Assembly: GCA_003612335.1 (NCBI GenBank)
Contig: RAYO01000005.1
Span: 62,001 to 126,000, forward strand
DNA length: 64,000 bases
Direction: 5' to 3'
Origin: a bacterium 1xD42-67
GTDB lineage: Bacteria; Bacillota; Clostridia; Oscillospirales; Oscillospiraceae
Position 1 is the first letter of the stretch, and each line of letters starts with the position of its first letter. Below are positions 1 to 64,000 of the stretch, in pieces. The notes beneath the pieces were generated by a model. It saw nothing but the letters and a program-made list of their open reading frames with translations, was not told the origin of the DNA and ran no database searches. Made by a program: the position numbers and the translations under genes.

Positions 1-73
1 CCTCTAAGATCCTCTGGCAGAACGGGCACTTGGGCGGGAAGAACAGGTCCAGCAGCTTTTCCCCAAGGCTCAT
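1..73 (-). CDS. comF: ComF-like protein, N-terminal fragment (runs off the window)
   Basis: Only the first 24 codons are present. They read as MSLGEKLLDLFFPPKCPFCQ and onward, the start typical of ComF / double-zinc-ribbon phosphoribosyltransferase-like proteins, in which a hydrophobic LLDLLFPP stretch precedes the first CxxC zinc knuckle. ComF proteins take part in DNA uptake and processing in competent bacteria. The ATG overlaps the stop codon of the upstream small gene (ATGA), so the two genes form one leftward operon. The phosphoribosyltransferase domain lies outside the window, so the call rests on the N-terminus only. Confidence 0.6.
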   Translation of the reverse strand, partial: MSLGEKLLDLFFPPKCPFCQRILE

Positions 74-246
74 CTCAGCTCGTCCTCCGGGATGGGGCCG
101 TGCTCCTTCTCAAAATCCCGGATGCACTTCTGGATCAGATACAGGATCTGCCCGCTCATGGAGCGGCCCTCATATTCTGCGATATAGACCAGCTTCCCAT
201 GGTGTTCGCCGCTGATCGTGATACCCAGATGCTTGTCTCGTTTCAA
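70..246 (-). CDS. Small ribbon-helix-helix-like protein, 58 aa
   Basis: An uninterrupted 58-codon frame starts at a TTG codon (246-244) and ends by overlapping the comF-like ATG. An in-frame TAG two codons upstream of the TTG fixes the start; GGTGG lies just 5' of it. The peptide has a short strand-like segment (HLGITIS) followed by two predicted helices containing EYEGRSMSGQILYLI, the general layout of Arc/MetJ-type ribbon-helix-helix DNA-binding proteins. It may regulate itself and the downstream comF-like gene. The family assignment is inferred from pattern only. Confidence 0.55.
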   Translation of the reverse strand: MKRDKHLGITISGEHHGKLVYIAEYEGRSMSGQILYLIQKCIRDFEKEHGPIPEDELR

Positions 247-382
247 AGTCTACCACCGTCCTGATCGTTGTCTGGACGTATAGTATCCTAATTCTCCTCG
301 GATCATCTTGATATCGACTTGATTTAAGTCAAGAAAATACTTGTTCCAAGTAGGCTCTCTCGTCCCGCCCGCAGGCGGCCAA

Positions 383-559
383 GGCCCCTTTTGAAAGGGG
401 CTGTCAGCCGAAGGCTGACTGAGGATCGTATTTTGCGGAGCAAAATGTACGAAGTAAACAAACCTTGCACAGATCTTGTTTGCTTCGCACATTCCGGCTT
501 CGCCGGAATACAATCCTCCGTCACGGGCTTCGCCCGTGCCACCTCCTTTCTAAAGGAGG
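383..559. repeat. Seven-hairpin palindromic repeat element (copy 1)
   Basis: This gene-free stretch holds a string of near-perfect hairpins with tiny loops: 384-401, 403-419 (loop GAA), 430-446 (loop GGA), 447-490 (longer loop), 491-509 (loop TTC), 522-538 (loop TTC) and 542-559. Segments 417-428 and 511-522 are also roughly complementary, so the middle hairpins could sit on a larger stem. The end modules (GCCCCTTTTGAAAGGGGC and CCTCCTTTCTAAAGGAGG) recur at 63312-63370 with a different centre. No coding potential is visible. It resembles REP/BIME or MITE-type non-autonomous elements and lies between two leftward genes. Confidence 0.8.
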
Positions 560-590
560 CTTGGGGACGCAGACCTGCCAGACATACGAA

Positions 591-616
591 CAGCCCGCCG
601 GGGCTCCGGCGGGCTG
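591..616 (-). terminator. Hairpin after the DivIVA-like gene
   Basis: A GC-rich stem (CAGCCCGCCG paired with CGGCGGGCTG, short loop) lies just 3' of the stop codon of the leftward DivIVA-like gene. The T-run after it is weak, so it may be a stabilising stem rather than a strong terminator. Confidence 0.5.
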
Positions 617-623
617 CGGACGG

Positions 624-1337
624 TCATTCCTCCGGGAGGGGCACGGGGGCCTCCACCCGGGATGGATCGGTCCTGTCGTAAGCGGCGGACAGTTCTTCCA
701 GAGCGGTCTCCTGGCTGGCCATGAGCTGGCCCACCTGGTCCAAACAGAGCCCTGCCTTCTCCAGCTCGCTGGCGGCGTGGGAGATGGTGGTCTCCACCTG
801 ACTGCGCAGGGCGTCATACTCCCGGGCCAGCCGTGTGAGCCACTGTTCGGTCTGGCGGCGCAGCTTCTGGGCGTTCCCTTCCGCCTTCTCCTGGATGGCC
901 TGGGCCCGGCGGTGGGCGTCCAGCTCCACGCCGGCGGTGCGCTCCTTCAGCTGGACGAAAGCCTGGGCGTCCGGTTCCAGGGCCTGGGTCCGGGACTGGG
1001 CCTGGTCCCGCTCCCGGCGGACCTCCTCCAGCTCCCGGGCCAGGCCGTCCGCCCTGGTCCGGCTGGCGGACAGCTCCTGTTCGGCCTGGCCCAGACGGTC
1101 CCGCAGGGAATCCCGGTCCCGGAGGGCGGTCTCCAGCTCCCGGCGGACCTCCTCCAGCTGGCGGCGCAGCTCGCCGCTCTCCCTGCGCAGGGCCCCCTCC
1201 TGGCGCTCGGACTCGGCCAGCTGGTCCTGGAGGGCCTGCTGGGCCTGGGCGGACTGTTTCGCCTGCTCCTCCAAAAAGTCCAGCACGTCCTGTTTGTTGA
1301 AGCCGCCGATCGCGGCAGAGCGGAAAGGATGTTCCAT
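624..1337 (-). CDS. DivIVA-domain coiled-coil protein
   Basis: 237 aa. The N-terminus MEHPFRSAAIGGFNKQDV is the signature of clostridial DivIVA-domain proteins, which bind negatively curved membrane at poles and septa and recruit division or sporulation partners. Residues about 25-130 form a long coiled coil rich in E, R and Q with heptad spacing. A second helical region spans about 150-215, followed by a charged, proline-rich tail. The start at 1337 is chosen because GAGGTG lies 9 nt upstream; an in-frame ATG at 1400 has no good site and would add a non-conserved extension. It is a single gene with a hairpin after the stop. Confidence 0.75.
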   Translation of the reverse strand: MEHPFRSAAIGGFNKQDVLDFLEEQAKQSAQAQQALQDQLAESERQEGALRRESGELRRQLEEVRRELETALRDRDSLRDRLGQAEQELSASRTRADGLARELEEVRRERDQAQSRTQALEPDAQAFVQLKERTAGVELDAHRRAQAIQEKAEGNAQKLRRQTEQWLTRLAREYDALRSQVETTISHAASELEKAGLCLDQVGQLMASQETALEELSAAYDRTDPSRVEAPVPLPEE

Positions 1338-1480
1338 AGATCGCGCACCTCGTTCTTTCTGTGTCGGAGCCATTCTAGCACGATCCGCTCCAGATCGCAA
1401 TCACTTTGCGGATATTTCATTGACGGACCGGCGGCCGGGATGGTATACTGGAGCGATATCAGAGAAGGAGGACATCAGCG

Positions 1481-2344
1481 ATGTGGCTGTCCTGCGAGTG
1501 GAAGGACTATGAACTGATCGACTGCGGCCGGGGGGAGAAGCTGGAGAGGTGGGGGGACCAGCTCCTGGTCCGGCCCGACCCCCAGGCGATCTGGGACACC
1601 CCCCGGACCCATCCGGGATGGAAGAGGAACGCCGGCCGCTATGCCCGCTCCTCCACAGGAGGGGGCCAGTGGCAGAATCGGTCTATGCCGGAGCGGTGGA
1701 CAGTGGGTCATAAGGGGCTGACCTTCAACGTCAAGCCCATGAATTTCAAGCACACCGGCCTGTTCCCAGAGCAGGCGGCCAACTGGGACTTCGCCCAGGA
1801 GCAGATCCGCAGCGCCGGCCGGCCGGTGAGCGTCCTCAACCTCTTCGCCTACACCGGCGGGGCCACAGTGGCCTGCGCCGCCGCCGGGGCCTCGGTCTGC
1901 CACGTGGACGCCGCCAAGGGGATGGTCCAGTGGGCCCGGGAGAACGCCAGATCCTCGGGGCTAGAGAGCGCCCCCATCCGGTGGATCGTGGACGACTGCG
2001 CCAAATTCGTCGAGAGGGAGATCCGCCGGGGCCGGCGGTACGACGCCGTCATCATGGATCCGCCCTCCTACGGCCGGGGCCCCACCGGAGAGGTGTGGAA
2101 GCTGGAAGAGCGCCTGTATCCCTTCGTAGAGCTTGTGAGCGGCGTGCTGTCCCCCGATCCGCTGTTCATCATCCTGAACTCCTACACCACCGGGCTGGCG
2201 CCCAGTGTGGTGACTTACATCCTGGAGACGGTCATCTCCAAGCGCTTCGGCGGACATACGGTCTCCGATGAGCTGGGCCTGCCCGTCACCCAGACCGGCC
2301 TGGCCCTCCCCTGCGGCGCCGCCGGCCGGTGGACCAGGGACTGA
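1481..2344 (+). CDS. Class I SAM-dependent methyltransferase, RlmI-like
   Basis: 287 aa. The Rossmann core is clear: motif I in LNLFAYTGGATVACAAAG (about residues 119-136), an acidic residue after the second strand (HVDAAKG), and motif IV MDPPSYGRG (about 192-200). This arrangement, with the preceding FNVKPMNFKHTGLFPEQ, matches the catalytic half of 23S rRNA (cytosine-C5)-methyltransferases of the RlmI/YccW group. The N-terminal PUA domain of E. coli RlmI is absent, as in many Firmicute relatives. Start: AAGGAGG 9 nt before ATG. It diverges from the DivIVA-like gene and is followed by a terminator hairpin. The exact RNA target cannot be read from sequence. Confidence 0.75.
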   Translation: MWLSCEWKDYELIDCGRGEKLERWGDQLLVRPDPQAIWDTPRTHPGWKRNAGRYARSSTGGGQWQNRSMPERWTVGHKGLTFNVKPMNFKHTGLFPEQAANWDFAQEQIRSAGRPVSVLNLFAYTGGATVACAAAGASVCHVDAAKGMVQWARENARSSGLESAPIRWIVDDCAKFVEREIRRGRRYDAVIMDPPSYGRGPTGEVWKLEERLYPFVELVSGVLSPDPLFIILNSYTTGLAPSVVTYILETVISKRFGGHTVSDELGLPVTQTGLALPCGAAGRWTRD

Positions 2345-2348
2345 TCGG

Positions 2349-2375
2349 AAAGCCCCCCCGGCCGGGGGGCTTTTC
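2349..2375 (+). terminator. Rho-independent terminator after the methyltransferase
   Basis: AGCCCCCCC pairs with GGGGGGCT across a GGCC centre, followed by TTTT, directly after the stop codon at 2344. Confidence 0.8.
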
Positions 2376-2439
2376 TGCTGGGATCGGGTTCAAAAGGCCC
2401 CTCGTCCCGCATAGGATGACGGGAGAGGGGGCGGAGCAT

Positions 2440-2979
2440 ATGGAGGAACGGCTGGTCATGCGGGGCGGCGGGACCCTGGCCCTGCGGCAGGAGGGGACGA
2501 AGGTACAGCTCCAGGCGGAGCGGCCCTCCGATGGACGGGGGCTCTACAAAGTGTGGCTCCATGGAGACCAGGGGGGCAAGCTGCTGCTGGGCACCCTGGC
2601 CCCGGAGGGGGGCGTGCTCCGGCTGCGCCGGACCCTGTCGGTGGGGGCTCTGGAGCGGGCGGGCTGCTGGCCTCAGTTCTGGGCGGAGGCCCCGCTGGCC
2701 TTCCCCTTTGCGGTCCAGGAGGGGGGGAGCTGGTACTGTGAGCAGCACCCGGAACGGCTGATGGAGGATCTGGTACTGAAGGGACAGGTGACTGGACCCA
2801 TGCTGTGCCGCCGGGACCGGGACGGCCTGTCTCTGGCGGCTCCCTTCCGCCCCGACGCCCCGGCGCCTCTGTCCGCCCTCCTCTGTTTGGCCCGGGTGGA
2901 GCGCTGGAACGGCCGCCCCCATCTGGTGTGGAGCTTCGACCAGGAGGGCAGGCCAAAGATCCCCTGCGACCCCGCATAA
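2440..2979 (+). CDS. Hypothetical protein, 179 aa
   Basis: I do not recognise the family. The frame is open with codon use like its neighbours. The start at 2440 follows a purine-rich AGGGGGCGGAG site; in-frame upstream ATGs at 2329 and 2416 lack such a site. The product is soluble, without a signal peptide or membrane helix. Its N-terminal half alternates short strands and turns (GLYKVWLHGDQGGKLLLGTL) and is rich in W, L and G, suggesting a beta-rich domain. The C-terminal half contains an AAPFRPDAPAPLSALLCLAR segment. It lies upstream of two coat-like genes and may be sporulation-related, by context only. Confidence 0.55.
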   Translation: MEERLVMRGGGTLALRQEGTKVQLQAERPSDGRGLYKVWLHGDQGGKLLLGTLAPEGGVLRLRRTLSVGALERAGCWPQFWAEAPLAFPFAVQEGGSWYCEQHPERLMEDLVLKGQVTGPMLCRRDRDGLSLAAPFRPDAPAPLSALLCLARVERWNGRPHLVWSFDQEGRPKIPCDPA

Positions 2980-3045
2980 AAAGGAAGGAGATGGACAGAC
3001 TACCTCCAGCAACGGGCCGTGCCCGAATCGAAAGGAGGCAGTTTT

Positions 3046-3231
3046 ATGGCGAATCTGACCACCAAGGAGCTGACAGCCCTGTCCGACCAGCTGGACTTTG
3101 AACGGGTGCTCCACTGCAAGTATCTCTCCGCCGTCCAGGAGAGCCAGGACCAAGAGCTGAAGAGCAGGTTCCAAAGCTGTGCGGAGCAGCATCTGCAGAA
3201 CTACAACACCCTGCTGACCTATCTGCGTTGA
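3046..3231 (+). CDS. Small spore-coat-like helical protein, 61 aa
   Basis: The peptide starts MANLTTKELTALSDQL and is almost entirely helical with conserved-looking Y, H and Q residues, ending NYNTLLTYLR. This resembles the short proteins paired with CotF-family coat proteins in Clostridia. AAAGGAGG lies 8 nt before ATG. The next gene, a CotF-like protein, begins 16 nt downstream with its own site, so the two are probably co-transcribed. The coat assignment rests on this pairing and on the helical pattern. Confidence 0.65.
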   Translation: MANLTTKELTALSDQLDFERVLHCKYLSAVQESQDQELKSRFQSCAEQHLQNYNTLLTYLR

Positions 3232-3247
3232 CGAAGGAGGAACACGG

Positions 3248-3505
3248 ATGAACGACCAGGAACGGATCACCGACCTGCTGTGCAGTGAGAAGAAGATGAG
3301 CGCCAATTACGACACGTTCGCCTCGGAGTGTGTCAACGTCGCCCTGCGGGACGACTTTCTGAACATCTTCAGCCGGGGCCACCAGACCCAGACCGACCTG
3401 TTCAAGCTGGCCCAGTCCAAGGGCTGGTATCAGGTGGAGCAGGCCCCGGCCAGCAAGGTCAGCCAGGCATACACCAGATTCTCCAACCAGCAGCCCACGA
3501 TGTGA
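3248..3505 (+). CDS. CotF-family spore coat protein, 85 aa
   Basis: The protein has the pattern of CotF/ferritin-like coat domains: a first helix ending SEKKMSANYDTFASEC, a second helix (ALRDDFLNIFSRGHQTQTDL), then a tail with the KGWYQVEQA segment seen in many CotF proteins. Such proteins form part of the spore coat or are packed around it. AAGGAGG lies 7 nt before ATG. It forms a two-gene unit with the preceding small gene and ends before a hairpin. Sporulation-stage expression is expected for the family, but I see no clear sigma-E or sigma-K promoter. Confidence 0.75.
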   Translation: MNDQERITDLLCSEKKMSANYDTFASECVNVALRDDFLNIFSRGHQTQTDLFKLAQSKGWYQVEQAPASKVSQAYTRFSNQQPTM

Positions 3506-3510
3506 CCGCT

Positions 3511-3540
3511 CGGGGACGCCGGATCATCCGGCGTCCCCCG
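3511..3540 (+). terminator. Hairpin after the coat-protein pair
   Basis: GGGACGCCGGA pairs with TCCGGCGTCCC around a short loop just past the stop codon at 3505. Only a weak T-stretch follows. Confidence 0.6.
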
Positions 3541-3666
3541 TACTTTGTCGGATCTGGACAGGTAAAATGCGTCCAGCGTCTTGACTTTACAGGAGATACA
3601 CGGTATCATGGGGATGGCTTTATTAAGGGAGAGCCAGAGAAATATAGACAGAAGGGAGATCGGGTG

Positions 3667-3828
3667 ATGAAGAGATTGGTACTTATGGTCGTCGCTGCGG
3701 CGATGATGTGCAGTCTGGCCGGCTGCTCCTCCAAGTGCAAGGAGAGCGGATGCGACGATAAGGCGGAGAAGAACGGCTATTGCCAGACTCACTGGGCGTT
3801 GCATGAGCTGGAAAAGCTGTTCAGCTGA
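3667..3828 (+). CDS. Very small cysteine-rich lipoprotein, 53 aa
   Basis: The peptide begins MKRLVLMVVAAAMMCSLAGC, a classic lipoprotein signal peptide with lipobox LAGC (lipidated Cys20). The mature part is only about 34 residues, with a C-x4-C...C-x2-H arrangement (KCKESGC, GYCQTHWAL) that could bind a metal. GAAGGGAG lies 8 nt upstream of ATG. It is a stand-alone gene between two hairpins. Similar tiny lipoproteins with a CxxxxC...YCxxH tail occur in other Clostridia, but their function is unknown. Confidence 0.7.
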   Translation: MKRLVLMVVAAAMMCSLAGCSSKCKESGCDDKAEKNGYCQTHWALHELEKLFS

Positions 3829-3838
3829 GTGACACGAC

Positions 3839-3876
3839 GATATCCCCTGCTCATCCACGGAGCGGGGGATATCTCA
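3839..3876. terminator. Terminator-like hairpin between the small lipoprotein and the sirtuin gene
   Basis: GATATCCCC pairs with GGGGATATC; inner GCTC/GAGC pairing extends the stem. It lies 11 nt past the lipoprotein stop. Confidence 0.6.
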
Positions 3877-3907
3877 TTTCTGAGAACGGATGACAGGAGG
3901 ACCTTCT

Positions 3908-4633
3908 ATGACAGAACAGATCGAGATGTTACAAAGATGGATCGATGAGAGCGGCACGATCGTCTTTTTCGGCGGCGCCGGAGTGAGCACCGAGAGCGGG
4001 ATCCCCGATTTCCGCAGTGTGGACGGGCTGTATCACCAGAAGTACGCATGGCCTCCGGAGCAGATCCTGAGCCGCACTTTCTTCGACGCCCAGCCAGAGG
4101 AGTTCTACCGCTTCTACCGGGACAAGATGCTCTGCCTGGACGCCCAGCCCAACGCCGCCCACAAAAAGCTGGCGGAGCTGGAGGCGGCGGGCAGGCTGCG
4201 CAGCGTTGTCACCCAGAACATCGACGGGCTCCACCAGCTGGCGGGGTCCAAACGGGTCTGGGAGCTCCATGGGTCGGTACACCGGAACTACTGCATGAGA
4301 TGCCATGAGCCCTTCTCGGTGACGGAGCTCAAAGGGGGGACAGGGGTGCCCAGATGTGCCTGCGGCGGCGTCATCAAGCCCGATGTGGTCCTCTACGAGG
4401 AGGGACTGGACAGCTCCATCATCGAGGGGGCGGTGGCGGACATCCAGGCGGCGGACCTGCTCATTATCGGCGGCACCTCTCTGGCGGTCTACCCTGCCGC
4501 CGGGCTCATCAACTACTACCGGGGCTCCCGGCTGGTGCTGATCAACAAGAGCCCCACCCCCTATGACGGCCGGGCCAGTCTGGCCATCAACGCCCCGATC
4601 GGCCAGATCCTGGGCCAGATCCAGGTCCGATGA
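3908..4633 (+). CDS. cobB: Sirtuin, NAD-dependent protein deacylase
   Basis: 241 aa. Sirtuin signatures are present in order: GGAGVSTESGIPDFRS (22-37, NAD binding), TQNIDGLHQLAGS (102-114), ELHGS with catalytic His121, a zinc site formed by Cys129, Cys132, Cys150 and Cys152, and GGTSLAVYPAAG near residue 195. The enzyme removes acyl groups from lysines using NAD and makes nicotinamide and O-acyl-ADP-ribose. CAGGAGG lies 8 nt before the chosen ATG; an upstream in-frame ATG at 3890 lacks a site. The stop overlaps the next gene (ATGA), implying translational coupling with the WYL regulator. The zinc pair spacing CxC is shorter than the usual CxxC. Confidence 0.92.
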   Translation: MTEQIEMLQRWIDESGTIVFFGGAGVSTESGIPDFRSVDGLYHQKYAWPPEQILSRTFFDAQPEEFYRFYRDKMLCLDAQPNAAHKKLAELEAAGRLRSVVTQNIDGLHQLAGSKRVWELHGSVHRNYCMRCHEPFSVTELKGGTGVPRCACGGVIKPDVVLYEEGLDSSIIEGAVADIQAADLLIIGGTSLAVYPAAGLINYYRGSRLVLINKSPTPYDGRASLAINAPIGQILGQIQVR

Positions 4634-5880
4634 AGAACGGCCGCCTCTTTGAGATCCTCTACCTCCTGGTGGAGAAACGATCCCTCACCGCCGGAGAGCT
4701 GGCGCGGCGGCTGGAGGTGTCGGAGCGGACCATCTACCGGGACGTGGACGCCCTGTCCGCCGCTGGGATCCCTGTCTACGCCCAGAAGGGCAAGGGGGGC
4801 GGGATCCGGCTGATGGACCAGTTCGTGCTGGACCGGTGCCTGCTGTCTCAGGAGCAGCAGGACGAGATCCTCTTCGCTCTCCAGGCCATCCGGGCCACGG
4901 CCGGGGGAGAGGAGGCCCTGTCTCGAATGTCCGCCCTCTTCCGCCGGGAGGGGAACGGCTGGCTGGAGGTGGACTTTACCGACTGGGGCAGCGGGGCGGC
5001 CGAGCGGGAGACCTTTTCCCTGGTGAAGCGGGCCGTCTTGGAGCGCCGGTCCCTGTCCTTCACCTACTACAGCTCCGCCGGGGAACGGAGCTCCCGCACC
5101 GTGGAGCCCGCCCGGCTGGTGTTCAAGGCGGGGTGCTGGTATCTGTCCGCCTTCTGCCGCAGCAGGCAGGATTGGCGCATCTTCCGCCTGGTGAGGATGG
5201 AGGGGCTGGAGCTGGGGGAGGGGACCTGTCCCTTCCGGGAGCCCCCGGAGCAGCTGGAGGCCCCCATGCCTGGGGACTACCGGGGGGTGGACCTGCGGCT
5301 GCGGTTCGCTCCTTCCGCCGCCTGGCGGGTCCGGGACTACTTCCATCCGAAGCAGATCTCTGTCCTGGAGGATGGACGGCTGGAGGTGGCCTGTACCTTT
5401 CCCGAGGACCAGTGGCTGCTGTCCTTCCTCTTGTCCTTCGGCAGCCAGCTGGAGGTGCTCTCTCCGGGTTCCTGGAGGGATATCATAAAAGAAGAGATGA
5501 AAAGATCGTTGGAAGTTTATGAAACTGGACAGACCCTGTCAAGTTATATGGCGTATCCTTGTGTCAGAGACGGGGCAGATCCCGCCCAACATAAGGAGGT
5601 CATCCCAATGGAAGAAAGAAAATTTTGTCAGTGCTGCGGCATGCCCCTGGACAAGTCCGAGGACAGAGGCACCGAGACCGGCGGCGCTCTCAGCGGCGAC
5701 TACTGCCATTACTGCTACCAAGATGGGGCGTTCACCGCTCCTGACGCCACCATGGACGATATCATCGCCTTTAACTTGAAGTTCAACGCCGAGAATGGCC
5801 ACCCCTTTGGCCCCCAGGAGGAGGCGGAGAAGATGATGCGGAGCTGGTTCCCCACCCTGAAGCGGTGGCGGGAGGGGTGA
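4630..5880 (+). CDS. WYL-domain regulator joined in frame to a C-terminal zinc-ribbon protein
   Basis: 416 aa as one open frame. Residues 1-60 form a helix-turn-helix (LTAGELARRLEVSERTIYRD) typical of YafY/DeoR-like regulators. Residues about 140-300 are a WYL domain that usually senses a ligand, with the SFTYYSSAGE and LVFKAGCWYLSAF segments. Residues 327-416 match a free-standing putative zinc-ribbon protein (FCQCCGMPLDK ... DYCHYCYQDG). That part has its own start codon at 5608 with AAGGAGG 8 nt upstream, and the linker (about 306-326) looks like untranslated spacer that happens to stay open. It may therefore be a real fusion, a readthrough product, or two proteins from one frame. The start overlaps the sirtuin stop. 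Confidence 0.8.
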   Translation: MKNGRLFEILYLLVEKRSLTAGELARRLEVSERTIYRDVDALSAAGIPVYAQKGKGGGIRLMDQFVLDRCLLSQEQQDEILFALQAIRATAGGEEALSRMSALFRREGNGWLEVDFTDWGSGAAERETFSLVKRAVLERRSLSFTYYSSAGERSSRTVEPARLVFKAGCWYLSAFCRSRQDWRIFRLVRMEGLELGEGTCPFREPPEQLEAPMPGDYRGVDLRLRFAPSAAWRVRDYFHPKQISVLEDGRLEVACTFPEDQWLLSFLLSFGSQLEVLSPGSWRDIIKEEMKRSLEVYETGQTLSSYMAYPCVRDGADPAQHKEVIPMEERKFCQCCGMPLDKSEDRGTETGGALSGDYCHYCYQDGAFTAPDATMDDIIAFNLKFNAENGHPFGPQEEAEKMMRSWFPTLKRWREG

Positions 5881-5901
5881 ACGAAGGTCCAGACGTCGAA
5901 G

Positions 5902-5931
5902 AGGCCGGCCGCCCAGATGGGCGGCCGGCCT
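5902..5931. terminator. Bidirectional terminator between the WYL gene and glyA
   Basis: AGGCCGGCCGCCC pairs with GGGCGGCCGGCCT around a short loop. The two genes converge here, so one stem can serve both. Confidence 0.75.
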
Positions 5932-5935
5932 GTCC

Positions 5936-7186
5936 TCATGCCTGATAGAGGGGGAAGCGTCCGGTCAGGGCCTTGACCTGGGCCCTGAGCTCTTCGATCC
6001 TGCTGTCCAGGTCCTTCTGGGCGGCGGCGCAGATCAGCTGGCCCACGGTGACCATCTCGGCCTCCTTGAAGCCCCGGGCGGTGACGGCCGGGGTGCCCAC
6101 CCGGATCCCGGAGGTGACGAAAGGCTTTTCCGGGTCGTTGGGGATGGCGTTCTTGTTGACGGTGATATAGATATCGTCCAGCCGGTGCTCCATCTCCTTG
6201 CCGGTGAGGTGGGCAGGGCGCAGGTCCACCAGCATCAGGTGGTTGTCAGTGCCCCCGGACACCAGGTCCAGACCGCCCTCCATGATGGTCTTGGCCAGCA
6301 CCTGGGCGTTCTTCACGATCTGGGCCTGATAGGTCTTGAATTCGGGCTCCAGCGCCTCGCCCAAGGCGATGGCCTTGGCGGCGATGATGTGCTCCAGCGG
6401 CCCGCCCTGAGAGCCGGGGAAGATGGCGGAGTTCAGCTTTTTGGCGATGTCAGGGTCGTTGCACAGCAGCATCCCCCCTCGGGGGCCTCGGAGGGTCTTG
6501 TGGGTGGTGGTGGACACCACGTCGGCGTAGGGGACAGGGGAGGGGTGTTCCCCGGCGGCCACCAGTCCGGCGATGTGGGCCATGTCCACGAAGAGGTAGG
6601 CCCCCACCTCGTGGGCGATGTCAGCGAAGGTCTTGAAGTCGATGATCCGGGGGTAGGCGGAGGCCCCGGCCAGGATCATCTTGGGCCTGCAGCTCCGTGC
6701 CAGGTCCCGCACCTGGTCGTAGTCGATGCAGCCCTTCTCGTCTACGCCGTATGCCACCATGTGATAGTTCTTGCCGGAAAAATTCACGGGAGAGCCGTGG
6801 GTCAGGTGGCCGCCGTTGTCCAGGCTCATGCCCATCACGGTGTCGCCGTGCTGGCAGAGGGCCTGATAGACGGCGTAGTTGGCCTGGGCCCCGGAGTGGG
6901 GCTGTACATTGGCGAAAGCGGCGCCGAAGAGCCGCTTGGCCCGTTCGATGGCGATCTCCTCCACCACGTCCACGCACTGACAGCCGCCGTAATACCGCTT
7001 GCCGGGATAGCCCTCGGCATATTTGTTGGTGAGCACGCTGCCTGCGGCGAAGAGGACGGCAGGACTGACGATGTTCTCCGAGGCGATCAGCTCGATGTTC
7101 TGCTGCTGGCGGTCATGCTCCGCCTGGATGGCGCGGCCCACCTCGGGATCGTAAGAGATGAGGAAGTCCATAGCTTCTTGGACCAT
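5936..7186 (-). CDS. glyA: Serine hydroxymethyltransferase
   Basis: 416 aa, the usual length. It interconverts serine and glycine, passing a one-carbon unit to tetrahydrofolate; cytosolic and PLP-dependent. Visible marks are [15 protein letters not shown] near the N-terminus, the [16 protein letters not shown] substrate/PLP region, and the lysine motif [14 protein letters not shown] that forms the Schiff base. The start at 7186 is supported by AAAGGAG 10 nt upstream; the longer frame (to 7246) would include the promoter -10 region. It is a single gene with a sigma-A promoter at 7255-7281 and a shared terminator downstream. Confidence 0.97.
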
Positions 7187-7254
7187 AGGGATCAGGCTCC
7201 TTTCCGGTCCGGGAGGTCTCCTCCTGCGGACCACTGTAGATGACACCTGACCAT

Positions 7255-7281
7255 ATTATAACAAACAGGAGAAAAAAACAA
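7255..7281 (-). promoter_or_regulatory. Probable sigma-A promoter of glyA
   Basis: On the minus strand TATAAT (7255-7260) is preceded by TTGTTT (7276-7281) with a 15-nt spacer, shorter than ideal. The 60-nt leader can fold a small hairpin (GGTCCG with CGGACC) just before the ribosome binding site. Confidence 0.55.
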
Positions 7282-7389
7282 GCACAGAGCGGAGAAAAAA
7301 GGTCGAAATTTTTGGAGAAGTATGGTATGATCATTCAAACGCCGATAAACAGGGCGCTATCTATCAAGAGATCGCAGGAGTGAGGACAT

Positions 7390-8037
7390 ATGAAAAAGAC
7401 CGAGCCCGATGTGCGGGCCATCATCGAGGAACTGAAAGTGCTATATCCAGAGGGGATCTGCTCTCTGAACTACCAAAAGGACTATGAACTGTTGTTCTCC
7501 GTCCGGCTGGCCGCCCAGTGCACCGACGAGCGGGTGAACAAGGTGACCCCTGCACTCTACGCCCGCTTCCCCACATTGGAGGCGCTGGCAGAGGCAGAGA
7601 TCTCCGAGGTGGAGGAGCATATCCACTCCACCGGCTTCTTCCGGGCCAAGGCCAAGGATATCGTCCTGGCCTCTCAGATGCTGATCCGGGACTACGGCGG
7701 GCGGGTCCCTGACACTATGGAGGACCTGCTCAAGCTCCCCGGCGTGGGGCGGAAGACGGCCAACCTGATCCTGGGGGACGTGTATCATGTCCCAGGCGTG
7801 GTGGTGGCGGATACCCACTGCATCCGGATCGCCGGCCTGCTGGGCCTCACCGACGGCAGCAAGGACCCCGCCAAGGTGGAACAGCAGCTGCGGGCGGTCC
7901 TCCCTCCGGAGGAGTCCAACGACTTCTGCCACCGCATGGTCCTCCACGGCCGGGCGGTGTGCATCGCCCGCCGGCCTCAGTGCGCGTCCTGTGCCCTGCG
8001 CCCCTGGTGCGACCACTTCGCCAAAAACGGAGGATAG
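7390..8037 (+). CDS. nth: Endonuclease III (DNA glycosylase/AP lyase)
   Basis: 215 aa. The helix-hairpin-helix motif LPGVGRKTANLI (about 117-128) carries the catalytic lysine, and the catalytic aspartate lies in VVADTHCIRIAG. The C-terminus has the four-cysteine iron-sulfur loop with the family spacing C-x6-C-x2-C-x5-C (CIARRPQC..C.....C). It removes oxidised pyrimidines and nicks the abasic site in base-excision repair. ATG follows CAGGAGTGAGGACAT. It diverges from glyA. Directly after the stop begins a repeat unit and a decayed membrane gene. Confidence 0.96.
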   Translation: MKKTEPDVRAIIEELKVLYPEGICSLNYQKDYELLFSVRLAAQCTDERVNKVTPALYARFPTLEALAEAEISEVEEHIHSTGFFRAKAKDIVLASQMLIRDYGGRVPDTMEDLLKLPGVGRKTANLILGDVYHVPGVVVADTHCIRIAGLLGLTDGSKDPAKVEQQLRAVLPPEESNDFCHRMVLHGRAVCIARRPQCASCALRPWCDHFAKNGG

Positions 8038-8040
8038 ATC

Positions 8041-8070
8041 GTAGGGGGCGGCCTCTGTGCCGCTTCGTCC
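8041..8070 (+). repeat. GTAGGGGGCGG-type short repeat (copy A)
   Basis: This stretch matches 58762-58790 at about 25 of 29 positions (GTAGGGGGCGG, CTCTGTGCCGC) and shares GTAGGGG(G)CGG with the palindrome at 20229-20255. It sits immediately after nth and fuses into the remnant described next, as if its insertion truncated that gene. Confidence 0.6.
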
Positions 8071-8165
8071 CCGCGTTCTTCATAAGAGGACTGCTCTTCC
8101 TGGTCATGTCCGCCCTGTTCCGCCAGGCGGCGGAGCTGAAGGAGGACCAGGACCTGACCATTTAG
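8064..8165 (+). pseudogene. C-terminal remnant of a DUF2975-like membrane protein
   Basis: In this frame the last 33 residues before the stop read as a hydrophobic helix followed by ALFRQAAELKEDQDLTI, which closely resembles the C-terminus of DUF2975 membrane proteins (helix, then FRQ...L.E.DLTI). Upstream the frame runs into the repeat and into nth in another frame, with no start codon or other membrane helices. The rest of the gene is missing. DUF2975 genes are usually followed by a small XRE regulator; none is seen here. Homology is inferred from a short segment. Confidence 0.4.
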
Positions 8166-8176
8166 GGGGTGGGCGT

Positions 8177-8245
8177 ATGGCGATCCTGGCTGGGGTATTG
8201 GTCGTCCTGTGGTCCTTCGCGGGATCTATCATCTATGGGTGGTGA
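8177..8245 (+). CDS. Possible 22-aa hydrophobic peptide
   Basis: ATG at 8177 follows a G-rich stretch (GGGGGTGGGC) and encodes MAILAGVLVVLWSFAGSIIY plus two residues, a single membrane-spanning helix. It ends 7 nt before the next gene. It could be a small membrane peptide, a leader for the next gene, or debris of the damaged DUF2975 locus. There is no independent evidence of expression. Confidence 0.25.
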   Translation: MAILAGVLVVLWSFAGSIIYGW

Positions 8246-8252
8246 GCCTCAT

Positions 8253-8843
8253 ATGACATGGAGATGGTTTCGGAGGGTGATCTGGATCCTGCTGGCGGTG
8301 TGCGCCGGGGGTGTATTCCTGATGTGTATGATCAGCGGCAGGGGCTTCATCCTGGTGGTGGGCCAGGTGGACAGCGGGCATATGATAGGCTGCCTGCTCC
8401 TGGTCTTCCTGTTGGCCCTGTTGGCCTGGGGGGATGGAGCGATCGTGGTGTCCACAAGGGGCTGGGCGCGGGGGATCATGCTGACTGCCGCCCTGGCGGC
8501 GGAGGGGGTGGTCCTGACGGCCCTCCTGTTTTTCGGGGCTTTTTTCAGTACCAGTCCCCGATATATCCCGCTGTACGGCCCCGCCGGGGAGGTGGGGCTG
8601 GTGGTCCGGGAGGAGAGCTGGCTTTTCGAGGTCTGGGGGGAGTTCTATCTGCCCGCCGGCCCCTGCCTGCTCCGGAGCACCGGCGTGACCTATGCGGCAC
8701 ACGACTGCTGGCCTTTTTCTGACGGCCGCTGTCATGAGACAGAGTGGTCGGAGGAGAGCGTTACCGTTCACTACGATACCGGCATGGGGGAGCGGGAGAC
8801 CTGCACCATACCGTTGACAGTACGGAAGGAGGAGACGTGGTGA
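8253..8843 (+). CDS. Hypothetical membrane protein, 196 aa
   Basis: The family is not recognised. Three hydrophobic helices occur at about residues 8-28, 42-62 and 70-92, with basic residues (WRWFRR) at the N-terminus giving an inside start. The C-terminal 100 residues are polar and probably extracellular, with four cysteines (CLLRS, HDCWPF, GRCHE, ETCTI) that could form disulfides. The start at 8253 has GGTGAGC upstream; the in-frame ATG at 8169 overlaps the short upstream peptide. No operon partner is evident; a 217-nt gap with a strong hairpin follows. Confidence 0.6.
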   Translation: MTWRWFRRVIWILLAVCAGGVFLMCMISGRGFILVVGQVDSGHMIGCLLLVFLLALLAWGDGAIVVSTRGWARGIMLTAALAAEGVVLTALLFFGAFFSTSPRYIPLYGPAGEVGLVVREESWLFEVWGEFYLPAGPCLLRSTGVTYAAHDCWPFSDGRCHETEWSEESVTVHYDTGMGERETCTIPLTVRKEETW

Positions 8844-9014
8844 TCTCGGTATTCGGCTGGCTGATCCTAACGAATCCATACTGGCTGAATTGCTGTAAAG
8901 GAAAAAACATTACACCCAGATGTGCTCCTGGCCTCGTGTAAAGCAGATAGACTTTATAGATGTTCGGCCTGGGCGGCAGATGCCTTCTGGGAGACTGACT
9001 GACAAAAAGCAGGA

Positions 9015-9060
9015 AAATCTCACCTCTCCCCGTCATAGAGATAGGGGAGAGGTGAGATTT
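9015..9060 (+). promoter_or_regulatory. 17-bp perfect hairpin covering the yqfC ribosome binding site
   Basis: Left arm 9015-9031 and right arm 9044-9060 are exactly complementary with a 12-nt loop. The right arm contains GGGGAGAGGTGAG, the Shine-Dalgarno region of yqfC, and ends at the base before its ATG. In RNA the stem would hide the site. There is no U-run, so a simple terminator is unlikely. The rest of 8844-9014 shows nothing further that I can support. Confidence 0.75.
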
Positions 9061-9342
9061 ATGGACCGAAAGCCCAGGCGCTTGCGTTTTTTGGAGCGGA
9101 CTGCGGAGATGTTCGACCTGCCGGCCGACGGGGTGGCGGGGGTCCCCCGGCTGGAGCTGGTGGGGGACGGAGAGCTGCGGGTGGAGAACCACAAGGGGAT
9201 CCTGGCCTACGGCCGGGAGGAGATCCACATCAGCGGCGGGATCTTTCTGATCAAGATCTCGGGCCAGGATCTGGAGCTGCGGGCCATGACAGGGATCGAG
9301 CTGCTGATCACCGGCAAGATCGCCCAGATCGTGCTGACGTAG
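9061..9342 (+). CDS. yqfC: Sporulation protein YqfC
   Basis: 93 aa. It is a small protein with the YabP/YqfC fold pattern: basic N-terminus (MDRKPRRLRF), then MFDLPADGVAGVPRLELVGDGEL and a glycine-rich end HISGGIFLIKISGQDLEL. In Bacillus subtilis yqfC is a sigma-E (mother-cell) gene. Here, as there, it is followed by yqfD (8 nt) and then phoH, a strongly conserved Firmicute order. The start at 9061 is directly preceded by the SD-containing hairpin arm. I see no clear sigma-E promoter in the 218 nt upstream. Confidence 0.9.
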   Translation: MDRKPRRLRFLERTAEMFDLPADGVAGVPRLELVGDGELRVENHKGILAYGREEIHISGGIFLIKISGQDLELRAMTGIELLITGKIAQIVLT

Positions 9343-9350
9343 GAGGGCCC

Positions 9351-10568
9351 ATGAGGAAGCTGATGAATCTGATCCTGGGGATGGTGGAGCTGGAGGTGAC
9401 GGCCCCTTTCCCCGAGCGGCTGATCAACCTGTGTGCCCAGGCGAGGATCGATTTCTGGGCCATGGACCAGCTGGACGAGCACACGGTCCGGCTCACCATC
9501 CGGCGGTATGCTCTGGACCGGTTCCGGGCGCTGGCGGAGAGGGCGGGCTGTGAGATGGTGCGGCGGTCCAGCCGGGGACTGCCCGTTCTCCTGGGGCGGT
9601 TCCGCACCCGCTATGCCTTTTTGGCCGGGCTGCTCTTCGCCCTGTGCGCGGTGGGCTTCCTGTCCCGCTTCGTGCTGACGGTGGAGGTCACCGGCAACGA
9701 GAAGATCCCCGCCGCAGTGATCCTGAGCCAGGTGCGGCAGCTGGGGGTGCGCCCTGGGGCCTATGGCCCTGACCTGGACTGCCGGCATCTGGCCGAGGAG
9801 CTGATATTGAAGGTGGATGGTCTGTCCTGGGCGGCGATCAACCTCCACGGCACCCGGGCGGAGGTGATCGTCCGGGAGGCGGTGGAGGTGCCGGAGCGGC
9901 TGGACGAGTCGGGCTGGTCCCATGTGGTGGCGGAGGCCGACGGGATCGTCACCCACATCGAGCCGGAGCGGGGAGACGCCATGGTCCAGGACGGGGACGT
10001 GGTGGCCAAGGGGGACGTGCTGATCTCCGGGACGGTCACGATGGAGCCCCCTCTGTACAGCGGCCTGCCTGAGCGGTATTATCAGACCCATGCCCGGGGG
10101 CGGGTCTGGGCCAGGACCTGGCGGGTGCTCACCGCCGTCATCCCCCTGGAGACCACAGTGAAGGACTACACTGGAGAGGAGAAGAGCGCATGGTCTCTGG
10201 ATATTTTTGGGAGGCGGATCAAAATTTTTGGAAGTACTAGTATTTCCTGGCCGATGTATGATAAAATGACCACAGTACACCAAGCGTCCATCCCCGGCCG
10301 GGGCCCGCTGCCCCTGTCCCTGGAGCGGGAGGATCTTCGGGAGTACCGGCCCCGCACCGTCCAGGTGGACCAGGCCGCCGCCCAGGCCCTGCTGGAGGAG
10401 CAGCTGCTCAAGCAGCTGGACGTCCTCATCGGTGAGGACGGGGAGACGGAATCCACCCAGTTCTCCGCCCGGGTGTCCGGCGGACGGCTGGAGGTCACCC
10501 TCACCGCCCAGTGTCTGGAGGAGATCGGTGAGGAGCGGCCGGGGACGGAACAGATCCCAGAGGGATGA
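9351..10568 (+). CDS. yqfD: Sporulation protein YqfD
   Basis: 405 aa. It has an N-terminal cytosolic domain (about 1-85), one membrane helix (about 89-106), and a large external domain with repeated FtsQ/POTRA-like elements (VEVTGNEKIPAAVILSQVRQ; LDCRHLAEELILKVDGLSWA). This matches YqfD, a mother-cell membrane protein of sporulation with unknown biochemical role. It starts 8 nt after yqfC. A short AT-rich patch at about 10195-10260 stands out from the GC-rich surroundings but keeps the frame open (IFGRRIKIFGST). Confidence 0.9.
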   Translation: MRKLMNLILGMVELEVTAPFPERLINLCAQARIDFWAMDQLDEHTVRLTIRRYALDRFRALAERAGCEMVRRSSRGLPVLLGRFRTRYAFLAGLLFALCAVGFLSRFVLTVEVTGNEKIPAAVILSQVRQLGVRPGAYGPDLDCRHLAEELILKVDGLSWAAINLHGTRAEVIVREAVEVPERLDESGWSHVVAEADGIVTHIEPERGDAMVQDGDVVAKGDVLISGTVTMEPPLYSGLPERYYQTHARGRVWARTWRVLTAVIPLETTVKDYTGEEKSAWSLDIFGRRIKIFGSTSISWPMYDKMTTVHQASIPGRGPLPLSLEREDLREYRPRTVQVDQAAAQALLEEQLLKQLDVLIGEDGETESTQFSARVSGGRLEVTLTAQCLEEIGEERPGTEQIPEG

Positions 10569-10640
10569 GGCCCTTTGGGAAGGGGGGCTGGACGGCCGCC
10601 CTATGAATACTTCGATCGAGCAAGGAGAGATCATCCACTT

Positions 10641-11618
10641 ATGACAGAACAGACCATCAGCTTAGAGCGTTTGGAGGAGACCATCAACGTGTTCGGCTCC
10701 TTCGACGAGAACATCCGGATCATCGAACACGAGATGGGGGTCACAGTGGTGAGCCGGGACTCCATGCTCAAGGTGGCGGGGGAGGACCCGGAGGGGGTCA
10801 TGTACGCCGTCAAGGCCATCGAGAATCTGATGGGCCTGGCCTCCAAGGGGGAGGTCATCAACGAGCAGAACGTGCGCTATATCGTCCAGCTGGTGAAGGA
10901 GGGGCGGGAGAGCCAGATCCCCCAGCTGGCGGGGGATGTGATCTGCGTCACCGCCAAGGGCAAGCCGATCAAGGCCAAGACCCTGGGGCAGAAGAAGTAT
11001 GTGGAGGCCATCAAGGACAACGTGGTCACCGTGGGGGTGGGCCCCGCCGGTACAGGCAAGACCTATCTGGCGGTGGCCGCCGCCGTGGCCGCGTTCCGGG
11101 CCAAGGAGATCAACCGGATCATCCTCACCCGCCCGGCGGTGGAGGCAGGGGAGCGGCTGGGCTTCCTCCCCGGCGACCTCCAGTCCAAGGTGGACCCCTA
11201 CCTGCGGCCCCTGTACGACGCCCTCTTCGAGATGCTGGGCCCGGAGACCTATCAGAAGTATCTGGAGCGGGGGAACATCGAGGTGGCCCCTCTGGCCTAT
11301 ATGCGGGGCCGCACTCTGGACGACTCCTTCATCATCCTGGACGAGGCCCAGAACACCTCCCGGGAGCAGATGAAGATGTTCCTTACCCGCCTGGGCTTTG
11401 GGTCCAAGATCGTCATCACCGGCGACATCACCCAGATCGACCTGCCCGCCGACAAGGTGTCCGGCCTGCGGGAGGCCATGCGGGTGCTCAAGGGGGTGGA
11501 GGACATCGCCATCCTCCGGCTGGGGGAGTCCGACGTGGTCCGCCACGCCCTGGTCCAGCGGATCATCAAGGCCTATGAGGTGGACGAGGACCGGCGGAAC
11601 AAAAAGGACAGGCGCTAA
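10641..11618 (+). CDS. phoH: PhoH-family ATPase
   Basis: 325 aa. The Walker A motif GPAGTGKTYLAV lies near residue 138 and Walker B FIILDEAQN near residue 232, followed by ITGDITQIDLP. The N-terminal about 100 residues form the KH-like domain of the long PhoH/YbeZ proteins. These act with YbeY in RNA metabolism; here no ybeY follows, unlike the usual order. The start at 10641 is preceded by AAGGAGAG; an in-frame GTG/ATG region at 10575 overlaps intergenic sequence. It probably belongs to the yqfCD transcription unit. Confidence 0.93.
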   Translation: MTEQTISLERLEETINVFGSFDENIRIIEHEMGVTVVSRDSMLKVAGEDPEGVMYAVKAIENLMGLASKGEVINEQNVRYIVQLVKEGRESQIPQLAGDVICVTAKGKPIKAKTLGQKKYVEAIKDNVVTVGVGPAGTGKTYLAVAAAVAAFRAKEINRIILTRPAVEAGERLGFLPGDLQSKVDPYLRPLYDALFEMLGPETYQKYLERGNIEVAPLAYMRGRTLDDSFIILDEAQNTSREQMKMFLTRLGFGSKIVITGDITQIDLPADKVSGLREAMRVLKGVEDIAILRLGESDVVRHALVQRIIKAYEVDEDRRNKKDRR

Positions 11619-11797
11619 TATTCCCGCAGACATTCCAAGAGCAGCTGGATCCCCAGCTGGAGGCCGCGGTAGAAGGTCCACATGCTGTGGCCCGTCACAG
11701 GGTCCTCCCTCAGGGCCTCGGGCCAAAAGTCGGGATTCGGGCCGGGGATCATGCTGCGGTAGAGCAGTTCTACGATAAAGGGGATCTCGTCGTGCAT
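11615..11797 (-). CDS. Small acidic protein controlled by a divergent XRE regulator, 60 aa
   Basis: The family is not recognised. The peptide MHDEIPFIVELLYRSMIPGP continues to WPEALREDPVTGHSMWTFYRG and ends LLLECLREY; it is soluble and helical. AAAGGAGG lies 8 nt before ATG. A consensus promoter (TTGACA, 17 nt, TATGAT) at 11833-11861 reads towards it and carries two copies of a 15-bp repeat, so it is probably repressed by the divergent XRE protein. The 3' end overlaps the phoH 3' end by 4 nt. A short phage or mobile-element-type accessory protein is possible. Confidence 0.65.
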   Translation of the reverse strand: MHDEIPFIVELLYRSMIPGPNPDFWPEALREDPVTGHSMWTFYRGLQLGIQLLLECLREY

Positions 11798-11814
11798 GTC
11801 GTCTTCCTCCTTTT

Positions 11815-11861
11815 ACACATATTACTGCGCATATCATAGCACACATATTAGTGCGTGTCAA
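11815..11861 (-). promoter_or_regulatory. Promoter with duplicated 15-bp operator (XRE-controlled)
   Basis: Minus strand: -35 TTGACA (11856-11861), exact 17-nt spacer, -10 TATGAT (11833-11838). The direct repeat ACACATATTAsTGCG occurs at 11815-11829 and 11841-11855 (14 of 15 identical, 26 bp centre to centre). One copy fills the -35/-10 spacer and the other covers the start point. Binding by the adjacent XRE protein would block this promoter. Confidence 0.75.
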
Positions 11862-11872
11862 GGGGGAGCGAT

Positions 11873-12085
11873 ATGTTTTCTGAACGGATCCGTATACTGC
11901 GGAAAGAGCGCGGTCTGACCCAGGTCGAGGTGGCGAAAGCGGTAGAGATGTCTGCCCGAGGGTATCAGGACCTGGAGTTGGGCGTGATGCCCCGGTCGGA
12001 CAAGCTGTTGGCGATCGCGGAGTTCTATCAAGTGTCTATCGACTGGCTCATGGGCCGGACAGACCAGCGGGAGATCAGCCGCTGA
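11873..12085 (+). CDS. XRE-family (Cro/CI-like) regulator, 70 aa
   Basis: This is a single helix-turn-helix domain. RILRKERGLTQVEVAKAVEM is helices 1-2, ARGYQDLELG the recognition region, and LLAIAEFYQVSIDWLMGR the closing helix of the HTH_3 fold. AAGGGGGAG lies 5-6 nt before the chosen ATG. It diverges from the 60-aa gene, and the operator repeats between them are the likely targets. The short intergenic distance leaves the XRE gene's own promoter overlapping the same repeats, so autoregulation is likely. Confidence 0.88.
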   Translation: MFSERIRILRKERGLTQVEVAKAVEMSARGYQDLELGVMPRSDKLLAIAEFYQVSIDWLMGRTDQREISR

Positions 12086-12107
12086 GCGCGGGGGAGGTGT
12101 GGCAGCG

Positions 12108-12677
12108 ATGAAAAAGTGGAGATCGTTCCTGTTCATGGGAGGGATCGTCCTCCTGATCCTGGCCGGGGCGGCGGCCTGGACGGCGGTGCAGGGGCTGATG
12201 GAGCTGCGTCCCGCCGGCGACTATGAGGACGCGGGGACCCGCACCTTCTATCCCCGCCGGGTCCTGCCCGTCCAGGTGTCCAGTTCCGGCTACAACGGCC
12301 GGGGCCGGCGGACCGAGCGGACCAGGACGGCATACATGGTGTATTACCGGGCGGCGGACGGCAGCGGCTATGAGTGGCGGGACGAGGTGCCCACCCGCAA
12401 GGCGGGCCAGGATATCGTGGACGACAAGGTCGCGGTCGAGCGGCGGGTGCTCCGGATCCCCGCCGACGGGACCTACATCACGGTGGAGCCGGATCAGACC
12501 GCAGAGAGCTACACCGCCGGACTGCGGACCTGGTATGTCGTGTGTCTGGGGGCAGGAGGGAGCTATCTCCTGATCTATGGGGGGGCGTGGTGCTTCCTCC
12601 TGCTGTCCCGGCGGAGGCGGGGGGAGGCGCACCCGGGGCGTGCGCCCTACCCCTGGGAAAGACAGGAACGGCCCTGA
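12108..12677 (+). CDS. Hypothetical two-helix membrane protein, 189 aa
   Basis: A membrane helix spans about residues 6-27, an extracytoplasmic region of about 115 residues follows, and a second helix lies near 148-172, with RRRR just after it on the inside. This layout resembles DUF3592-type proteins, but I cannot confirm the family. The central part contains the YMVYYRAADGSGYEWRDEVP segment, beta-rich in appearance. GGGGGAGGTG lies about 7 nt before the chosen ATG (an earlier ATG at 12099 is possible). It follows the XRE gene by 22 nt and may be co-transcribed. Confidence 0.6.
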   Translation: MKKWRSFLFMGGIVLLILAGAAAWTAVQGLMELRPAGDYEDAGTRTFYPRRVLPVQVSSSGYNGRGRRTERTRTAYMVYYRAADGSGYEWRDEVPTRKAGQDIVDDKVAVERRVLRIPADGTYITVEPDQTAESYTAGLRTWYVVCLGAGGSYLLIYGGAWCFLLLSRRRRGEAHPGRAPYPWERQERP

Positions 12678-12705
12678 GGATCTCCGATCCCCAGGGCCGG
12701 GCGCG

Positions 12706-14223
12706 TCAGTGTCTCAGATATCTGGGCGGGCGGTACTGCAGTGCCTCGGCCAGGTGGGCGGGCTGGATCTCCCCGCCCCCCTCCAGGTCGGCGATGGTGC
12801 GGGCCACCCGCAGGATCCGGTCGTAGCTCCGGGCGGTGAGGCCCATGCGGTCGAAGGCCCCCTTCATCAGCCGCTGGCAGTCCTGGTCCAGGGCGCAGGA
12901 CCGGTCCAGGGCCTCCCGGCCCAGCTGGGCGTTGCAGGGGGCGCCAGTGTCTTTCTGGCGGGCGGTCTGGAGGGCCCGGGCGGCGTCTACCCGCTCCTTC
13001 ACCTGGGCGGAGGATTCCGCCCGCTCCCGCTGGGCCAGTTCGTCGAATTCCAGGGGGGACACCTCCACGAAGAGGTCCAGCCGGTCCAGCAGGGGGCCGG
13101 AGAGGCGGGAGAGATACCGTTTCACCTCCGCCTCGGTACACCGGCACCGGCCGGAGGGGTGGCCGTACCAGCCGCACCGGCAGGGGTTCATGGCGCACAC
13201 CAGCATGAAGCGGCTGGGGTAGGTGACCGTGCCCGCCGCCCGGGAGATCTGGACCTGGCCGTCCTCCAGGGGCTGGCGCAGCACCTCCAGCACCTCCTTG
13301 GGGAACTCGGGCAGTTCGTCCAGAAAGAGGACCCCGTTGTGGGCCAGGGAGATCTCCCCCGGCCGGGGGTTGGAGCCGCCTCCGGCCATGCCGGTGGAGG
13401 AGACGGTGTGGTGGGGAGCGCGGAAGGGCCGCAGGGCGATGAGGGGCTGCTTGGCGCTGGTCTGGCCCATGACGGAGTGGATCTCGGTACATTCCAGGGC
13501 CTCCTGCCGGGTCATATCGGGGAGGATCCCAGGCAGACGGCGGGCCAGCATGGACTTGCCCGTCCCCGGCGGTCCGGACATGAGGACAGAGTGCCCCCCG
13601 GCGGCGGCGATCTCCAGGGCCCGCTTCACCTGCTCCTGGCCCTTCACCTCTGCCAGGTCGGGACAGTGGACGGCGGCTGTCCCCGGCGTCCAGGGCGGGG
13701 CAGGGGGGATGGGCTCTGCCACGGAGAGGTGGCGGACCAGTTGGGCCACGTCCCGGACGGGATAGACGGCGGGCCCCTCCGCCAGGGTGGCTTCGGGGGC
13801 GTTCTCCTCCGGGACATACAGGGCGGAGATCCCCTCCCGCTTGGCGGCCAGGGCCATGGACAGCATCCCGGCGCAGGGCCGCAGCTGTCCGGAGAGGGAC
13901 AGCTCCCCCAAAAAGGCACAGTCCCCGTCTGGGAGCATGATCTGTCCGCCGGCGGCCAGGATGCCGACCAGCATGGGCAGGTCATAGAGGGTCCCCACCT
14001 TTTTCAGGTGGGCAGGGGCCAGATTGACGGTGATCCGGCTGACAGGGAAGGTGAAGCCGCAGTTCTTGATGGCGGAGCGCACCCGCTCCCGGGCCTCGTT
14101 GACGGCGGCGTCTGGCAGACCTACCACAGTGAAAGCGGGCAGCCCGCCGGACAGGTCGCATTCAGCGGCCACCGGATAGCCGGTGACTCCCTGGAGCCCC
14201 AGAGAACGGATCGATCGTACCAT
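12706..14223 (-). CDS. comM: YifB/ComM family Mg-chelatase-like AAA+ ATPase
   Basis: 505 aa. The N-terminal Lon-like/ChlI domain (about 1-170) shows GLPAFTVVGLPDAAVNEARERV. The ATPase has Walker A GPPGTGKSMLARRLPGI and Walker B VLFLDELPEF. A cysteine-rich insert (CAMNPCRCGWYGHP..RCRC) and a C-terminal Mg-chelatase domain follow. ComM is a helicase that promotes branch migration during natural transformation; many non-competent bacteria also carry it. The start at 14223 has AGGAGG upstream; the longer frame lacks one. It is a single gene with its own sigma-A promoter. The comF-like gene at the left edge is another competence-type gene. Confidence 0.93.
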   Translation of the reverse strand: MVRSIRSLGLQGVTGYPVAAECDLSGGLPAFTVVGLPDAAVNEARERVRSAIKNCGFTFPVSRITVNLAPAHLKKVGTLYDLPMLVGILAAGGQIMLPDGDCAFLGELSLSGQLRPCAGMLSMALAAKREGISALYVPEENAPEATLAEGPAVYPVRDVAQLVRHLSVAEPIPPAPPWTPGTAAVHCPDLAEVKGQEQVKRALEIAAAGGHSVLMSGPPGTGKSMLARRLPGILPDMTRQEALECTEIHSVMGQTSAKQPLIALRPFRAPHHTVSSTGMAGGGSNPRPGEISLAHNGVLFLDELPEFPKEVLEVLRQPLEDGQVQISRAAGTVTYPSRFMLVCAMNPCRCGWYGHPSGRCRCTEAEVKRYLSRLSGPLLDRLDLFVEVSPLEFDELAQRERAESSAQVKERVDAARALQTARQKDTGAPCNAQLGREALDRSCALDQDCQRLMKGAFDRMGLTARSYDRILRVARTIADLEGGGEIQPAHLAEALQYRPPRYLRH

Positions 14224-14317
14224 ATCCTGACCTCCTGACAGATCTTGCCGCGGTCCGAGAGGACCGCTGGCGCCGTCCTCTTCCGGGAACGGGGAAGGGA
14301 TTTCGTTCGTCACCCCT

Positions 14318-14346
14318 ATTGTAACGGCTGTTTGGAAAAAAAGCAA
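14318..14346 (-). promoter_or_regulatory. Sigma-A promoter of the yifB/comM gene
   Basis: Minus strand TTGCTT (14341-14346), 17-nt spacer, TACAAT (14318-14323), about 95 nt upstream of the ATG. Confidence 0.65.
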
Positions 14347-14433
14347 CAGCTGTCGGAGCGGGAGATCCCCAAAATGTGAGAGGATAGGGGGGCGCGGCTG
14401 GAAAACCTTGTGCAAAACGCCATAGCGCTGTAC

Positions 14434-14492
14434 TTGAAAGCTGTGGTGCGGCGTGCTAAGATAAAGGACAGAGGGGGCCCCCTCTGTCCTTT
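14434..14492 (+). promoter_or_regulatory. Promoter followed immediately by a 30-bp perfect palindrome
   Basis: TTGAAA (14434-14439), 17-nt spacer and TAAGAT (14457-14462) form a promoter for the lipoprotein gene. The next base begins a perfect 30-bp palindrome, 14463-14492 (AAAGGACAGAGGGGG and its complement). It covers the start point and can fold as a 5' RNA stem. It could be an operator or a stability element; no U-run follows beyond TTT. Confidence 0.7.
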
Positions 14493-14542
14493 GATCTCAT
14501 CAAAGGAGGAGCCCCTCGAAAAATGAAATGGGAGGAAGTAAT

Positions 14543-15238
14543 GTGAAAAAGAAAGTAGTTTCCCTTGGGCTGGCGCTGATCATGCTGGCCTCTCTGGGCC
14601 TGACCGGCTGCCAGAAGAAAGAGGCCCCGATCGCCGCAGATAAGGTGGCAGAGGTCATCTTTGATATGATGCTGAAGAACGACGCCTCCAGCGCCGTAGA
14701 GCTGTTCGGCTACGCCTCTGAGGAGGAGGCCCGGGAGGATATGGGCCTGGAGGGCGATATCTACGAGGGCATGGCCGACGAGATCGTGAGCGGCTTCAAG
14801 GCCCAGGGCATCCCTGTCTCCAGTGAAGATGCCCAGGCCTTCCTGGACGCCTTCATCTCCATGTTCAAGAGCGTGGAGATGACCGCCAAGGTGAAGGAAT
14901 CCAACGAGAAAGAGGGCACCGCTGTGGTCACCTGCACCATCAGCACCTTCGATCCTGATGCTCTGAACGATGCGGTGAACGGCGCGATGACCGAGCTGAT
15001 GTCCGACCCCAGCATCATGAACAGCACCGATGTGGAGGCGGTCTTCGGTGCCATCCTCACCGCTGTGGCCGAGTCCATCGCCGACCTGGAGCCCTCTGAT
15101 GAGACCGCAGACTTCGATGTGGACTTCGAGCTGGGTGTCCTGGAGGTCAACGGCAAGGAGAAGAAGGCTTGGCTGCCCGCAGACGCCGCCAAGTTCGGCG
15201 AGCTGGTGTCTACCACCGCCCTGGGCGGTCTGGCCTGA
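14543..15238 (+). CDS. Lipoprotein, possibly DUF5105-like, 231 aa
   Basis: The start is a GTG at 14543 preceded by GGGAGGAAG; an ATG at 14528 would place the site inside the gene. The signal peptide MKKKVVSLGLALIMLASLGL leads to lipobox LTGC (Cys23). The mature protein is acidic and helical (VIFDMMLKNDASSAVELFGY; AFLDAFISMFKSVEM) and ends in a beta segment (DFDVDFELGVLEVNGKEKKA). The layout of a helical repeat plus NTF2-like end resembles DUF5105 lipoproteins, but I am not certain. It is anchored on the outer face of the membrane. A terminator at 15268 separates it from the fab operon. Confidence 0.72.
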   Translation: MKKKVVSLGLALIMLASLGLTGCQKKEAPIAADKVAEVIFDMMLKNDASSAVELFGYASEEEAREDMGLEGDIYEGMADEIVSGFKAQGIPVSSEDAQAFLDAFISMFKSVEMTAKVKESNEKEGTAVVTCTISTFDPDALNDAVNGAMTELMSDPSIMNSTDVEAVFGAILTAVAESIADLEPSDETADFDVDFELGVLEVNGKEKKAWLPADAAKFGELVSTTALGGLA

Positions 15239-15267
15239 GCCAGCGGCCTGGATACATGACATCCCAT

Positions 15268-15313
15268 CCGGCCGGAACGGTGACAGCCGTTTCCGGCCGG
15301 TCTTTTGTCTTTT
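15268..15313 (+). terminator. Rho-independent terminator after the lipoprotein gene
   Basis: CCGGCCGGAA-CGG pairs with CCG-TTTCCGGCCGG, followed by TCTTTTGTCTTTT. It separates the lipoprotein gene from the fab promoter. Confidence 0.85.
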
Positions 15314-15403
15314 GGGGCGCTGTGGGAAACAGGCAAAAGGCCCGCGGGGGGGAGGCCGGATCTGTTTGGAATGGGGAAAAGAGCCTGGCCGGAAAGATTT
15401 CCC

Positions 15404-15431
15404 TTGACTTTGGGGCTGGTCGTCATATAAT
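15404..15431 (+). promoter_or_regulatory. Promoter of the fatty-acid biosynthesis operon
   Basis: TTGACT (15404-15409), 16-nt spacer, TATAAT (15426-15431), close to consensus. A long inverted repeat begins 5 nt downstream. Confidence 0.8.
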
Positions 15432-15435
15432 AAGT

Positions 15436-15477
15436 CTCAAGAATTTTATTTAAAATTTTTTAGATAAAATCCTTGAG
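15436..15477 (+). promoter_or_regulatory. Inverted repeat at the start of the fab operon, candidate regulator site
   Basis: Arms CTCAAGAATTTTAT (15436-15449) and ATAAAATCCTTGAG (15464-15477) match at 13 of 14 positions around a 14-nt AT-rich centre. The repeat lies over the expected transcription start. It is a good candidate operator for the MarR/FabT-like protein encoded at the end of the operon, or alternatively a leader stem-loop. It is much more AT-rich than its surroundings. Confidence 0.65.
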
Positions 15478-15535
15478 CAGAGTCCAAAGGAGATTCGGAG
15501 GACCTGTGTAAATTTGAAAGGACGGTCGATCTGAC

Positions 15536-15772
15536 ATGGAGATCAATTTTGAGAATGTGCGCGATATCATCGTGGAGACCCTGAGCTGTGACGCGGAGGA
15601 CGTGAAGCTGGAGACCAACCTGGTGGAGGACCTGGAGGCCGACTCCCTGGAGGTGGTGGAGCTGTCCATGGCCCTCCAGGAGAAGCTGGGCGTGGGCATC
15701 GAGGACGAGGACCTGGAGAAGATCAAGACGGTCCAGGACATCCTGGATTACATCAAGGCCAAGCAGGCCTGA
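15536..15772 (+). CDS. acpP: Acyl carrier protein
   Basis: 78 aa, a standard ACP: four helices, with the phosphopantetheine site ADSLEVVEL at Ser37. It carries the growing acyl chain through the type II fatty-acid cycle. The GAAAGGACGG region 15 nt before ATG and a further purine stretch serve as ribosome binding site. It is the first gene of the operon, which gives it the shortest distance to the promoter and the highest expected output, consistent with its role as an abundant carrier. Confidence 0.97.
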   Translation: MEINFENVRDIIVETLSCDAEDVKLETNLVEDLEADSLEVVELSMALQEKLGVGIEDEDLEKIKTVQDILDYIKAKQA

Positions 15773-15792
15773 GCGGGCGAGGAGGCTGCGTC

Positions 15793-16209
15793 ATGGAATT
15801 ACAGGATCTGTACGGCCTGATGGACCGCTTCGCGGCCTCCGGCCTGACGGCCCTGGAGTGGGAACACGAGGGAGAGCGGGTGGCGCTGAAGAAGGAGCAG
15901 ACGGTCATCGGGACTGTACCTGCCGTTGCAGCCGTTCCCGCCCCCGCTCCCCAGGAGAAGGAGGACCGGGGCGACCTGGTGACCGCCCCTCTGGTGGGCG
16001 TGTTCTATGCCGCTCCCGCTCCCGGCGAGGCGCCCTTCGCCGCCCCAGGCGACCAGGTGAAGAAGGGGGCCGCCCTGTGCCTCATCGAGGCCATGAAGAT
16101 GATGAGCGAGGTCCCTGCCCCCGCCGACTGTGTGGTGGAGGAGGTCCTGGCCAAAGACGGCGAGGCGGTGGGCTACGGCGCCCCCCTCTTCCGGATCCGG
16201 AGGGTGTGA
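15793..16209 (+). CDS. accB: Biotin carboxyl carrier protein of acetyl-CoA carboxylase
   Basis: 138 aa. A short N-terminal dimer/partner helix (LQDLYGLMDRFAASGLTALE) is followed by an Ala-Pro-rich linker (about 42-56) and the biotinyl domain with EAMKMM. Biotin is attached to Lys102. It shuttles the carboxyl group from AccC to the AccDA transferase. ATG is preceded by GAGGAGGCTGCGTC. It lies 20 nt after acpP and 4 nt before accC. Confidence 0.96.
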   Translation: MELQDLYGLMDRFAASGLTALEWEHEGERVALKKEQTVIGTVPAVAAVPAPAPQEKEDRGDLVTAPLVGVFYAAPAPGEAPFAAPGDQVKKGAALCLIEAMKMMSEVPAPADCVVEEVLAKDGEAVGYGAPLFRIRRV

Positions 16210-16213
16210 GACG

Positions 16214-17611
16214 ATGCTGAAGCGTGTCCTCATCGCCAACCGCGGGGAGATCGCCCTGCGGATCATCCGGGCCTGCCGGGAGCTGGACATCGAGACGGTG
16301 GCCGTCTGGTCCGAGGCCGACGAGAGCTCTCTGGCCGCCCAGCTGGCCACCGTCTCTTTGTGTATCGGACCAGCTAAGGCGGCGGACAGCTATCTGAACC
16401 AAGATGCCATCCTCTCTGCCGCCCAGGCCAACCACTGCGACGCCATCCACCCCGGTTACGGATTCCTGTCGGAGAATCCGGACTTCGCCGACCGGTGTGT
16501 GGAGGCGGGACTGAAGTATATCGGTCCTTCCGGAGACGTGATCCGGAAGCTGGGCAGCAAGTCCGCCGCCCGCACTCTGGCCCAGAGTGCCGGGGTGCCA
16601 GTGGTGCCCGGCTCCGTCGGAGCCGTGAAGAACGTCCGCCAGGCCAAGGCCCTGGCGGAGGAGGTGGGCTATCCGGTCCTCCTGAAAGCCTCCGCCGGCG
16701 GAGGAGGACGGGGGATGCGTCAGGCCGACGGCCCTGAGGGGCTGGAGCGGGCCTTTCAGGACGCTAGGGCCGAGGCAGTGGCCTGCTTCGGCGACGGAGA
16801 ACTCTATCTGGAGAAGCTGGTGGTGGAGCCCCGGCATATCGAGTTCCAGATCATGGCGGACAGCCAGGGCCATGTGGTCCACCTGGGGGAGCGGGACTGC
16901 TCCATCCAGCGCCGCCGCCAAAAGCTGGTAGAGGAGTCCCCCTCCAAGGCCCTCACCCCCCAGCTGCGGGAGGAGATGGGCCGGGCCGCCGCAGCCGCCG
17001 CGCGGGCGGCGGGCTATGTGGGCGCGGGGACGGTGGAGTTCGTCCTGGCCCCCGACGGCCAGTTCTATTTCATCGAGATGAACACCCGGATCCAGGTGGA
17101 GCACCCGGTCACCGAGCTGGTGACGGGGATCGACCTGGTGAAGGAGCAGCTGCGGGTGGCCTCTGGCCTGCCCCTGTCCTTTGCCCAGGAGGACGTCCAG
17201 GTGTCCGGCCACGCCATCGAGTGCCGGATCAATGCCGAGGACCCGGATCGGGACTTCATGCCCTGCCCGGGGGAGGTCACCTTCCTCCACCTGCCCGGCG
17301 GCCCGGGGATCCGGGTGGACACCGCCCTGTATACCGGCTATGAGGTGCCCCCTTACTACGATTCCCTGGTGGCGAAGGTGCTCGCCCACGCCCCCACCCG
17401 GCTGGAGGCCATCCGCCGGATGCGCCGGGCCCTGGAGGAGCTGATCGTCGAGGGATTCCCGACCAACGCTCCTTTGGCCCACCTGATCATGCACGACCCC
17501 GAGTTTGTCCGGGGCCGGTACGATACCGGCTTTTTGGACAAAAAGCTGGAGGATCTGCTGGAGCTGGTCCGGACCTGTGACCGGCTGATGGAGGGGGAGG
17601 AGAAGCAGTGA
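16214..17611 (+). CDS. accC: Biotin carboxylase subunit of acetyl-CoA carboxylase
   Basis: 465 aa (E. coli 449). ANRGEIALRIIRACRELDIE opens the biotin carboxylase N-domain. The ATP-grasp part has the KASAGGGGRGMR glycine loop, and the catalytic EMNTRIQVEHPVTE motif is present near residue 290. It carboxylates biotin on AccB using ATP and bicarbonate. The start at 16214 is 4 nt past the accB stop, and the stop overlaps accD (ATGA-like overlap), giving tight coupling of the four acc genes. Confidence 0.97.
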   Translation: MLKRVLIANRGEIALRIIRACRELDIETVAVWSEADESSLAAQLATVSLCIGPAKAADSYLNQDAILSAAQANHCDAIHPGYGFLSENPDFADRCVEAGLKYIGPSGDVIRKLGSKSAARTLAQSAGVPVVPGSVGAVKNVRQAKALAEEVGYPVLLKASAGGGGRGMRQADGPEGLERAFQDARAEAVACFGDGELYLEKLVVEPRHIEFQIMADSQGHVVHLGERDCSIQRRRQKLVEESPSKALTPQLREEMGRAAAAAARAAGYVGAGTVEFVLAPDGQFYFIEMNTRIQVEHPVTELVTGIDLVKEQLRVASGLPLSFAQEDVQVSGHAIECRINAEDPDRDFMPCPGEVTFLHLPGGPGIRVDTALYTGYEVPPYYDSLVAKVLAHAPTRLEAIRRMRRALEELIVEGFPTNAPLAHLIMHDPEFVRGRYDTGFLDKKLEDLLELVRTCDRLMEGEEKQ

Positions 17612-18462
17612 ATCGAACATTTTCCCGGCGCCGGGACCGGCTGCTGGTCTACCGCTCTATGCGGGAGAACAAGCTGTCCTCCACCCGGCGGACCAAATGC
17701 CCCGAATGCGGGGAGGAGAGCGCCGATCTGGAGTGGGAGCGCGGCTTGCAGGTGTGCCCCCGATGCGCTTTCCACAGCCCTATCGGGGCCTATTACCGCC
17801 TGTCCACGATCTTGGACCCCGGCTCCTTCCAGGAGCTGGAGGAGAAGCTGGTCCCTGCCGATCCCCTCGCCTTCCCCGGCTACCCCGCCAAGGTGGCGGG
17901 GCTGGCGGAGAGCACCGGCCTGAGCGACGCGGCGGTGGCTGCCCTGGGCAGGGTCGAGGACCATAGAGCGGTCTTCGTGGTGCTGGACAGCCGGTTCCTG
18001 ATGGGCAGCATGGGCACGGCGGTGGGGGAGAAAGTGACCAGAGCGGTGGAGCATGCCGAAAAGAAGAAGCTCCCTCTGGTGATCTTCTCGGCCAGCGGCG
18101 GGGCCCGGATGCAGGAGGGGATCTTCTCCCTGATGCAGATGGCCAAGACTGCCGCCGCTATCCAGCGCTTCCAGAGCCGGGGCGGTCTGTACATCTCCTG
18201 CTTCACCCACCCCACCACCGGCGGGGTGACGGCCAGCTTCGCCTCTCTGGGCGATGTCATCCTGGCTGAGCCCGGGGCCCTGATCGGTTTTGCCGGCCCC
18301 CGGGTGATCGAACAGACCATCGGGGAGAAGCTGCCCGAGGGCTTCCAGCGGGCGGAGTACCTGCTGGATCACGGCTTTTTGGACCAGATCGTCCCCCGGG
18401 ACCAGTGGCGGGCCGTCCTGGCCCAGCTGCTGGCCCTCCACGAGAAGGGGGGACGTACATGA
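17608..18462 (+). CDS. accD: Acetyl-CoA carboxylase carboxyltransferase, beta subunit
   Basis: 284 aa. The N-terminal zinc ribbon is formed by Cys31, Cys34, Cys50 and Cys53. The crotonase-like core contains FSASGGARMQEGIFSLMQMA and the GFAGPRVIEQTIGEKLPEGF segment typical of AccD. With AccA it moves the carboxyl group from biotin to acetyl-CoA, forming malonyl-CoA. It starts within the accC stop (GTGAATC region, ATG overlap of 4 nt) and its own stop overlaps accA. Confidence 0.96.
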   Translation: MNRTFSRRRDRLLVYRSMRENKLSSTRRTKCPECGEESADLEWERGLQVCPRCAFHSPIGAYYRLSTILDPGSFQELEEKLVPADPLAFPGYPAKVAGLAESTGLSDAAVAALGRVEDHRAVFVVLDSRFLMGSMGTAVGEKVTRAVEHAEKKKLPLVIFSASGGARMQEGIFSLMQMAKTAAAIQRFQSRGGLYISCFTHPTTGGVTASFASLGDVILAEPGALIGFAGPRVIEQTIGEKLPEGFQRAEYLLDHGFLDQIVPRDQWRAVLAQLLALHEKGGRT

Positions 18463-19283
18463 GCCGCTATACGCCGGAAGAGAAGGTGAAGCTCGCCCGC
18501 CACCCGGACCGTCCGGGGACGGCGGACTTCATCCAGGCCCTGTTCACCGACTTCTTTGAGCAGCGGGGAGACCGGCTGTGCCGGGAGGACGGGAGCATCC
18601 TGGGAGGGATCGCCCGGTTCCACGGCCGGCCCGTCACGGTGGTCGGCCACCGGAAAGGGAGGAGCCTGGAGGAGAACCTGGTCTGCAACTTTGGGATGCC
18701 GGGCCCCGAGGGCTACCGCAAGGCACAGCGGCTGATGCGCCAGGCGGAGAAGTTCGGCCGGCCTATCATCACCTTCGTGGATACACCGGGGGCCTACCCC
18801 GGCACAGAGGCGGAGGAGCGGGGCCAGGGAGAGGCCATCGCCCAGTGTCTGGCCCTGATGAGCGCCCTCACTGTCCCTGTGATCGCCGTGGTCACTGGGG
18901 AGGGGGGGAGCGGCGGGGCCTTGGCCCTGGCCGTAGCCAACCGGGTGCTCATGCTGGAGCACGCGGTCTACTCTGTCCTCTCCCCCGAGGGCTTCGCCTC
19001 CATCCTGTGGAAGGACTCCTCCCGGGCGGGGGAGGCCTGTTCTGTGATGAAGCTCACCGCCCAGGATCTGCGCCGGGGCGGGATCGTCCAGGGGGTCCTG
19101 CGGGAGCCGGAGGGCGGGGCCCACACCGACTGGGAGGCCGTCTTCCGCACGGTCGATGCTGCTCTGGTGAAGGAGCTGGCCGCTTTGGATAAGCTGAAGG
19201 GACCTGCCCTGGCCAAGCAGAGATACGATATGTTCCGCGCCATGGGGCAGGATCTGCCCCTGGCGAGGGAGGAGGAGCCATGA
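18459..19283 (+). CDS. accA: Acetyl-CoA carboxylase carboxyltransferase, alpha subunit
   Basis: 274 aa, somewhat shorter than the E. coli protein (319 aa) because the N-terminal helical extension is reduced, as in other Firmicutes. Key segments are FVDTPGAYPGTEAEERGQGE and VTGEGGSGGALALAVAN, which build the acetyl-CoA and carboxybiotin sites, and the VYSVLSPEGFASILWKD stretch. The ATG overlaps the accD stop, with GGGGGG as ribosome site. Coupled expression fits the alpha2beta2 stoichiometry. Confidence 0.96.
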   Translation: MSRYTPEEKVKLARHPDRPGTADFIQALFTDFFEQRGDRLCREDGSILGGIARFHGRPVTVVGHRKGRSLEENLVCNFGMPGPEGYRKAQRLMRQAEKFGRPIITFVDTPGAYPGTEAEERGQGEAIAQCLALMSALTVPVIAVVTGEGGSGGALALAVANRVLMLEHAVYSVLSPEGFASILWKDSSRAGEACSVMKLTAQDLRRGGIVQGVLREPEGGAHTDWEAVFRTVDAALVKELAALDKLKGPALAKQRYDMFRAMGQDLPLAREEEP

Positions 19284-20221
19284 GCGCGCCCCATATCTTG
19301 GCCACCGGCCGCTGTCTGCCGGGCCGGGTGGTCACCAACGAGGAATTGAGCCGGACCGTGGATACCAGCGACGAGTGGGTATTCAGCCGGACCGGGATCC
19401 ACAGCCGCTGTTTCTGTGAGGCGGAGACCGGCCTGGACCTGGCCTTAGGCGCGGCGCGGCAGGCGATGGAACGGGCAGAGGTCACGGCTGCGGACATCGG
19501 GGTGTGCCTGGTGGGCACCTTCACCCCCGACCACGCCAGTCCCTCCACCGCATGTCTGCTCCAGCGGGCACTTGGCCTGGAAGAGGATACGGTCTGCTTC
19601 GACCTGAACGCCGCCTGCGCTGGCTTCCTATATGGGCTGAAGACGGCCCACGCCCTGCTGTCCGACGCCGCCAGGCCCTATGCCCTAGTGGTGGGGGCGG
19701 AGGTCATCAGCCGGGTGATGGACATGGCCGACCGGAACACCTGCGTCCTCTTCGGGGACGGGGCCGGTGCGGCGGTGATCCGCCGGGAGGAGGACCGCGC
19801 CTGGCACACTGTTTTCGGTTCCCGGGGGGATCCGGACAGCATCCGGGTGCAGGGGCCGGGGCCTGTGCCATCCTCGATCCATATGGACGGCAAGGCGGTG
19901 TTCCGCTTCGCTGTAGAGGTGGTAGAGGGGGCCATCCGCCAGCTTTTGGCGGCGGAGGGACTGGAGTCGGTGAACGACCTGGATCTGGTGGTCTGCCACC
20001 AGGCCAACGCCAGGATCGTGGACTATGTAGCCAAGCGTCTGAAGGCCCGGGAGGGCCTGTTCTATAAGAACATGGACCGCTACGGCAACACCTCAGCCGC
20101 CAGCATCCCCATCGCCCTGGACGAGCTGGTCCAGGACGGGGCCCTGCGGCCTGGGATGCGTCTGGCCACGGTAGGCTTCGGCGGCGGGCTCACCTGGGCC
20201 GGGGCGCTATTGCGGTGGTAA
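19280..20221 (+). CDS. fabH: 3-oxoacyl-ACP synthase III
   Basis: 313 aa. The catalytic triad is visible: Cys113 in LNAACAGFLYGL, His in VVCHQANARI, and Asn in YGNTSAASIP. The C-terminal GFGGGLTWAGALL is typical. It condenses acetyl- or branched acyl-CoA with malonyl-ACP to start each chain. It overlaps accA by 4 nt. After it comes a 65-nt gap containing a palindromic repeat unit before fabK. Confidence 0.97.
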   Translation: MSAPHILATGRCLPGRVVTNEELSRTVDTSDEWVFSRTGIHSRCFCEAETGLDLALGAARQAMERAEVTAADIGVCLVGTFTPDHASPSTACLLQRALGLEEDTVCFDLNAACAGFLYGLKTAHALLSDAARPYALVVGAEVISRVMDMADRNTCVLFGDGAGAAVIRREEDRAWHTVFGSRGDPDSIRVQGPGPVPSSIHMDGKAVFRFAVEVVEGAIRQLLAAEGLESVNDLDLVVCHQANARIVDYVAKRLKAREGLFYKNMDRYGNTSAASIPIALDELVQDGALRPGMRLATVGFGGGLTWAGALLRW

Positions 20222-20228
20222 AAAGGCT

Positions 20229-20255
20229 GTAGGGGCGGACGATCTCCGCCCCTAC
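20229..20255. repeat. GTAGGGGCGGA palindrome between fabH and fabK
   Basis: GTAGGGGCGGA and TCCGCCCCTAC form an 11-bp perfect stem with a 5-nt loop. It shares GTAGGGG(G)CGG with the repeats at 8041 and 58762. Inside the operon it could act as an mRNA stem that partly terminates or protects the upstream part. Confidence 0.65.
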
Positions 20256-20286
20256 GAGTGGAGCCATCCATACAAGGAGTGGTAAT

Positions 20287-21222
20287 ATGAAACTCAATGA
20301 GATCCTGGGGACCGAGTTCCCCATCATCCAGGGCGGCATGGCCAATATCGCCACCGGCGAGTTCGCCGCCGCCGTGTCTAACGCCGGGGCCTTGGGCCTG
20401 ATCGGCGCGGGAGGCATGAACACGCAGGCCCTGCGGGAACATATCCATAAGTGCAAGGAGCTGACGGATAAGCCCTTCGGTGTGAACATCATGCTGATGA
20501 ATCCCGCCGCCGCCGAGATGGCCCAGGTGGTCATCGAAGAGGGGGTGAAGGTGGTCACCACCGGCGCCGGAGTGCCTGGCCAGTTCGTCCCTGCCTGGAA
20601 GGAAGCAGGCATCAAGGTCTTCCCCGTGGTCCCCGCCACCACTCTGGTGAAGCGGCTGGAGCCTCTCGGCGTGGACGGCTTCATCGCCGAGGGCACCGAG
20701 TCCGGCGGCCACGTGGGCGAGCTGACCACTATGGCCCTGGTGCCCCAGGTGTGTGAGGTCACCGATCTGCCTGTCATCGCCGCCGGGGGCATCGCCAGCG
20801 GGAAACAGCTGGCTGCCGCCTTCGCCCTGGGGGCCTGCGGCGCTCAGGTGGGCACCTGCCTGCTGGTGAGCGAGGAATGTCCCATCCACGACAACTACAA
20901 GCAGGCCGTCCTGAAAGCCAAGGACAGCGATACCACCGTCACCGGCCGGTCCGCCAACGCCCCGGTGCGGATCTTGAAGAACCAGATGTCCCGAGAGTAT
21001 CTGAAGCTGGAGCGGGCGGGGGCCGACCGGATGGAGCTGGAGAAGCTGACCTTGGGCGGGCTGCGCCGGGCCGTTTTCGAGGGCGATACCAAGACCGGTT
21101 CTCTCATGTGCGGCCAGGTGGCCGGGATGCTCCACCAGATCCGTCCCCTGCGGACGATTCTGGAGGAGCTGATGAGAGACAGCCGGACCATCCTGGCGGA
21201 AACGGAGTCCAAATGGCGGTGA
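20287..21222 (+). CDS. fabK: Enoyl-ACP reductase, FMN-dependent (FabK type)
   Basis: 311 aa. It is a TIM-barrel FMN enzyme of the 2-nitropropane-dioxygenase fold: FPIIQGGMANIATGEFAAAV at the start, the EGTESGGHVGE flavin/catalytic region, then VIAAGGIASGKQLAAAFALG and AQVGTCLLVSEEC. These match FabK, the triclosan-resistant enoyl reductase of streptococci and Clostridia that finishes each elongation round with NAD(P)H. CAAGGAG lies 8 nt before ATG. Its stop overlaps the start of a second FMN barrel enzyme by 10 nt. Confidence 0.93.
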   Translation: MKLNEILGTEFPIIQGGMANIATGEFAAAVSNAGALGLIGAGGMNTQALREHIHKCKELTDKPFGVNIMLMNPAAAEMAQVVIEEGVKVVTTGAGVPGQFVPAWKEAGIKVFPVVPATTLVKRLEPLGVDGFIAEGTESGGHVGELTTMALVPQVCEVTDLPVIAAGGIASGKQLAAAFALGACGAQVGTCLLVSEECPIHDNYKQAVLKAKDSDTTVTGRSANAPVRILKNQMSREYLKLERAGADRMELEKLTLGGLRRAVFEGDTKTGSLMCGQVAGMLHQIRPLRTILEELMRDSRTILAETESKWR

Positions 21223-22301
21223 GATTGGGGAGACACAGCTTGTCCCTGCCCATTCTGCAGGGCGGCATGGGGATCGGGATCAGCCTGGACCGGCTGGCCG
21301 GAGCGGTGGCCGCCAAGGGCGGCATGGGGACCATCTCCACCGCCGCCTGTGGCTTCCAGGAGCCGGACTACGGCCGGGACCCCAGCGGCGCCAGTCTCCG
21401 GGCCCTGGACCGTCAGGTCCGGCGGGCCAAGGAGCTGGCCAAGGGGGCCGGGATGGTGGCGGTGAACGCCATGGTGGCCACGGCCCAGTACGCTGACAGC
21501 GTCCGGACCGCCCTGAGGGCCGGGGTGGACGCGGTGGTCAGCGGGGCGGGCCTGCCCCTTCAGCTCCCTGCTTTGGCGGCGGAGGTGCCGGAGAGCACCG
21601 CCGCCCTGGCCCCTATCGTCAGCAGCGGCAAGGCCGCCGCCCTGATCTGCAAGGTCTGGGATAAACGCTGCCGCCGCATCCCGGACTTCGTGGTCCTGGA
21701 GGGTCCCCTGGCGGGGGGACACCTGGGATTCTCTCCTGAGGAGGCTGTCCAGGCCCAAGCGGGCCGTCCCGTCTCGCTCAGCAGACTGCTCCAGGATGTG
21801 AGGGAGGCTCTGGCTCCCTGGCGGGAGAGATACCGGCGCGATATCCCTGTCTTCGTGGCAGGAGGGGTAGAGGATGGGGCCCAGATGGCCCGCTATATGG
21901 AAGAGGGGGCCGCTGGGGCCCAGTTCGCCACCCGATTCATCGCCACGGAGGAGTGCGACGCCAGCGAGGGCTATAAGCAGATCCTCCTGAATGCCCAGAC
22001 AGAGGATGTGACCATCGTCAAGAGCCCTGTGGGGATGCCAGGACGGGCCCTGCGCAGCCCTCTGGTCCGCCGGGTGGAGGAGGGGGGCCAGCCAAGGCCC
22101 TCCAAGTGCGTGGGATGCCTGGTCCCCTGCAAAAAGCTGGAGTCTCCCTACTGCATCTCTCAGGCACTCATCGCCGCCTGGGATGGGGATTGGGAGAACG
22201 GACTGTTCTTCTGCGGGTCCAATGTGGGCCAGGTGGATACGATGTCCACTGTGGGAGAACAGATGGATCAGATCATGACAGAATGGAGGGCGGCACGATG
22301 A
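21213..22301 (+). CDS. Second FMN-dependent barrel oxidoreductase (nitronate monooxygenase-like), with Cys motif
   Basis: 362 aa. It has the same fold family as FabK (SLPILQGGMGIGISLDRLAG; EGPLAGGHLGFSPEE; FVAGGVEDGAQMARYMEEGA) but is longer and clearly divergent. A C-terminal extension carries C-x2-C-x3-C-x7-C (Cys299, 302, 306 and 314), which could hold an iron-sulfur cluster or zinc, and ends GLFFCGSNVGQVDTM. Proteins of this type are usually annotated as nitronate monooxygenases without proof. Its place between fabK and fabD, overlapping both, argues for a role in lipid metabolism, possibly an alternative enoyl reductase or isomerase. Confidence 0.82.
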   Translation: MAVRLGRHSLSLPILQGGMGIGISLDRLAGAVAAKGGMGTISTAACGFQEPDYGRDPSGASLRALDRQVRRAKELAKGAGMVAVNAMVATAQYADSVRTALRAGVDAVVSGAGLPLQLPALAAEVPESTAALAPIVSSGKAAALICKVWDKRCRRIPDFVVLEGPLAGGHLGFSPEEAVQAQAGRPVSLSRLLQDVREALAPWRERYRRDIPVFVAGGVEDGAQMARYMEEGAAGAQFATRFIATEECDASEGYKQILLNAQTEDVTIVKSPVGMPGRALRSPLVRRVEEGGQPRPSKCVGCLVPCKKLESPYCISQALIAAWDGDWENGLFFCGSNVGQVDTMSTVGEQMDQIMTEWRAAR

Positions 22302-23230
22302 TCGCCTTTGTTTACGCTGGCCAGGGGAGCCAGAAGGTCGGCATGGGGAAGGACTTCTATGAGGAGCTCCCTGGGTTCGCCGCAGCGCTGGACAGCGCCC
22401 CGGTGGACTTCGACCTGAAAAAGCTGTGCTTCGAAGGCCCGGAAGAGGAGCTGTCCCAGACCCGTTACACCCAGCCCTGCATGGTGGCCTTCGCCGTCGG
22501 GGTGACCGACCTGCTGTATCAGGAGGGGATCCGGCCCCAGATCGCGGCGGGGCTCTCCCTGGGGGAGTACTCCGCCCTGTACGCCGCCGGCGTCTTCGAC
22601 CGGGAGACCGCCATCTCCACCGTGGCCCTCCGGGGCCGGGCGATGGAGGAGGCCGCCGCCGGACTGGACTGCGGCATGACCGCTGTCCTTGGCTTGGAGC
22701 GGGAGAGGCTCCAGACGGCCTGCGACGGAGCGGCGGACCTGGGCGTGGTCCAGATCTGCAACTACAACTGTCCCGGCCAGCTGGTCATCGGCGGCGAGAA
22801 GGCGGCGGTGGACCGGGCCGGAGAGCTGGCGAAGGAACTGGGCGCCAAGCGGTGTATGCCCCTGAAGGTCAGCGGGCCCTTCCACACCAGGCTGATGGCG
22901 CCGGCTGGGGAGGTCCTGGCCGCCCATTTCAGGACCATCTCCTTCGCGCCCATGGAGTTGCCCGTCTATTTCAACTGCAAGGGCGGTCCTATGGAGGAGG
23001 GGGACACCATCCCCGCTCTGCTGGAGCGCCAGGTCCAGTCCTCCGTCTACTGGGAGGACACCATCCGCGCCATGGAGGCGGCAGGGGTGGACACTGTGGT
23101 GGAGATCGGACCGGGGAAGGCTCTGAGCGGCTTCTTCAAAAAGACGGCCCCTAAGATCAAGACCTATCACATCGACACAGCGGCGGATTTCCGAGATGTG
23201 GTGTCCGCTCTGAAAGGAGAGAACGAATGA
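22298..23230 (+). CDS. fabD: Malonyl-CoA:ACP transacylase
   Basis: 310 aa. VYAGQGSQKVGMGKDFYEEL opens the acyltransferase domain; the nucleophile is Ser87 in GLSLGEYSAL; the active-site His lies in SGPFHTRLM. It loads malonyl groups onto ACP. ATG at 22298 overlaps the preceding stop and has GGAGGG 6 nt upstream; the longer upstream frame is antisense of nothing and has no site. The stop overlaps fabG by 4 nt. Confidence 0.96.
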   Translation: MIAFVYAGQGSQKVGMGKDFYEELPGFAAALDSAPVDFDLKKLCFEGPEEELSQTRYTQPCMVAFAVGVTDLLYQEGIRPQIAAGLSLGEYSALYAAGVFDRETAISTVALRGRAMEEAAAGLDCGMTAVLGLERERLQTACDGAADLGVVQICNYNCPGQLVIGGEKAAVDRAGELAKELGAKRCMPLKVSGPFHTRLMAPAGEVLAAHFRTISFAPMELPVYFNCKGGPMEEGDTIPALLERQVQSSVYWEDTIRAMEAAGVDTVVEIGPGKALSGFFKKTAPKIKTYHIDTAADFRDVVSALKGENE

Positions 23231-23970
23231 GCATAGAGGGGAACGTGGCCCTGGTCACCGGCGGCAGCCGGGGGATCGGCCGGGCCATCTGTCTGGAGCT
23301 GGCCCGGCAGGGGGCGGCAGTGGCCGTCAACTATGCGGGCAACAGCGCTGCGGCGGAAGAGACGGCCGCACTGTGCCGGGAGCTGGGAGCGGAGGCGGAG
23401 GTCTTCCAGGCCGACGTGGCCGACCCGGCCGCCTGCGACGCCCTGGTGGCGGCGGTGAAGGAGCGGTTCGGAAAGCTGGACATTTTGGTGAACAACGCCG
23501 GGATCTCCCGGGACGGCCTGCTCATGACTGCCAAGGAGGAGGACTTCACCAAGACCCTGGACACCAACCTGAAGGGGGCCTACTTCTGCACTAAGGCGGC
23601 GGCCAAGGTGATGCTGCGCCAGAGATACGGGCGGATCGTCTGTCTGTCCAGCGTGGTGGGCCTGCGGGGCAACCCGGGCCAGACCGCATACGCCGCCAGC
23701 AAGGCGGGGATCCTGGGCCTGGTCAAGGCGGCTGCGAAGGAGCTGGCTGGACGGGACATCACGGTCAACGCCATCGCTCCCGGCTTTATCGAGACGGATA
23801 TGACCGCTGTCCTGCCGGAGAAGGCCAGAGAGGCCATGCTGACCACCATCCCCAAGGGCCGCCCCGGCGCTCCGGAGGATGTGGCCCGGGCGGTGGCGTT
23901 CTTCGCCGCAGCCGAGTCCGCCTACATCACCGGCCAGGTGCTGTGTGTGGACGGCGGCATGGCAGTTTGA
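23227..23970 (+). CDS. fabG: 3-oxoacyl-ACP reductase
   Basis: 247 aa, a classical short-chain dehydrogenase: NADPH motif TGGSRGIG (near residue 12), NNAG, catalytic Ser in SSVVGLRGNPG, and YAASKAG with Tyr and Lys. The C-terminal YITGQVLCVDGGMAV is typical of FabG. It reduces 3-oxoacyl-ACP to 3-hydroxyacyl-ACP. It overlaps fabD and lies 13 nt before fabF. Confidence 0.96.
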   Translation: MSIEGNVALVTGGSRGIGRAICLELARQGAAVAVNYAGNSAAAEETAALCRELGAEAEVFQADVADPAACDALVAAVKERFGKLDILVNNAGISRDGLLMTAKEEDFTKTLDTNLKGAYFCTKAAAKVMLRQRYGRIVCLSSVVGLRGNPGQTAYAASKAGILGLVKAAAKELAGRDITVNAIAPGFIETDMTAVLPEKAREAMLTTIPKGRPGAPEDVARAVAFFAAAESAYITGQVLCVDGGMAV

Positions 23971-23983
23971 TGAGGTGACGGAT

Positions 23984-25225
23984 ATGGAAAAGCGCAGAGT
24001 AGTGATCACAGGCATGGGCATGGTGGATCCCATCGGGAACACAGTGGCGGAGAGCTGGGCCGCCGTGAAGGCGGGGAGATGCGGGATCGGGCCCATCACC
24101 CGGTACGACACCTCAGAGATGAAGGTGAAGCTGGCCGGTGAGGTGAAGGATCTGGATATCGGCGGTCTGCTGGGCAAGCGGGAGGCCAAGAAGATGGACC
24201 GCTTCACCCAGCTGGCCCTGATCGCCGCTGACGAGTGCATGACGGATTCCGGCCTGGACCGGGAAGGGGAGGATCTGGACCGGTGCGGGGTGATCTTCTC
24301 CAGCGGGATCGGCGGATTCGAGACGGTGGGCGACGCCCACCGGCGGGGGAGCGAACGGGGATATGATACGGTGTCCCCCTTCATGATCCCCATGATCATC
24401 TCAAACATGGCCGCGGGCCATATGGCGATCCGCTTTGGGTTCAAGGGGATGTGCTCCTGCGTGGTCACCGCCTGCGCCGGAGGGACCAACGCTGTGGGCG
24501 ACGCCTTCCGCCACATCCGGGACGGATACGCCGAGGTGATGCTGTGCGGCGGCGCGGAGGCCGCCGTCACCCCTCTGGCGATGGGGGGCTTCACCGCGAT
24601 GAAGGCCCTGTGTGAGGGCCAGGATCCCCAGCGGGCCTCGATCCCCTTCGACGCAGAGCGTTCCGGATTCGTCATGGGGGAGGGAGCGGGCGCCCTCCTG
24701 CTGGAGGAGCTGGGCCACGCCCAGGCCCGGGGGGCCAAGATCTATGCCGAGGTGATCGGCTACGGCGTGAACTGCGACGCCTACCACATCACTGCCCCCG
24801 CTCCCGGCGGGGCAGGGGGGGCGGACTGTATGGTCCGGGCCATGGCCGACGCGGGGATCTCTCCCGAGACGGTGGACTACATCAACGCCCACGGCACCTC
24901 CACCCCCCTGAACGATTCCAGTGAGACAGCGGCCATCCATACGGCCTTCGGGGACCATGCCCAAAAGCTGATGGTCAGCTCCACCAAATCCATGACCGGT
25001 CACCTGTTGGGAGCGGCTGGGGCAGTGGAGGCGATCTTCACCGCGATGGCTCTGAAGGAGGGCTATGTCCCTGCCACCATCGGCTATCAGGTCCCCGATC
25101 CGGCCTGCGACCTGGACATCGTCCCCCAGGAAGGCCGTCAGGCGGACATCAGGACCGCCCTGTCCAACTCTCTGGGGTTTGGCGGACACAATGCGGCCAT
25201 CGTGCTGAAAAAGTGGGAGGTGTGA
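23984..25225 (+). CDS. fabF: 3-oxoacyl-ACP synthase II
   Basis: 413 aa. The active-site Cys164 lies in [15 protein letters not shown], the two histidines in [11 protein letters not shown] and [13 protein letters not shown], and the closing [10 protein letters not shown] loop is intact. It extends acyl-ACP with malonyl-ACP. TGAGGTGACGG provides the ribosome site. No fabB, fabA or fabM is seen in the window, so how unsaturated chains are made is not shown here; in some Firmicutes FabF with a FabZ variant suffices. Confidence 0.97.
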
Positions 25226-25229
25226 CGCT

Positions 25230-25676
25230 GTGGAACTGGATATCGATCAGATCGAGGCGATCCTGCCTCATCGCTACCCCTTCCTGCTGGTGGACAAGAT
25301 CACTGACTGCGTCCCCGGCCAGAGCGCCAAAGGGATCAAGTGCGTCACCGCCAACGAGCCCTTTTTCCAGGGCCACTTCCCCGGCTTCAAGGTGATGCCA
25401 GGCGTCCTCATCATCGAGGCCCTGGCCCAGGTGGGAGCGGTGGCGATCCTCACAGAGGAGGGGAACGAAGGGAAGCTGGCCCTCTTCGGGGGCATCAAGA
25501 ACGCCCGGTTCAAGCAGCAGGTCCGTCCCGGGGACGTGCTGGAGCTGGAGTGTGAGCTCACGGCCCGGAAGGGCCCGGTGGGATTCGGGACCGCCGTGGC
25601 CAAGGTCGCTGGGAAGACGGCCTGCAGGGCGGAGCTCACCTTCGCCTTGACAGATGGGCCAAAGACCTCCTGCTGA
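25230..25676 (+). CDS. fabZ: 3-hydroxyacyl-ACP dehydratase
   Basis: 148 aa with a GTG start at 25230, 4 nt after the fabF stop, preceded by GGGAGGTG. The hot-dog fold signature is complete: [14 protein letters not shown] at the N-terminus and the catalytic His and Glu in [20 protein letters not shown]. It dehydrates 3-hydroxyacyl-ACP to the trans-2-enoyl form used by FabK. The absence of another dehydratase suggests it serves all chain lengths. Confidence 0.96.
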
Positions 25677-25724
25677 TCTGTGAGGTCCTTGGCATATGAC
25701 AGCCGGAGGAAGGGAGAGAGCGCT

Positions 25725-26165
25725 GTGCTGGAAGAAAGTTTCGATCGGATCTACACCAAGTTCAAGCTGCATTTCTACCAGGCCGTTTTCTCTCGGTTCC
25801 AGACCCGGGAGGCCAGCTTGACGGCGGTAGAGACCTTTTGCATGGAGATCATCCGGGCCATGGATGAGCCTACGATCAATGAGTTCGCCTCTTTTGCACG
25901 GATCTCCTCTCCTAATGCCGCTTACAAGGTGAACAGCCTGATCCGAAAAGGGTATGTGGAGAAGGTCCAGTCCCCCAACGACCGGCGGGAGTATCATCTC
26001 AGGCCCACCCAGAAGTTCCATGACTACTACGATCTGAGCAGCACCTATATCCGGGAAGTCATGGACCGGGTGAGAGAACACTTCACCCCGGAGGAGGTGC
26101 TCCAGATGGACCGGGTACTGAGCTTCGTGGGCCAGGAGCTGATGCCTGAGGTCACCCTGAAATAG
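25725..26165 (+). CDS. MarR-family regulator, FabT-like
   Basis: 146 aa. The winged helix-turn-helix is visible in TINEFASFARISSPNAAYKV and RKGYVEKVQSPNDRREY (wing with the conserved DRR), flanked by dimerisation helices at both ends. The GTG start at 25725 follows GGAAGGGAGAG; a GTG at 25680 is possible but lacks a site. In streptococci FabT, a MarR protein, represses fab genes in response to acyl-ACP. There it lies near the front of the cluster; here it is the last gene. The inverted repeat at 15436-15477 is its most obvious candidate target. Specific function is inferred from context. Confidence 0.85.
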   Translation: MLEESFDRIYTKFKLHFYQAVFSRFQTREASLTAVETFCMEIIRAMDEPTINEFASFARISSPNAAYKVNSLIRKGYVEKVQSPNDRREYHLRPTQKFHDYYDLSSTYIREVMDRVREHFTPEEVLQMDRVLSFVGQELMPEVTLK

Positions 26166-26213
26166 CAGGAAGAGAGCCGCTTTTCGCAGCCTTGAGCGAA
26201 AGGCGGCCTTCCT
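26166..26213 (+). terminator. Terminator of the fab operon
   Basis: GGAAG...GCCGC(T)TTTCGC pairs with GCGAAAGGCGGC.TTCC around an 8-nt loop, followed by TTTCGT. It starts right after the regulator stop codon. From here to 26348 I see no gene; the sequence is AT-richer and contains no clear signal. Confidence 0.75.
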
Positions 26214-26348
26214 TTCGTCAGGGACAGCACGGACTGGAATGTCTTTTTGCTGCGGACATTTGTTGATACAGCATAGAGCGGGCCGATTTTTTGCGGGGAA
26301 TTTTGTGCAGGAATTTAGGGGAAATGGGTCTTCCTGGGAAAAAGACGG

Positions 26349-26439
26349 TTGACAAAACCCGGAACTTTGCTACAATAGGAAAAGGTCAAAAGGTGTACAC
26401 CTTTTTCTGCTTTATTCTTTATCAAGATAAAGCAGAAAA
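26349..26439 (+). promoter_or_regulatory. Promoter, 18-bp palindrome and leader hairpin of the DUF3798 transporter operon
   Basis: TTGACA (26349-26354), 16-nt spacer, TACAAT (26371-26376). Twelve nt further is the perfect palindrome AAAAGGTGTACACCTTTT (26388-26405), a likely operator at or just after the start point. Partly overlapping it, a 13-bp perfect stem (26403-26415 with 26427-26439, 11-nt loop) can form in the leader RNA. The two structures share TTT, so DNA-level and RNA-level control may both occur. Confidence 0.75.
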
Positions 26440-26484
26440 GAGTTCCCTGCATCCAGAGGCCAAAGGTATTTTAGGAGGTATATA

Positions 26485-27762
26485 ATGAAAAAGAGGATCA
26501 GTATGCTGCTGGCCTGCGCCATGATGCTCGCCCTGGTGAGCTGCGGCGGCAACGGCGGCAGTGCCGGCAACGGCAGCAATGGCGGAAGCTCCAACGGCGG
26601 CAGCGGCACTGTCAGCGGCTCCGGGAGCAATGCTGGCGGCGACACTGCCGGTGAGTATCACATCGGCATCATCACCGGTTCCGTCTCTCAGTCCGAGGAC
26701 GACCGCCGGGGCGCCGAGGCTTTCCAGGCCAAATACGGCGAGGATATGGTCAAGCTGGACATCTATCCCGACAACTTCACCGAGGAGCTGGAGACCACCA
26801 TCCAGAAGATCGTCAACATGTCTGACGACCCCCTGATGAAGGCCATCATCGTCAACCAGTCCGTCCCCGGCACCACCGAGGCCTTCCGCAAGGTGAAGGA
26901 GACCCGCCCCGACATCATCTGCATCGCTGGCGAGGCCCATGAGGACCTGCCTGAGATCGGTTCCGCTGCAGATCTGGTCTGCAACAACGACTTCGTCTCC
27001 CGCGGCTATCTGATCATCCGCACCGCCCATGAGCTGGGCGCCGACGCTTTCGTGCATATCTCCTTCCCCCGGCACATGGCCTATGAGACCATGAGCCGCC
27101 GGGTGGCCGTCATGCGTGAGGCCTGCAAGGAGTTTGGGATGGAGTTCCATCTGGAGACCGCTCCTGACCCCACCTCTGACGTGGGCATCCCCGGCGCTCA
27201 GGCCTATATCATCGAGAACGTCCCTGTCTGGGTGGACAAGTACGGTGAGAAGGCCGCCTATTTCTGCACCAACGACGCCCACACCGAGCCTCTGCTGAAG
27301 CAGCTGGTGGAGTACGGAGGCTACTTCATCGAGGCCGACCTGCCCTCTCCTCTGATGGGCTACCCCGGTGCTCTGGGCCTGGACCTGACCGAGGAGGCCG
27401 GCGACTTTGAGAAGATCCTGGCCAAGGTGGAGTCCACCCTGGTGGAGAAGGGCGCCGCCGACCGGTTCGGCACCTGGGCCTACTCCTATGGCTACACTCT
27501 GTCCGCCGGTCTGGCCGAGCACGCCAAGAACGTCATCGACGGCAAGTGCGAGATCACCGATATGGACGCCGTGGCCGAGGCCCTCAACGTCTACTCTCCC
27601 AACGCTCAGTGGAACGGCGCCGGCTACACCAACGCCACCACCGGCGTGAAGTCCGATAACGTGTTCCTGATCTATCAGGACACCTATATCATGGGCGATC
27701 CCGGCCACTTCATGGGCAATGCCGACGTGGAGATCCCCGAGAAGTATTACACCGTCAGCTGA
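26485..27762 (+). CDS. DUF3798-type substrate-binding lipoprotein
   Basis: 425 aa. Signal peptide MKKRISMLLACAMMLALVSC with lipidated Cys20, then a Gly/Ser/Asn-rich linker (about 21-56), then a two-lobed periplasmic-binding-like domain starting YHIGIITGSVSQSEDDRRGA. The later segments IVNQSVPGTTEAFRKVKETR and ISFPRHMAYETMSRRVAVMR recall DUF3798 proteins, uncharacterised relatives of Bmp/sugar-binding proteins. It is presumably the receptor for the ABC transporter encoded downstream. TAGGAGG lies 8 nt before ATG. High use of common codons suggests strong expression. Confidence 0.82.
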   Translation: MKKRISMLLACAMMLALVSCGGNGGSAGNGSNGGSSNGGSGTVSGSGSNAGGDTAGEYHIGIITGSVSQSEDDRRGAEAFQAKYGEDMVKLDIYPDNFTEELETTIQKIVNMSDDPLMKAIIVNQSVPGTTEAFRKVKETRPDIICIAGEAHEDLPEIGSAADLVCNNDFVSRGYLIIRTAHELGADAFVHISFPRHMAYETMSRRVAVMREACKEFGMEFHLETAPDPTSDVGIPGAQAYIIENVPVWVDKYGEKAAYFCTNDAHTEPLLKQLVEYGGYFIEADLPSPLMGYPGALGLDLTEEAGDFEKILAKVESTLVEKGAADRFGTWAYSYGYTLSAGLAEHAKNVIDGKCEITDMDAVAEALNVYSPNAQWNGAGYTNATTGVKSDNVFLIYQDTYIMGDPGHFMGNADVEIPEKYYTVS

Positions 27763-27790
27763 TCTGACCGCAGGATAGTTTTGACCGATC

Positions 27791-27902
27791 AACGGGGAGG
27801 AGGACCTGTCCTCCTCCCCGTTCCAGTCCACGCCCGATCTTTTTTCGTGTTCCCGTCCCGCAGGGGCGGGGAACAGGAGGGAAACTCTGTGACCGGGAAC
27901 AC
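27791..27902 (+). promoter_or_regulatory. Intergenic stem-loops between the binding protein and ABC ATPase genes
   Basis: A near-perfect stem spans 27791-27822 (AACGGGGAGGAGGAC with GTCCTCCTCCCCGTT). A second structure has two exclusive forms: GTGTTCCCG (27847-27855) with CGGGAACAC (27894-27902), or a nearer GTTCCC with GGGAAC. Such stems after binding-protein genes often stop part of the transcription or protect the upstream mRNA, giving more receptor than transporter. The remaining bases up to 27957 hold only the next ribosome site. Confidence 0.6.
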
Positions 27903-27957
27903 AAAAGGGGATCGGGACGCAGTGGATGTGTACTTTGTAGATAGGTAGGGCAGAGGT

Positions 27958-29556
27958 ATGACAAATAACAGCGCTCCCTTGCTTCAGATGCAAAATATCA
28001 AAAAGGACTTCTTCGGCAATCAGGTCCTCGCCGACATCAACTTCACCCTGGGCGCCGGAGAGGTCCTGGGCCTGTGCGGCGAGAACGGTGCGGGCAAGAG
28101 CACACTGATGAAGATCCTCTTCGGCATGGATGTGATCCGGGAGACCGGCGGCTACGGCGGTGATATCCTGATCGACGGGCAGAAGGTGGAGTTCAAGACC
28201 CCCTTCGACGCTCTGGAGGCGGGCATCGGCATGGTGCATCAGGAGTTCTCCCTGATCCCGGGCTTCACCGCCACAGAGAACATCCTCCTGGATCGGGAAC
28301 CCAAAAAGAAGAACGTGATCTCCCAGGTGTTCGGCGACCGGCTGGACACCCTGGACCGCAAGGAGATGGAGCGGCGCTCCGCCGAGGCCATCCGGAAGAT
28401 GGGCGTGGAGATCGACTCCAAGATGGTCATCAGCAGTATGCCGGTGGGCCACAAGCAGTTCACCGAGATCGCCCGGGAGCTGAGCAAGGACCGGCTGAAG
28501 CTGCTGATCCTGGACGAGCCCACCGCTGTCCTTACCGAGAAGGAGGCCGAGGCCCTGCTGTCCTCCATCCGGAGCATGGCGGCCCAGGGGATCTCTGTGA
28601 TCTTCATCACCCACCGCCTCCACGAGATCCTGGCGGTGTGCGACAAGGTGGTGGTCATGCGGGACGGCCATGTGGTCCGTGACGTCCCCGCCAAGGAGAC
28701 CAGTGTGGAGGATATCACCCGCTGGATGGTGGGCCGGGACGTGCAGCAGAGCGCTGCGGCCCAGACCCATGGGAAGGTCCAGGGGGATGACGCGAAGACC
28801 GTCATGTCTATCAGGAACCTGTGGGTGGACATGCCCGGCGAGACGGTGCGCGACGTCACTCTGGATGTGAAGGAGGGGGAGATCCTGGGGATCGGCGGTC
28901 TGGCCGGTCAGGGCAAGCTGGGGATCCCCAATGGGGTCATGGGCCTGTATGAAGCCGGCGGCACTGTGGAGTTCGACGGACAGAAGATCCCCCTCAACAG
29001 TCCCCGGAAATGCCTGGATTCCTCCCTGGCTTTCGTGTCGGAGGACCGGCGGGAGGTGGGCCTGCTGCTGGACGAGAGCCTGGAGTGGAACATAGCCTTC
29101 CCCGCCATGCAGATCCAGGATAAGTTTTTGAAAAAGCTGTTCGGCGGTCTGATCAAGTGGCGGAACGAAGGGGCGATCCGCGATGTGACCAACAAATATA
29201 TCCAGGAGCTGCAGATCAAATGCACCAGTTCCCAGCAGAAGGCCAAGGAGCTGTCCGGCGGCAACCAGCAGAAGGTGTGTCTGGCCAAAGCCTTCGCCCT
29301 GGAGCCGAAGTTCCTTTTCGTGTCTGAGCCCACCCGGGGAATCGACGTAGGCGCCAAATCCCTGGTGCTGGAGGCGCTGAAGCAGTTCAACCGCGAGAGC
29401 GGCGTGACGGTAGTGATGATCTCCTCTGAGCTGGAGGAGCTGCGGCAGACCTGCGACCGCATCGCCATCGTTTCCGGTGGACGGGTGGCGGGCATCCTGC
29501 CTGCTGCTGCGTCCTCGGAGGAGTTCGGCCTGCTGATGGTCAGCCAGGTCATATAA
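27958..29556 (+). CDS. Sugar/nucleoside-type ABC transporter ATPase, two ATPase domains
   Basis: 532 aa with duplicated nucleotide-binding domains, as in RbsA, MglA and YufO. Domain 1 (about 1-250) has Walker A GENGAGKST and LLILDEPTAVLTEKEAEALL. Domain 2 (about 280-530) has a degenerate Walker A (GLAGQGKLG) but a good signature ELSGGNQQKV and SEPTRGIDVGAKS. A degenerate second Walker A is common in this family. An insertion in domain 1 (LDREPKKKNVISQVFGDRLD) is unusual. It powers uptake through the two following permeases. A weak AGGTAGGG site precedes ATG. Confidence 0.92.
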   Translation: MTNNSAPLLQMQNIKKDFFGNQVLADINFTLGAGEVLGLCGENGAGKSTLMKILFGMDVIRETGGYGGDILIDGQKVEFKTPFDALEAGIGMVHQEFSLIPGFTATENILLDREPKKKNVISQVFGDRLDTLDRKEMERRSAEAIRKMGVEIDSKMVISSMPVGHKQFTEIARELSKDRLKLLILDEPTAVLTEKEAEALLSSIRSMAAQGISVIFITHRLHEILAVCDKVVVMRDGHVVRDVPAKETSVEDITRWMVGRDVQQSAAAQTHGKVQGDDAKTVMSIRNLWVDMPGETVRDVTLDVKEGEILGIGGLAGQGKLGIPNGVMGLYEAGGTVEFDGQKIPLNSPRKCLDSSLAFVSEDRREVGLLLDESLEWNIAFPAMQIQDKFLKKLFGGLIKWRNEGAIRDVTNKYIQELQIKCTSSQQKAKELSGGNQQKVCLAKAFALEPKFLFVSEPTRGIDVGAKSLVLEALKQFNRESGVTVVMISSELEELRQTCDRIAIVSGGRVAGILPAAASSEEFGLLMVSQVI

Positions 29557-29568
29557 GGAGGGAAAGAT

Positions 29569-30678
29569 ATGCACCAAGTTGGATACGCGATCGGCCTGCG
29601 GTATTGGCTCAATAAGATGGGGTATCCCAGGCTGATCATCTCCGGATTTTTGCTCCTGCTGCTTATCATGACTCCATTCGTGGGGGTCAACCTCCCGATG
29701 CAGATCACCAATATCATCAACCGCTTCAGCTGGAACGGAGTGCTGGTACTGGCCATGGTGCCTATGATCCACTCCGGGTGCGGCCTGAACTTCGGCCTGC
29801 CCCTGGGCGTCCTGGCCGGACTGCTGGGGGGGACCCTGTCCATCCAGTTCAGCTTCGAGCGCTTTGGCGCTCCGGTCAGCTTCCTGATGGCAGTGGTCAT
29901 CGCCACCCCTTTCGCTCTGATCTTCGGCGGCGGCTATGGCTGGCTGCTGAACAAGATCAAGGGCGGCGAGATGATGATCGCCACTTATGTGGGCTTTTCT
30001 ACGATCTCCTTCATGTGTATGATGTGGCTGCTGCTGCCCTACACCAGCCCCACCATGGTCTGGGGCCTGTCAGGCAACGGCCTGCGGCCTACGATCTCTT
30101 TGGATGGCTTCTATAACCAGGTCCTGGCCGACTTTTGGAAGATCGACTTTGAGAAGATCGCGGGGAAGCTGGATGTGGATCTGGGCCCGCTGGAGTTCAT
30201 CAAGATCCCCACCGGCTCTCTGCTGATGTTCGCCCTGCTGGCCTTCCTGATGTGGGCGTTCCTCCACACCAAGACGGGCACCGCTATGACGGCAGTGGGC
30301 TCCAACCCCACCTTCGCCCGGGCTGCGGGCATCGATGTGGACCGGATCCGGACCCTGTCCGTCATCATGTCCACCTGGCTGGGCGCTGTGGGCATCCTGA
30401 TCTACCAGCAGGGCTTCGGCTTCCTCCAGCTGTACAACGCGCCCAACAACATGACCATGCCCACTGTGGCGGCTATCCTCATCGGCGGGGCGTTGGTGAA
30501 CAAGGCGTCTATCGGCAATGTGATCATCGGCACCATCCTCTTCCAGGGCATGGTGACCCTGACCCCCACGGTGATGAACTCCCTGATCCACACAGATATG
30601 AGCGAGGTCATCCGGAGCATCGTCTCCAATGGCATGATCCTCTATGCACTGACCAGAAAGACGGAGGGATCGAAATGA
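29569..30678 (+). CDS. ABC transporter permease (BPD_transp_2 family), first subunit
   Basis: 369 aa, mostly hydrophobic, with about 8-9 membrane helices. The pattern GLNFGLPLGVLAGLLGG, the cytosolic loop near 230-250 with TAMTAVGSNPTFARAAGIDV, and GGALVNKASIGNVIIG match permeases of the RbsC/YufP type. The FARAAGIDVDR loop is the coupling region to the ATPase. It starts 12 nt after the ATPase gene with AAGGAGG, and overlaps the next permease by 4 nt. Confidence 0.9.
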   Translation: MHQVGYAIGLRYWLNKMGYPRLIISGFLLLLLIMTPFVGVNLPMQITNIINRFSWNGVLVLAMVPMIHSGCGLNFGLPLGVLAGLLGGTLSIQFSFERFGAPVSFLMAVVIATPFALIFGGGYGWLLNKIKGGEMMIATYVGFSTISFMCMMWLLLPYTSPTMVWGLSGNGLRPTISLDGFYNQVLADFWKIDFEKIAGKLDVDLGPLEFIKIPTGSLLMFALLAFLMWAFLHTKTGTAMTAVGSNPTFARAAGIDVDRIRTLSVIMSTWLGAVGILIYQQGFGFLQLYNAPNNMTMPTVAAILIGGALVNKASIGNVIIGTILFQGMVTLTPTVMNSLIHTDMSEVIRSIVSNGMILYALTRKTEGSK

Positions 30679-31814
30679 GCGGAAAAAACAATGCCTCCGT
30701 TGGGAGCAGGCTCTTGGATCTGGTGCGCAGCAACGCTGTGCCCATCATGTTCATCATCATCTGCGCCATCTTCATCCCCATGTCCGGCCTGTCCAACAGT
30801 TATCTGATCAATGAGATCGTCACCCGGATGGGGCGGAACCTGTTCCTAGTGCTCTGTCTGCTCTTCCCCATCATGGCGGGCATGGGCCTGAACTTCGCCA
30901 TGACTCTGGGCGCTATGGGGGCGGAGCTCGCCATCATCTTCGTGGCCGATCTCCAGATCTGGGGGATCCCCGGGGTGGTGCTGGCCATGATCCTGTCCAT
31001 CCCCTTCTCCGCGGTCCTGGGCTGGATCTGCGGCAACATCCTGAACATGGCCAAGGGCCGGGAGATGATCACCGGCTATATCCTGAATTTTTTCATGGGC
31101 AACGGCGTCTATATGATGGTGGTGCTGTATATCATGGGCTCCATCATCCCCATCGCCCATGCCAGCATCATGCTCCCCCGGGGCTATGGGATCCGGAACA
31201 CGGTGAGCCTGCTGCACATGCGCCAGTGCCTGGACGACCTGCTGGCCATCCGGGTCAAGGGCGTGAAGATCCCTGTCCTCACTTTCATCCTGATCGGGCT
31301 GCTGTGTCTGTTCATCGTCTGGTTCCGGCGGACCAAGCTGGGCCAAGATATGCGGGCCGTGGGCCAGGACATGGAGGTGGCCCGGGCTGCCGGGATCAAA
31401 GTGGACCGCACCCGTCTCATCTCTATCATCATGTCCACCGTCTTCGCCGGATTCGGTATGGTCATCTACCTGCAGAATATGGGCAACCTGCCCACCTACA
31501 CCGGTCACTCTCAGATCGGCATGTTCTGTATCGCGGCCCTGCTGATCGGCGGAGCTTCGGTGGAGAAGGCATCCATCGGCAATGCCTTCCTGGGCGTGAT
31601 CCTGTTCCACCTGATGTTCATCGTGGCCCCCGGGGCGGGCGCCTATATCACCGAAGACACCATGGTGGGCGAATATTTCCGGGTGTTCCTGTCCTACGGC
31701 GTCATCACTGTGGCCTTGATCATGTATGAGGCGAAGAAGCGGATGGTGAAGAGCAAGGCGGGCCAGGAGCTGGCCGAGGCTCAGGTACGGGCCGGGAAGG
31801 AGGCTGCGAAATGA
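30675..31814 (+). CDS. ABC transporter permease, second subunit
   Basis: 379 aa, paralogous to the preceding permease: GMGLNFAMTLGAMGAELAII, RAVGQDMEVARAAGIKVDRT (coupling loop) and IGGASVEKASIGNAFLGVIL align with it. About 8-9 helices. ATG at 30675 lies in the overlap with the first permease. The C-terminal tail (about 350-379) is cytosolic and charged. The two permeases presumably form a heterodimer with the double-domain ATPase. Confidence 0.9.
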   Translation: MSGKNNASVGSRLLDLVRSNAVPIMFIIICAIFIPMSGLSNSYLINEIVTRMGRNLFLVLCLLFPIMAGMGLNFAMTLGAMGAELAIIFVADLQIWGIPGVVLAMILSIPFSAVLGWICGNILNMAKGREMITGYILNFFMGNGVYMMVVLYIMGSIIPIAHASIMLPRGYGIRNTVSLLHMRQCLDDLLAIRVKGVKIPVLTFILIGLLCLFIVWFRRTKLGQDMRAVGQDMEVARAAGIKVDRTRLISIIMSTVFAGFGMVIYLQNMGNLPTYTGHSQIGMFCIAALLIGGASVEKASIGNAFLGVILFHLMFIVAPGAGAYITEDTMVGEYFRVFLSYGVITVALIMYEAKKRMVKSKAGQELAEAQVRAGKEAAK

Positions 31815-32314
31815 GATCGAAACGCAGGATGCTCTTCCCCGCCCTGACTGTGCTGATCCTGGTGGTCATCGCCGCCTGGATGCTGGTCATCGGCCGGGGC
31901 CATGAGATCTACCTGGACAACAAGACCCTGGAGGGCTACCAGGGCCAGGACTACAAGGCGTTCGAGCGCGTGGTGGTCACCGTCAAGGACAAGCAGGTGG
32001 CCAAGTTGGGCAAGCGGGAGCGCGGTGCGGCCATTTGGATCGGTCAGGACTTCAAGATGACCCTGGAGATCACCGAAAAGAAGGGTGACGAGCCGGTGGT
32101 CAAGGAGGTCAGCATCAAGCTGCCCTACGATATGGACGGTATCATCATCAACCTGCCCGCCTATCTGGCCGGCCTTCCGGAGGAGGCCTGGCTCACGGAG
32201 TTCGTCCCTGCCCCCGAGGAGCCGGAAGAGGAGGAGCTCCCCGGCGAGGGAGACGTGTTCGGTATGGAGGGCGACTTGGGCCTGGAAGGCGAACTGGACG
32301 CCGGCGATATGTGA
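31811..32314 (+). CDS. Membrane-anchored accessory protein of the transporter operon, 167 aa
   Basis: A basic N-terminus (MRSKRRM) and one helix (about 8-27) leave a beta-rich external domain (LDNKTLEGYQGQDYKAFERV; VKDKQVAKLGKRERG). It ends in a strongly acidic tail from about residue 137. It overlaps the second permease by 4 nt and ends at a strong terminator, so it belongs to the operon. Similar proteins seem to accompany DUF3798 transporters (possibly DUF6672), but I cannot verify that. It might link the receptor and the permease. Confidence 0.75.
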   Translation: MRSKRRMLFPALTVLILVVIAAWMLVIGRGHEIYLDNKTLEGYQGQDYKAFERVVVTVKDKQVAKLGKRERGAAIWIGQDFKMTLEITEKKGDEPVVKEVSIKLPYDMDGIIINLPAYLAGLPEEAWLTEFVPAPEEPEEEELPGEGDVFGMEGDLGLEGELDAGDM

Positions 32315-32320
32315 CCCTTC

Positions 32321-32354
32321 AAAGACCGCCCTGGATGAAAAACAGGGCGGTCTT
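32321..32354 (+). terminator. Terminator of the DUF3798 transporter operon
   Basis: AAAGACCGCCCTG pairs perfectly with CAGGGCGGTCTTT around a 9-nt loop, followed by GTTGTGTT. Confidence 0.85.
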
Positions 32355-32356
32355 TG

Positions 32357-32385
32357 TTGTGTTCCGGGAGGTTTGGTGCTATACT
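32357..32385 (+). promoter_or_regulatory. Promoter of the pepD gene
   Basis: TTGTGT (32357-32362), 17-nt spacer, TATACT (32380-32385), about 115 nt before the ATG. Confidence 0.55.
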
Positions 32386-32500
32386 ATCCGTAGATCCAGG
32401 GCGAGAAAGTGATCATGGGTATCGGCCGCAGGGACAGGATCGCCGGATGTCCCTGGGGAAAGACCTTTCAGACCTGATAAAATGAATGGAGGAACGACCT

Positions 32501-33952
32501 ATGGCAGTGTTATCCCAGCTGGAGCCCAAGGCAGTATTCGAGTATTTTGAAAAACTATGTTCCGTCCCTCACGGCAGCCACGACACCAAACGGATCAGCG
32601 ACCTGTGCGTCTCCTTCGCGCAGGAGCTGGGCCTGAGATACCGGCAGGACGAGGTCAACAACGTGATCATCTGGAAGGACGCCTCTCCCGGGTATGAGGG
32701 GGCAGATCCCATCATCCTCCAGGGCCACATCGACATGGTGTGTGTCAAGACCGAGGACAGCCCCAAGGATATGTCCAAAGAGGGTCTGGACCTGGTGACA
32801 GATGGGGAGTGGGTCTGGGCGGACAGGACTTCTCTGGGAGGAGACAATGGGATCGCTGTGTCTATGATCCTGGCCATCCTGGCTGACGGCGGCCTGCCGC
32901 ACCCGCCCCTGGAGGCGGTGTTCACCGTGGACGAGGAGGTAGGCATGGACGGCGCCTTCGCCCTGGACTGCTCCGACCTGAAGGGGAAGAAACTGGTCAA
33001 TCTGGACTCAGAGGAGGAGGGGGTCTTCACCGTCTCCTGCGCCGGCGGCGTGCGGCTGGACTGCTTCCTGCCCGGGGAGTGGGAGCCGGTGAGCGAGGGA
33101 GCGGCCTATCTGGTCGCCCTGGACGGCCTGCTGGGGGGACACTCGGGGGCCGAGATCCATAAGGGCCGGGCCTCCGCCAACCAGATGATGGTCCGGGCGC
33201 TGTACAGCGCCATGGAGCGCTGCCCCGGCTTACAGTTGGGCGGCATCCGGGGCGGGAGGTTCGACAACGTGATCTGCTCCAAAAACGAGGCGGTGGTGTG
33301 GGTGCCTGCGGAGCAGGCGGAGACCTTTGAGGCGTTCGTCCGGGAGTTCGACGCCGCCCTGAAGAACGAGTACGCCGGCTGTGACGACGGCATTTCCCTG
33401 ACCTGCCGTCGGGGCGCCCTCATGGACGGTGCCATGACCAGAGGGTCGACGGAGCGGGTCTTGCGCACCATGCTGGTCATCCCCCAGGGGGTCCAGGCTA
33501 TGAACGTGGACTTCCCCGGCCTGGTGCAGACCTCCCTGAACCTGGGCGTCGTGGAGACAGAGCGTGAGGGCGTCCGATTCAGCATCTCGGTCCGCTCCTG
33601 CATCGCCTCTCAGAAAGCCATGATGGTCCAGCGTCTGCGGGCCATCCTGGCGATGGGCGGCGGGACCGTGTCAGAGCGGAGCGATTATCCCGGCTGGCAG
33701 TACGCCAGGCAGTCCGCCCTCCGGGAGGACATGCTGGCGGCATACCGGGAGGTGAGCGGCAGGGAGGGGGCCATCGAGGCCACCCACGGCGGTCTGGAAT
33801 GCGGCCTGTTCATCGAGAAGATCCCCGGTCTGGACGCCATCTCCATGGGGCCGGAGCTCCATGACGTCCACTCCGTCAAGGAGCGGCTGAGCGTGCCCTC
33901 TACCCAGCGTGTGTATGAGGTGGTGCGCTATTTCCTGGAGCGGAGCAGATAG
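32501..33952 (+). CDS. pepD: Aminoacyl-histidine dipeptidase (Xaa-His dipeptidase, PepD type)
   Basis: 483 aa, standard length. It is a di-zinc M20 peptidase: metal ligands in IILQGHIDMVCVK (His and Asp), SLGGDNGIAVSM, FTVDEEVGMDGAF (catalytic and metal Glu) and NLDSEEEG, with a closing His in ELHDVHSVKE. A lid/dimer domain (about 200-400) includes GGHSGAEIHKGRASANQMMV. It cleaves dipeptides, including those ending in histidine, in the cytosol. GGAGG lies 7 nt before the chosen ATG. It stands alone and shares a terminator with the convergent Crp-like gene. Confidence 0.95.
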   Translation: MAVLSQLEPKAVFEYFEKLCSVPHGSHDTKRISDLCVSFAQELGLRYRQDEVNNVIIWKDASPGYEGADPIILQGHIDMVCVKTEDSPKDMSKEGLDLVTDGEWVWADRTSLGGDNGIAVSMILAILADGGLPHPPLEAVFTVDEEVGMDGAFALDCSDLKGKKLVNLDSEEEGVFTVSCAGGVRLDCFLPGEWEPVSEGAAYLVALDGLLGGHSGAEIHKGRASANQMMVRALYSAMERCPGLQLGGIRGGRFDNVICSKNEAVVWVPAEQAETFEAFVREFDAALKNEYAGCDDGISLTCRRGALMDGAMTRGSTERVLRTMLVIPQGVQAMNVDFPGLVQTSLNLGVVETEREGVRFSISVRSCIASQKAMMVQRLRAILAMGGGTVSERSDYPGWQYARQSALREDMLAAYREVSGREGAIEATHGGLECGLFIEKIPGLDAISMGPELHDVHSVKERLSVPSTQRVYEVVRYFLERSR

Positions 33953-33966
33953 AGATCGGACAGAAA

Positions 33967-34002
33967 AGTCCCCGGACGTGCGCAACGGCGCGTCCGGGGA
34001 CT
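33967..34002. terminator. Bidirectional terminator between pepD and the Crp-like gene
   Basis: AGTCCCCGGACG pairs with CGTCCGGGGACT around a 12-nt GC-rich loop, with AAAA on the left and TCGTT on the right. Confidence 0.8.
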
Positions 34003-34005
34003 CGT

Positions 34006-34623
34006 TCATGTCCTGCACAGCTCCTTCAGCCGCTCCGGCTGGAGGAGGACGATCTTGCGGTAGCCCAGCCTGATCCAGCCCTTTTGCGCGAACTCGTTGA
34101 GGATCCGGCTCACCGTCACCCGGCTGACGGAGACGGCGGCGGCGATATCCTCCTGAGTACAGGTGAGAGAGCCAGGGGAGAGCAGATAGCTGGCCACCCG
34201 CCACCGGGCAGGGCGGAACGCCATCTGATTCACTTGGCTGGACAGCAGCCGTACCGTTCGGGCCAGATATTTCATCATGGCCAGGGCCAGTTCCGGGTCC
34301 CGGACGAACTCCTGGGTGACCTGCTCCCGGTCGATAGGGACGATCTGGCAGGGGGTGAGGGCCACTGCTGAGGAGACCCGGGGCAGACCGTCGAAAAAGG
34401 ACGCTTCTCCGAAGAGGCTCCCGGCGTGGTAGATGTTCAGTACCCTCTCTCCGCCGTCCTCCGACTGGAGGAAGCTCTTCACCTGGCCGGATCTCAGATA
34501 ATAGAAGCAGGTAGCCTGGGTGTCCTGAAGATAGATCAGATAGCCGGGAGAGCACCGCACTGGGGGCCGGCCTTGGGCAAAAGCCTCCCAGATCCCGGCA
34601 GGGAAGTCCAGTTCATGGTCCAT
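34006..34623 (-). CDS. Crp/Fnr-family transcriptional regulator
   Basis: 205 aa. The N-terminal cyclic-nucleotide-binding-like beta barrel (about 10-120: YLIYLQDTQATCFYYLRSGQ, GSLFGEASFFDG) is followed by a long dimer helix and a C-terminal winged HTH with TCTQEDIAAAVSVSRVTVSR. The cysteine cluster of FNR is absent and the cAMP-contact residues are not obviously kept, so the signal is unknown. AAAGGA lies 7 nt before ATG at 34623. It overlaps the stop of the upstream gene by one base (TGATG), so the two are coupled. Confidence 0.88.
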   Translation of the reverse strand: MDHELDFPAGIWEAFAQGRPPVRCSPGYLIYLQDTQATCFYYLRSGQVKSFLQSEDGGERVLNIYHAGSLFGEASFFDGLPRVSSAVALTPCQIVPIDREQVTQEFVRDPELALAMMKYLARTVRLLSSQVNQMAFRPARWRVASYLLSPGSLTCTQEDIAAAVSVSRVTVSRILNEFAQKGWIRLGYRKIVLLQPERLKELCRT

Positions 34624-35057
34624 CAATGTGTCCTTTCATCACGGAGCGCCTTCCAGTTGAGCGGCGCAGAGGAGGTCAGCAGCAGCGGGGCGCTGTTGTG
34701 GGGTCGGACCAGCAGCAGTCCCTGGTCTGTGAGCTGCGGCCTGCGGTACCAGCTGTCCAGAATGGCATATCTGGCATTGGACAGATCTATGATCACACTT
34801 TTGAGACCGCTGTATCCTCCAGCTGGGACCCCCTCTGCGAGCAGATAGGAGGGGCCGAAGAAAAACAGATCCCTGCCATAGACCCATAGGGGGAGATGAT
34901 ATCTGCCTCTGTTTGCGGGCAGGGTGAGAGAATAGATGAAGTCTCCATGGGGCGGCTCTGTCTGGTAGCATAGCTCCAAGGACTGGCCCCGGTAGGTGAA
35001 ACCTTCCTGGTCTTTCCAGGTAGAGAATGATCCGCCGGTGTCAGGGACGAGGATCAT
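34623..35057 (-). CDS. Hypothetical protein co-expressed with the Crp-like regulator, 144 aa
   Basis: The family is not recognised. It is soluble, with many aromatic residues and strands (FTYRGQSLELCYQTEPPHGD; LFFFGPSYLLAEGVPAGGYS) and no signal peptide. AAGGAGG lies 8 nt before ATG at 35057. A promoter lies upstream at 35086-35115. Its one-base overlap with the regulator gene suggests that both respond to the same signal. Confidence 0.6.
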   Translation of the reverse strand: MILVPDTGGSFSTWKDQEGFTYRGQSLELCYQTEPPHGDFIYSLTLPANRGRYHLPLWVYGRDLFFFGPSYLLAEGVPAGGYSGLKSVIIDLSNARYAILDSWYRRPQLTDQGLLLVRPHNSAPLLLTSSAPLNWKALRDERTH

Positions 35058-35085
35058 GATGCCGTCCTCCTTAAAATGTTTTTTA

Positions 35086-35115
35086 ATTGTATCACAGATC
35101 ATACTTTTCTGACAA
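35086..35115 (-). promoter_or_regulatory. Promoter for the 144-aa gene and the Crp-like gene
   Basis: Minus strand TTGTCA (35110-35115), 18-nt spacer, TACAAT (35086-35091). The -35 lies in a 15-bp sequence, TTTTCTGACAAGACC, that recurs at 35589-35603. Confidence 0.6.
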
Positions 35116-35176
35116 GACCCATATGTCCTGATGATCGCATACAAAAAGCAGCCTTGAAGATCGTCGAATCCTACAA

Positions 35177-35205
35177 TTGTCTATATTGTCAGATCATGAT
35201 ATACT
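35177..35205 (+). promoter_or_regulatory. Promoter for the 83-aa membrane protein
   Basis: TTGTCT (35177-35182), exact 17-nt spacer, TATACT (35200-35205), 58 nt before the ATG. Confidence 0.65.
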
Positions 35206-35262
35206 TTGTCGTGAAAGTAACTGGAATAGATCAATGAAACAGTATTGAAAGGAGAAGATATC

Positions 35263-35514
35263 ATGGCCTATTGCGGAAGCAGCTGTCCTTATCATTGGCA
35301 TGATGATGATTGCGAATATTGCAGTGCCAGAGGCGATGAGGTCATCGATCTCAAAAAATATGACTATGATACATGCCCCTACTATCAACGATATCGTAAG
35401 GAGAATCATGGGACAGAGAGCAGTGGATCAGGTTCAGACAGCGAGGGGTCCTTTTTTGCGCTCTTAGTGCTTGGCGCTATTTTGTACGTTGCCTATAGGA
35501 TGTTTTTCGGCTGA
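35263..35514 (+). CDS. Small cysteine-rich tail-anchored protein, 83 aa
   Basis: The N-terminal half is rich in Cys, His and Asp (YCGSSCPYHWHDDDCEYCSA ... DTCPYYQRY), a probable zinc site of about six cysteines. A Gly/Ser spacer follows, then a C-terminal membrane helix (about 63-80) ending MFFG. The metal-binding part would face the cytosol if tail-anchored. Base composition is noticeably more AT-rich than the neighbours. AAAGGAGAAG precedes ATG. It has its own promoter and a strong terminator, so it is monocistronic. The family is unknown. Confidence 0.75.
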   Translation: MAYCGSSCPYHWHDDDCEYCSARGDEVIDLKKYDYDTCPYYQRYRKENHGTESSGSGSDSEGSFFALLVLGAILYVAYRMFFG

Positions 35515-35530
35515 TCTCAGTCTATACTTC

Positions 35531-35563
35531 AAAAGAGCCTCCTGCTCAGGAGGCTCTTTTTTT
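35531..35563 (+). terminator. Strong Rho-independent terminator
   Basis: AAAAGAGCCTCCTG pairs with CAGGAGGCTCTTTT around a short loop and runs into seven T residues. Confidence 0.9.
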
Positions 35564-35648
35564 ATAACAAACGTATCATACTTTACATTTTTCTGACAAG
35601 ACCTCTGATAAGATCTTTGTGATAAACCATCAAGGAGGTATCTTTCCT

Positions 35649-36905
35649 ATGGGAATGACGATGACACAGAAGATCTTAGCCAAGCACGCCGGGCTGGACA
35701 AGGTGGAGCCAGGCCAGCTGATCGAGGCCAAGCTGGACCTGGTCCTGGGCAACGACATCACCACCCCGGTAGCCATTACCGAGTTCGAAAAGGCGGGCTT
35801 CACCCAGATCTTCGACCGGGCACGGATCGCGGTCGTCCTGGACCACTACACCCCCTGTAAGGACATCAAGTCCGCCCAGCTGTGCAAGCAGGCCCGGGAG
35901 TTCGCTCATAAGCATCAGATCGTCAACTTTTTCGATGTGGGCCAGATGGGGGTAGAGCACGCCCTGATCCCCGAGAAGGGGCTGGCCGCCCCCGGCGAGG
36001 TGATCGTAGGGGCCGACTCCCACACCTGCACCTACGGCGCTCTGGGGGCCTTCTCTACAGGGATCGGTTCCACCGACATGGCCGCGGCCATGGCCACCGG
36101 CCTGTTGTGGTTCAAAGTGCCCTCTGCCATCAAGGTGACCTTGAAGGGCAAACTCCAGCCCCACATCTCAGGCAAGGATGTGATCCTCCACCTGATCGGT
36201 CAGATCGGGGTGGACGGCGCCCTGTATCAGTCCCTGGAGTTTGCAGGGGAGGGGGTGGCCTCCCTCTCCATGGACGACCGGTTCACCATCGCCAATATGG
36301 CCATCGAGGCCGGCGGCAAGAATGGGATCTTCCCTGTGGACGAGAAGACCATGGAATACATCAACGGCCGGGTGGACCGCCCCTGTGAGGCTTTCTCTGC
36401 CGATCCGAATGCCGTCTACGACCGGGAGGTGGTCATCGACCTGGACGAGCTGGAGCCCACTGTAGCCCTGCCCCACCTGCCCGAGAACACCAAGACGGTG
36501 ACTGAGGCGGCGGGGATGCCCATCGATCAGGTGATCATCGGGTCCTGCACCAACGGCAGGATCGGTGATCTGCGGATCGCCGCTGCCATCATGAAGGGCA
36601 AAAAAGTTGCACCCAATGTCCGCTGTGTGGTCATCCCCGCCACCCAGGCGATCGTCCTCCAGGCCATGGAGGAGGGGCTCATCCAGACCTTCATCGAGGC
36701 GGGCGCGGCGGTGTCCACCCCCACCTGCGGCCCCTGCCTGGGGGGACACATGGGGGTGATGGCCGAGGGAGAGCGCACCGTCTCCACCACCAACCGGAAT
36801 TTTGTGGGCCGTATGGGCCACACGACCTCCGAGATCATCCTGGCTTCCCCCGCTGTGGCCGCCGCCTCCGCCATCGCCGGCTGCGTGGCCGACCCCAGAA
36901 GGTGA
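35649..36905 (+). CDS. leuC: 3-isopropylmalate dehydratase, large subunit
   Basis: 419 aa, the short LeuC type of Clostridia and archaea. Iron-sulfur ligands are in [20 protein letters not shown] (one Cys) and [13 protein letters not shown] (two Cys), with [20 protein letters not shown] also typical. With LeuD it isomerises 2-isopropylmalate to 3-isopropylmalate in leucine synthesis. AAGGAGG lies 11 nt before the chosen ATG; a second ATG two codons later is equally possible. It is the first gene of the leuC-leuD-leuB unit; no leuA is in the window. Confidence 0.96.
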
Positions 36906-36912
36906 GATAGCG

Positions 36913-37347
36913 ATGAGGGATCTGAAGGACGATGTAGTAAACACCGCCCACAACTTCGTCCAGAACATGCAGCAGTATTTTGACGCTCCCCTGGACTACT
37001 CCATCGAGAGCCTGGAGGAGATCGATAAGATGCTGGACGGGCTGGGCAAGCGGCGGGAGGAGTTGAAGGAGGAGGCCTTTTTCGACCTCTACTCCATGAC
37101 CGGCTGTTATGTCTTTGAGACGGCCCGCCGGAGCTACGGCGGGGAGTATTTTTGGATCGAGGAGGAACAGCAGCCCGGTCTGGCGGCGGGACATCCCGAC
37201 TTCCTCGTAGTCATCAAGGCATGGGAGAAGGTCAAGGGCCGCCTCATCAAAGGGGAGGAGGACAACATCCCCTTCTACATCGCCGGCTATCGGGAGCATA
37301 TCGAGATCGGCAAGACAAGACCGGGCTACCATGTGATCATCGTATAA
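36913..37347 (+). CDS. Unknown protein inserted between leuC and leuD, 144 aa (DUF3806-like)
   Basis: The segment APLDYSIESLEEIDKMLDGL, followed by a helix with SMTGCYVFETARRSYGGEYF, resembles DUF3806-type domains (LDYS.ES..LD..L then GAY.GE.....GG.W). No signal peptide or membrane helix. It starts 7 nt after the leuC stop with GGTGAG and ends 18 nt before leuD, so it is read with the leu genes. It has no known part in leucine synthesis; small soluble proteins of this kind are common as immunity-like or accessory cargo. Confidence 0.7.
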   Translation: MRDLKDDVVNTAHNFVQNMQQYFDAPLDYSIESLEEIDKMLDGLGKRREELKEEAFFDLYSMTGCYVFETARRSYGGEYFWIEEEQQPGLAAGHPDFLVVIKAWEKVKGRLIKGEEDNIPFYIAGYREHIEIGKTRPGYHVIIV

Positions 37348-37365
37348 GGAAAGGAAGAATCTGCT

Positions 37366-37851
37366 ATGAAGGTTTATAAATACGGCGCCAATGTGGACAC
37401 CGACGTGATCATCCCGGCGCGGCATCTGAACGACCCCTCTCCGGCGGCTCTGGCCAGCCACTGCATGGAGGACATCGACGAGAGCTTCGCCTCCACTGTG
37501 GAGGCGGGGGACATCATCGTGGCCGGGCCCAACTTCGGCTGCGGCTCCAGCCGGGAGCACGCTCCTCTGGCCATCAAGGCCTGCGATGTGAGGTGCGTGA
37601 TCGCCCCCTCCTTCGCCCGCATCTTTTACCGCAACGCCATCAACATCGGTCTGCCCATCGTGGAGTGCCCCCAGGCCGCTGAGGAGATCCAGGCCGGGGA
37701 CCAGGTAGAGGTGGACTTCACCAGCGGTACCATCACCGATGTGACCCAGGGCAAGACCTGGAAGGCCGCTCCCTTCCCGGAGTTCATCGACGGCATCATC
37801 AAAAGCGGCGGTCTGCTCAACTCCCTGAAGGAGCGAGGGGTCGCGAGATGA
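37366..37851 (+). CDS. leuD: 3-isopropylmalate dehydratase, small subunit
   Basis: 161 aa, the short swivel-domain form that pairs with this type of LeuC. NVDTDVIIPARHLN, GPNFGCGSSREHAPLAIKAC and FARIFYRNAINIGLP are the family marks; they complete the substrate site of the dehydratase. It starts 18 nt after the inserted gene with AAAGGAAGAA. The C-terminus GGLLNSLKERGVAR is notable because a second copy of this coding end (GGLLNSLKERDWR) survives at 38363. The stop overlaps the next gene (ATGA). Confidence 0.96.
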   Translation: MKVYKYGANVDTDVIIPARHLNDPSPAALASHCMEDIDESFASTVEAGDIIVAGPNFGCGSSREHAPLAIKACDVRCVIAPSFARIFYRNAINIGLPIVECPQAAEEIQAGDQVEVDFTSGTITDVTQGKTWKAAPFPEFIDGIIKSGGLLNSLKERGVAR

Positions 37852-38213
37852 GCGCAGATTACGATTTTTGGAAGTATAAGAAGGGGGCGGCCCACGATGA
37901 TCAGCGGGTCTATGCCGCCCTCTCTGACGGGGAGGCTCTGGAGGGATTGCAGGAGCTTCCGGTAGAGAAGATCCGGGAGCGTATCCGTGAGGTGTTCTCC
38001 GGCTGGGATTGGCCGGACAAGGATAACTGCGAAGATCCGGCGGGAAATGGAAGTTTTTCCCTGTATACCACGCCCCAGTTTGTCCGCTTTGACTGCTATA
38101 GCATGTCGGAGCAGAACATCAACTTGTTTTTGGATATCTTAACTGAGGAATTTGGCTGTCCCCTGTACGACCCGCAGATCTCCACCCGGTTCGATTCTTG
38201 GACGGAGGTGTAG
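37848..38213 (+). CDS. Unknown protein downstream of leuD, 121 aa, paralogue of the 58118 gene
   Basis: The whole protein aligns by eye with the C-terminal half of the gene at 58118-58720. Shared marks are FWKxKxGxA near the N-terminus, a GL/AV-x-E-LP-x-E-x-I segment, FSxWDW in the middle and FGCxxYxP at the end. No signal peptide, membrane helix or known catalytic motif. ATG overlaps the leuD stop. Spread of the same domain into two housekeeping operons suggests a mobile accessory or immunity-type family. Function unknown. Confidence 0.72.
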   Translation: MSADYDFWKYKKGAAHDDQRVYAALSDGEALEGLQELPVEKIRERIREVFSGWDWPDKDNCEDPAGNGSFSLYTTPQFVRFDCYSMSEQNINLFLDILTEEFGCPLYDPQISTRFDSWTEV

Positions 38214-38216
38214 CGG

Positions 38217-38384
38217 ATGCAGGCCATCGTGATCGGCATGGGCTCCCGAAAGCTGGAGGAGCTGGATATCCGTTACGATCTGTCCGATCGGATCGAGACG
38301 TGGTCTGGAGACGCGATGAAGGATAGCGGCTATGACTGCACCGACGAGCAGAGCTTCAGACTGGCGGCCTGCTCAACTCCTTGA
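38217..38384 (+). pseudogene. Truncated paralogue of the following 215-aa gene
   Basis: A 55-codon frame with a good ribosome site (GGAGGTG) encodes MQAIVIGMGSRKLEELDIRY and on through DLSDRIETWSGDAMKDSG. It matches residues about 111-160 of the 38403 gene product (QSIIISMDSRKMENPDLDIR; TLPDRIEEWSQGAVQDNG). The N-terminal 110 residues and the C-terminal 55 are missing. The match stops where the sequence turns into a relic of the leuD 3' end. It is best explained as a duplicated or recombined fragment. Confidence 0.75.
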
Positions 38385-38404
38385 AAGAGAGGGACTGGAG
38401 AGAT
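38363..38404 (+). pseudogene. Relic of the leuD 3' end
   Basis: Read in frame from GGCGGCCTGCTCAACTCC, this stretch encodes GGLLNSLKERDWR, almost the same as the C-terminus of the intact leuD at 37807-37851 (GGLLNSLKERGVAR). At DNA level about 24 of the first 28 bases agree. It lies directly before the ATG of the 215-aa gene, exactly where a leuD end would lie if that gene had once followed leuD. It is a scar of a recombination or duplication event. Confidence 0.75.
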
Positions 38405-39050
38405 GAAAGCACCTAAACGAACGCCGATGACCTTTGGACCAGGGGAGAAGGTGATTTTCCTGGGTATCGACGAAGCCGCTGTTCGGGTGCACATCGAGCT
38501 GGCGGAGATCCCGTTGAGCTGTACCTTGGAGGGGGATGACCGGTCCCTCTGTGCACAGGTCCGGGAGACTGCGGTGCGGGAGGGGCTGAAAGACCTGTCT
38601 TGTTTTTTCCCAGGCAGCGCAGTCACCGTCCAGGCCCTGGTGGGAGCGTTGGAGCCGCTTGGATTTTCCTGTGAGCTCCGCCAAGATCTTCTGGAGGAAG
38701 ACCGCCTGATCCGCCTGCGGTTCCAGAAGACACAGTCCATCATCATCAGCATGGACTCCCGCAAGATGGAGAATCCGGACTTGGATATCCGCTACACCCT
38801 GCCCGACCGGATCGAGGAGTGGTCCCAGGGGGCGGTCCAGGACAACGGTCATGACTATGTGGACGAGGAGGGCCATATCCTGGCCGTCTGGCTCAAGACC
38901 GAGGACGCGGAGGGCTGGTGGCCCAAGATCGTGGAGCTTTTGAAAACCGAGAAGTTCGAGGACAACGACTTGTCTCAGTCCGCCCAGGTCCTGGTATCCG
39001 AAACGCCCAACGCCGAGCTGGCCGGCTGCCGCCAGGTCTGGCCGGAGTGA
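38403..39050 (+). CDS. Unknown protein in the leu operon, 215 aa
   Basis: The family is not recognised. The N-terminal half (1-105) alternates strands and helices (KVIFLGIDEAAVRVHIELAE; LVGALEPLGFSCELRQDLLE). The C-terminal half contains LDIRYTLPDRIEEWSQGAVQ and NGHDYVDEEGHILAVWL, followed by a helix and a final strand. Part of the C-terminal half is duplicated as the fragment at 38217. No signal peptide. It begins 13 nt after the relic of leuD and is followed 10 nt later by another unknown gene. Immunity-like cargo is a reasonable guess, not shown. Confidence 0.68.
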   Translation: MKAPKRTPMTFGPGEKVIFLGIDEAAVRVHIELAEIPLSCTLEGDDRSLCAQVRETAVREGLKDLSCFFPGSAVTVQALVGALEPLGFSCELRQDLLEEDRLIRLRFQKTQSIIISMDSRKMENPDLDIRYTLPDRIEEWSQGAVQDNGHDYVDEEGHILAVWLKTEDAEGWWPKIVELLKTEKFEDNDLSQSAQVLVSETPNAELAGCRQVWPE

Positions 39051-39060
39051 GGAGTGAGTG

Positions 39061-39582
39061 ATGGAAGCAGAATATCGAAATCGTCTGTTGGACCTGCTGG
39101 ACAAGATCCCCAGGGGCGTGCCCGCCGGGTGGGAGAAGGAGACCTTCGCGGTGGGCGGGCTGATGTATCTGGGCTTTTCCAACCTCCAGACCGAAAAGCT
39201 GGTGGTCATCTCCTCTCAAGGGCAGAGCGTCATCGACTGCCGGACATGGGAAAAGGTCTGGTGTACGGAGTGCTATGACGAACAGGACCTGACTGCCCGC
39301 GCCGGGCCCCTGGGGAACGAGGCGATCCCCATCGCCGGGGAGGGGGGAGGCGGTCTGCGAAGGTCTAACCCGTCGGGGGATGGCCTGGACATGGCCGCGC
39401 CCTTCTGGCCCAAGGAGCAGATCGTCTTCATGCCCCGATCCGTCTCCTGGTATCAGCATCCGGAGGCATGTACCATGATCTTCGATGACTATGCGCCGCT
39501 GGCCTTTGGATTCAGCCGGTGCGGCCGCTATATAGCTGTTGGGACATCCAGCGAGGTGGATATTTTTAGAAGAGGAGAATAG
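39061..39582 (+). CDS. Unknown protein upstream of leuB, 173 aa
   Basis: The family is not recognised. MEAEYRNRLLDLLDKIPRGV and AVGGLMYLGFSNLQTEKLVV at the start, and GFSRCGRYIAVGTSSEVDIF at the end, look like a soluble alpha/beta protein, perhaps of the SUKH/SMI1-like or another immunity class. This is inference from general shape only. GAGGAGTGAG precedes ATG at 39061 (a GTG one codon earlier is possible). It ends 4 nt before leuB, whose ribosome site lies inside this gene, so the two are tightly linked. Confidence 0.65.
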   Translation: MEAEYRNRLLDLLDKIPRGVPAGWEKETFAVGGLMYLGFSNLQTEKLVVISSQGQSVIDCRTWEKVWCTECYDEQDLTARAGPLGNEAIPIAGEGGGGLRRSNPSGDGLDMAAPFWPKEQIVFMPRSVSWYQHPEACTMIFDDYAPLAFGFSRCGRYIAVGTSSEVDIFRRGE

Positions 39583-39586
39583 ACCT

Positions 39587-40663
39587 ATGGAATATAAGAT
39601 CGCTCTCATCAAGGGAGATGGGATCGGCCCCGAGGTGGTAGGGGAGGCCGTCAAGGTGATGGATACCATCGGCGCGAAGTTTGGCCACAAGTTCGAGTAT
39701 GTGGACGTCCTCATGGGCGGCTGTGCCATCGACGCTGTGGGCAAGAGCTACCCCGACGGCACCGCCGAGAGATGCAAAGAGTGCGACGCCGTCCTTCTCG
39801 GGGCGGTGGGCGGACCCAAGTGGGGCCACGCCTCCGACCCGGACAAGCGCCCCGAGACCGCCCTGCTGTCCATCCGCAAGGACCTGGGGCTGTACGCCAA
39901 CCTCCGCCCCGCCGCCCTGCGGCCCGCACTGGCCGACGCCTGTCCCCTGAAAAAGGAGACAGCGGACAAAGGGATCGACCTGATGATCGTCCGGGAGCTG
40001 ACCGGCGGGATCTACTTTGGCAAGCGGGAGCGGTATACCACTGAGGACAGGGGAGAGGAGGCCGCCGACCGGATGGCCTACTCCCAGATGGAGATCGAGC
40101 GCATCGGCCGCAGGGCCTTCGAGCTGGCCCGGCTGCGGGGGAAGAAGCTGGCCAGTGTGGACAAGGCCAACGTGCTGGAGACCTCGCGCCTGTGGCGGCA
40201 GATCATGCACCGCCTGGCAGAGGAGTACCCGGACGTGGCCTATGAGGACGTGCTGGTGGACAACGCCGCCATGCAGCTGGTCCGGGACCCGGGGCAGTTC
40301 GACGTGGTGGTCACCGAGAACATGTTCGGCGATATCCTCTCCGACGAGGCGTCTATGATCACCGGCTCCATCGGCCTGCTGCCCTCCGCCTCTATCGGCG
40401 ACGCCGCCCCCGGGCTGTATGAGCCGATCCACGGCTCCGCCCCCGACATCGCCGGTCAGGACAAGGCCAACCCCATCGCCACCATCCTGTCGGTGGCCAT
40501 GATGTTCCGCTACTCCTTCGCCCTGCCCGCCGAGGCGAAGGCCATCGAGGACGCGGTGGATGCCGTCCTCAACGAGGGCTGGCGCACCGCCGATATCGCC
40601 AAGTCCGGCGAGGAAGTGGTCGGCACCGTCAAAATGGGTGAGCTGATTCGGGAGAAGCTGTGA
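39587..40663 (+). CDS. leuB: 3-isopropylmalate dehydrogenase
   Basis: 358 aa. It oxidises and decarboxylates 3-isopropylmalate with NAD to give 2-oxoisocaproate, the precursor of leucine. Signatures are IKGDGIGPEVVGEAVKVM, the substrate loop ETALLSIRKDLGLYANLRPA, VRELTGGIYFG, and the metal-site region VTENMFGDILSDEASMITGS followed by YEPIHGSAPDIAGQDKANP. AGAGGAGAAT lies 7 nt before ATG. It is the last gene of the leu unit; terminator at 40717. Confidence 0.97.
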   Translation: MEYKIALIKGDGIGPEVVGEAVKVMDTIGAKFGHKFEYVDVLMGGCAIDAVGKSYPDGTAERCKECDAVLLGAVGGPKWGHASDPDKRPETALLSIRKDLGLYANLRPAALRPALADACPLKKETADKGIDLMIVRELTGGIYFGKRERYTTEDRGEEAADRMAYSQMEIERIGRRAFELARLRGKKLASVDKANVLETSRLWRQIMHRLAEEYPDVAYEDVLVDNAAMQLVRDPGQFDVVVTENMFGDILSDEASMITGSIGLLPSASIGDAAPGLYEPIHGSAPDIAGQDKANPIATILSVAMMFRYSFALPAEAKAIEDAVDAVLNEGWRTADIAKSGEEVVGTVKMGELIREKL

Positions 40664-40716
40664 GCTGTGCACCAAAAGGCCCCTCATAAAGGTTTGTAAA
40701 AGACCTTAAAAAAGAA

Positions 40717-40745
40717 AGTGCCGGCCCCAAAAAGGAGCCGGCACT
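40717..40745 (+). terminator. Terminator of the leu unit
   Basis: AGTGCCGGC-CCC pairs with GGA-GCCGGCACT across an A-rich loop, followed by GTTTG. Confidence 0.75.
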
Positions 40746-40808
40746 GTTTGATCTGTGATAGGATGAACCTGTTATGAAAAATCGATCACAGAAGCTGGAG
40801 GTATCATT

Positions 40809-41360
40809 ATGTTTTGGAAACTGCGGATGCACCCCGGAGAAGAGGAACGAAAGGTATACGCCGAAGCGGAGGAATACGGAATCATCTGCAACGTACAGGA
40901 CTTACAGGGAATTGCTGAACGGTTGGATAAATATATAAAAAAGACAAAAGTGCGTGGAGCAGGGCTGAACAAATACATTGGGCGCAGCCATCTCGTGAAC
41001 GGCGGTGAAAACTGGTATGAGTGGAGCATAGGTGTTTCATACTCAAAAGAGGGATGTTTAAGTAATGAGCAAGGCCGGTTGTGGTATTTTGAGTTAATGC
41101 CAAATCGGCACTATCATCTGGAGCAAGATATATCAGAGGAGGTATACGAATTTCCCGGACGAAAAGATGTGCTGTACTACTTTATTTTGGTTAAATATTA
41201 CTGGTATTATGAAGAAAATGGCAAGATCATATGTGCCGATTCTGATGACGCGCGAAAAAAGCGGGAGAAGTTTTTTCAAGGATTATTTGACTGCATTGGA
41301 TTTCCGGTAGAGGTCTTGTATACTTACCCCAAGGATTCCAACGGTATCTTCGATAAATAG
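40809..41360 (+). CDS. AT-rich hypothetical protein, 183 aa
   Basis: The family is not recognised. It is soluble, rich in Tyr, Trp, Glu and Lys (NWYEWSIGVSYSKEGCLSNE; YYFILVKYYWYYEENGKIIC). Base composition and codon choice are clearly more AT-rich than the flanking leuB and purB, pointing to recent transfer. GGAGG lies 7 nt before ATG. It is followed 13 nt later by another AT-rich gene, and the two look like one acquired unit; an immunity or toxin-related pair is possible but unproven. Confidence 0.65.
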   Translation: MFWKLRMHPGEEERKVYAEAEEYGIICNVQDLQGIAERLDKYIKKTKVRGAGLNKYIGRSHLVNGGENWYEWSIGVSYSKEGCLSNEQGRLWYFELMPNRHYHLEQDISEEVYEFPGRKDVLYYFILVKYYWYYEENGKIICADSDDARKKREKFFQGLFDCIGFPVEVLYTYPKDSNGIFDK

Positions 41361-41373
41361 AAGGAGGAAGTGC

Positions 41374-41787
41374 GTGAACAAGAGTGAATGGGTGGCAGAT
41401 GCTGTCAAAAAGCTGGAGCATATCTATTGTGCGAAGTGCGGACGATGTGGGAAGCGGCTTGTGTATACAGTGACGACCGCCGACACAGATATGGTTCCGA
41501 TCTATTGCGGCAGTGCCTATGACCCGAAAAATAAAGTGCTTGCGGTTGCTGAGCTGACCAGCGACGAATATGATCATGGGTGTGAAGGCCGTCTGCCTGA
41601 GCGGATGGCACAGATCTTTGGAGGCCACTTTGTCTATTTGAACTACAGGTCAAAATGCCCGTTTTGCGGAGGCGACCTGAAAGAGAGAAACACTGTTTCA
41701 TGGGATGCCTATTTGGGCGGGAAAGGGAAGGCGTTTATTGTGTTTTATGATGAACATGATCAACAGAACGTGAAAGAAATTTTATAA
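41374..41787 (+). CDS. AT-rich zinc-ribbon-like hypothetical protein, 137 aa
   Basis: GTG start at 41374 with AAGGAGGAAG 5 nt upstream. Two CxxC-type knuckles occur near the N-terminus (YCAKCGRCGKRL) and one near residue 95 (CPFCGGDL), so a zinc ribbon is likely. The middle segment MVPIYCGSAYDPKNKVLAVA is of unknown type. Like the preceding gene, it is AT-rich relative to its neighbours and probably co-transcribed with it. No function can be named. Confidence 0.65.
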   Translation: MNKSEWVADAVKKLEHIYCAKCGRCGKRLVYTVTTADTDMVPIYCGSAYDPKNKVLAVAELTSDEYDHGCEGRLPERMAQIFGGHFVYLNYRSKCPFCGGDLKERNTVSWDAYLGGKGKAFIVFYDEHDQQNVKEIL

Positions 41788-41848
41788 AGGCTTCCTTAAA
41801 CTTTTGTGAAAATTTTCCCCAGGGGTGGCAAACGGGGGAGAAATGCGG

Positions 41849-41854
41849 TATAAT
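41849..41854 (+). promoter_or_regulatory. Candidate -10 element of purB
   Basis: TATAAT at 41849-41854, 57 nt before the purB start. The best -35 at a 17-nt spacing is TGGCAA, a weak match. The short leader shows no purine riboswitch. Confidence 0.45.
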
Positions 41855-41910
41855 GCTTTCAGAGATCGATGGGACGGCCCAGGCTGTCTTAAAAGGAGAG
41901 AGAGATCATT

Positions 41911-43347
41911 ATGTCAACTGACCGCTATGAGAGCCCCCTGTCCTCCCGCTACGCCAGCGACGAGATGCAGTATATCTTCTCGCAGGATAAAAAATTCTCC
42001 ACCTGGCGCCGCCTGTGGGTGGCCCTGGCCCGGGCGGAGATGGAGCTGGGCCTGCCCGTCACCCGGGAGCAGGTGGAGGAGCTGGAGGCCCATGTGGAGG
42101 ATATCGACTATGACAGGGCCGCCCAGTGGGAGAGGAAGCTGCGCCACGATGTGATGGCCCACGTCCACACCTATGGCGAGCTGTGCCCCAAGGCCATGCC
42201 CATCATCCATCTGGGAGCCACCAGCTGCTATGTAGGGGACAACACGGACATCATCCTCATGCGGGAGGGGCTGGAGCTGGTCCGGGACAAGATCGTCCGG
42301 GCCTTGGACCGTCTGGCCGGATTTGCTGACAAGTATAAAGACTTGCCGACCCTTGGGTTCACTCATTTCCAGGCCGCCCAGCTGGTCACGGTCGGAAAGC
42401 GGGCCACCCTGTGGATGAACGAGCTCCTCATGGACCTGGAGGAGGTGGAGCACCGCATCGCCACCCTGGCCCTGCTGGGCTCCAAAGGCACCACCGGGAC
42501 CCAAGCGTCCTTCCTGGAGCTCTTCGACGGGGACCAGGAGAAGGTGGAGCTGCTGGAGGGGAAGATCGCAAAGGAGATGGGCTTTACAGCCGTTGTCCCC
42601 GTGAGCGGACAGACCTACTCCCGAAAGATGGACTACAATGTGGTGTCCACCCTGGCGGGGATCGCCCAGTCAGCCAGCAAATTCGCCACCGACCTGCGGC
42701 TGCTGTGCCATCTGAAGGAGGTGGAGGAGCCCTTCGAGAAGGATCAGATCGGTTCCTCGGCCATGCCCTACAAGCGCAACCCGATGCGGTGTGAGCGGAT
42801 CTGTGCGCTGGCCCGATATGTCATCACAGATGTGGGCAACCCGGCCATTACCGCCGCCACCCAGTGGTTCGAACGCACCCTGGACGATTCGGCCAACAAG
42901 CGGCTCTCTGTTCCAGAAGCCTTTTTGGCGGTGGACGCCATCCTGGATATCTGGAGCAATGTGGCCGCCGGACTTGTAGTCCATCCCAAGGTGATCGAGA
43001 AACATGTGCTGGAGGAGCTGCCCTTCATGGCCACAGAGAACATCATGATGGACGCTGTGAAGCGGGGGGGAGACCGGCAAGTCCTCCACGAGCGGATCCG
43101 AGTACTGTCCCAGGAGGCGGGATATCGTGTAAAGGAGTTAGGCTTGTCAAACGATCTGGTCGACCGGATGGCCGCCGACCCGGCCTTTGGCATGACCAGA
43201 GCGGAGCTGTCCGTCCACCTGGACCCGGCCAGCTACATCGGCTGCTGCCCCCAGCAGGTGGAGCGCTTTTTGAGGGATCGGATCTGCCCAGTGTTGGAGA
43301 CCTATGCGGGCGCTCTGGCCAAGACAGAGACCGGACTAAAGGTTTGA
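41911..43347 (+). CDS. purB: Adenylosuccinate lyase
   Basis: 478 aa. It belongs to the fumarase/aspartase superfamily: THFQAAQLVTVGKRATLW in the middle holds an active-site His region, and the superfamily signature is SSAMPYKRNPMRCERI. It cleaves SAICAR and adenylosuccinate to release fumarate at two steps of purine synthesis. AAAAGGAGAG precedes ATG. It has its own promoter and is followed 18 nt later by a transporter gene, which may be co-transcribed. No other pur genes are nearby. Confidence 0.96.
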   Translation: MSTDRYESPLSSRYASDEMQYIFSQDKKFSTWRRLWVALARAEMELGLPVTREQVEELEAHVEDIDYDRAAQWERKLRHDVMAHVHTYGELCPKAMPIIHLGATSCYVGDNTDIILMREGLELVRDKIVRALDRLAGFADKYKDLPTLGFTHFQAAQLVTVGKRATLWMNELLMDLEEVEHRIATLALLGSKGTTGTQASFLELFDGDQEKVELLEGKIAKEMGFTAVVPVSGQTYSRKMDYNVVSTLAGIAQSASKFATDLRLLCHLKEVEEPFEKDQIGSSAMPYKRNPMRCERICALARYVITDVGNPAITAATQWFERTLDDSANKRLSVPEAFLAVDAILDIWSNVAAGLVVHPKVIEKHVLEELPFMATENIMMDAVKRGGDRQVLHERIRVLSQEAGYRVKELGLSNDLVDRMAADPAFGMTRAELSVHLDPASYIGCCPQQVERFLRDRICPVLETYAGALAKTETGLKV

Positions 43348-43365
43348 GGAGCAGGAGGGGACCAT

Positions 43366-44631
43366 ATGAAACGGGATGACAGACACCCCTATCTGGCGAT
43401 GGGCGTGACCGCTTTTTTCGTAGTGGCTGCGTCGCTGTGTCTTTTTTTCGCGCTCTTCCATTTTCGGGAGGTGGCCCGCTTCCTACAGACTCTGGGGGCC
43501 ATCCTGCGGCCTATCTTTATGGGTGCAGTGCTCGCGTTCCTGCTGCTGCCCGTCCATCGGAACATTTTTAAGCTCCTCTTGTCCATGACATCGGACAAAA
43601 GGAAGGAAGATCCCCGGAACATAGCGTTCCTCAATTTTGTTGCGGTACTGTTCAGCCTGCTGCTGGCATTCCTCCTGATCTATTTGCTGCTGGCTATGGT
43701 GCTGCCCCAGGTGTATGACAGCGTGGTAGGTCTGGTCCAAGCCATCTCCAAGTATATCGAGGTGGTCCAGGGCTGGCTCCAGACCTTTTTGGAGGACGAT
43801 CCGGATATCCAGGCGGCCGTCATGCCGATCTTCGATTCCTCCACCGCTTCTCTGGAGCAGTGGCTGGATTCCAGTCTCCTGCCCAAGCTGGAGTCGTTCA
43901 GCACGATCTTCGAGTGGATGCGGAGGGACATCCTGCCCAACCTCACCGGAGTGATGGCGGGGGTGTCTGGGATGGTGATCGGATTGCTGGTCCTGGTGAA
44001 GGATCTGCTCATCGCGGTGATCGTCTCCGCCTACCTGCTGATCCGCAAGGACATCCTGGCTGCCCAGAGCAAGAAGATCCTATACAGCGCGTTCCGCACA
44101 GACATCGCCGACCTGATCGTGGGGGAGGTGCGCAACGCCTACCGGATCATGAGCGGCTTCATCAACGGCAAGCTGTTGGACTCTTTGATCATCGGGATCA
44201 TCTGCTTCGTGTGCTGCAACATCTTCCGGTTCCCATACGCGGCCCTGATCGCCACCATCATCGGGGTGACCAATATCATCCCCTTCTTCGGGCCCTGCAT
44301 CGGGGCGCTGCCCTGCGGACTGCTGATCTTCTTGGTCAGTCCGATCCAGTGCCTCTATTTCGCCGCTTTCATCTTGGCCCTCCAGCAGTTCGACGGCAAC
44401 ATCCTGGGCCCCAAGATCCTGGGGGATTCGACTGGATTGGCCTCCTTTTGGGTGCTGTTCGCGATCATCCTCTTCGGCGGGCTCTTCGGCTTTGCCGGGA
44501 TGGTGCTGGGCGTCCCTGTTTTCGCCATGATCTACAGTATGATCAGCCGTGTGGTGGCCCACGGACTGCGGCGCCGGGGCCTGTCCGATGCGACGAAGGA
44601 CTACATGGGGAAGACCGGGCCGATGGCCTGA
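43366..44631 (+). CDS. AI-2E family (PerM/UPF0118) membrane transporter
   Basis: 421 aa with about 8 membrane helices. The N-terminal pair LAMGVTAFFVVAASLCLFFA and the next helices surround a cytosolic helical region (about 130-210). The signature part TNIIPFFGPCIGALPCGLLI and NILGPKILGDSTGLASFWVL is typical of this family. Members export or import small molecules or ions; the original AI-2 role has not held up for most. ATG follows GGAGGGGACC. A strong terminator shared with the convergent gene follows. Confidence 0.9.
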   Translation: MKRDDRHPYLAMGVTAFFVVAASLCLFFALFHFREVARFLQTLGAILRPIFMGAVLAFLLLPVHRNIFKLLLSMTSDKRKEDPRNIAFLNFVAVLFSLLLAFLLIYLLLAMVLPQVYDSVVGLVQAISKYIEVVQGWLQTFLEDDPDIQAAVMPIFDSSTASLEQWLDSSLLPKLESFSTIFEWMRRDILPNLTGVMAGVSGMVIGLLVLVKDLLIAVIVSAYLLIRKDILAAQSKKILYSAFRTDIADLIVGEVRNAYRIMSGFINGKLLDSLIIGIICFVCCNIFRFPYAALIATIIGVTNIIPFFGPCIGALPCGLLIFLVSPIQCLYFAAFILALQQFDGNILGPKILGDSTGLASFWVLFAIILFGGLFGFAGMVLGVPVFAMIYSMISRVVAHGLRRRGLSDATKDYMGKTGPMA

Positions 44632-44640
44632 AGATAAGGA

Positions 44641-44670
44641 CACCTCCGTCCCGCAGGACGGAGGTGTTTT
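44641..44670. terminator. Terminator between the transporter and the convergent unknown gene
   Basis: CACCTCCGTCC pairs perfectly with GGACGGAGGTG around a CGCA loop, followed by TTTTTC. Confidence 0.85.
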
Positions 44671-45552
44671 TCAGTCGAACCGCCTGCGGCGGATCTCCCA
44701 AGCATCAGGTTTGAGATACATGGGCTTCTCCAGCTGGGCCAGAATGGGCTGGGACCACGTGTCCAGGGCGCGCAGGCGCTCCAGAAGCTCCTCTTCATCC
44801 GGCTCCTCCAGGGCTCCACCGTCCAGGATGTGGACGGTCTGTTTCCCGCCGTACATGGGGAGGACCGTGATGCCGCTGTCCTTTGGAGGGGGCGGCAGGG
44901 GAGAGAGATGCTCCTCGCTCAGGACCTGGATCAGGTTAGGGCATTGGATCGTGTGGTCGTCTCTTCGAAAACACCACTCTGTATCGTAGCTGTTGACCAG
45001 GGGCAGATCTTTCAGCATACGGATGGCCTGAGGGTGGAAATGGAAGGGATTCGTGGCCATCTCATAGCCGGCACTGGCGTACTGCACATCCAGCATCTGG
45101 TTTACATAAACTAAAAAGTCCCAAACATCCCTCCAGGGCACGGAGCGGCTGAACTGGAGATATATCTTGCTGGAGGCCCTTGCCCAGTGCTTGAAATTAG
45201 AGAGGGCGAGAAAGCAGTGGACGGTCTGCAGGTGCTCGCTGTCGCAGTTGGACAGGGAGAGGACCCCTGATCCGTCCTGGGATGGGACCGGCTGGAACTG
45301 GCCGTCAAATTCCCGGCGGAAGATCTTCTGCCAGCCGCCCCGGACATTCCGGAAGCCGGAGGGACAGCCTCTGCCTGGGTAGGCATCCAGGAGCCCAGAA
45401 CGCTTCTTGGTAAAGGTCTCTCCGGTCATATCCAGGAACTGAGACAAGATATCCTCCACGGCCTCTATCTTTTCCGGCGTGAACCAGTCGGCAAGATAGA
45501 GGATGATCCCCTTCCGAATGCCGTATCGGGCGCTGCCATCCAGGTCTGTCAT
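44671..45552 (-). CDS. Hypothetical protein, 293 aa (possibly type VI immunity/DUF3396-like)
   Basis: Soluble. Segments such as YLADWFTPEKIEAVEDILSQ, DVWDFLVYVNQMLDVQYASA and LLERLRALDTWSQPILAQLE, with a final YLKPDAWEIRRRRFD, loosely recall DUF3396 (type VI immunity) proteins, which end in a conserved region about a central conserved pocket. The match is weak and by eye. The start is ATG at 45552, 4 nt from the end of the following flavoprotein gene, so the three leftward genes 46557-44671 may form one transcript from the promoter at 46595-46623. Confidence 0.6.
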   Translation of the reverse strand: MTDLDGSARYGIRKGIILYLADWFTPEKIEAVEDILSQFLDMTGETFTKKRSGLLDAYPGRGCPSGFRNVRGGWQKIFRREFDGQFQPVPSQDGSGVLSLSNCDSEHLQTVHCFLALSNFKHWARASSKIYLQFSRSVPWRDVWDFLVYVNQMLDVQYASAGYEMATNPFHFHPQAIRMLKDLPLVNSYDTEWCFRRDDHTIQCPNLIQVLSEEHLSPLPPPPKDSGITVLPMYGGKQTVHILDGGALEEPDEEELLERLRALDTWSQPILAQLEKPMYLKPDAWEIRRRRFD

Positions 45553-45556
45553 CTGT

Positions 45557-46027
45557 TCAGCGCTCCAGCTTGGCCTTGCCGGAGATCTCCTCCATGCGGA
45601 TCCTCCACACAGCGGTGACGGCCAGGCTCTGTTCCAAGGCGGCTTCGAAGCCCTCCATGTGATCAGGTGTCACCTTTTGACACAGGGCCCGGAGAGCGGC
45701 AGACTTTTCGCTGGGATCCCTCACTTCAGCGGCGGTCCCGGTGATGATGACGGACTGGAAATAGGTGGTATACATGGCAGGGGCCACGAAGGCAGGCCGG
45801 TCATCCCCTATGAAGGTGACACACACCTGGGGAGAGCGGCGCAGCAGATCCACCTTCCGGCCCTCCCGGGCACAGTGGAAAAAGAGATCCTCCCCGATTC
45901 GGACGAAGGACAGGGGCAGGCAGTAGGGGAGGGGCTCTCCCGTAGAGAGGGCCATCACCCCGTGTGTACAGCGGTCGATGAGGGCCAGGGAGAAGTCCCG
46001 GTCCTGGGCGCGGTCATCACGTCTCAT
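45557..46027 (-). CDS. Pyridoxamine 5'-phosphate oxidase-family flavoprotein (NimA-like)
   Basis: 156 aa. It has the split beta-barrel FMN fold: GVMALSTGEPLPYCLPLSFV (strands 1-2), LFFHCAREGRKVDLLRRSPQ (FMN-binding helix) and YTTYFQSVIITGTAAEVRDP. Proteins of this group reduce or bind flavin substrates; NimA relatives can inactivate nitroimidazole drugs, but most are uncharacterised. It overlaps the DUF4364 gene by 4 nt. There is no evidence for drug-related function in this sequence. Confidence 0.85.
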   Translation of the reverse strand: MRRDDRAQDRDFSLALIDRCTHGVMALSTGEPLPYCLPLSFVRIGEDLFFHCAREGRKVDLLRRSPQVCVTFIGDDRPAFVAPAMYTTYFQSVIITGTAAEVRDPSEKSAALRALCQKVTPDHMEGFEAALEQSLAVTAVWRIRMEEISGKAKLER

Positions 46028-46557
46028 GTCGTCTCCTCCTTCGGCTGGTCCAGCAGCTTCGTGATCCCAAGATAGAGAGCGGAAGGGTCCGCCTGGAAGA
46101 CCTGGGCCCAGCGAGCCGCCTGTTCCCCGTCAGCGGCCAGCAGGGCCAGGTGGAGCAGGGGAGAGGCGCCGTCCTCCATGGTCAGGCAGAGGGTGACGGT
46201 GCCGTCGCCGTTGTCCATGATCTGGGAGCGGATCTGTGCTTCCCGCCGCAGGGCCTCGTTCACCTTCACCAGATTGCCGTCACAGCGCCGCCGCACGGAA
46301 CGGGGCAGGCTGCTCTCACAGATCTGGCTGTTGCGCCGGCCCTTGTCGGTGATGGCGTAGCGGTCCTCCTCCTTAGAGAGCTGTCCGGTTGCCACCATAT
46401 GCTCCACCGCCTGGGTGAGGGAGAAGTAATCCACCCCTGCGTCGCAGAGGGCCAGCTCGAAGAGCTGCAAAAACGTGATGGGTCCGGCGGCCCGGTCCAT
46501 GATATAGAGGACCAACAGCTTGAGGTCCAAGTCGTCCTGGATGAATCCGATCTGCAT
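46024..46557 (-). CDS. DUF4364 family protein
   Basis: 177 aa. The winged-helix-like N-terminal half (DLDLKLLVLYIMDRAAGPIT; QAVEHMVATGQLSKEEDRYA) is followed by a C-terminal alpha/beta part with DNGDGTVTLCLTMEDGASPL. This matches DUF4364 proteins, common in Clostridia and resembling PadR/MarR-type DNA-binding folds. Start: ATG at 46557 with AGAGGGG upstream; the longer frame has no site. A sigma-A promoter lies at 46595-46623. Likely a regulator, but targets are unknown. Confidence 0.85.
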   Translation of the reverse strand: MQIGFIQDDLDLKLLVLYIMDRAAGPITFLQLFELALCDAGVDYFSLTQAVEHMVATGQLSKEEDRYAITDKGRRNSQICESSLPRSVRRRCDGNLVKVNEALRREAQIRSQIMDNGDGTVTLCLTMEDGASPLLHLALLAADGEQAARWAQVFQADPSALYLGITKLLDQPKEETT

Positions 46558-46594
46558 AGGCAAGCCCCTCTTTCTAAGGATCTTTGATGGTCCT

Positions 46595-46623
46595 ATTATA
46601 GACGCAAACGGGGAAAAGGGCAA
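46595..46623 (-). promoter_or_regulatory. Promoter of the DUF4364 gene
   Basis: Minus strand TTGCCC (46618-46623), 17-nt spacer, TATAAT (46595-46600). Confidence 0.65.
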
Positions 46624-46746
46624 GAGGAAAAGGAGGGACGGGGGCGCTCCGCACCAAAAGGAGGCAGACGCATAAGATGTGGTGTGAGCAAAACCCATGA
46701 TGGGCGCTCCGATACTCATGACCATCCAAATCTAGGAGGGAATCTT

Positions 46747-47571
46747 ATGCCAGAAAAGGTCGTGCCCGGCCCCGTCTGTGACGATCGCAGTATCCGGGAG
46801 GCCGTGTGCATACACACGAAAAAGATCTTTGACTCGTGTCGGGATAAAGATTGCGTTGAAGACCTGAGAGTCTACCCCACCCGCTGTTCCCAGGATGTGA
46901 TCGACCGGGCCCAGTCTATCAAGGCCGGCGCCGCTGAGCTGCTGTATGCGTACATCGACGTGGAGCCGGTCACCTTCAACCGGGGCTTTTACACCGTAGA
47001 CGTGCGGTATTTCTATCGAATCACCGCCGATGCCTTCGTGGGGGCCGCCCGGCCCGTCCAGGTCTGCGGTCTGGCGGTGTTCAGCAAGCGGGCTGTCCTC
47101 TTCGGCAGTGAGAGCGGTTCCAAGAGCTTCTCGTCTCAGGGCAATGAGGACCAGGTCCAGTGTGTCCCCCAGTCCAGCCTGCCCACCGCGGTGGTGGAGG
47201 CGGTGGATCCCCTGATCCTCAGCCTGAAGCTGGTGGATGTATGCGAGTGCCGTCCCTGCGACTGCGGCTGTCTGGACATCCCCATGGCGGTGGCCGCCTG
47301 TTTCGGCGAGGACCTGGTGACCAGCGGAGACCAGCATCGGGTGTTCGTCTCTCTGGGCCAGTTCTCGATCATCCGCATGGAGCGGGACACCCAGCTCCTC
47401 ATCCCCGCTTACGACTACTGCATCCCCACCAAGGACTGCAGCTGCGGCGAGGACCACTGCCAGGAGGATCCCTGTGACATGTTCCGCCATGTCCAGTTCC
47501 CGGTAGACGAGTTCTTCCCGCCCAATACAATCACCACCACCAGCAGTGCCAGCAGCGGCTGCTGCCGGTAA
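46747..47571 (+). CDS. Conserved cysteine-rich protein, probable spore-surface role, 274 aa
   Basis: No signal peptide. It opens MPEKVVPGPVCDDRSIREAV and has VCIHTKKIFDSCRDKDCVED, a central beta-rich part (LLYAYIDVEPVTFNRGFYTV; VRYFYRITADAFVGAARPVQ), and a Cys-rich C-terminal third (CECRPCDCGCLD; CIPTKDCSCGEDHCQEDPC; final SSGCC). About twenty cysteines suggest disulfide or metal cross-linking. Proteins of this type are widespread in clostridial spore formers with no assigned function. TAGGAGG lies 9 nt before ATG. An AC-16 nt-CATA arrangement at 46653-46674 resembles a sigma-K promoter, which would fit a coat or crust protein. Confidence 0.75.
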   Translation: MPEKVVPGPVCDDRSIREAVCIHTKKIFDSCRDKDCVEDLRVYPTRCSQDVIDRAQSIKAGAAELLYAYIDVEPVTFNRGFYTVDVRYFYRITADAFVGAARPVQVCGLAVFSKRAVLFGSESGSKSFSSQGNEDQVQCVPQSSLPTAVVEAVDPLILSLKLVDVCECRPCDCGCLDIPMAVAACFGEDLVTSGDQHRVFVSLGQFSIIRMERDTQLLIPAYDYCIPTKDCSCGEDHCQEDPCDMFRHVQFPVDEFFPPNTITTTSSASSGCCR

Positions 47572-47577
47572 AGGAGA

Positions 47578-47605
47578 GGGGCCGTCCCATGGGGCGGCCC
47601 CTTTT
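47578..47605. terminator. Terminator between the cysteine-rich gene and the cardiolipin synthase
   Basis: GGGGCCG pairs with CGGCCCC around TCCCATGGGG, followed by TTTTC; the genes on both sides converge here. Confidence 0.75.
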
Positions 47606-47607
47606 CA

Positions 47608-49134
47608 TCACATCAGCGGTGCAAAGACCCGGAGGATGCTGCGATAGAGCTGGAGGAGGATGTTCAAATGCTTGAACTTCCTGAGGGAGTAGGCTTCAGA
47701 CAGCTTTAGCGTCTCCTCGAAATCCCTGCGGATATCCCGGATGCAGGGGGCCTCGCACAGCCAGACGCCGTCCTCGAAGTGGAGGAACAGGCTGCGGTAG
47801 TCCAGGTTGACGGTGCCCACTGTGGCGAACCGGTCGTCCACGACGAAATTTTTGGCGTGGATGAAGCCGGGGGTGTACTCATAGATCTTCACTCCTGCCT
47901 CCAAGAGGGGCTGGTAGTGGGCCCGTGTGACCTCAAAGACATAGCGTTTATCCGGGATGTGCGGGGTGATGATCCGCACATCCACGCCCGACTTGGCGGC
48001 GTTGCACAGGGCGGTGTTGGTGGCCACGTCGATGATCAGGTAAGGCGTCGTGATATAGATATAGTTCTTAGCTTTGGAGATCATATTGAGGTAGACCGCC
48101 TGTCCCACCGTCTCCCGGTCCAGAGGGGTGTCGGTGTAGGGCTGGACATACCCTGTCCAGGGCCGCACCGGGGCGGCAGGAGGACGGAACCGCTCGAAGT
48201 CCTCATCCCAGTCGGCGATATAGTCCCACATGGTGAGGAACATCACTGTCATGGACCAGACCGCATCCCCCTCCAGGAGGATGGCGCTGTCTTTCCAGTG
48301 GCCAAACCGCTCCCGGACGTTGATATATTCATCGGCCAGATTGATCCCGCCGGTGAACCCCGTCTTGCCGTCGATGATGAGCAGTTTTCGGTGGTCCCGG
48401 TTGTTCATGCGCAGGGACATCACCGGCATCAGCCGGTTGAACACCCGGCACTGGATCCCCTTTTTGATCAGCGTCTCATTGTAGTCCCGGGGGAGGGTGA
48501 ACATACAGCCGAAGTCGTCGTAGAGGACCCGGACCTCCACGCCCTGGGCAGCTTTCCGCTCCAGGATAGCCAGGATGCTGTCCCAGAAGACCCCAGGCTG
48601 GATGATGAAATATTCCAGGAAGATATACCGTTCCGCCTTCTCCAGCTCCTCCAGGATCCTGGGGAAAGCAGTGTCGCCCAGAGAGAGATACTCTGTCTCG
48701 GTATTGGTGTAGGCGGGACATGCGGCCCGGTGCTCCAGGTAGCTGGCCTGTCCGGCGGCGTCGCCTCCCAGGCGGAGGAGGTCGTCTGCCTTGAAGTCTT
48801 CCTTCAGGGTCTCCACCGACTTCTCCAGCATCCCCTGCATGCGCCGCTGAGTGCGTTTAGGGACCGCGCCTCCCCCGACCATCAGATAGAAGAATCCGCC
48901 GAAGACGGGGAAGGGGAGGATCACCAGCAGCCAGGCGATCTTATATCCCGGCTCCATCCTGCTGCAGATGATGGCGATGGCGGCCATGACGCTCATGGCG
49001 ATGCAGCACCAGTAGAAGATCTCGGTGTATTCGGAAAAGATGGACACCATGACGACTAAGGTCGCCACCTGGGCCATCAGGGCCAAGGCGACGAACACCG
49101 AGCGGTGGAAGAGGATATAGAGGAGCTTTTTCAT
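47608..49134 (-). CDS. cls: Cardiolipin synthase
   Basis: 508 aa. Two N-terminal membrane helices (about 8-30 and 36-58, with a third stretch near 66-88) are followed by two phospholipase-D domains with HKD motifs: HRKLLIIDGKTGFTGGIN (near 240) and HAKNFVVDDRFATVGTVNLD (near 410). It joins two phosphatidylglycerol molecules into cardiolipin and glycerol at the membrane. Start at 49134 chosen because GGAGGTGG lies 6 nt upstream; an in-frame ATG at 49155 lacks a site. A single gene; its promoter is not obvious. Confidence 0.94.
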   Translation of the reverse strand: MKKLLYILFHRSVFVALALMAQVATLVVMVSIFSEYTEIFYWCCIAMSVMAAIAIICSRMEPGYKIAWLLVILPFPVFGGFFYLMVGGGAVPKRTQRRMQGMLEKSVETLKEDFKADDLLRLGGDAAGQASYLEHRAACPAYTNTETEYLSLGDTAFPRILEELEKAERYIFLEYFIIQPGVFWDSILAILERKAAQGVEVRVLYDDFGCMFTLPRDYNETLIKKGIQCRVFNRLMPVMSLRMNNRDHRKLLIIDGKTGFTGGINLADEYINVRERFGHWKDSAILLEGDAVWSMTVMFLTMWDYIADWDEDFERFRPPAAPVRPWTGYVQPYTDTPLDRETVGQAVYLNMISKAKNYIYITTPYLIIDVATNTALCNAAKSGVDVRIITPHIPDKRYVFEVTRAHYQPLLEAGVKIYEYTPGFIHAKNFVVDDRFATVGTVNLDYRSLFLHFEDGVWLCEAPCIRDIRRDFEETLKLSEAYSLRKFKHLNILLQLYRSILRVFAPLM

Positions 49135-49205
49135 GGTGAACCACCTCCGAATCATGGTGTGAGGGCGGCCTATCTGGATGCTGGGACATGGAAGGGCATG
49201 TTCCG

Positions 49206-49667
49206 CTACTGTGTCTGATACAGCATGCAGGAGACCTCTCCATCTTCGATCGAGATCAGCCCGTAGCTGGACCGGGCGGAGCCGGGGTTCATCATCCACA
49301 GACCGTCTTCCAGCTGCTGGCACAGAGGCTGGTGGGTATGCCCGAAGAGGAGGATGTCCGCGCCCACCGCTCGGGCGTCGGCGATGGCGGCATCATAGGT
49401 GGTCTTGACGCCCCAGCGGTGTCCATGGGACAAGAGGATGGACTTCCCTCCCAAAAAGATCTGCTTTTTGACGGGGACAGAAACGGTCCAGCCGTCGCAG
49501 TTGCCTGGGACCAGACAGAAGGGCAGCTTGGGATAGTGTCCAGCCACCTCCTCGGCATCGGACATCAGATCCCCCAAGTGGATGACCTGCTGGGGCTGAT
49601 GCCGGCCGATCGCAGCGTACATACCGGACAGAGAGCGGTGGGAGTCGGAGAATACCAGGATATCCAA
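49206..49667 (-). CDS. YfcE/MJ0936-type metallophosphoesterase
   Basis: 153 aa with a TTG start (49667-49665) preceded by AGGTGA. Metal-binding motifs are complete: FSDSH (D-x-H), LGDLMSD (GD), GNCD (GN[H/C]D) and SHGH / GHTH. The small size and motif spacing match the YfcE/MJ0936 phosphodiesterase family, which hydrolyses small phosphodiesters in vitro; physiological substrates are mostly unknown. It diverges from the small gene at 49730. Confidence 0.9.
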   Translation of the reverse strand: MDILVFSDSHRSLSGMYAAIGRHQPQQVIHLGDLMSDAEEVAGHYPKLPFCLVPGNCDGWTVSVPVKKQIFLGGKSILLSHGHRWGVKTTYDAAIADARAVGADILLFGHTHQPLCQQLEDGLWMMNPGSARSSYGLISIEDGEVSCMLYQTQ

Positions 49668-49729
49668 ACAGTATCACCTGATCCTTTCTGCGCATATACT
49701 GGGAGTGAGATCTGATAGGAGGGATGGAG

Positions 49730-49969
49730 ATGGGAGCATTGGAACAGGACCGGGAGAAGATCGCTCAGCTGGCCAGATCCAGCGATGCCCAGAAGCTGCG
49801 GGAGCTGCTGGAGCAGCAGAGCGGTCAGGTCCGGCAGGCGGCCCAGCAGGCTGCGGCGGGGGACCCCAGCCAGCTCATGGAGATCATGGGCCAGCTGATG
49901 CACAGCAAGGAGGGGGCCGCGCTGGTGGACCGGATCGGCGCCCAGGCCAAGCAGGCGGGATTGGGGTGA
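49730..49969 (+). CDS. Small helical protein, 79 aa, first of a three-gene set
   Basis: The start at 49730 has AGGAGG 7 nt upstream; an ATG at 49724 is too close to it. The peptide is entirely helical and Gln/Ala-rich (EKIAQLARSSDAQKLRELLE; SQLMEIMGQLMHSKEGAALV). Similar small proteins occur in Oscillospiraceae followed by the same two partners, but no function is known. A hairpin follows before the second gene. Confidence 0.7.
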   Translation: MGALEQDREKIAQLARSSDAQKLRELLEQQSGQVRQAAQQAAAGDPSQLMEIMGQLMHSKEGAALVDRIGAQAKQAGLG

Positions 49970-49983
49970 GCGCAGTCCCGTCC

Positions 49984-50010
49984 AAGGGGCCCGCCTTTTG
50001 GGCGGGCCCC
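49984..50010 (+). terminator. Hairpin after the first gene of the three-gene set
   Basis: AAGGGGCCCGCC pairs with GGCGGGCCCC around TTTTG. With no T-run it may lower rather than stop readthrough to the next genes. Confidence 0.55.
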
Positions 50011-50068
50011 ACAGATCAGGACAGCAGGGACCGCCGCCCAGCGGTCTGGTGAGGAAGAGGGTGATCCT

Positions 50069-50479
50069 GTGGCAGGGTTCGAGGAACAGTTGAATTCCAT
50101 CCTGGGGAACCAGGAGGCCATGAGCCAGATCATGGCCCTGGCCCGCTCCCTGTCCGGAGAGCCGCCTAAGGATCCCGCGCCCCCTCCGGAGGCCCTTCCG
50201 GAGGGAGGAGGTACTTATCTCCCGGCGGAGCCTCCGTCTCCGGACCTGTCCGCTCTGCTGGGCCAGGTGGATCCCAAGATGATCCAAACGGGGATGGAGA
50301 TCCTTCGCCAGGTCCAGAGCACCGAGGACCGGGGCGCCGCTCTCCTCGACGCACTGCGCCCCTATCTGCGGGAGGACCGGCGGCCCAAGCTGGACCGCGC
50401 CCTTCAGATCGCCCGGATGGTCAAGCTGGTCCGGGCGGCCATGGGGGCCTTTGGGGGAGAGGAGGGGGATCGTGTATAA
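50069..50479 (+). CDS. Unknown helical protein with proline-rich linker, 136 aa
   Basis: GTG start at 50069 with GGAAGAGGG upstream. The first helix (MAGFEEQLNSILGNQEAMSQ) is followed by a Pro/Glu-rich linker (about 31-60) and a C-terminal helical domain with DALRPYLREDRRPKLDRALQ and IARMVKLVRAAMGAFGG. No signal peptide. It overlaps the third gene of the set by 8 nt. The order is shared with relatives, so a joint function is likely, possibly in sporulation, though this is inference. Confidence 0.72.
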   Translation: MAGFEEQLNSILGNQEAMSQIMALARSLSGEPPKDPAPPPEALPEGGGTYLPAEPPSPDLSALLGQVDPKMIQTGMEILRQVQSTEDRGAALLDALRPYLREDRRPKLDRALQIARMVKLVRAAMGAFGGEEGDRV

Positions 50480-50783
50480 CCGATACATCCCGGAGGACGC
50501 GTCCTATGTTCCAGCGGGGAGGCAGGACCGGTCGGAGCGCCCCTGGAGCCGCCCCGATCCAGAAAGCCGCTCCCGTCAGATCCCCTTCCATATCCCAGAT
50601 CTCCTGACCGGGAAGGAGGGGATCACCGATCTGTGGAAGAGCTTCCATCTGGACCGATTCGACAGCGGCGATATCCTGCTGCTGCTCATCGCCCTCTACC
50701 TCTTCGTTGAGGGGGAGGACCTGGAGACAGCCATCGCCCTGGGGCTGGTCGTGTTCCTGGGGCTGGGGGAAGACGGGAGATAG
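50472..50783 (+). CDS. Small protein with C-terminal membrane helix, 103 aa
   Basis: GTG start at 50472, overlapping the previous stop, preceded by GGAGGGGGAT. The N-terminus MYNRYIPEDASYVPAGRQDR is tyrosine-, arginine- and proline-rich. The last 35 residues are hydrophobic with acidic breaks (SGDILLLLIALYLFVEGEDL, then GLVVFLGLGEDGR), giving one or two short membrane segments. It resembles small clostridial proteins with a variable N-terminus and a fixed LLLLLALY...EGED.. tail. Function unknown. Confidence 0.72.
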   Translation: MYNRYIPEDASYVPAGRQDRSERPWSRPDPESRSRQIPFHIPDLLTGKEGITDLWKSFHLDRFDSGDILLLLIALYLFVEGEDLETAIALGLVVFLGLGEDGR

Positions 50784-50814
50784 GGTCGCGGCCCCATGCC
50801 CCTCTGAACAAAGC

Positions 50815-51594
50815 TCATCCGCCCACCGTGTGCAGGACCTCCCGGTCTGGGAGGGCGAAGGAGGCATCGGCAGGGCAGGGGGACTGGACAGGGGAGAATG
50901 CGGTCATGCGGTAGATGAGCCGGCCATCCTCCTCTGTCTCGGCAGAGACGAGCAGGCCGCTGTCCACACTGACCCAGTAGCGCTGGATCTGCTGGGAGCG
51001 GCCGGGCCGGACCTCCACCAGGATACATGGCAGCTCCCCCCGGCTCTCATGACCGGCAGAGACGATCTCATCAGAGTCCAGCTCCAGCACTGTCTCATAG
51101 GTTGGGATATGTTGGGCCAGATCGGAGGATCTGCTGTCTGCCGGAGCGGTCCGGTACTGTTGGGAACCGTCGTACCAATAATAGAGGGTCTCCCCATCGG
51201 TGAGGTCATGGCGGACCGCCCCGGAAGGCAGGGTCTGGCGGCTGTGGGACCAGCCGCCGTCGGTCCAGACCTGGACCTGGGCGGTGGACGAGCCCCCGTC
51301 CCAGAAGGTCTCCACGGTCAGCTCCCGGTAGTAGCTGGTGGGGCGGGCCAACGTAGACACTACTCCGGTGACGGTCTGGGTGGTCACCTCCACACGCTGG
51401 TAGTCCTGCCGGAGGGAGGAGCTGTCTGGGGGCTCGTCCGCCGAGGCGCTGGAGGAGGGGAGGACCACTTTCGGTGTGCGCAGGGCGAAGAGCCCCCGGC
51501 CGAAGCTGGTGAGCATAGCGCCTGCGATGAGGGCCACGATGGCGATGACGATGAAAAGTCGGTTTTTTTGCTCCAAAGGCTCACCTCTTCCCAT
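50815..51594 (-). CDS. Membrane-anchored extracytoplasmic protein, 259 aa
   Basis: Near the N-terminus one helix (about 12-32, RLFIVIAIVALIAGAMLTSF) anchors a large outer domain. That domain contains repeated beta patterns (YYRELTVETFWDGGSSTAQV; LTDGETLYYWYDGSQQYRTA; CILVEVRPGRSQQIQRYWVS) reminiscent of LolA/outer-membrane-lipoprotein-sorting-type half-barrels. The ATG at 51594 has GGGAGG upstream; a TTG at about 51573 with GAGGTGA is an alternative. It lies downstream of wecB and may be in the same transcript. Family not certain. Confidence 0.65.
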   Translation of the reverse strand: MGRGEPLEQKNRLFIVIAIVALIAGAMLTSFGRGLFALRTPKVVLPSSSASADEPPDSSSLRQDYQRVEVTTQTVTGVVSTLARPTSYYRELTVETFWDGGSSTAQVQVWTDGGWSHSRQTLPSGAVRHDLTDGETLYYWYDGSQQYRTAPADSRSSDLAQHIPTYETVLELDSDEIVSAGHESRGELPCILVEVRPGRSQQIQRYWVSVDSGLLVSAETEEDGRLIYRMTAFSPVQSPCPADASFALPDREVLHTVGG

Positions 51595-51645
51595 AGGGCG
51601 GCCTCCCGACCGCCTGGGATCTTCCTGATCAAGGGGGATCGATCA

Positions 51646-52794
51646 TCAGGGCCTGAACTCTTCAGGGGGCGTCTCCCTCAGCCCGAAGTGCCAGGCGATG
51701 GCGTCAGCGATCCGGCGGCAGGCATGGCCATCTCCATAGGGGTTCGCAGCATGGGCCATCTTGTCATATTCGCTCTGATCGGACAGCAGCTGGGCGGCCA
51801 TCTGGAAGATGGTCTCCTCCTCCACGCCGGCCAGACGCACCGTTCCAGCGGCCACCGCCTCGGGACGCTCTGTCTCCCGGCGCAGGACGAGGACCGGCTT
51901 GCCCAAAGCGGGGGCCTCCTCCTGGAGCCCGCCGGAGTCGGTCATCACCAAACAGCATCGGGCCATCAGATTGTGCATCTCCCGCACATCCAGAGGGGCG
52001 ATCAGGTGGATCCTGGGATGACCGTCCAGATATCGATGGGCCGTTTCCTGGACCACAGGGGACAGATGGACAGGGTAGACCAGCTCCGTCTCGGGGAAGG
52101 CGTCGGCGATCCGGCGCAGGGCGGTCATGATAGCGGTCATGGGCTGGCCGTAGTTCTCCCGCCGGTGACAGGTGACCAGGATCAGCTTCCGATCGGACCG
52201 GCTCAGGACATCAAGGGCCTTTTCTGTAAAGTGAAAATCCTTTATCACCGTTGTTGACAGGGCATCTATCACCGTGTTGCCTGTCAAATAGATCCCCTCC
52301 GTGATATGTTCCCGGATCAGATTCTCCCGGTTGGACGGGGTGGGACAGAAGTGGAGGTCCGCGATGGCGCCCACCATCTTCCGATCCATCTCTTCTGGGT
52401 AGGGGGACCATTTATCATAGGTACGCAGACCTGCCTCCACATGGCCCACAGGGATCTTGTGGTAGAAGGCGGCCAGGGCCCCGGCGAAGGTAGTGGATGT
52501 GTCACCGTGGACCAGCACCAGATCGGGCTTGGCTGCTTCCAGTACCCGATCCATGCCTGTCAGGCACTTGGAAGTGATGGTGGACAGGGTCTGCCGGGGC
52601 TCCATGATATCCAAGTCGTAGTCTGGCTCGAGGGAGAAGATATCCAGCACCGAGTCCAGCATCTCCCGATGCTGGGCAGTGACGCAGCACAGGGCGTCGA
52701 AGCCCGGACGTTTGGCCAGCTCCAGGGCCAGAGGGGCCATCTTGATGGCCTCCGGCCGGGTGCCGAAGACGGTCATGACTTTGATCTCGTTCAT
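51646..52794 (-). CDS. wecB: UDP-N-acetylglucosamine 2-epimerase (non-hydrolysing)
   Basis: 382 aa. KVMTVFGTRPEAIKMAPLAL, LVLVHGDTSTTFAGALAAFY, VGHVEAGLRTYDKWSPYPEE and LTGNTVIDALSTTV in the first half, and MTDSGGLQEEAPALGKPVLV in the second, are the family marks. It makes UDP-ManNAc, used for teichoic acid linkage units and other surface polymers. Start ATG 52794 overlaps the end of tagO, matching the biochemical link: TagO makes the lipid-GlcNAc to which ManNAc is added. Confidence 0.95.
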   Translation of the reverse strand: MNEIKVMTVFGTRPEAIKMAPLALELAKRPGFDALCCVTAQHREMLDSVLDIFSLEPDYDLDIMEPRQTLSTITSKCLTGMDRVLEAAKPDLVLVHGDTSTTFAGALAAFYHKIPVGHVEAGLRTYDKWSPYPEEMDRKMVGAIADLHFCPTPSNRENLIREHITEGIYLTGNTVIDALSTTVIKDFHFTEKALDVLSRSDRKLILVTCHRRENYGQPMTAIMTALRRIADAFPETELVYPVHLSPVVQETAHRYLDGHPRIHLIAPLDVREMHNLMARCCLVMTDSGGLQEEAPALGKPVLVLRRETERPEAVAAGTVRLAGVEEETIFQMAAQLLSDQSEYDKMAHAANPYGDGHACRRIADAIAWHFGLRETPPEEFRP

Positions 52795-53948
52795 TTTTCT
52801 GATCGGTCCTCCTCACCGAAGAAATTCCCGCTGTCCATAGGCCGGCTCTGGCGGGGACGGGCCACCCGGCTGCTGCCGGAGGAGTGCTGGGGGGGCTGTC
52901 CGGAATCACCGTTGTGATCCAGATACAGCTTGCTGGCCACGGCTCCGGCGGCACACAGGGCCAGGAGGAAGAGCATGGCCCGGACCACGCCGATGGTGGT
53001 GAGCACCACGGCGGACAGGCCCAGGATCGCGCTGATGATATAGAGCACCGCCACCGCCTGTTTTTGGGAGAAGCCCATGTCGATGAGCCGGTGGTGGATG
53101 TGGCCCCGATCGGGCTTCATGGGGGACTGGCCATGGGACACCCGGCGCAGGATCGCGAAGCAGGTGTCGAAGATCGGCAGGCCCAGCATGAGGAAGGGGA
53201 CGGCGAAGGAGATGATCGCATAGAACTTGAACAGCCCCTGGATGGACACCGTGGCCAGGATGAAGCCCAGGAAGGTGGCACCAGTGTCTCCCATGAAGAT
53301 CTTGGCTGGGTTCAGATTATAGGGCAGGAACCCGATGCAGCTCCCCGCCAGAGCGGCCATGAGGATCGCGACGTCTGGCTCGGCCACGATCAGCGCGATC
53401 ACCAGCAGGGTCATGGAACTGATAGTGGACACCCCGCAGGCCAGTCCGTCCAGCCCGTCGATCAGGTTGACGGCGTTGGTGATCCCCACGATCCAGACCA
53501 CTGTGATGGGGACAGAGAGCCAGCCCAGCTCCCAAAACGCCTCTTTGCTGAAGATGTTGGGGTTGGAGAGGAACTGGATCTGATTGCCCTGGAGCACGGC
53601 GATGAGGGCCGCTCCGATCTGGACCAGGAACTTGGGCTTGGCGGGCAGGGCATAGATGTCGTCGAAGATGCCCAAGATCAGGATGACCACCCCGCCCAGC
53701 AGCATCCCGCGCAGCTCTGGGGTGAGGGGCAGGAAGATCAGCACGCTGAGGATGAAGCCAAAGAAGATCGCTAATCCTCCCATCCGGGGGATCGGGTGGT
53801 CGTGCATCCGGCGGTCGTCCCTGGGGACGTCCACCGCCCCCACCCGAAAGGCCAAGGAACGGACCACCGGCGTGGAGATGAGGGCCACCAATGCGGCGAC
53901 CAGGAGGGCGGCCAGGGCCAGCCCGACAGAGGGAAGTTGGATCGGCAT
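52791..53948 (-). CDS. tagO: Undecaprenyl-phosphate GlcNAc-1-phosphate transferase
   Basis: 385 aa with about ten membrane helices. Conserved motifs are RRMHDHPIPRMGGLAIFFGF, GIFDDIYALPAKPKFLVQIG (DD motif), TNAVNLIDGLDGLACGVSTI and FMGDTGATFLGFILA, plus the histidine-rich DRGHIHHRLIDMG loop. These define the WecA/TagO/MraY family. It starts wall teichoic acid or other surface polymer synthesis at the membrane. A Pro/Ser-rich cytosolic tail (about 355-385) is unusual. It is coupled with wecB by a 4-nt overlap. Confidence 0.92.
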   Translation of the reverse strand: MPIQLPSVGLALAALLVAALVALISTPVVRSLAFRVGAVDVPRDDRRMHDHPIPRMGGLAIFFGFILSVLIFLPLTPELRGMLLGGVVILILGIFDDIYALPAKPKFLVQIGAALIAVLQGNQIQFLSNPNIFSKEAFWELGWLSVPITVVWIVGITNAVNLIDGLDGLACGVSTISSMTLLVIALIVAEPDVAILMAALAGSCIGFLPYNLNPAKIFMGDTGATFLGFILATVSIQGLFKFYAIISFAVPFLMLGLPIFDTCFAILRRVSHGQSPMKPDRGHIHHRLIDMGFSQKQAVAVLYIISAILGLSAVVLTTIGVVRAMLFLLALCAAGAVASKLYLDHNGDSGQPPQHSSGSSRVARPRQSRPMDSGNFFGEEDRSEK

Positions 53949-54062
53949 AGTTGAGGACCTCTTTTATCTATGGGTTTCCCTATCATAGGACAAGGGCTCT
54001 GCCCCTGCCTTTCGATAGTTTGCCGCATCTGTGTGGAGCGAAGTCATCCGATGACGCGGCGC

Positions 54063-55061
54063 TCACCTGGGCACGAACCCCACTTTTTTATATACCTTGC
54101 GCAGGGTCTTGTTGGCTGTATAGGAGGCTTTTTCGGCTCCGGCTTTATATACGCTCTCCAGATATGCCTTGTCTGCCAGGATCCGGGTGGCCTCCTCCCG
54201 GATGGGACGCAGGGTCTCGATCACCGCGTCGCCCACAGCGGGCTTGAATCTGCCATAGCCTTGGCCGGCGAACTCCGCCTCGATCTCGTGGAAGGACTTG
54301 CCGGTGACAGCGGAGTAGATGTTCATCAGGTTGGCCACGCCGGGCTTGTTGATCGGGTCATAGCGGACGGGATCTACGGTGTCGCTGTCGGTAACGGCCC
54401 GCTTGAACTTCTTTTGGATGGATTCCGGTGCCTCCATGAGGAAGACACAGCCCTCCGGGGTGGATTTGCTCATCTTGCTGTCCGGCGAGGTCAGGCCCAT
54501 GACCCGAGCTCCTGCCTTGGGGATATATGGCTCAGGCATCTTGAAGACGTCGCCGTAGATCCCGTTGAACCGCTGGACGATGTTCCGGGTCAGCTCCACA
54601 TGCTGTTTCTGGTCCTCGCCCACAGGGACGAAATCTGGCTGGTAGAGGAGGATATCTGCCGCCATGAGGGCGGGATAAGTGAACAGACCGCCATTGATAT
54701 TGTCCTTGTGCTTGGCGGACTTGTCTTTGAACTGAGTCATACGGCTGAGCTCGCCGAACATGGTGTAGCAGTTGAGCACCCAGCCCAGCTCAGCGTGCTG
54801 CGGGATGTGGGACTGGATGAACAGGGTGTTCTGTTCCGGGTCCAGGCCGCAGGCGATATACTGGGCCAGCTGCTCCAGGGTGCGGCGGCGCAGATCCGCG
54901 GGGGTCTGGCGGACGGTGATGGTATGCATATCCGCCATGAAGTAGTAGCAGTCGAACTCCTCGGCCCGGGCCGCCCAGTTCTTGATGGCTCCCAGGTAGT
55001 TGCCGAGGTGGAGCTCTCCGCTGGGCTGGATGCCGGAGAGCATCACTTTTTTCTCATCCAT
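54063..55061 (-). CDS. trpS: Tryptophanyl-tRNA synthetase
   Basis: 332 aa. The class I signatures are SGIQPSGELHLGNYLGAIKN (HIGH variant HLGN) and DSKMSKS (KMSKS). The FVPVGEDQKQHVELTRNIVQ segment also fits TrpRS. It charges tRNA-Trp with tryptophan. Start at 55061 supported by AAAGGAGCAAAGGCAC; the longer frame crosses the promoter. The leader of about 50 nt is too short for a T-box, so control by uncharged tRNA is not seen. Confidence 0.97.
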   Translation of the reverse strand: MDEKKVMLSGIQPSGELHLGNYLGAIKNWAARAEEFDCYYFMADMHTITVRQTPADLRRRTLEQLAQYIACGLDPEQNTLFIQSHIPQHAELGWVLNCYTMFGELSRMTQFKDKSAKHKDNINGGLFTYPALMAADILLYQPDFVPVGEDQKQHVELTRNIVQRFNGIYGDVFKMPEPYIPKAGARVMGLTSPDSKMSKSTPEGCVFLMEAPESIQKKFKRAVTDSDTVDPVRYDPINKPGVANLMNIYSAVTGKSFHEIEAEFAGQGYGRFKPAVGDAVIETLRPIREEATRILADKAYLESVYKAGAEKASYTANKTLRKVYKKVGFVPR

Positions 55062-55118
55062 GTGCCTTTGCTCCTTTTTCTCCAGGTGCTGAGGCCAGCG
55101 CCTGCATGATATCATCAT

Positions 55119-55147
55119 ATTGTACCACCGATAGGGAAGAAAGGCAA
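55119..55147 (-). promoter_or_regulatory. Promoter of trpS
   Basis: Minus strand TTGCCT (55142-55147), 17-nt spacer, TACAAT (55119-55124). Confidence 0.65.
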
Positions 55148-55236
55148 CTGTTTTGGGCCCTTTAACAGGAGGGGGAAGGAAAGATTTCCAATTTGGACAT
55201 AAATATGATATCCTTGTTGGGAAAGGGGGGATCTCT

Positions 55237-55515
55237 GTGCCCTGGTATGTCTACATCCTTCGCTGTGGGGACGGCACACTGTATACCGGGATCACTGACG
55301 ATGTGGAGCGGCGCCTGGCCGTCCACCGGACCGGCAAGGGAGCCAAATATACCCGCGGCCGGGGACCGTTGGAGCTGGTCTATACCGAGCAGGTCCCCGA
55401 CCGGTCTGCTGCCCTGCGGCGGGAGGCGGCAGTCAAAAAGCTGTCCCGGAAGGAGAAGGAGGCGCTGATAGGAAGGGGACAGGGGAGGATCCCTCCAGCT
55501 GTCCCGCCGGACTGA
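55237..55515 (+). CDS. GIY-YIG nuclease-domain protein (UPF0213/YhbQ type)
   Basis: 92 aa with GTG start at 55237 (AAAGGGGGG 8 nt upstream). The motif is complete: WYVYILRCGDGTLYTGITDD (YVY...YTG), R in RRLAVHR, and Glu in YTEQVPDRSAAL. This stand-alone GIY-YIG group includes YhbQ; roles in DNA repair or RNA processing have been suggested but not settled. The C-terminal tail (RIPPAVPPD) is unusual and proline-rich. It stands alone before the ddl promoter. Confidence 0.88.
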   Translation: MPWYVYILRCGDGTLYTGITDDVERRLAVHRTGKGAKYTRGRGPLELVYTEQVPDRSAALRREAAVKKLSRKEKEALIGRGQGRIPPAVPPD

Positions 55516-55547
55516 GGCGGCGGTCCGGGAAAATTTTCTTGTTCGGG

Positions 55548-55576
55548 TTGAGTATTATTTACAAATGTGTTAGAAT
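55548..55576 (+). promoter_or_regulatory. Promoter of the ddl-murF unit
   Basis: TTGAGT (55548-55553), 17-nt spacer, TAGAAT (55571-55576), in an AT-rich leader of about 75 nt before the ddl start. Confidence 0.65.
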
Positions 55577-55653
55577 ACCGTGTTAGTGATAAAATGTTAT
55601 TTTTATGCCCATATGGAAAAATATAGGAAAGTTTGGGAAACGAGGTATCGTGG

Positions 55654-56709
55654 ATGAAGATCTTAGTTTTGGCGGGCGGACTGAGTCCGGAGCGCAATGT
55701 CTCTCTGTCTTCAGGGGCCATGGTGTGCCAGGCCCTGCGGGAACGGGGGCACCAGGCGGCCCTGGTGGATCTGTTCTTTGGCGTGGATGAGGACGAAGAG
55801 GAGCTGATGGGACTGGAGGGACGGTACTCCGCTCCCATCCCGGAGGAGTTGAAGAAGGTGGCCCGGGAGGCTCCGGATCTGGATCAGCTGCGGGCCAGCC
55901 GCCCCGGGCCCTCCGCCATCGGACCCCGGATCTTTGAACTGTGCCAGGAGGCGGACATCGTCTATCTGGCTCTCCATGGCGCCTGCGGTGAGGATGGCCG
56001 GATCCAGGCCGCGCTGGATCTCCTGGGCGTGCCTTACACCGGATCGGGCTGTCTGGGCTCCGCCATCGCCATGGATAAGGACCTGACCAAACGGCTGGTG
56101 GCCGGACAGGTGACCACCCCCCGATGGGAGACGGTCACCGTCACCCGGGAGAACATCGGACAGCTGACAGAGCGCACCCAGCTGCCGGCGGTGGTGAAGC
56201 CCATCGCCAGCGGCTCTTCCATCGGGGTGTACATCGCTAAGACCCGGCAGGAGCTGGAGCGGGCCCTGGAGGAGAGCATCCATCTGGGGGGGCGCACTGT
56301 GGTGGAGGAGCATATCCAGGGCCGTGAGATCCAGGTGGCGATATTGGGGGACCGGGCCCTGCCCTCCATCGAGATCATCCCCAAGGAGGGATTTTACGAC
56401 TACGCCAACAAATACCAGCCCGGCGCGGCGCTGGAGGTCTGTCCCTCCGAGATCCCCGCCGCGTGGGAGAAGGCCGTCGGCGACGCTGCACTGACCGTTT
56501 TCCGGACCATTGGGCTATCTGTCTATGCCCGGGCCGACTTCATCATCACAGAGGACGGCACCCCCTATTTCCTGGAGATCAACACTCTTCCCGGTATGAC
56601 TCCCACCAGCCTGGTCCCCCAGGAGGCAGCGGCTGCGGGCCTCAGCTATGGAGAGCTGTGTGAGACCATCATCCAAAGCTCTTTGGAGGCCTGGAAGGAG
56701 GGACGGTAA
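55654..56709 (+). CDS. ddl: D-alanine--D-alanine ligase
   Basis: 351 aa. It has the ATP-grasp fold: LAGGLSPERNVSLSSGAMVC at the N-terminus (phosphate-binding), LHGACGEDGRIQAALDLLGV, KPIASGSSIGVYIAKTRQEL, and the closing FLEINTLPGMTPTSLVPQEA with Mg ligands. It joins two D-alanines for the peptidoglycan stem peptide. An ACGAGG site lies upstream of ATG at 55654; an in-frame ATG at 55633 is possible. The stop overlaps the murF start by one base, and MurF is the enzyme that uses the D-Ala-D-Ala product. Confidence 0.96.
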   Translation: MKILVLAGGLSPERNVSLSSGAMVCQALRERGHQAALVDLFFGVDEDEEELMGLEGRYSAPIPEELKKVAREAPDLDQLRASRPGPSAIGPRIFELCQEADIVYLALHGACGEDGRIQAALDLLGVPYTGSGCLGSAIAMDKDLTKRLVAGQVTTPRWETVTVTRENIGQLTERTQLPAVVKPIASGSSIGVYIAKTRQELERALEESIHLGGRTVVEEHIQGREIQVAILGDRALPSIEIIPKEGFYDYANKYQPGAALEVCPSEIPAAWEKAVGDAALTVFRTIGLSVYARADFIITEDGTPYFLEINTLPGMTPTSLVPQEAAAAGLSYGELCETIIQSSLEAWKEGR

Positions 56710-58100
56710 TGGAGACCATCACCCTATCTCAGCTGCTAAAAGCAGTGGAAGGAGAACTGCTGGGAGAGTTCCGGCAGATGGACGCTCCCATCCTCCAAGT
56801 GGAGACGGACAGCCGCTCCATCCACGCCGGCGCCCTGTTCCTTCCCCTGGTGGGAGACCGGTTCGATGGTCACAGCTATATCGCCTCTGCCCTGGAGGGG
56901 GGGGCGGTGGGCTGTCTCACCGCCCGAGAGCTGGAGCGTTACCGGGCCGACCGATTCTATGTCAAGGTGGACGACACCGAGAAGGCCCTGGGCCGTCTGG
57001 CCTCCTGGTATAAGGACCGATTCCCGATCCCGTTCATCGGGGTGACTGGGAGCGTGGGCAAGACCACCGCCAAAGATATGCTGGCCGCTGTCCTGGGCAC
57101 CAAATATAAGGTGCTCAAGACCGAGGGGAACCATAACAACAACATCGGGCTCCCCTTGACCCTGCTGGGCCTGAGCTCCAGCCACCAGATCGCTGTGCTG
57201 GAGATGGGGATGGACAGATTCGGGGAGATCGACTATCTGTCCAAGATCGTCCGGCCCGACCTGGGGGTCATCACCAATATCGGCGACGCCCATATCGAGC
57301 GGCTGGGCAGCCGTGAGAACATCTTCAAGGCCAAATGTGAGCTCCTGCCCCACATCAGACCGGATGGACTGCTGATCCTCAACGGGGACGATCCCCTTCT
57401 GGTCTCTCTGAAGGACCACGCCCCTGTCCCCACCGTCTTCTGCGGCCAAGGGGAGGGCTGCGACTACCGGGCCCAGGTCACCGGGGGAGACGGCGTGAGC
57501 CACATCCACTGCCGCCTCACCACTCCGAGGATGGATCGGGAGGTGAAGGTCCCCGCTCTGGGAGAGCACATGATCTACCCTGCCCTCATCGCGGCGGCGG
57601 TAGGGGAGCGGTGCGGACTTTCCCCCGATCAGATCGAGGAGGGGCTGCTCCACTTCGTCCCCACTCGGATGCGGATGAACGTCCTGCGCCGGGGGGAGGG
57701 GATCACGATCCTGGACGACACCTATAACGCCAATCCCCAGTCTATGCGGGCGGCCATCAGTGTGCTGGCGGACAGCCAGACCGGACGGAAGGTAGCCATT
57801 TTGGGGGATATGCTGGAGCTGGGGCCCTTTGCTCCCGCCCTCCACAATGGGGTGGGGGAGTGCTTGGGCAAGTCTAAGATCGACTGCCTGGTGGCAGTGG
57901 GGGAGCTGGCCCGGCATATCGCCCAGGGCGCCCAAGACGCCGGCGTCCCCCAGATCGTCTACTGCCGCACCCGGGAGGATGCTAAAGCGGTCCTCCCCCA
58001 GGTAGTGGGGCCGGACTGCACCGTCCTCCTCAAGGGCTCACGGGGCATGAAGCTGGAGGAGCTCACCGCCCGACTGCTGGAGCTGACGAAAGAGGCATGA
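56709..58100 (+). CDS. murF: UDP-MurNAc-pentapeptide synthetase (MurF)
   Basis: 463 aa. The Mur ligase P-loop GVTGSVGKTTAKDMLAAVLG is near residue 115, with the KTEGNHNNNIGLPLTLLGL metal/substrate segment and the ILDDTYNANPQSMRAAISVL C-terminal domain typical of MurF. It adds D-Ala-D-Ala to UDP-MurNAc-tripeptide. Co-translated with ddl (TAATG). Two unknown genes follow it closely. Confidence 0.96.
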   Translation: METITLSQLLKAVEGELLGEFRQMDAPILQVETDSRSIHAGALFLPLVGDRFDGHSYIASALEGGAVGCLTARELERYRADRFYVKVDDTEKALGRLASWYKDRFPIPFIGVTGSVGKTTAKDMLAAVLGTKYKVLKTEGNHNNNIGLPLTLLGLSSSHQIAVLEMGMDRFGEIDYLSKIVRPDLGVITNIGDAHIERLGSRENIFKAKCELLPHIRPDGLLILNGDDPLLVSLKDHAPVPTVFCGQGEGCDYRAQVTGGDGVSHIHCRLTTPRMDREVKVPALGEHMIYPALIAAAVGERCGLSPDQIEEGLLHFVPTRMRMNVLRRGEGITILDDTYNANPQSMRAAISVLADSQTGRKVAILGDMLELGPFAPALHNGVGECLGKSKIDCLVAVGELARHIAQGAQDAGVPQIVYCRTREDAKAVLPQVVGPDCTVLLKGSRGMKLEELTARLLELTKEA

Positions 58101-58117
58101 CAGAAAGGAAGATGACC

Positions 58118-58720
58118 ATGCTGCCGGAGCACTATGAAGAGGTCAAGGAACTGATCGAACGGATCGCCGACTACTATGGCCCTGTGGAGGAGAATCCGCT
58201 GCTGGAGGAACAGACGGCGGAGATGCGCCGTCTGACCGGCCGGGATCAGGAGACGGAGGAGGTGGGGAACTGGTGCTTTGAGTACTGGAGCCGCGCCTCC
58301 CTGGACGAGACGGCCTATTTCTTCTTCCATGGCGACCTGCCGGAGAGGGAGGAGATCGAGCTGGTCTTCTGGAAGCTGAAGCCGGGGGTGGCTATGGAGC
58401 CTCAGGCCCTCCATGAGAAGCTGCGGTATATCAAGACCTGCGCCAAGGTCAAGGCGGTGGAGCTCCTTCCGATGGAGGAGATCGTATCTCGCTTCAAGGA
58501 GCGGTTTTCAGACTGGGACTGGCAGGAGGACCACGACCTCCCCACCACCTTCCGAAGAGCGCACCCGGAGGAGCCCTGGCACGTGGAGGAGATCATGCTC
58601 TTCGGCTATGAGGAGAAGATGCTGTCCGTCACCTGCACCAACGTGCTGGAGGCGGATCGGATGGACATACTTCAAATGATGGAGGGCTTTGGATGTTCCA
58701 CCTATCGGCCGGAGGAGTAG
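58118..58720 (+). CDS. Unknown protein after murF, about 200 aa, paralogue of the 37848 gene
   Basis: The C-terminal half (FWKLKPGVAMEPQALHEKLR ... FSDWDW ... FGCSTYRP) aligns over its whole length with the 121-aa gene in the leu operon. The N-terminal half, with NWCFEYWSRASLDETAYFFF and EREEIELVFW, is absent from that copy. AAAGGAAG lies 7 nt before ATG at 58118; alternatives at 58097 (overlapping the murF stop) and 58112 exist. No signal peptide. The same domain in two housekeeping operons points to a mobile accessory family, perhaps immunity proteins. Confidence 0.7.
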   Translation: MLPEHYEEVKELIERIADYYGPVEENPLLEEQTAEMRRLTGRDQETEEVGNWCFEYWSRASLDETAYFFFHGDLPEREEIELVFWKLKPGVAMEPQALHEKLRYIKTCAKVKAVELLPMEEIVSRFKERFSDWDWQEDHDLPTTFRRAHPEEPWHVEEIMLFGYEEKMLSVTCTNVLEADRMDILQMMEGFGCSTYRPEE

Positions 58721-58726
58721 AGGAAC

Positions 58727-58790
58727 GCGCCGCAGGCGCTCGATATATGCAGCGCATATAAGTAGGGGGCGGTCTCTGTGCCGCTCCGTG
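58727..58790 (+). repeat. Tandem short-loop hairpins plus GTAGGGGGCGG repeat (copy B)
   Basis: GCGCC-gca-GGCGC (58727-58739) and TATATGC-agc-GCATATA (58744-58760) are 3-nt-loop hairpins like those of the element at 383-559. They are followed directly by GTAGGGGGCGGTCTCTGTGC and on to 58790, nearly the same as 8041-8070. It lies between two unknown genes. Confidence 0.65.
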
Positions 58791-58809
58791 ATAAAAAGAA
58801 GGTATCGCC

Positions 58810-60435
58810 GTGATCTATGACCGCGCCCCCTTCGCCGCCCACCTGGACGGCCTGGGGAAGGAGCTGAAAAAACAGGCCTTTTGGAAGACCGCCCTCTTCG
58901 GGACGGTCCTTTTGGAGCGACAGTGGCCGGTATATGAGCGGCTGGCTGTGGGCCGGGAGTGGGGTGCCGCCAAGGAGGTCCGCAAGGTGTTGGACCGCCT
59001 GTGGAAGGGTGTCCCCACCGGGATGCGGATCGGGGACAGCTTCTGGATGCTCCTGGAGGAAAACCAGGTGGAGCCCGTCACCGAGCCCTGGGACCCGGCG
59101 GCGGCGCTGACGGTAAGCGGTGCTTTGCGGCTGATGGAGATCTTTCGGGAGAAGGACAAAAAAGCGGCGGGGGAGCTGGCCGAGAGGAACCTGATGTTCC
59201 TGGCTCAGGCCCTGTCCGTCTGCGGGGAGGAGGGCAATTTTACCCACCCCCTGTTCCAGGCGGAGCTGGACTTCCAAGCCGCCCTGTGCGCCCGGCTGTG
59301 CGGGGTGCCCAACAGCGAAAAAGTGTTGTTTGTCAACGGCTGTAAGGGAGAAGTGGTTGACGGCATTATGGGGAAGCTGTGGTTCCCCGATTACCCGGAT
59401 CACAAGCCCCTCAAGCGGAAGGCGAAGAAGGCGGGGGAGATTCGTTACTCCCATATCCGCTACGATGAGTGGTTTGCGAAGCTGCGGGAAAAGGACGAGG
59501 ACGGCCTGGATGCCTGGGACCACATCAAAGAAGAGTTACAACAGAACGATGCTTGGCTTACCTGGCAGGAACGGTGGCCAAATGATAGCCTGGACCAACA
59601 GAGTAACATCAGGCGATGGCCCATGCCGGAGGGTCTGGCTGATTTTTACGGCTGTGAGAGCCTGTCCCTGTACCTGGACGCGGAGCACTGCTACGGCTGC
59701 CGGAAGGACACAGATCTGACGCGGGGTCTACTGTGGCTGGCGGCCCGGTCCCAGGAGGCGTGCTATGCGCTGCTGGAGAGGGGCTGGCCCTGCTCCAACT
59801 GGCTGGACTACCAAAACAGCATGACCAAAAACCTCTTTGTCCCCGCATCGTATGCCATCTGCGCCGGGGACTGGGAGCTGGCGGAGCACCTGCTGGCTCG
59901 ATACCACAGGCCCATCAAGCTGCGGACCAATACCGCCCAGTGGCTGTTCCCCTGGGATACCCGCGTCTGGCTGGCAATCATCCGGGGCGATGATGAAAAG
60001 GCCGTCTTTCTGATGGAACAGGGCGCCAGAAGCAAGCGGCCGCCCACCAAGGACGAACAGCTTTGGCCCCACCTGTACCCCTGGTATGGATGGGAGGACG
60101 CCTGCAAGGTGTTCCGGATGCTGCTGGACCGGGACGCCGCCGGTCTGCGCAAACACATTCTGTCCGGCATTCGGGGGATGCGGAGCAGCTATGAGCAGAT
60201 GTGCTCTACCTTGGGAAATCATCAGATCGCCCTGCTGAAGCTGGCCCGCCGCCGGGGGATGGAGCTGGACCTGCCCCGGGTGGTGGAGATCCCCGACGGC
60301 ATCTGGGAGGATGTGCCCCTGGACGGGGAGAAGTGGAAGCTCCCCGGTCAGGCTGTTCTGGACCGGGCCCTGGGTCCCGACGGGGACAAGCTGCTGGCCC
60401 AATGGAAAAAGCTGGCGGAGGAGAAAACGAAATAA
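58810..60435 (+). CDS. Two-part unknown protein: DUF416-like N-terminus and immunity-like C-terminus, 541 aa
   Basis: GTG start at 58810. Residues 1-110 (LFGTVLLERQWPVYERLAVG; KEVRKVLDRLWKGVPTGMRI) resemble DUF416/YjaG-type helical proteins. The remaining part has helical repeats such as LLWLAARSQEACYALLERGW and AICAGDWELAEHLLARYHRP, and DDEKAVFLMEQGARSKRPP, similar in style to Imm49-like or repeat-type immunity proteins. The frame also changes composition near 59320-59600 (more AT). No signal peptide. It lies between the FWK/WDW gene and an ABC-F gene. Families inferred by pattern only. Confidence 0.6.
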   Translation: MIYDRAPFAAHLDGLGKELKKQAFWKTALFGTVLLERQWPVYERLAVGREWGAAKEVRKVLDRLWKGVPTGMRIGDSFWMLLEENQVEPVTEPWDPAAALTVSGALRLMEIFREKDKKAAGELAERNLMFLAQALSVCGEEGNFTHPLFQAELDFQAALCARLCGVPNSEKVLFVNGCKGEVVDGIMGKLWFPDYPDHKPLKRKAKKAGEIRYSHIRYDEWFAKLREKDEDGLDAWDHIKEELQQNDAWLTWQERWPNDSLDQQSNIRRWPMPEGLADFYGCESLSLYLDAEHCYGCRKDTDLTRGLLWLAARSQEACYALLERGWPCSNWLDYQNSMTKNLFVPASYAICAGDWELAEHLLARYHRPIKLRTNTAQWLFPWDTRVWLAIIRGDDEKAVFLMEQGARSKRPPTKDEQLWPHLYPWYGWEDACKVFRMLLDRDAAGLRKHILSGIRGMRSSYEQMCSTLGNHQIALLKLARRRGMELDLPRVVEIPDGIWEDVPLDGEKWKLPGQAVLDRALGPDGDKLLAQWKKLAEEKTK

Positions 60436-60451
60436 GCGAGGGACCCGAATC

Positions 60452-62368
60452 ATGATCGATATATCGGTATCCGGCCTTGTGAAGGAGTTCGAGGTCGGGA
60501 AAAAGATACTGGACGGGCTGGCTTTCCAGGTGGATACCGGGGAGCGGGTGGGCCTGCTGGGCCCCAACGGCTGCGGTAAGACCACATTCCTGCGCATCTT
60601 GACTGGAGAGGTCTATCCGGATGAGGGGGACATCATGATCGCCCCCAACAAGCGGATGGGGCTGATCTCCCAGATCCCTGTCTACCCGACAGGCTACACC
60701 GTGGAGGATGTGCTGGACACCGCGTTCGCCCCTCTCCACGCGATGGAGGAGGAGATGGCCGCCCTGTCTCAGCGGATGGAAGAGGGGGAAAGTGATCCCG
60801 CTTTACTGTCTAGATATGACAAGCTGTCTACCGCCTTCCAGACTGGCGGCGGCTATGAGACGGACACCAATAAGAACAAGGTGTGCAACGGCCTGTCCAT
60901 CCCCCAGGATATGCGGGAGCGGCCCTTCGACATGCTGTCCGGCGGGGAGAAGACCCGAGTGAATTTAGCTCGGCTGATCTTGGAGGACACAGACATCCTC
61001 CTTCTGGACGAACCGACCAACCACCTGGACCTGCGGGCCACCGAGTGGCTGGAGGAGTATCTGGAACGCTTCAAGGGCACGGTCCTGGCTGTCTCCCACG
61101 ACCGCTACTTTCTGGACAAGGTGGTCCAGCGAGTGGTGGAGATCCAGGAGGGCAAGGCGGAATTCTACGCCGGGAACTACAGCTTTTACGCCGTGGAGAA
61201 GGAGCGGCGGTATGAGGAGAAGCTTCGCCAGTATGAAAAAGAGCAGGCCAAGATCCAGCAGCTGGAGAAGGCGGCGGAACAGCTGAGGATCTGGGCCTAC
61301 TCAGGCAATGACAAGATCTTCAAGCGGGCCCAGTCCATGGAGAAGCGGATCGAACGGATCCGCCAGACGGACAAGCCGAAAAAGGACCGAAAGATGTCGG
61401 TCCGCTTCGGGGAACGGGAGTTCCGGGGAGACGAGGTGCTCTCGGTCAAGGGGCTTGGAAAGTCCTTCGGCGGGCGGACCCTGTTTTCCGGTGTGGATCT
61501 GGAGGTGGAAGGGGGCGAACGGATCGCCCTGCTGGGAGACAACGGCACCGGCAAGTCCACCCTGATCAAGATCCTCATGGGGGAGGAAGAGCCTGACACC
61601 GGGAAGCTTAGGAAGGGGCCAACTGTAAAGGTGGGCTACCTACCGCAGATCATCCACTTCGAGCACCCGGAGCGGTCTCTGGTAGACACCATGCTCTACG
61701 ACCTGGACTGCACTGTGCAGGTCGCCCGGGACCGGCTGGCCTCCTTCAAATTCCGGGGGGAGGACGTGTTCAAGCCAGTCTCCGCCCTGTCCGGCGGGGA
61801 GCAGAGCCGCCTGCGGCTGTGTATGCTCATGGACAGCAAGATCAATCTCCTCATCTTGGATGAGCCCACCAACCATCTGGACATCCAGAGCCGGGAGTGG
61901 ATCGAGGAGGCGGTGGAGGAGTATGAGGGCAACCTGCTCTTCGTCTCCCATGACCGCTACTTCATCGACCGGTTCGCCACCCGGATCTGGATGCTGGAGG
62001 ACGGGAAGATCACCGACTTCAAGGGCACTTACCAGGAGTACTTGGCGGCGAAGGAGAAGGGGCGGCTTTCTGTGGAGAGCGGCGCTCCGGACGCCCCGCC
62101 CTCCAAGGACAAGGACCGCTCTGCCCCGCCGAAAAAGCGCCCCGGCGGCACTAAGAATCTGGAGAAAGAGGTCAACGCCGCTGAGCGGGCGGTCGCGTCG
62201 GCGGAGGAGCGGATGTACGACCTGGAGCAGGCGATCCAGGAGGCGTCGGCGGACTATCTGAAGCTCCAGGAGCTCTACCAGCAGCGGGAGGCTCTGGAGG
62301 ACGAGCTGGCCCATCTTTATGCCCAGTGGGAGAGACTGGCAGCAGAGCTGGAGGAGGCGAAAGGATGA
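60452..62368 (+). CDS. ABC-F family ATPase (Uup-like)
   Basis: 638 aa with two ATPase domains and no membrane helices. Domain 1: GLLGPNGCGKTTFLRIL, MLSGGEKTRVNLARL, LLLDEPTNHLDL. Domain 2: ALLGDNGTGKSTLIKIL, ALSGGEQSRLRLCML, LILDEPTNHLDI. Between them is the interdomain linker with a basic coiled coil (about 245-310). A C-terminal coiled coil (about 565-635) after a charged spacer makes it Uup-like. ABC-F proteins act on the ribosome E site; resistance, translation quality and recombination roles exist, and sequence cannot choose between them. The stop overlaps the next gene. Confidence 0.93.
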   Translation: MIDISVSGLVKEFEVGKKILDGLAFQVDTGERVGLLGPNGCGKTTFLRILTGEVYPDEGDIMIAPNKRMGLISQIPVYPTGYTVEDVLDTAFAPLHAMEEEMAALSQRMEEGESDPALLSRYDKLSTAFQTGGGYETDTNKNKVCNGLSIPQDMRERPFDMLSGGEKTRVNLARLILEDTDILLLDEPTNHLDLRATEWLEEYLERFKGTVLAVSHDRYFLDKVVQRVVEIQEGKAEFYAGNYSFYAVEKERRYEEKLRQYEKEQAKIQQLEKAAEQLRIWAYSGNDKIFKRAQSMEKRIERIRQTDKPKKDRKMSVRFGEREFRGDEVLSVKGLGKSFGGRTLFSGVDLEVEGGERIALLGDNGTGKSTLIKILMGEEEPDTGKLRKGPTVKVGYLPQIIHFEHPERSLVDTMLYDLDCTVQVARDRLASFKFRGEDVFKPVSALSGGEQSRLRLCMLMDSKINLLILDEPTNHLDIQSREWIEEAVEEYEGNLLFVSHDRYFIDRFATRIWMLEDGKITDFKGTYQEYLAAKEKGRLSVESGAPDAPPSKDKDRSAPPKKRPGGTKNLEKEVNAAERAVASAEERMYDLEQAIQEASADYLKLQELYQQREALEDELAHLYAQWERLAAELEEAKG

Positions 62369-62985
62369 CGCGGGGGAACTACAAGGGCAGACGCCGGCCT
62401 GGTCTGATCCAAGTTTTCCTGGCGCTGGTCCTGGCGGGCTGCCTGTGCTTCGCCGCCCTGCTGGCTCTGGTGCTCAGCGGGGCCCGGGACGACATCCGAG
62501 GTGAGCCGAAGGTCATGGTGATCCTGGGCTGTCTGATCCACAGCCAGGGCCAGCCCTCTGTCATGCTCCAGGACCGGTTGGACGAGGCGCTGGGATACCT
62601 GGAGGACCACCCGGACATGACGGTAGTGGTCTCAGGAGGACAGGGGCCGGAGGAGCCCACCTCCGAAGCGCAGGCGATGGCTCATTATCTGGAACAAAAT
62701 GGGTTTCCCCGGGAAAACATCCTGTTGGAAGACCAGTCCCACAACACCTGGCAGAACCTGACCTACGCCGCCCGGTGTCTGGAGGCGGCGGGGACAGATG
62801 TGAAGGAGGGGATCGTCATCGTCTCCAACGGGTTCCATCTCTCTCGGGCCAGGATGCTGGCCCGACGGGCGGGGTTTGAAAATGTCTCCGTTCTGGCCGC
62901 TCCCTCCAGTCATGTCCCCTCCCGGCTGAAGATGTATATCAGAGAGCCTATCGCTATGGTGAAATCCTTCGTGTTGGACAGGTGA
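62365..62985 (+). CDS. YdcF/ElyC family (DUF218) membrane protein
   Basis: 206 aa. A basic N-terminus (TRGNYKGRRR) and one membrane helix (about 14-36) precede a DUF218 domain: KVMVILGCLIHSQGQPSVML, VVVSGGQGPEEPTSEAQAMA, NILLEDQSHNTWQNLTYAAR and IVSNGFHLSRARMLARRAGF. Such proteins face the outside and bind nucleotide-like or envelope precursors; ElyC acts in envelope biogenesis in E. coli. The start at 62365 overlaps the ABC-F stop with AAAGG nearby. Confidence 0.9.
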   Translation: MTRGNYKGRRRPGLIQVFLALVLAGCLCFAALLALVLSGARDDIRGEPKVMVILGCLIHSQGQPSVMLQDRLDEALGYLEDHPDMTVVVSGGQGPEEPTSEAQAMAHYLEQNGFPRENILLEDQSHNTWQNLTYAARCLEAAGTDVKEGIVIVSNGFHLSRARMLARRAGFENVSVLAAPSSHVPSRLKMYIREPIAMVKSFVLDR

Positions 62986-62992
62986 TCCGGTC

Positions 62993-63265
62993 ATGTGTGA
63001 AGTGTGTCAAAGAGTGATCTTGCGCAAAGGATTCCGCTCCCCGCAGGACTATTTGGACTGCCTGAGTTACCTCCAGGAGCTGATCGACAGCGGAGACTTC
63101 GAGCTGGAGTCGGGCACCTGTGACCTGGACAAGGTGAAAGGGCCGGATGGCTGCTGGATGGACGATATGATCGGCCACGTCATCCGCTGTAGATCCTGTA
63201 GGCAGGCGTTTACCTGCTCTGCCTGCACCTATCGGGGCGGAGGCAGCTTCCGCAAGGGACGTTGA
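62993..63265 (+). CDS. Cysteine-rich hypothetical protein, 90 aa
   Basis: Seven cysteines are arranged CEVCQ at the start, DCLSYL, GTCDL and CRSCRQAFTCSACTY at the end, so one or two zinc sites are likely. No membrane helix. AGGTGATCC lies 5-10 nt before ATG. It follows the YdcF gene by 7 nt, probably in the same transcript as the ABC-F gene. I do not recognise the family. A repeat element lies between it and prfA. Confidence 0.65.
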   Translation: MCEVCQRVILRKGFRSPQDYLDCLSYLQELIDSGDFELESGTCDLDKVKGPDGCWMDDMIGHVIRCRSCRQAFTCSACTYRGGGSFRKGR

Positions 63266-63311
63266 TCATTTGACCGGGCGGACGGATACGCCTTAGAGTG
63301 CACCCCCAAAG

Positions 63312-63370
63312 GCCCCTTTTGAAAGGGGCTGTCATCCGCTTCGCGGATGTCACCTCCTTTCAAAAGGAGG
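63312..63370. repeat. Short copy of the hairpin repeat element (copy 2)
   Basis: The same two end hairpins as at 383-559 are present in the same order: GCCCCTTTTGAAAGGGGC (63312-63329) and CCTCCTTTCAAAAGGAGG (63353-63370). Only one hairpin lies between them, CATCCGC-ttc-GCGGATG (63333-63349). The stretch 63266-63311 before it shows nothing else. Confidence 0.8.
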
Positions 63371-63408
63371 TCTGCAGGGGACGAGAGAGCGAACGAGGAG
63401 GGCTGTCA

Positions 63409-64000
63409 ATGCTGGACAAGCTGAACGCCATCGAGGCGAGATACAGTCAGATCGAGGCCCGGCTGGGGGCGTCGGAGACCTACGATGACCCGGCACTGGT
63501 GGCCAAACTGAACAAGGAACAGGCAGAGCTCCAGCCCCTGGTGGACACCTTCCGCACCTACCGGCGGACCTTGGATGCCCGGGACCAGGCGGAAGCGCTG
63601 ATGTCCGACCCAGAGATGAAAGAGCTGGCTCAGGAGGAGCACCGGCAGGCCCTGGAGGATCTGCCCCGTCTGGAGCGCGAGCTCCAGATCCTGCTGCTGC
63701 CCCGGGATCCTAACGACGGCAAGGACGTCATCGTGGAGATCCGCGCCGGGGTGGGCGGGGAGGAGGCAGCGCTCTTTGCCCACTCCCTCTACCGCATGTA
63801 TACCATGTATGCCGAGTCCAAAGGGTGGCGCATCGAGGTGGATTCTGCCAGTGAGACAGAGTTGGGCGGCGTAAAGGAGATCATCTTTACAGTGGAGGGG
63901 GACGGCGCATGGTCCCGCTTCAAGTTCGAGAGCGGCGTACACCGGGTCCAGCGGGTGCCTGAGACCGAGTCCGGAGGCAGGGTCCACACCTCCACCGTGA
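63409..64000 (+). CDS. prfA: Peptide chain release factor 1, N-terminal part (runs off the window)
   Basis: 197 codons are present. MLDKLNAIEARYSQIEARLG starts the helical domain 1. The codon-recognition domain is reached at VIVEIRAGVGGEEAALFAHS, followed by YRMYTMYAESKGW and FKFESGVHRVQRVPETESGG. These fit RF1 (UAA/UAG) rather than RF2, although the GGQ and PxT tripeptide regions lie beyond the edge. GAGGAGG lies 6 nt before ATG. It releases finished proteins from the ribosome. Confidence 0.95.
   Translation, partial: MLDKLNAIEARYSQIEARLGASETYDDPALVAKLNKEQAELQPLVDTFRTYRRTLDARDQAEALMSDPEMKELAQEEHRQALEDLPRLERELQILLLPRDPNDGKDVIVEIRAGVGGEEAALFAHSLYRMYTMYAESKGWRIEVDSASETELGGVKEIIFTVEGDGAWSRFKFESGVHRVQRVPETESGGRVHTSTV

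Follow-up and report, generated by a model that had tools for sequence, protein, structure and literature searches.

The leucine operon of the window (the whole stretch of 64,000 nucleotides that was analysed) raises the question of what small genes without a recognised family are doing between the genes of an amino acid pathway. An initial annotation, made before the present comparisons, proposed that they are captured immunity genes and named a new association with leucine metabolism as the alternative.

Organization of the leu operon

The coordinates (35649-40663) confirm that four intact unknown genes and one fragment are inserted among leuC, leuD and leuB, and that all genes from leuC through leuB lie on the + strand. 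The spacing, given before as -4 to 18 nt, was measured as gaps of 7, 18, -4, 3, 18, 10 and 4 nt. The inserted genes are called cargo, and the features of the region are as follows.

35649..36905, + strand, leuC, isopropylmalate isomerase large subunit (PF00330, E 2e-106), upstream border of the first slot
36913..37347, + strand, cargo A, 144 aa, acidic (pI 4.85), distantly DUF3806-like
37366..37851, + strand, leuD, isopropylmalate isomerase small subunit (PF00694, E 2e-18)
37848..38213, + strand, cargo B, 121 aa, pI 4.24, its start codon overlapping the leuD stop (ATGA)
38217-38384, + strand, fragment open reading frame of 55 codons
38217..38362, + strand, decayed 5′ half of a D gene, 53% identical to D
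38363..38405, + strand, scar, copy of a leuD 3′ end most like the leuD tail of genome G026
38403..39050, + strand, cargo C-D fusion, 215 aa (N-terminal C of about 108 aa, then D of about 107 aa)
39061..39582, + strand, cargo E, 173 aa
39587..40663, + strand, leuB, isopropylmalate dehydrogenase (PF00180, E 5e-135), downstream border of the slot
40717..40745, no strand assigned, hairpin downstream of leuB, its pattern resembling a terminator on the - strand
40809..41360, + strand, patchy gene X, 183 aa, GC3 0.48 against 0.89 in leuB
41374..41787, + strand, patchy gene Y, 137 aa, with weak matches of zinc-ribbon type and GC3 0.53
58118..58720, + strand, B2, 200 aa, lying 17 nt behind murF, the second gene of the window with a B domain
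58810..60435, + strand, 541-aa gene after B2, DUF416 exactly at the cut-off, weak Imm49 match (E 0.029)

The description of the inserted genes as unknown held: for A, B, the fragment, C-D and E no match was useful, none being better than E 0.27 in Pfam or E 0.029 in NCBIfam. Two points had escaped the first reading. The fragment is present, and in it the 5′ half of a D gene leads into the copy of the leuD 3′ end; the four intact genes are intact, and the 215-aa one is a fusion, with a further D as its second half. The hairpin may mark the end of the leu transcript. Beyond it, X and Y (40809-41787) are two further patchy genes between leuB and purB, the between-species dS of X being below that of its neighbours. 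The purB gene, downstream of leuB, X and Y, was recognised by eye. No leader RNA reached the Rfam cut-off at 32000-42000.

Cargo A did not reach the gathering cut-off of the DUF3806 model (PF12713) in Pfam. It aligned with DUF3806-like proteins over 114 columns (hhalign probability 98.2%), and the intermediate protein L158 scored 23.5 against DUF3806, where the cut-off is 21. A would thus be a distant relative of DUF3806 only, resembling DUF3806-like proteins while itself falling below the family model. The structural model of D is ferredoxin-like, with aspartate kinase chains among its middling matches, and the wider family of E has a C-terminal WD40-like blade. These folds carry no information on function. 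Cargo F, found in other genomes, is basic (pI 9.2), in contrast to A, B, C-D and E.

Variability of the junctions across the genus

The content of leuC-leuD-leuB was compared in 57 genomes of the genus, the window's own included, several of which are incomplete drafts. The initial annotation would have been contradicted by conservation without variation, and the comparison revealed a variable cargo slot rather than a fixed operon. The leuD-leuB junction was readable in 52 genomes; 32 of them have no recognised cargo there and 20 are loaded, in nine configurations. By locus, 34 of 54 are empty, the 52 genomes giving 54 loci because G017 and G057 gave two each. These 54 exclude G026, G028, G037, G040, G051 and the leuC contig of G063, where the contig ends inside the slot. 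Similarly, the 55 readable leuC-leuD junctions exclude G017b, G033, G056, G057b and G063b, which have no leuC on the contig. A occupies 7 of these 55, and one truncated A remnant lies beside a methyltransferase gene. Of the 52 genomes readable at leuD-leuB, 4 have B. Among 64 genomes of the genus, 21 have D following leuD, directly, after B or inside C-D, and the same holds for L134, L135 and L140. Altogether, six cargo families (A-F) are distributed over two slots.

Of the 34 empty loci, 26 have leuB overlapping the end of leuD, and B or C-D forms the same ATGA overlap with leuD. The gene order within the slots is fixed, and three loci beyond the genus set have a D in the leuD-leuB junction as well; old inheritance with loss may therefore account for part of the pattern.

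Exchange, scars and selection

Cargo D was swapped between species in an exchange bounded by the gene. Genomes G007 and G054, which represent two species, share 93.6% DNA identity in leuC, 93.2% in leuD, 92.5% in leuB and 94.2% downstream, against 69.5% in the 106-aa D gene. The opposite relation is seen between L135 and G054, whose leuD and leuB proteins are 79.6% identical and whose D proteins are 86.5% identical. The scar in the window joins half a D to a copy of the leuD 3′ end that is nearer to the leuD of G026, where a C-D gene directly follows leuD, than to the window's own leuD. In G046 the first codons of the C-D gene are retained ahead of gene F. The leu tree was built from 51 genomes; the D tree contains the L090 sequence twice, in two lengths. 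The D of L147 is frameshifted and was excluded from the alignments and the tree.

The cargo evolves under purifying selection, which was seen in all eight families tested. Median between-species dN/dS for A, B, C, D and E was 0.09-0.21 (B from 5 pairs), against 0.09-0.13 for the leu genes. With such low values A, B, C, D and E have the appearance of real genes, and there is no sign of fast evolution. In this Oscillospiraceae group, both leuC-leuD and leuD-leuB are very probably cargo slots, with exchange between species.

Relatives in other genomic locations

Relatives of D were found in the arrangements ylqF-D-rnhB and dut-D-amidohydrolase, and in one array beside a weak SUKH-like gene. B2 occurs as murF-B2 and DUF512-B2-der. 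A relative of E follows a HAD gene. Relatives of E also occur in Bacteroidota, Pseudomonadota and Actinomycetota, and E relatives stand in groups of short co-oriented genes on two plasmids. In one of these plasmid arrays the E relative lies beside an Hfx_Cass5 cassette protein, 3′ of a restriction-modification locus. Integron cassettes were considered for the E relatives and set aside after a simple scan for flanking attC-like sites in L188 and L189: this crude core-site scan, which may miss divergent sites, found 0 in L188, and in L189 2 matches that are one site on both strands, within the range of shuffled sequences. In the viral contigs searched, D, E and F had no relatives.

Search for immunity functions and comparison with known systems

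The profile search that the initial annotation had proposed gave no trustworthy Imm, SUKH, PADLOC or PHROG match for the leu-operon proteins; in Pfam and NCBIfam, neither Imm nor SUKH was matched by A, B, C-D, E, X or Y. No toxin was recognised in the neighbourhoods of the relatives, which were inspected mostly by eye and represent few homologues in the sampled genomes. A search of the window's genome with the LXG toxin model found none, the B. subtilis control being positive. Two weak hints of immunity were obtained. The SUKH-like neighbour of a D relative had an E value of 0.0039, below the cut-off, and the SUKH-like protein of L145 had no NCBIfam match. The Imm49 match beside B2 belongs to a separate murF-B2-541 cluster, and its 541-aa protein had no NCBIfam match. 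The proposal of captured immunity genes thus stands as regards variable, exchanged passengers in a housekeeping operon; the immunity part found no curated family to match.

Three known systems permit a comparison. The leu cargo resembles the heterogeneous polyimmunity loci of polymorphic toxin systems (PMC3482391) in being made of small co-oriented genes of unrelated families that vary among close relatives, with no recognised toxins adjoining. It differs in that the array A, B, C-D, E contains no curated immunity family, one of which a polyimmunity locus would be expected to include, and is split among biosynthetic operon genes. The immunity genes of rAID (PMC12247911) evolve fast and belong to a different phylum, whereas the leu cargo is under purifying selection. 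Unlike rAID, the leu cargo has no tyrosine recombinase that we could find, and its exchange appears to rely on genes of the host operon itself. Among the ten intact genes at 35649-43347, Pfam matched no tyrosine recombinase in nine and the tenth is purB. As for shared intergenic motifs, the leuD-tail copy was the sole repeat recognised between genes at 35200-41800 of the window. The tandem immunity genes of firmicute T7SS (PMC9484751) are like the leu slots in that recombination between homologous stretches alters the repertoire and leaves mosaic genes. Those are paralogues in immunity-gene clusters, whereas the leu slots hold unrelated families in a housekeeping operon.

Alternative explanations

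The cargo might contribute to leucine synthesis, D for example serving LeuCD or LeuB as a small ACT-like regulator or as a chaperone. This would suit the recurrence of D after leuD and its ferredoxin-like model with aspartate kinase matches; a ferredoxin-like arrangement also occurs in ACT domains. It is nevertheless quite improbable. Of 52 genomes, 32 have no recognised cargo at the leuD-leuB junction, swaps of D occur without those of the near-identical leu genes around it, and A, B and E have no sequence link to amino acid enzymes. Moreover, the presence of D relatives in unrelated housekeeping operons (ylqF-rnhB and dut) argues against a leucine-specific role for D. The cargo could instead be nearly neutral, having drifted into strongly expressed operons and stayed there by chance. 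Patchy presence, the lack of known domains and the signs of decay (the D half-gene, the A remnant, the frameshifted D of L147) agree with this, but purifying selection and the replacement of D by a different intact allele, rather than its decay, make chance persistence unlikely.

Other defence or antidote functions, such as anti-phage genes, toxin-antitoxin remnants or stress proteins, would account for small, soluble, patchy and exchangeable single genes, properties that suit several kinds of defence, and for the E relatives in plasmid arrays. The PADLOC and PHROG searches and the viral contigs speak against them, and we regard them as somewhat unlikely. As for the scar, an assembly artefact would explain why the exact junction of D half and leuD tail was seen only in G000. 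This is scarcely credible for a scar internal to a contig of 191,744 bases, in which the half-gene has decayed as in an old event, unlike a fresh misjoin; the other findings are independent of the scar.

Proposed role of the cargo

The pattern fits orphan immunity or defence-type passengers, as judged from gene content and neighbourhoods. We give nearly an even chance to the proposal that the leu junctions are slots for standalone, orphan-immunity-like passengers; that the function of the cargo is immunity is possible, somewhat short of even. Small passengers would sit between coupled leu genes in two junctions and draw on the promoter and translational coupling of the host operon, with which they are presumably co-transcribed. 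Species would gain them, lose them and swap them with one another, most simply through recombination in the flanking conserved leu genes. Each may act alone, in the manner of an orphan immunity gene, binding and blocking one toxin or type of attack from neighbouring bacteria, and housekeeping expression would sustain this protection independently of the toxin's operon. More tentatively, the housekeeping operons of these gut Clostridia may act as docking slots: orphan immunity or defence genes would form a scattered repertoire that needs no recombinase, the flanking enzymes would give promoter, coupling and homology arms, and unrecognised families would be swapped between species gene by gene.

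If this is true, part of the defence repertoire of common gut Clostridia belongs to metabolic operons and would be overlooked by searches for defence islands or toxin loci, and a dedicated recombinase would be unnecessary for moving such genes. Short genes that break coupled housekeeping pairs and are swapped among close relatives would then offer a route to new immunity families. Even without the immunity reading, the locus is a clear case of an amino acid operon as a hot spot of gene exchange.

Results

The leu region of the window, which comes from a genome of 3.56 Mb, has the gene order leuC, leuD, leuB, with identities backed by Pfam and additional (cargo) genes in both junctions.

Cargo genes in the leu junctions of the window
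Between leuC and leuD, + strand: A, 144 aa
Between leuD and leuB, + strand: B, 121 aa
Between leuD and leuB, + strand: fragment, 55 codons
Between leuD and leuB, + strand: C-D gene (domain C fused to D), 215 aa
Between leuD and leuB, + strand: E, 173 aa

The leu genes and their cargo share one strand (+) and are spaced -4 to 18 nt apart; the initial annotation, which described four intact genes and one fragment in this arrangement, was correct. The extra genes gave no useful match in Pfam or NCBIfam, nor did A, B, C-D and E in PADLOC or PHROGs. A is distantly related to DUF3806 but falls below the Pfam membership cut-off. The predicted model of C-D is good (pLDDT 86, pTM 0.77); in it D folds as beta-alpha-beta-beta-alpha-beta, with middling matches of diverse functions. 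Relatedness between C and B was not detectable. In the wider E family, a stretch at the C-terminus resembles WD40 (best E-value 7e-7 over 27 positions; no stretch passes alone). The pI of A, B, C-D and E is 4.2-4.9, which is a mild feature only, since 32% of the 65 called window proteins lie below pI 5 and F, another cargo family, is basic.

Within the genus set, leuD is present in 57 of 64 genomes (own included), and the leu regions of all 57 were examined as 60 loci. The leuD-leuB junction was readable in 54 loci from 52 genomes. No recognised cargo was found in 34 of them (32 genomes), and in 26 of these empty loci the first base of leuB is also the last one of the final sense codon of leuD (4-nt ATGA overlap). 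The 20 loaded loci show nine configurations, the most frequent being D alone (7 loci), while the B, half D, C-D and E of the window was found once. The leu content that the initial annotation had proposed to compare across genomes does therefore vary. The leuC-leuD junction, readable in 55 loci, was without recognised cargo in 47 (gaps of 23 to 675 nt), carried A in seven, and in one (G032, L085) retains only the end portion of A with a SAM methyltransferase gene after it, which is gene turnover in the first slot. Among the leuC-leuD gaps of L067, L059, L069, L108 and L072, four species have a common sequence translating as CAKLRFASGVFG, and that of L072 has another internal repeat; these are perhaps small mobile repeats.

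The position of each family is constant: A before leuD; B, C, D, F and E, in that order, after leuD; X and Y after leuB. This fixed order favours a shared loaded ancestor with later losses. On a leu-gene tree of 51 genomes, built from the leu genes themselves and with 20 of 48 inner forks drawn open, the minimum number of changes was five for A among 7 carriers, five for E among 6 and four for D among 19.

The clearest case of exchange among the cargo is D. Between genomes G007 and G054, DNA identity is 93.6% in leuC, 93.2% in leuD, 92.5% in leuB and 94.2% downstream, but only 69.5% in D; the protein identities are 98.6% for LeuC, 96.9% for LeuD, 94.1% for LeuB and 64.4% for D. This divergence is not explicable by rate alone, because at locus L135 (recorded as uncultured Flavonifractor) the D protein is closer to that of G054 (86.5%) than are its LeuD and LeuB (79.6% each). 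The leuB of L135, however, shares 89.9% identity with that of G001, which lacks D, so the leu region of L135 may be a mosaic too. In the D tree, L135 falls within the genus, whereas G007 and G023 are placed outside a group containing L134 and L140, which are more distant (moderate support). A similar signal was seen in X, whose dS between the window and G056, G048 and G010 is 0.13-0.25, against 0.35-0.61 for leuB of the same genomes, and whose GC3 is 0.48 versus 0.89 for leuB; a dS below that of its neighbours points to recent transfer. X and Y (40809-41787), both patchy and rich in A+T, lie between leuB and purB.

Scars were found in the junctions. The window fragment consists of D 5′ sequence running into 43 nt that resemble the end of leuD, immediately upstream of C-D, and in the five other genomes with C-D directly after leuD the end of leuD and the start of C-D overlap. 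For the leuD-tail copy the score is 35 with the leuD end of G026, one of these five, no more than 29 with the leuD tails of the other genomes and 25 with the window's own leuD. The simplest reading, for which these 43 nt are short but not the sole evidence, is that a block of leuD end and C-D (with or without E) from a G026-like donor was inserted into a leuD-B-D array, breaking D. In G046 the opening codons of C-D continue into gene F, and the truncated A next to the methyltransferase gene in G032 is a further scar.

Median dN/dS between species was 0.19 for A, 0.09 for B, 0.21 for C, 0.16 for D, 0.17 for E, 0.19 for F, 0.14 for X and 0.13 for Y (B, F, X and Y from 3 to 6 pairs each), and 0.09-0.13 for the leu genes. 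These genes appear to be retained for protein function.

A D profile scan of the named genome collection found 27 loci, 18 from genus-set genomes. The nine others comprise leuD-D-leuB (L134, L135, L140), D between ylqF and rnhB (L142, L143, L147; all reach the NCBIfam YlqF cut-off), dut-D-amidohydrolase (L144), D adjoining a weak SUKH-like gene and DUF6756 (L145), and D with no near partner on its strand (L146). In L147 (8001-8307) the D gene is frameshifted. L145 (107-4485), in a Ruminococcus MAG recorded as from sheep rectum, is a run of short unknown genes including these three that looks like a polyimmunity array.

B2, a relative of B in the window (58118..58720, + strand, 200 aa), lies 17 nt downstream of murF. 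The murF-B2 pair is found again in G002 and G020, the only other full-length carriers among the 64 genomes; in 2 of 11 genomes of another genus B2 is flanked by a DUF512 gene and der. A second cargo-like cluster (58118-60435), between murF and an ABC-F gene, consists of B2 and a 541-aa gene that matches DUF416 and, weakly, Imm49. In two other genera, relatives of E come after HAD-type genes (L159, Pfam-confirmed; L160, by eye, with no Pfam match at E 1e-10). Further relatives are encoded on Flammeovirga, Spartinivicinus, Erwinia and Streptomyces plasmids (22 records), where two of five regions read are runs of short co-oriented genes. These arrays (L189, 5700-12942; L188, 6234-9773) are mostly of unknown genes, with DUF6210, DUF1493 and Hfx_Cass5 as neighbours. 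In G148, of another genus, relatives of B, B2, E and X occupy four separate places (L159, L172, L173, L185) with no leu genes near. The ylqF-rnhB, dut, murF, DUF512-der and HAD placements put D, B2 and E repeatedly within or behind unrelated housekeeping genes.

Discussion

The slots, their patchy content, the bounded exchange of D, the scars, the constraint and the other homes were observed in these genomes, and a reading limited to slot and exchange is very probably right. That the cargo is orphan immunity is favoured because these are single small genes, allelic, patchy, exchangeable and independent of their neighbours, and because SUKH-like and Imm49-like sequences adjoin relatives of D and B2. 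Both matches are under their cut-offs and no toxin partner was found, so the full statement of slots, exchange and orphan immunity is tentative, at slightly less than an even chance. rAID immunity genes are reported to change fast (PMC12247911), whereas the cargo dN/dS gave no sign of such rapid evolution, and an arms race is therefore mildly disfavoured. Promoter-like and terminator-like patterns occur in the leu region at roughly the frequency seen in shuffled sequence, although two terminator-like matches on the + strand lie inside A and C-D.

Polyimmunity loci and rAID are already known kinds of arrangement. In the open literature, most subscription papers being outside its scope, no published case was found of such cargo interspersed with the genes of an amino-acid operon. 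In the mechanism proposed here, the cargo would be carried on the leu transcript, would move through recombination within the leu genes and may protect the cell.
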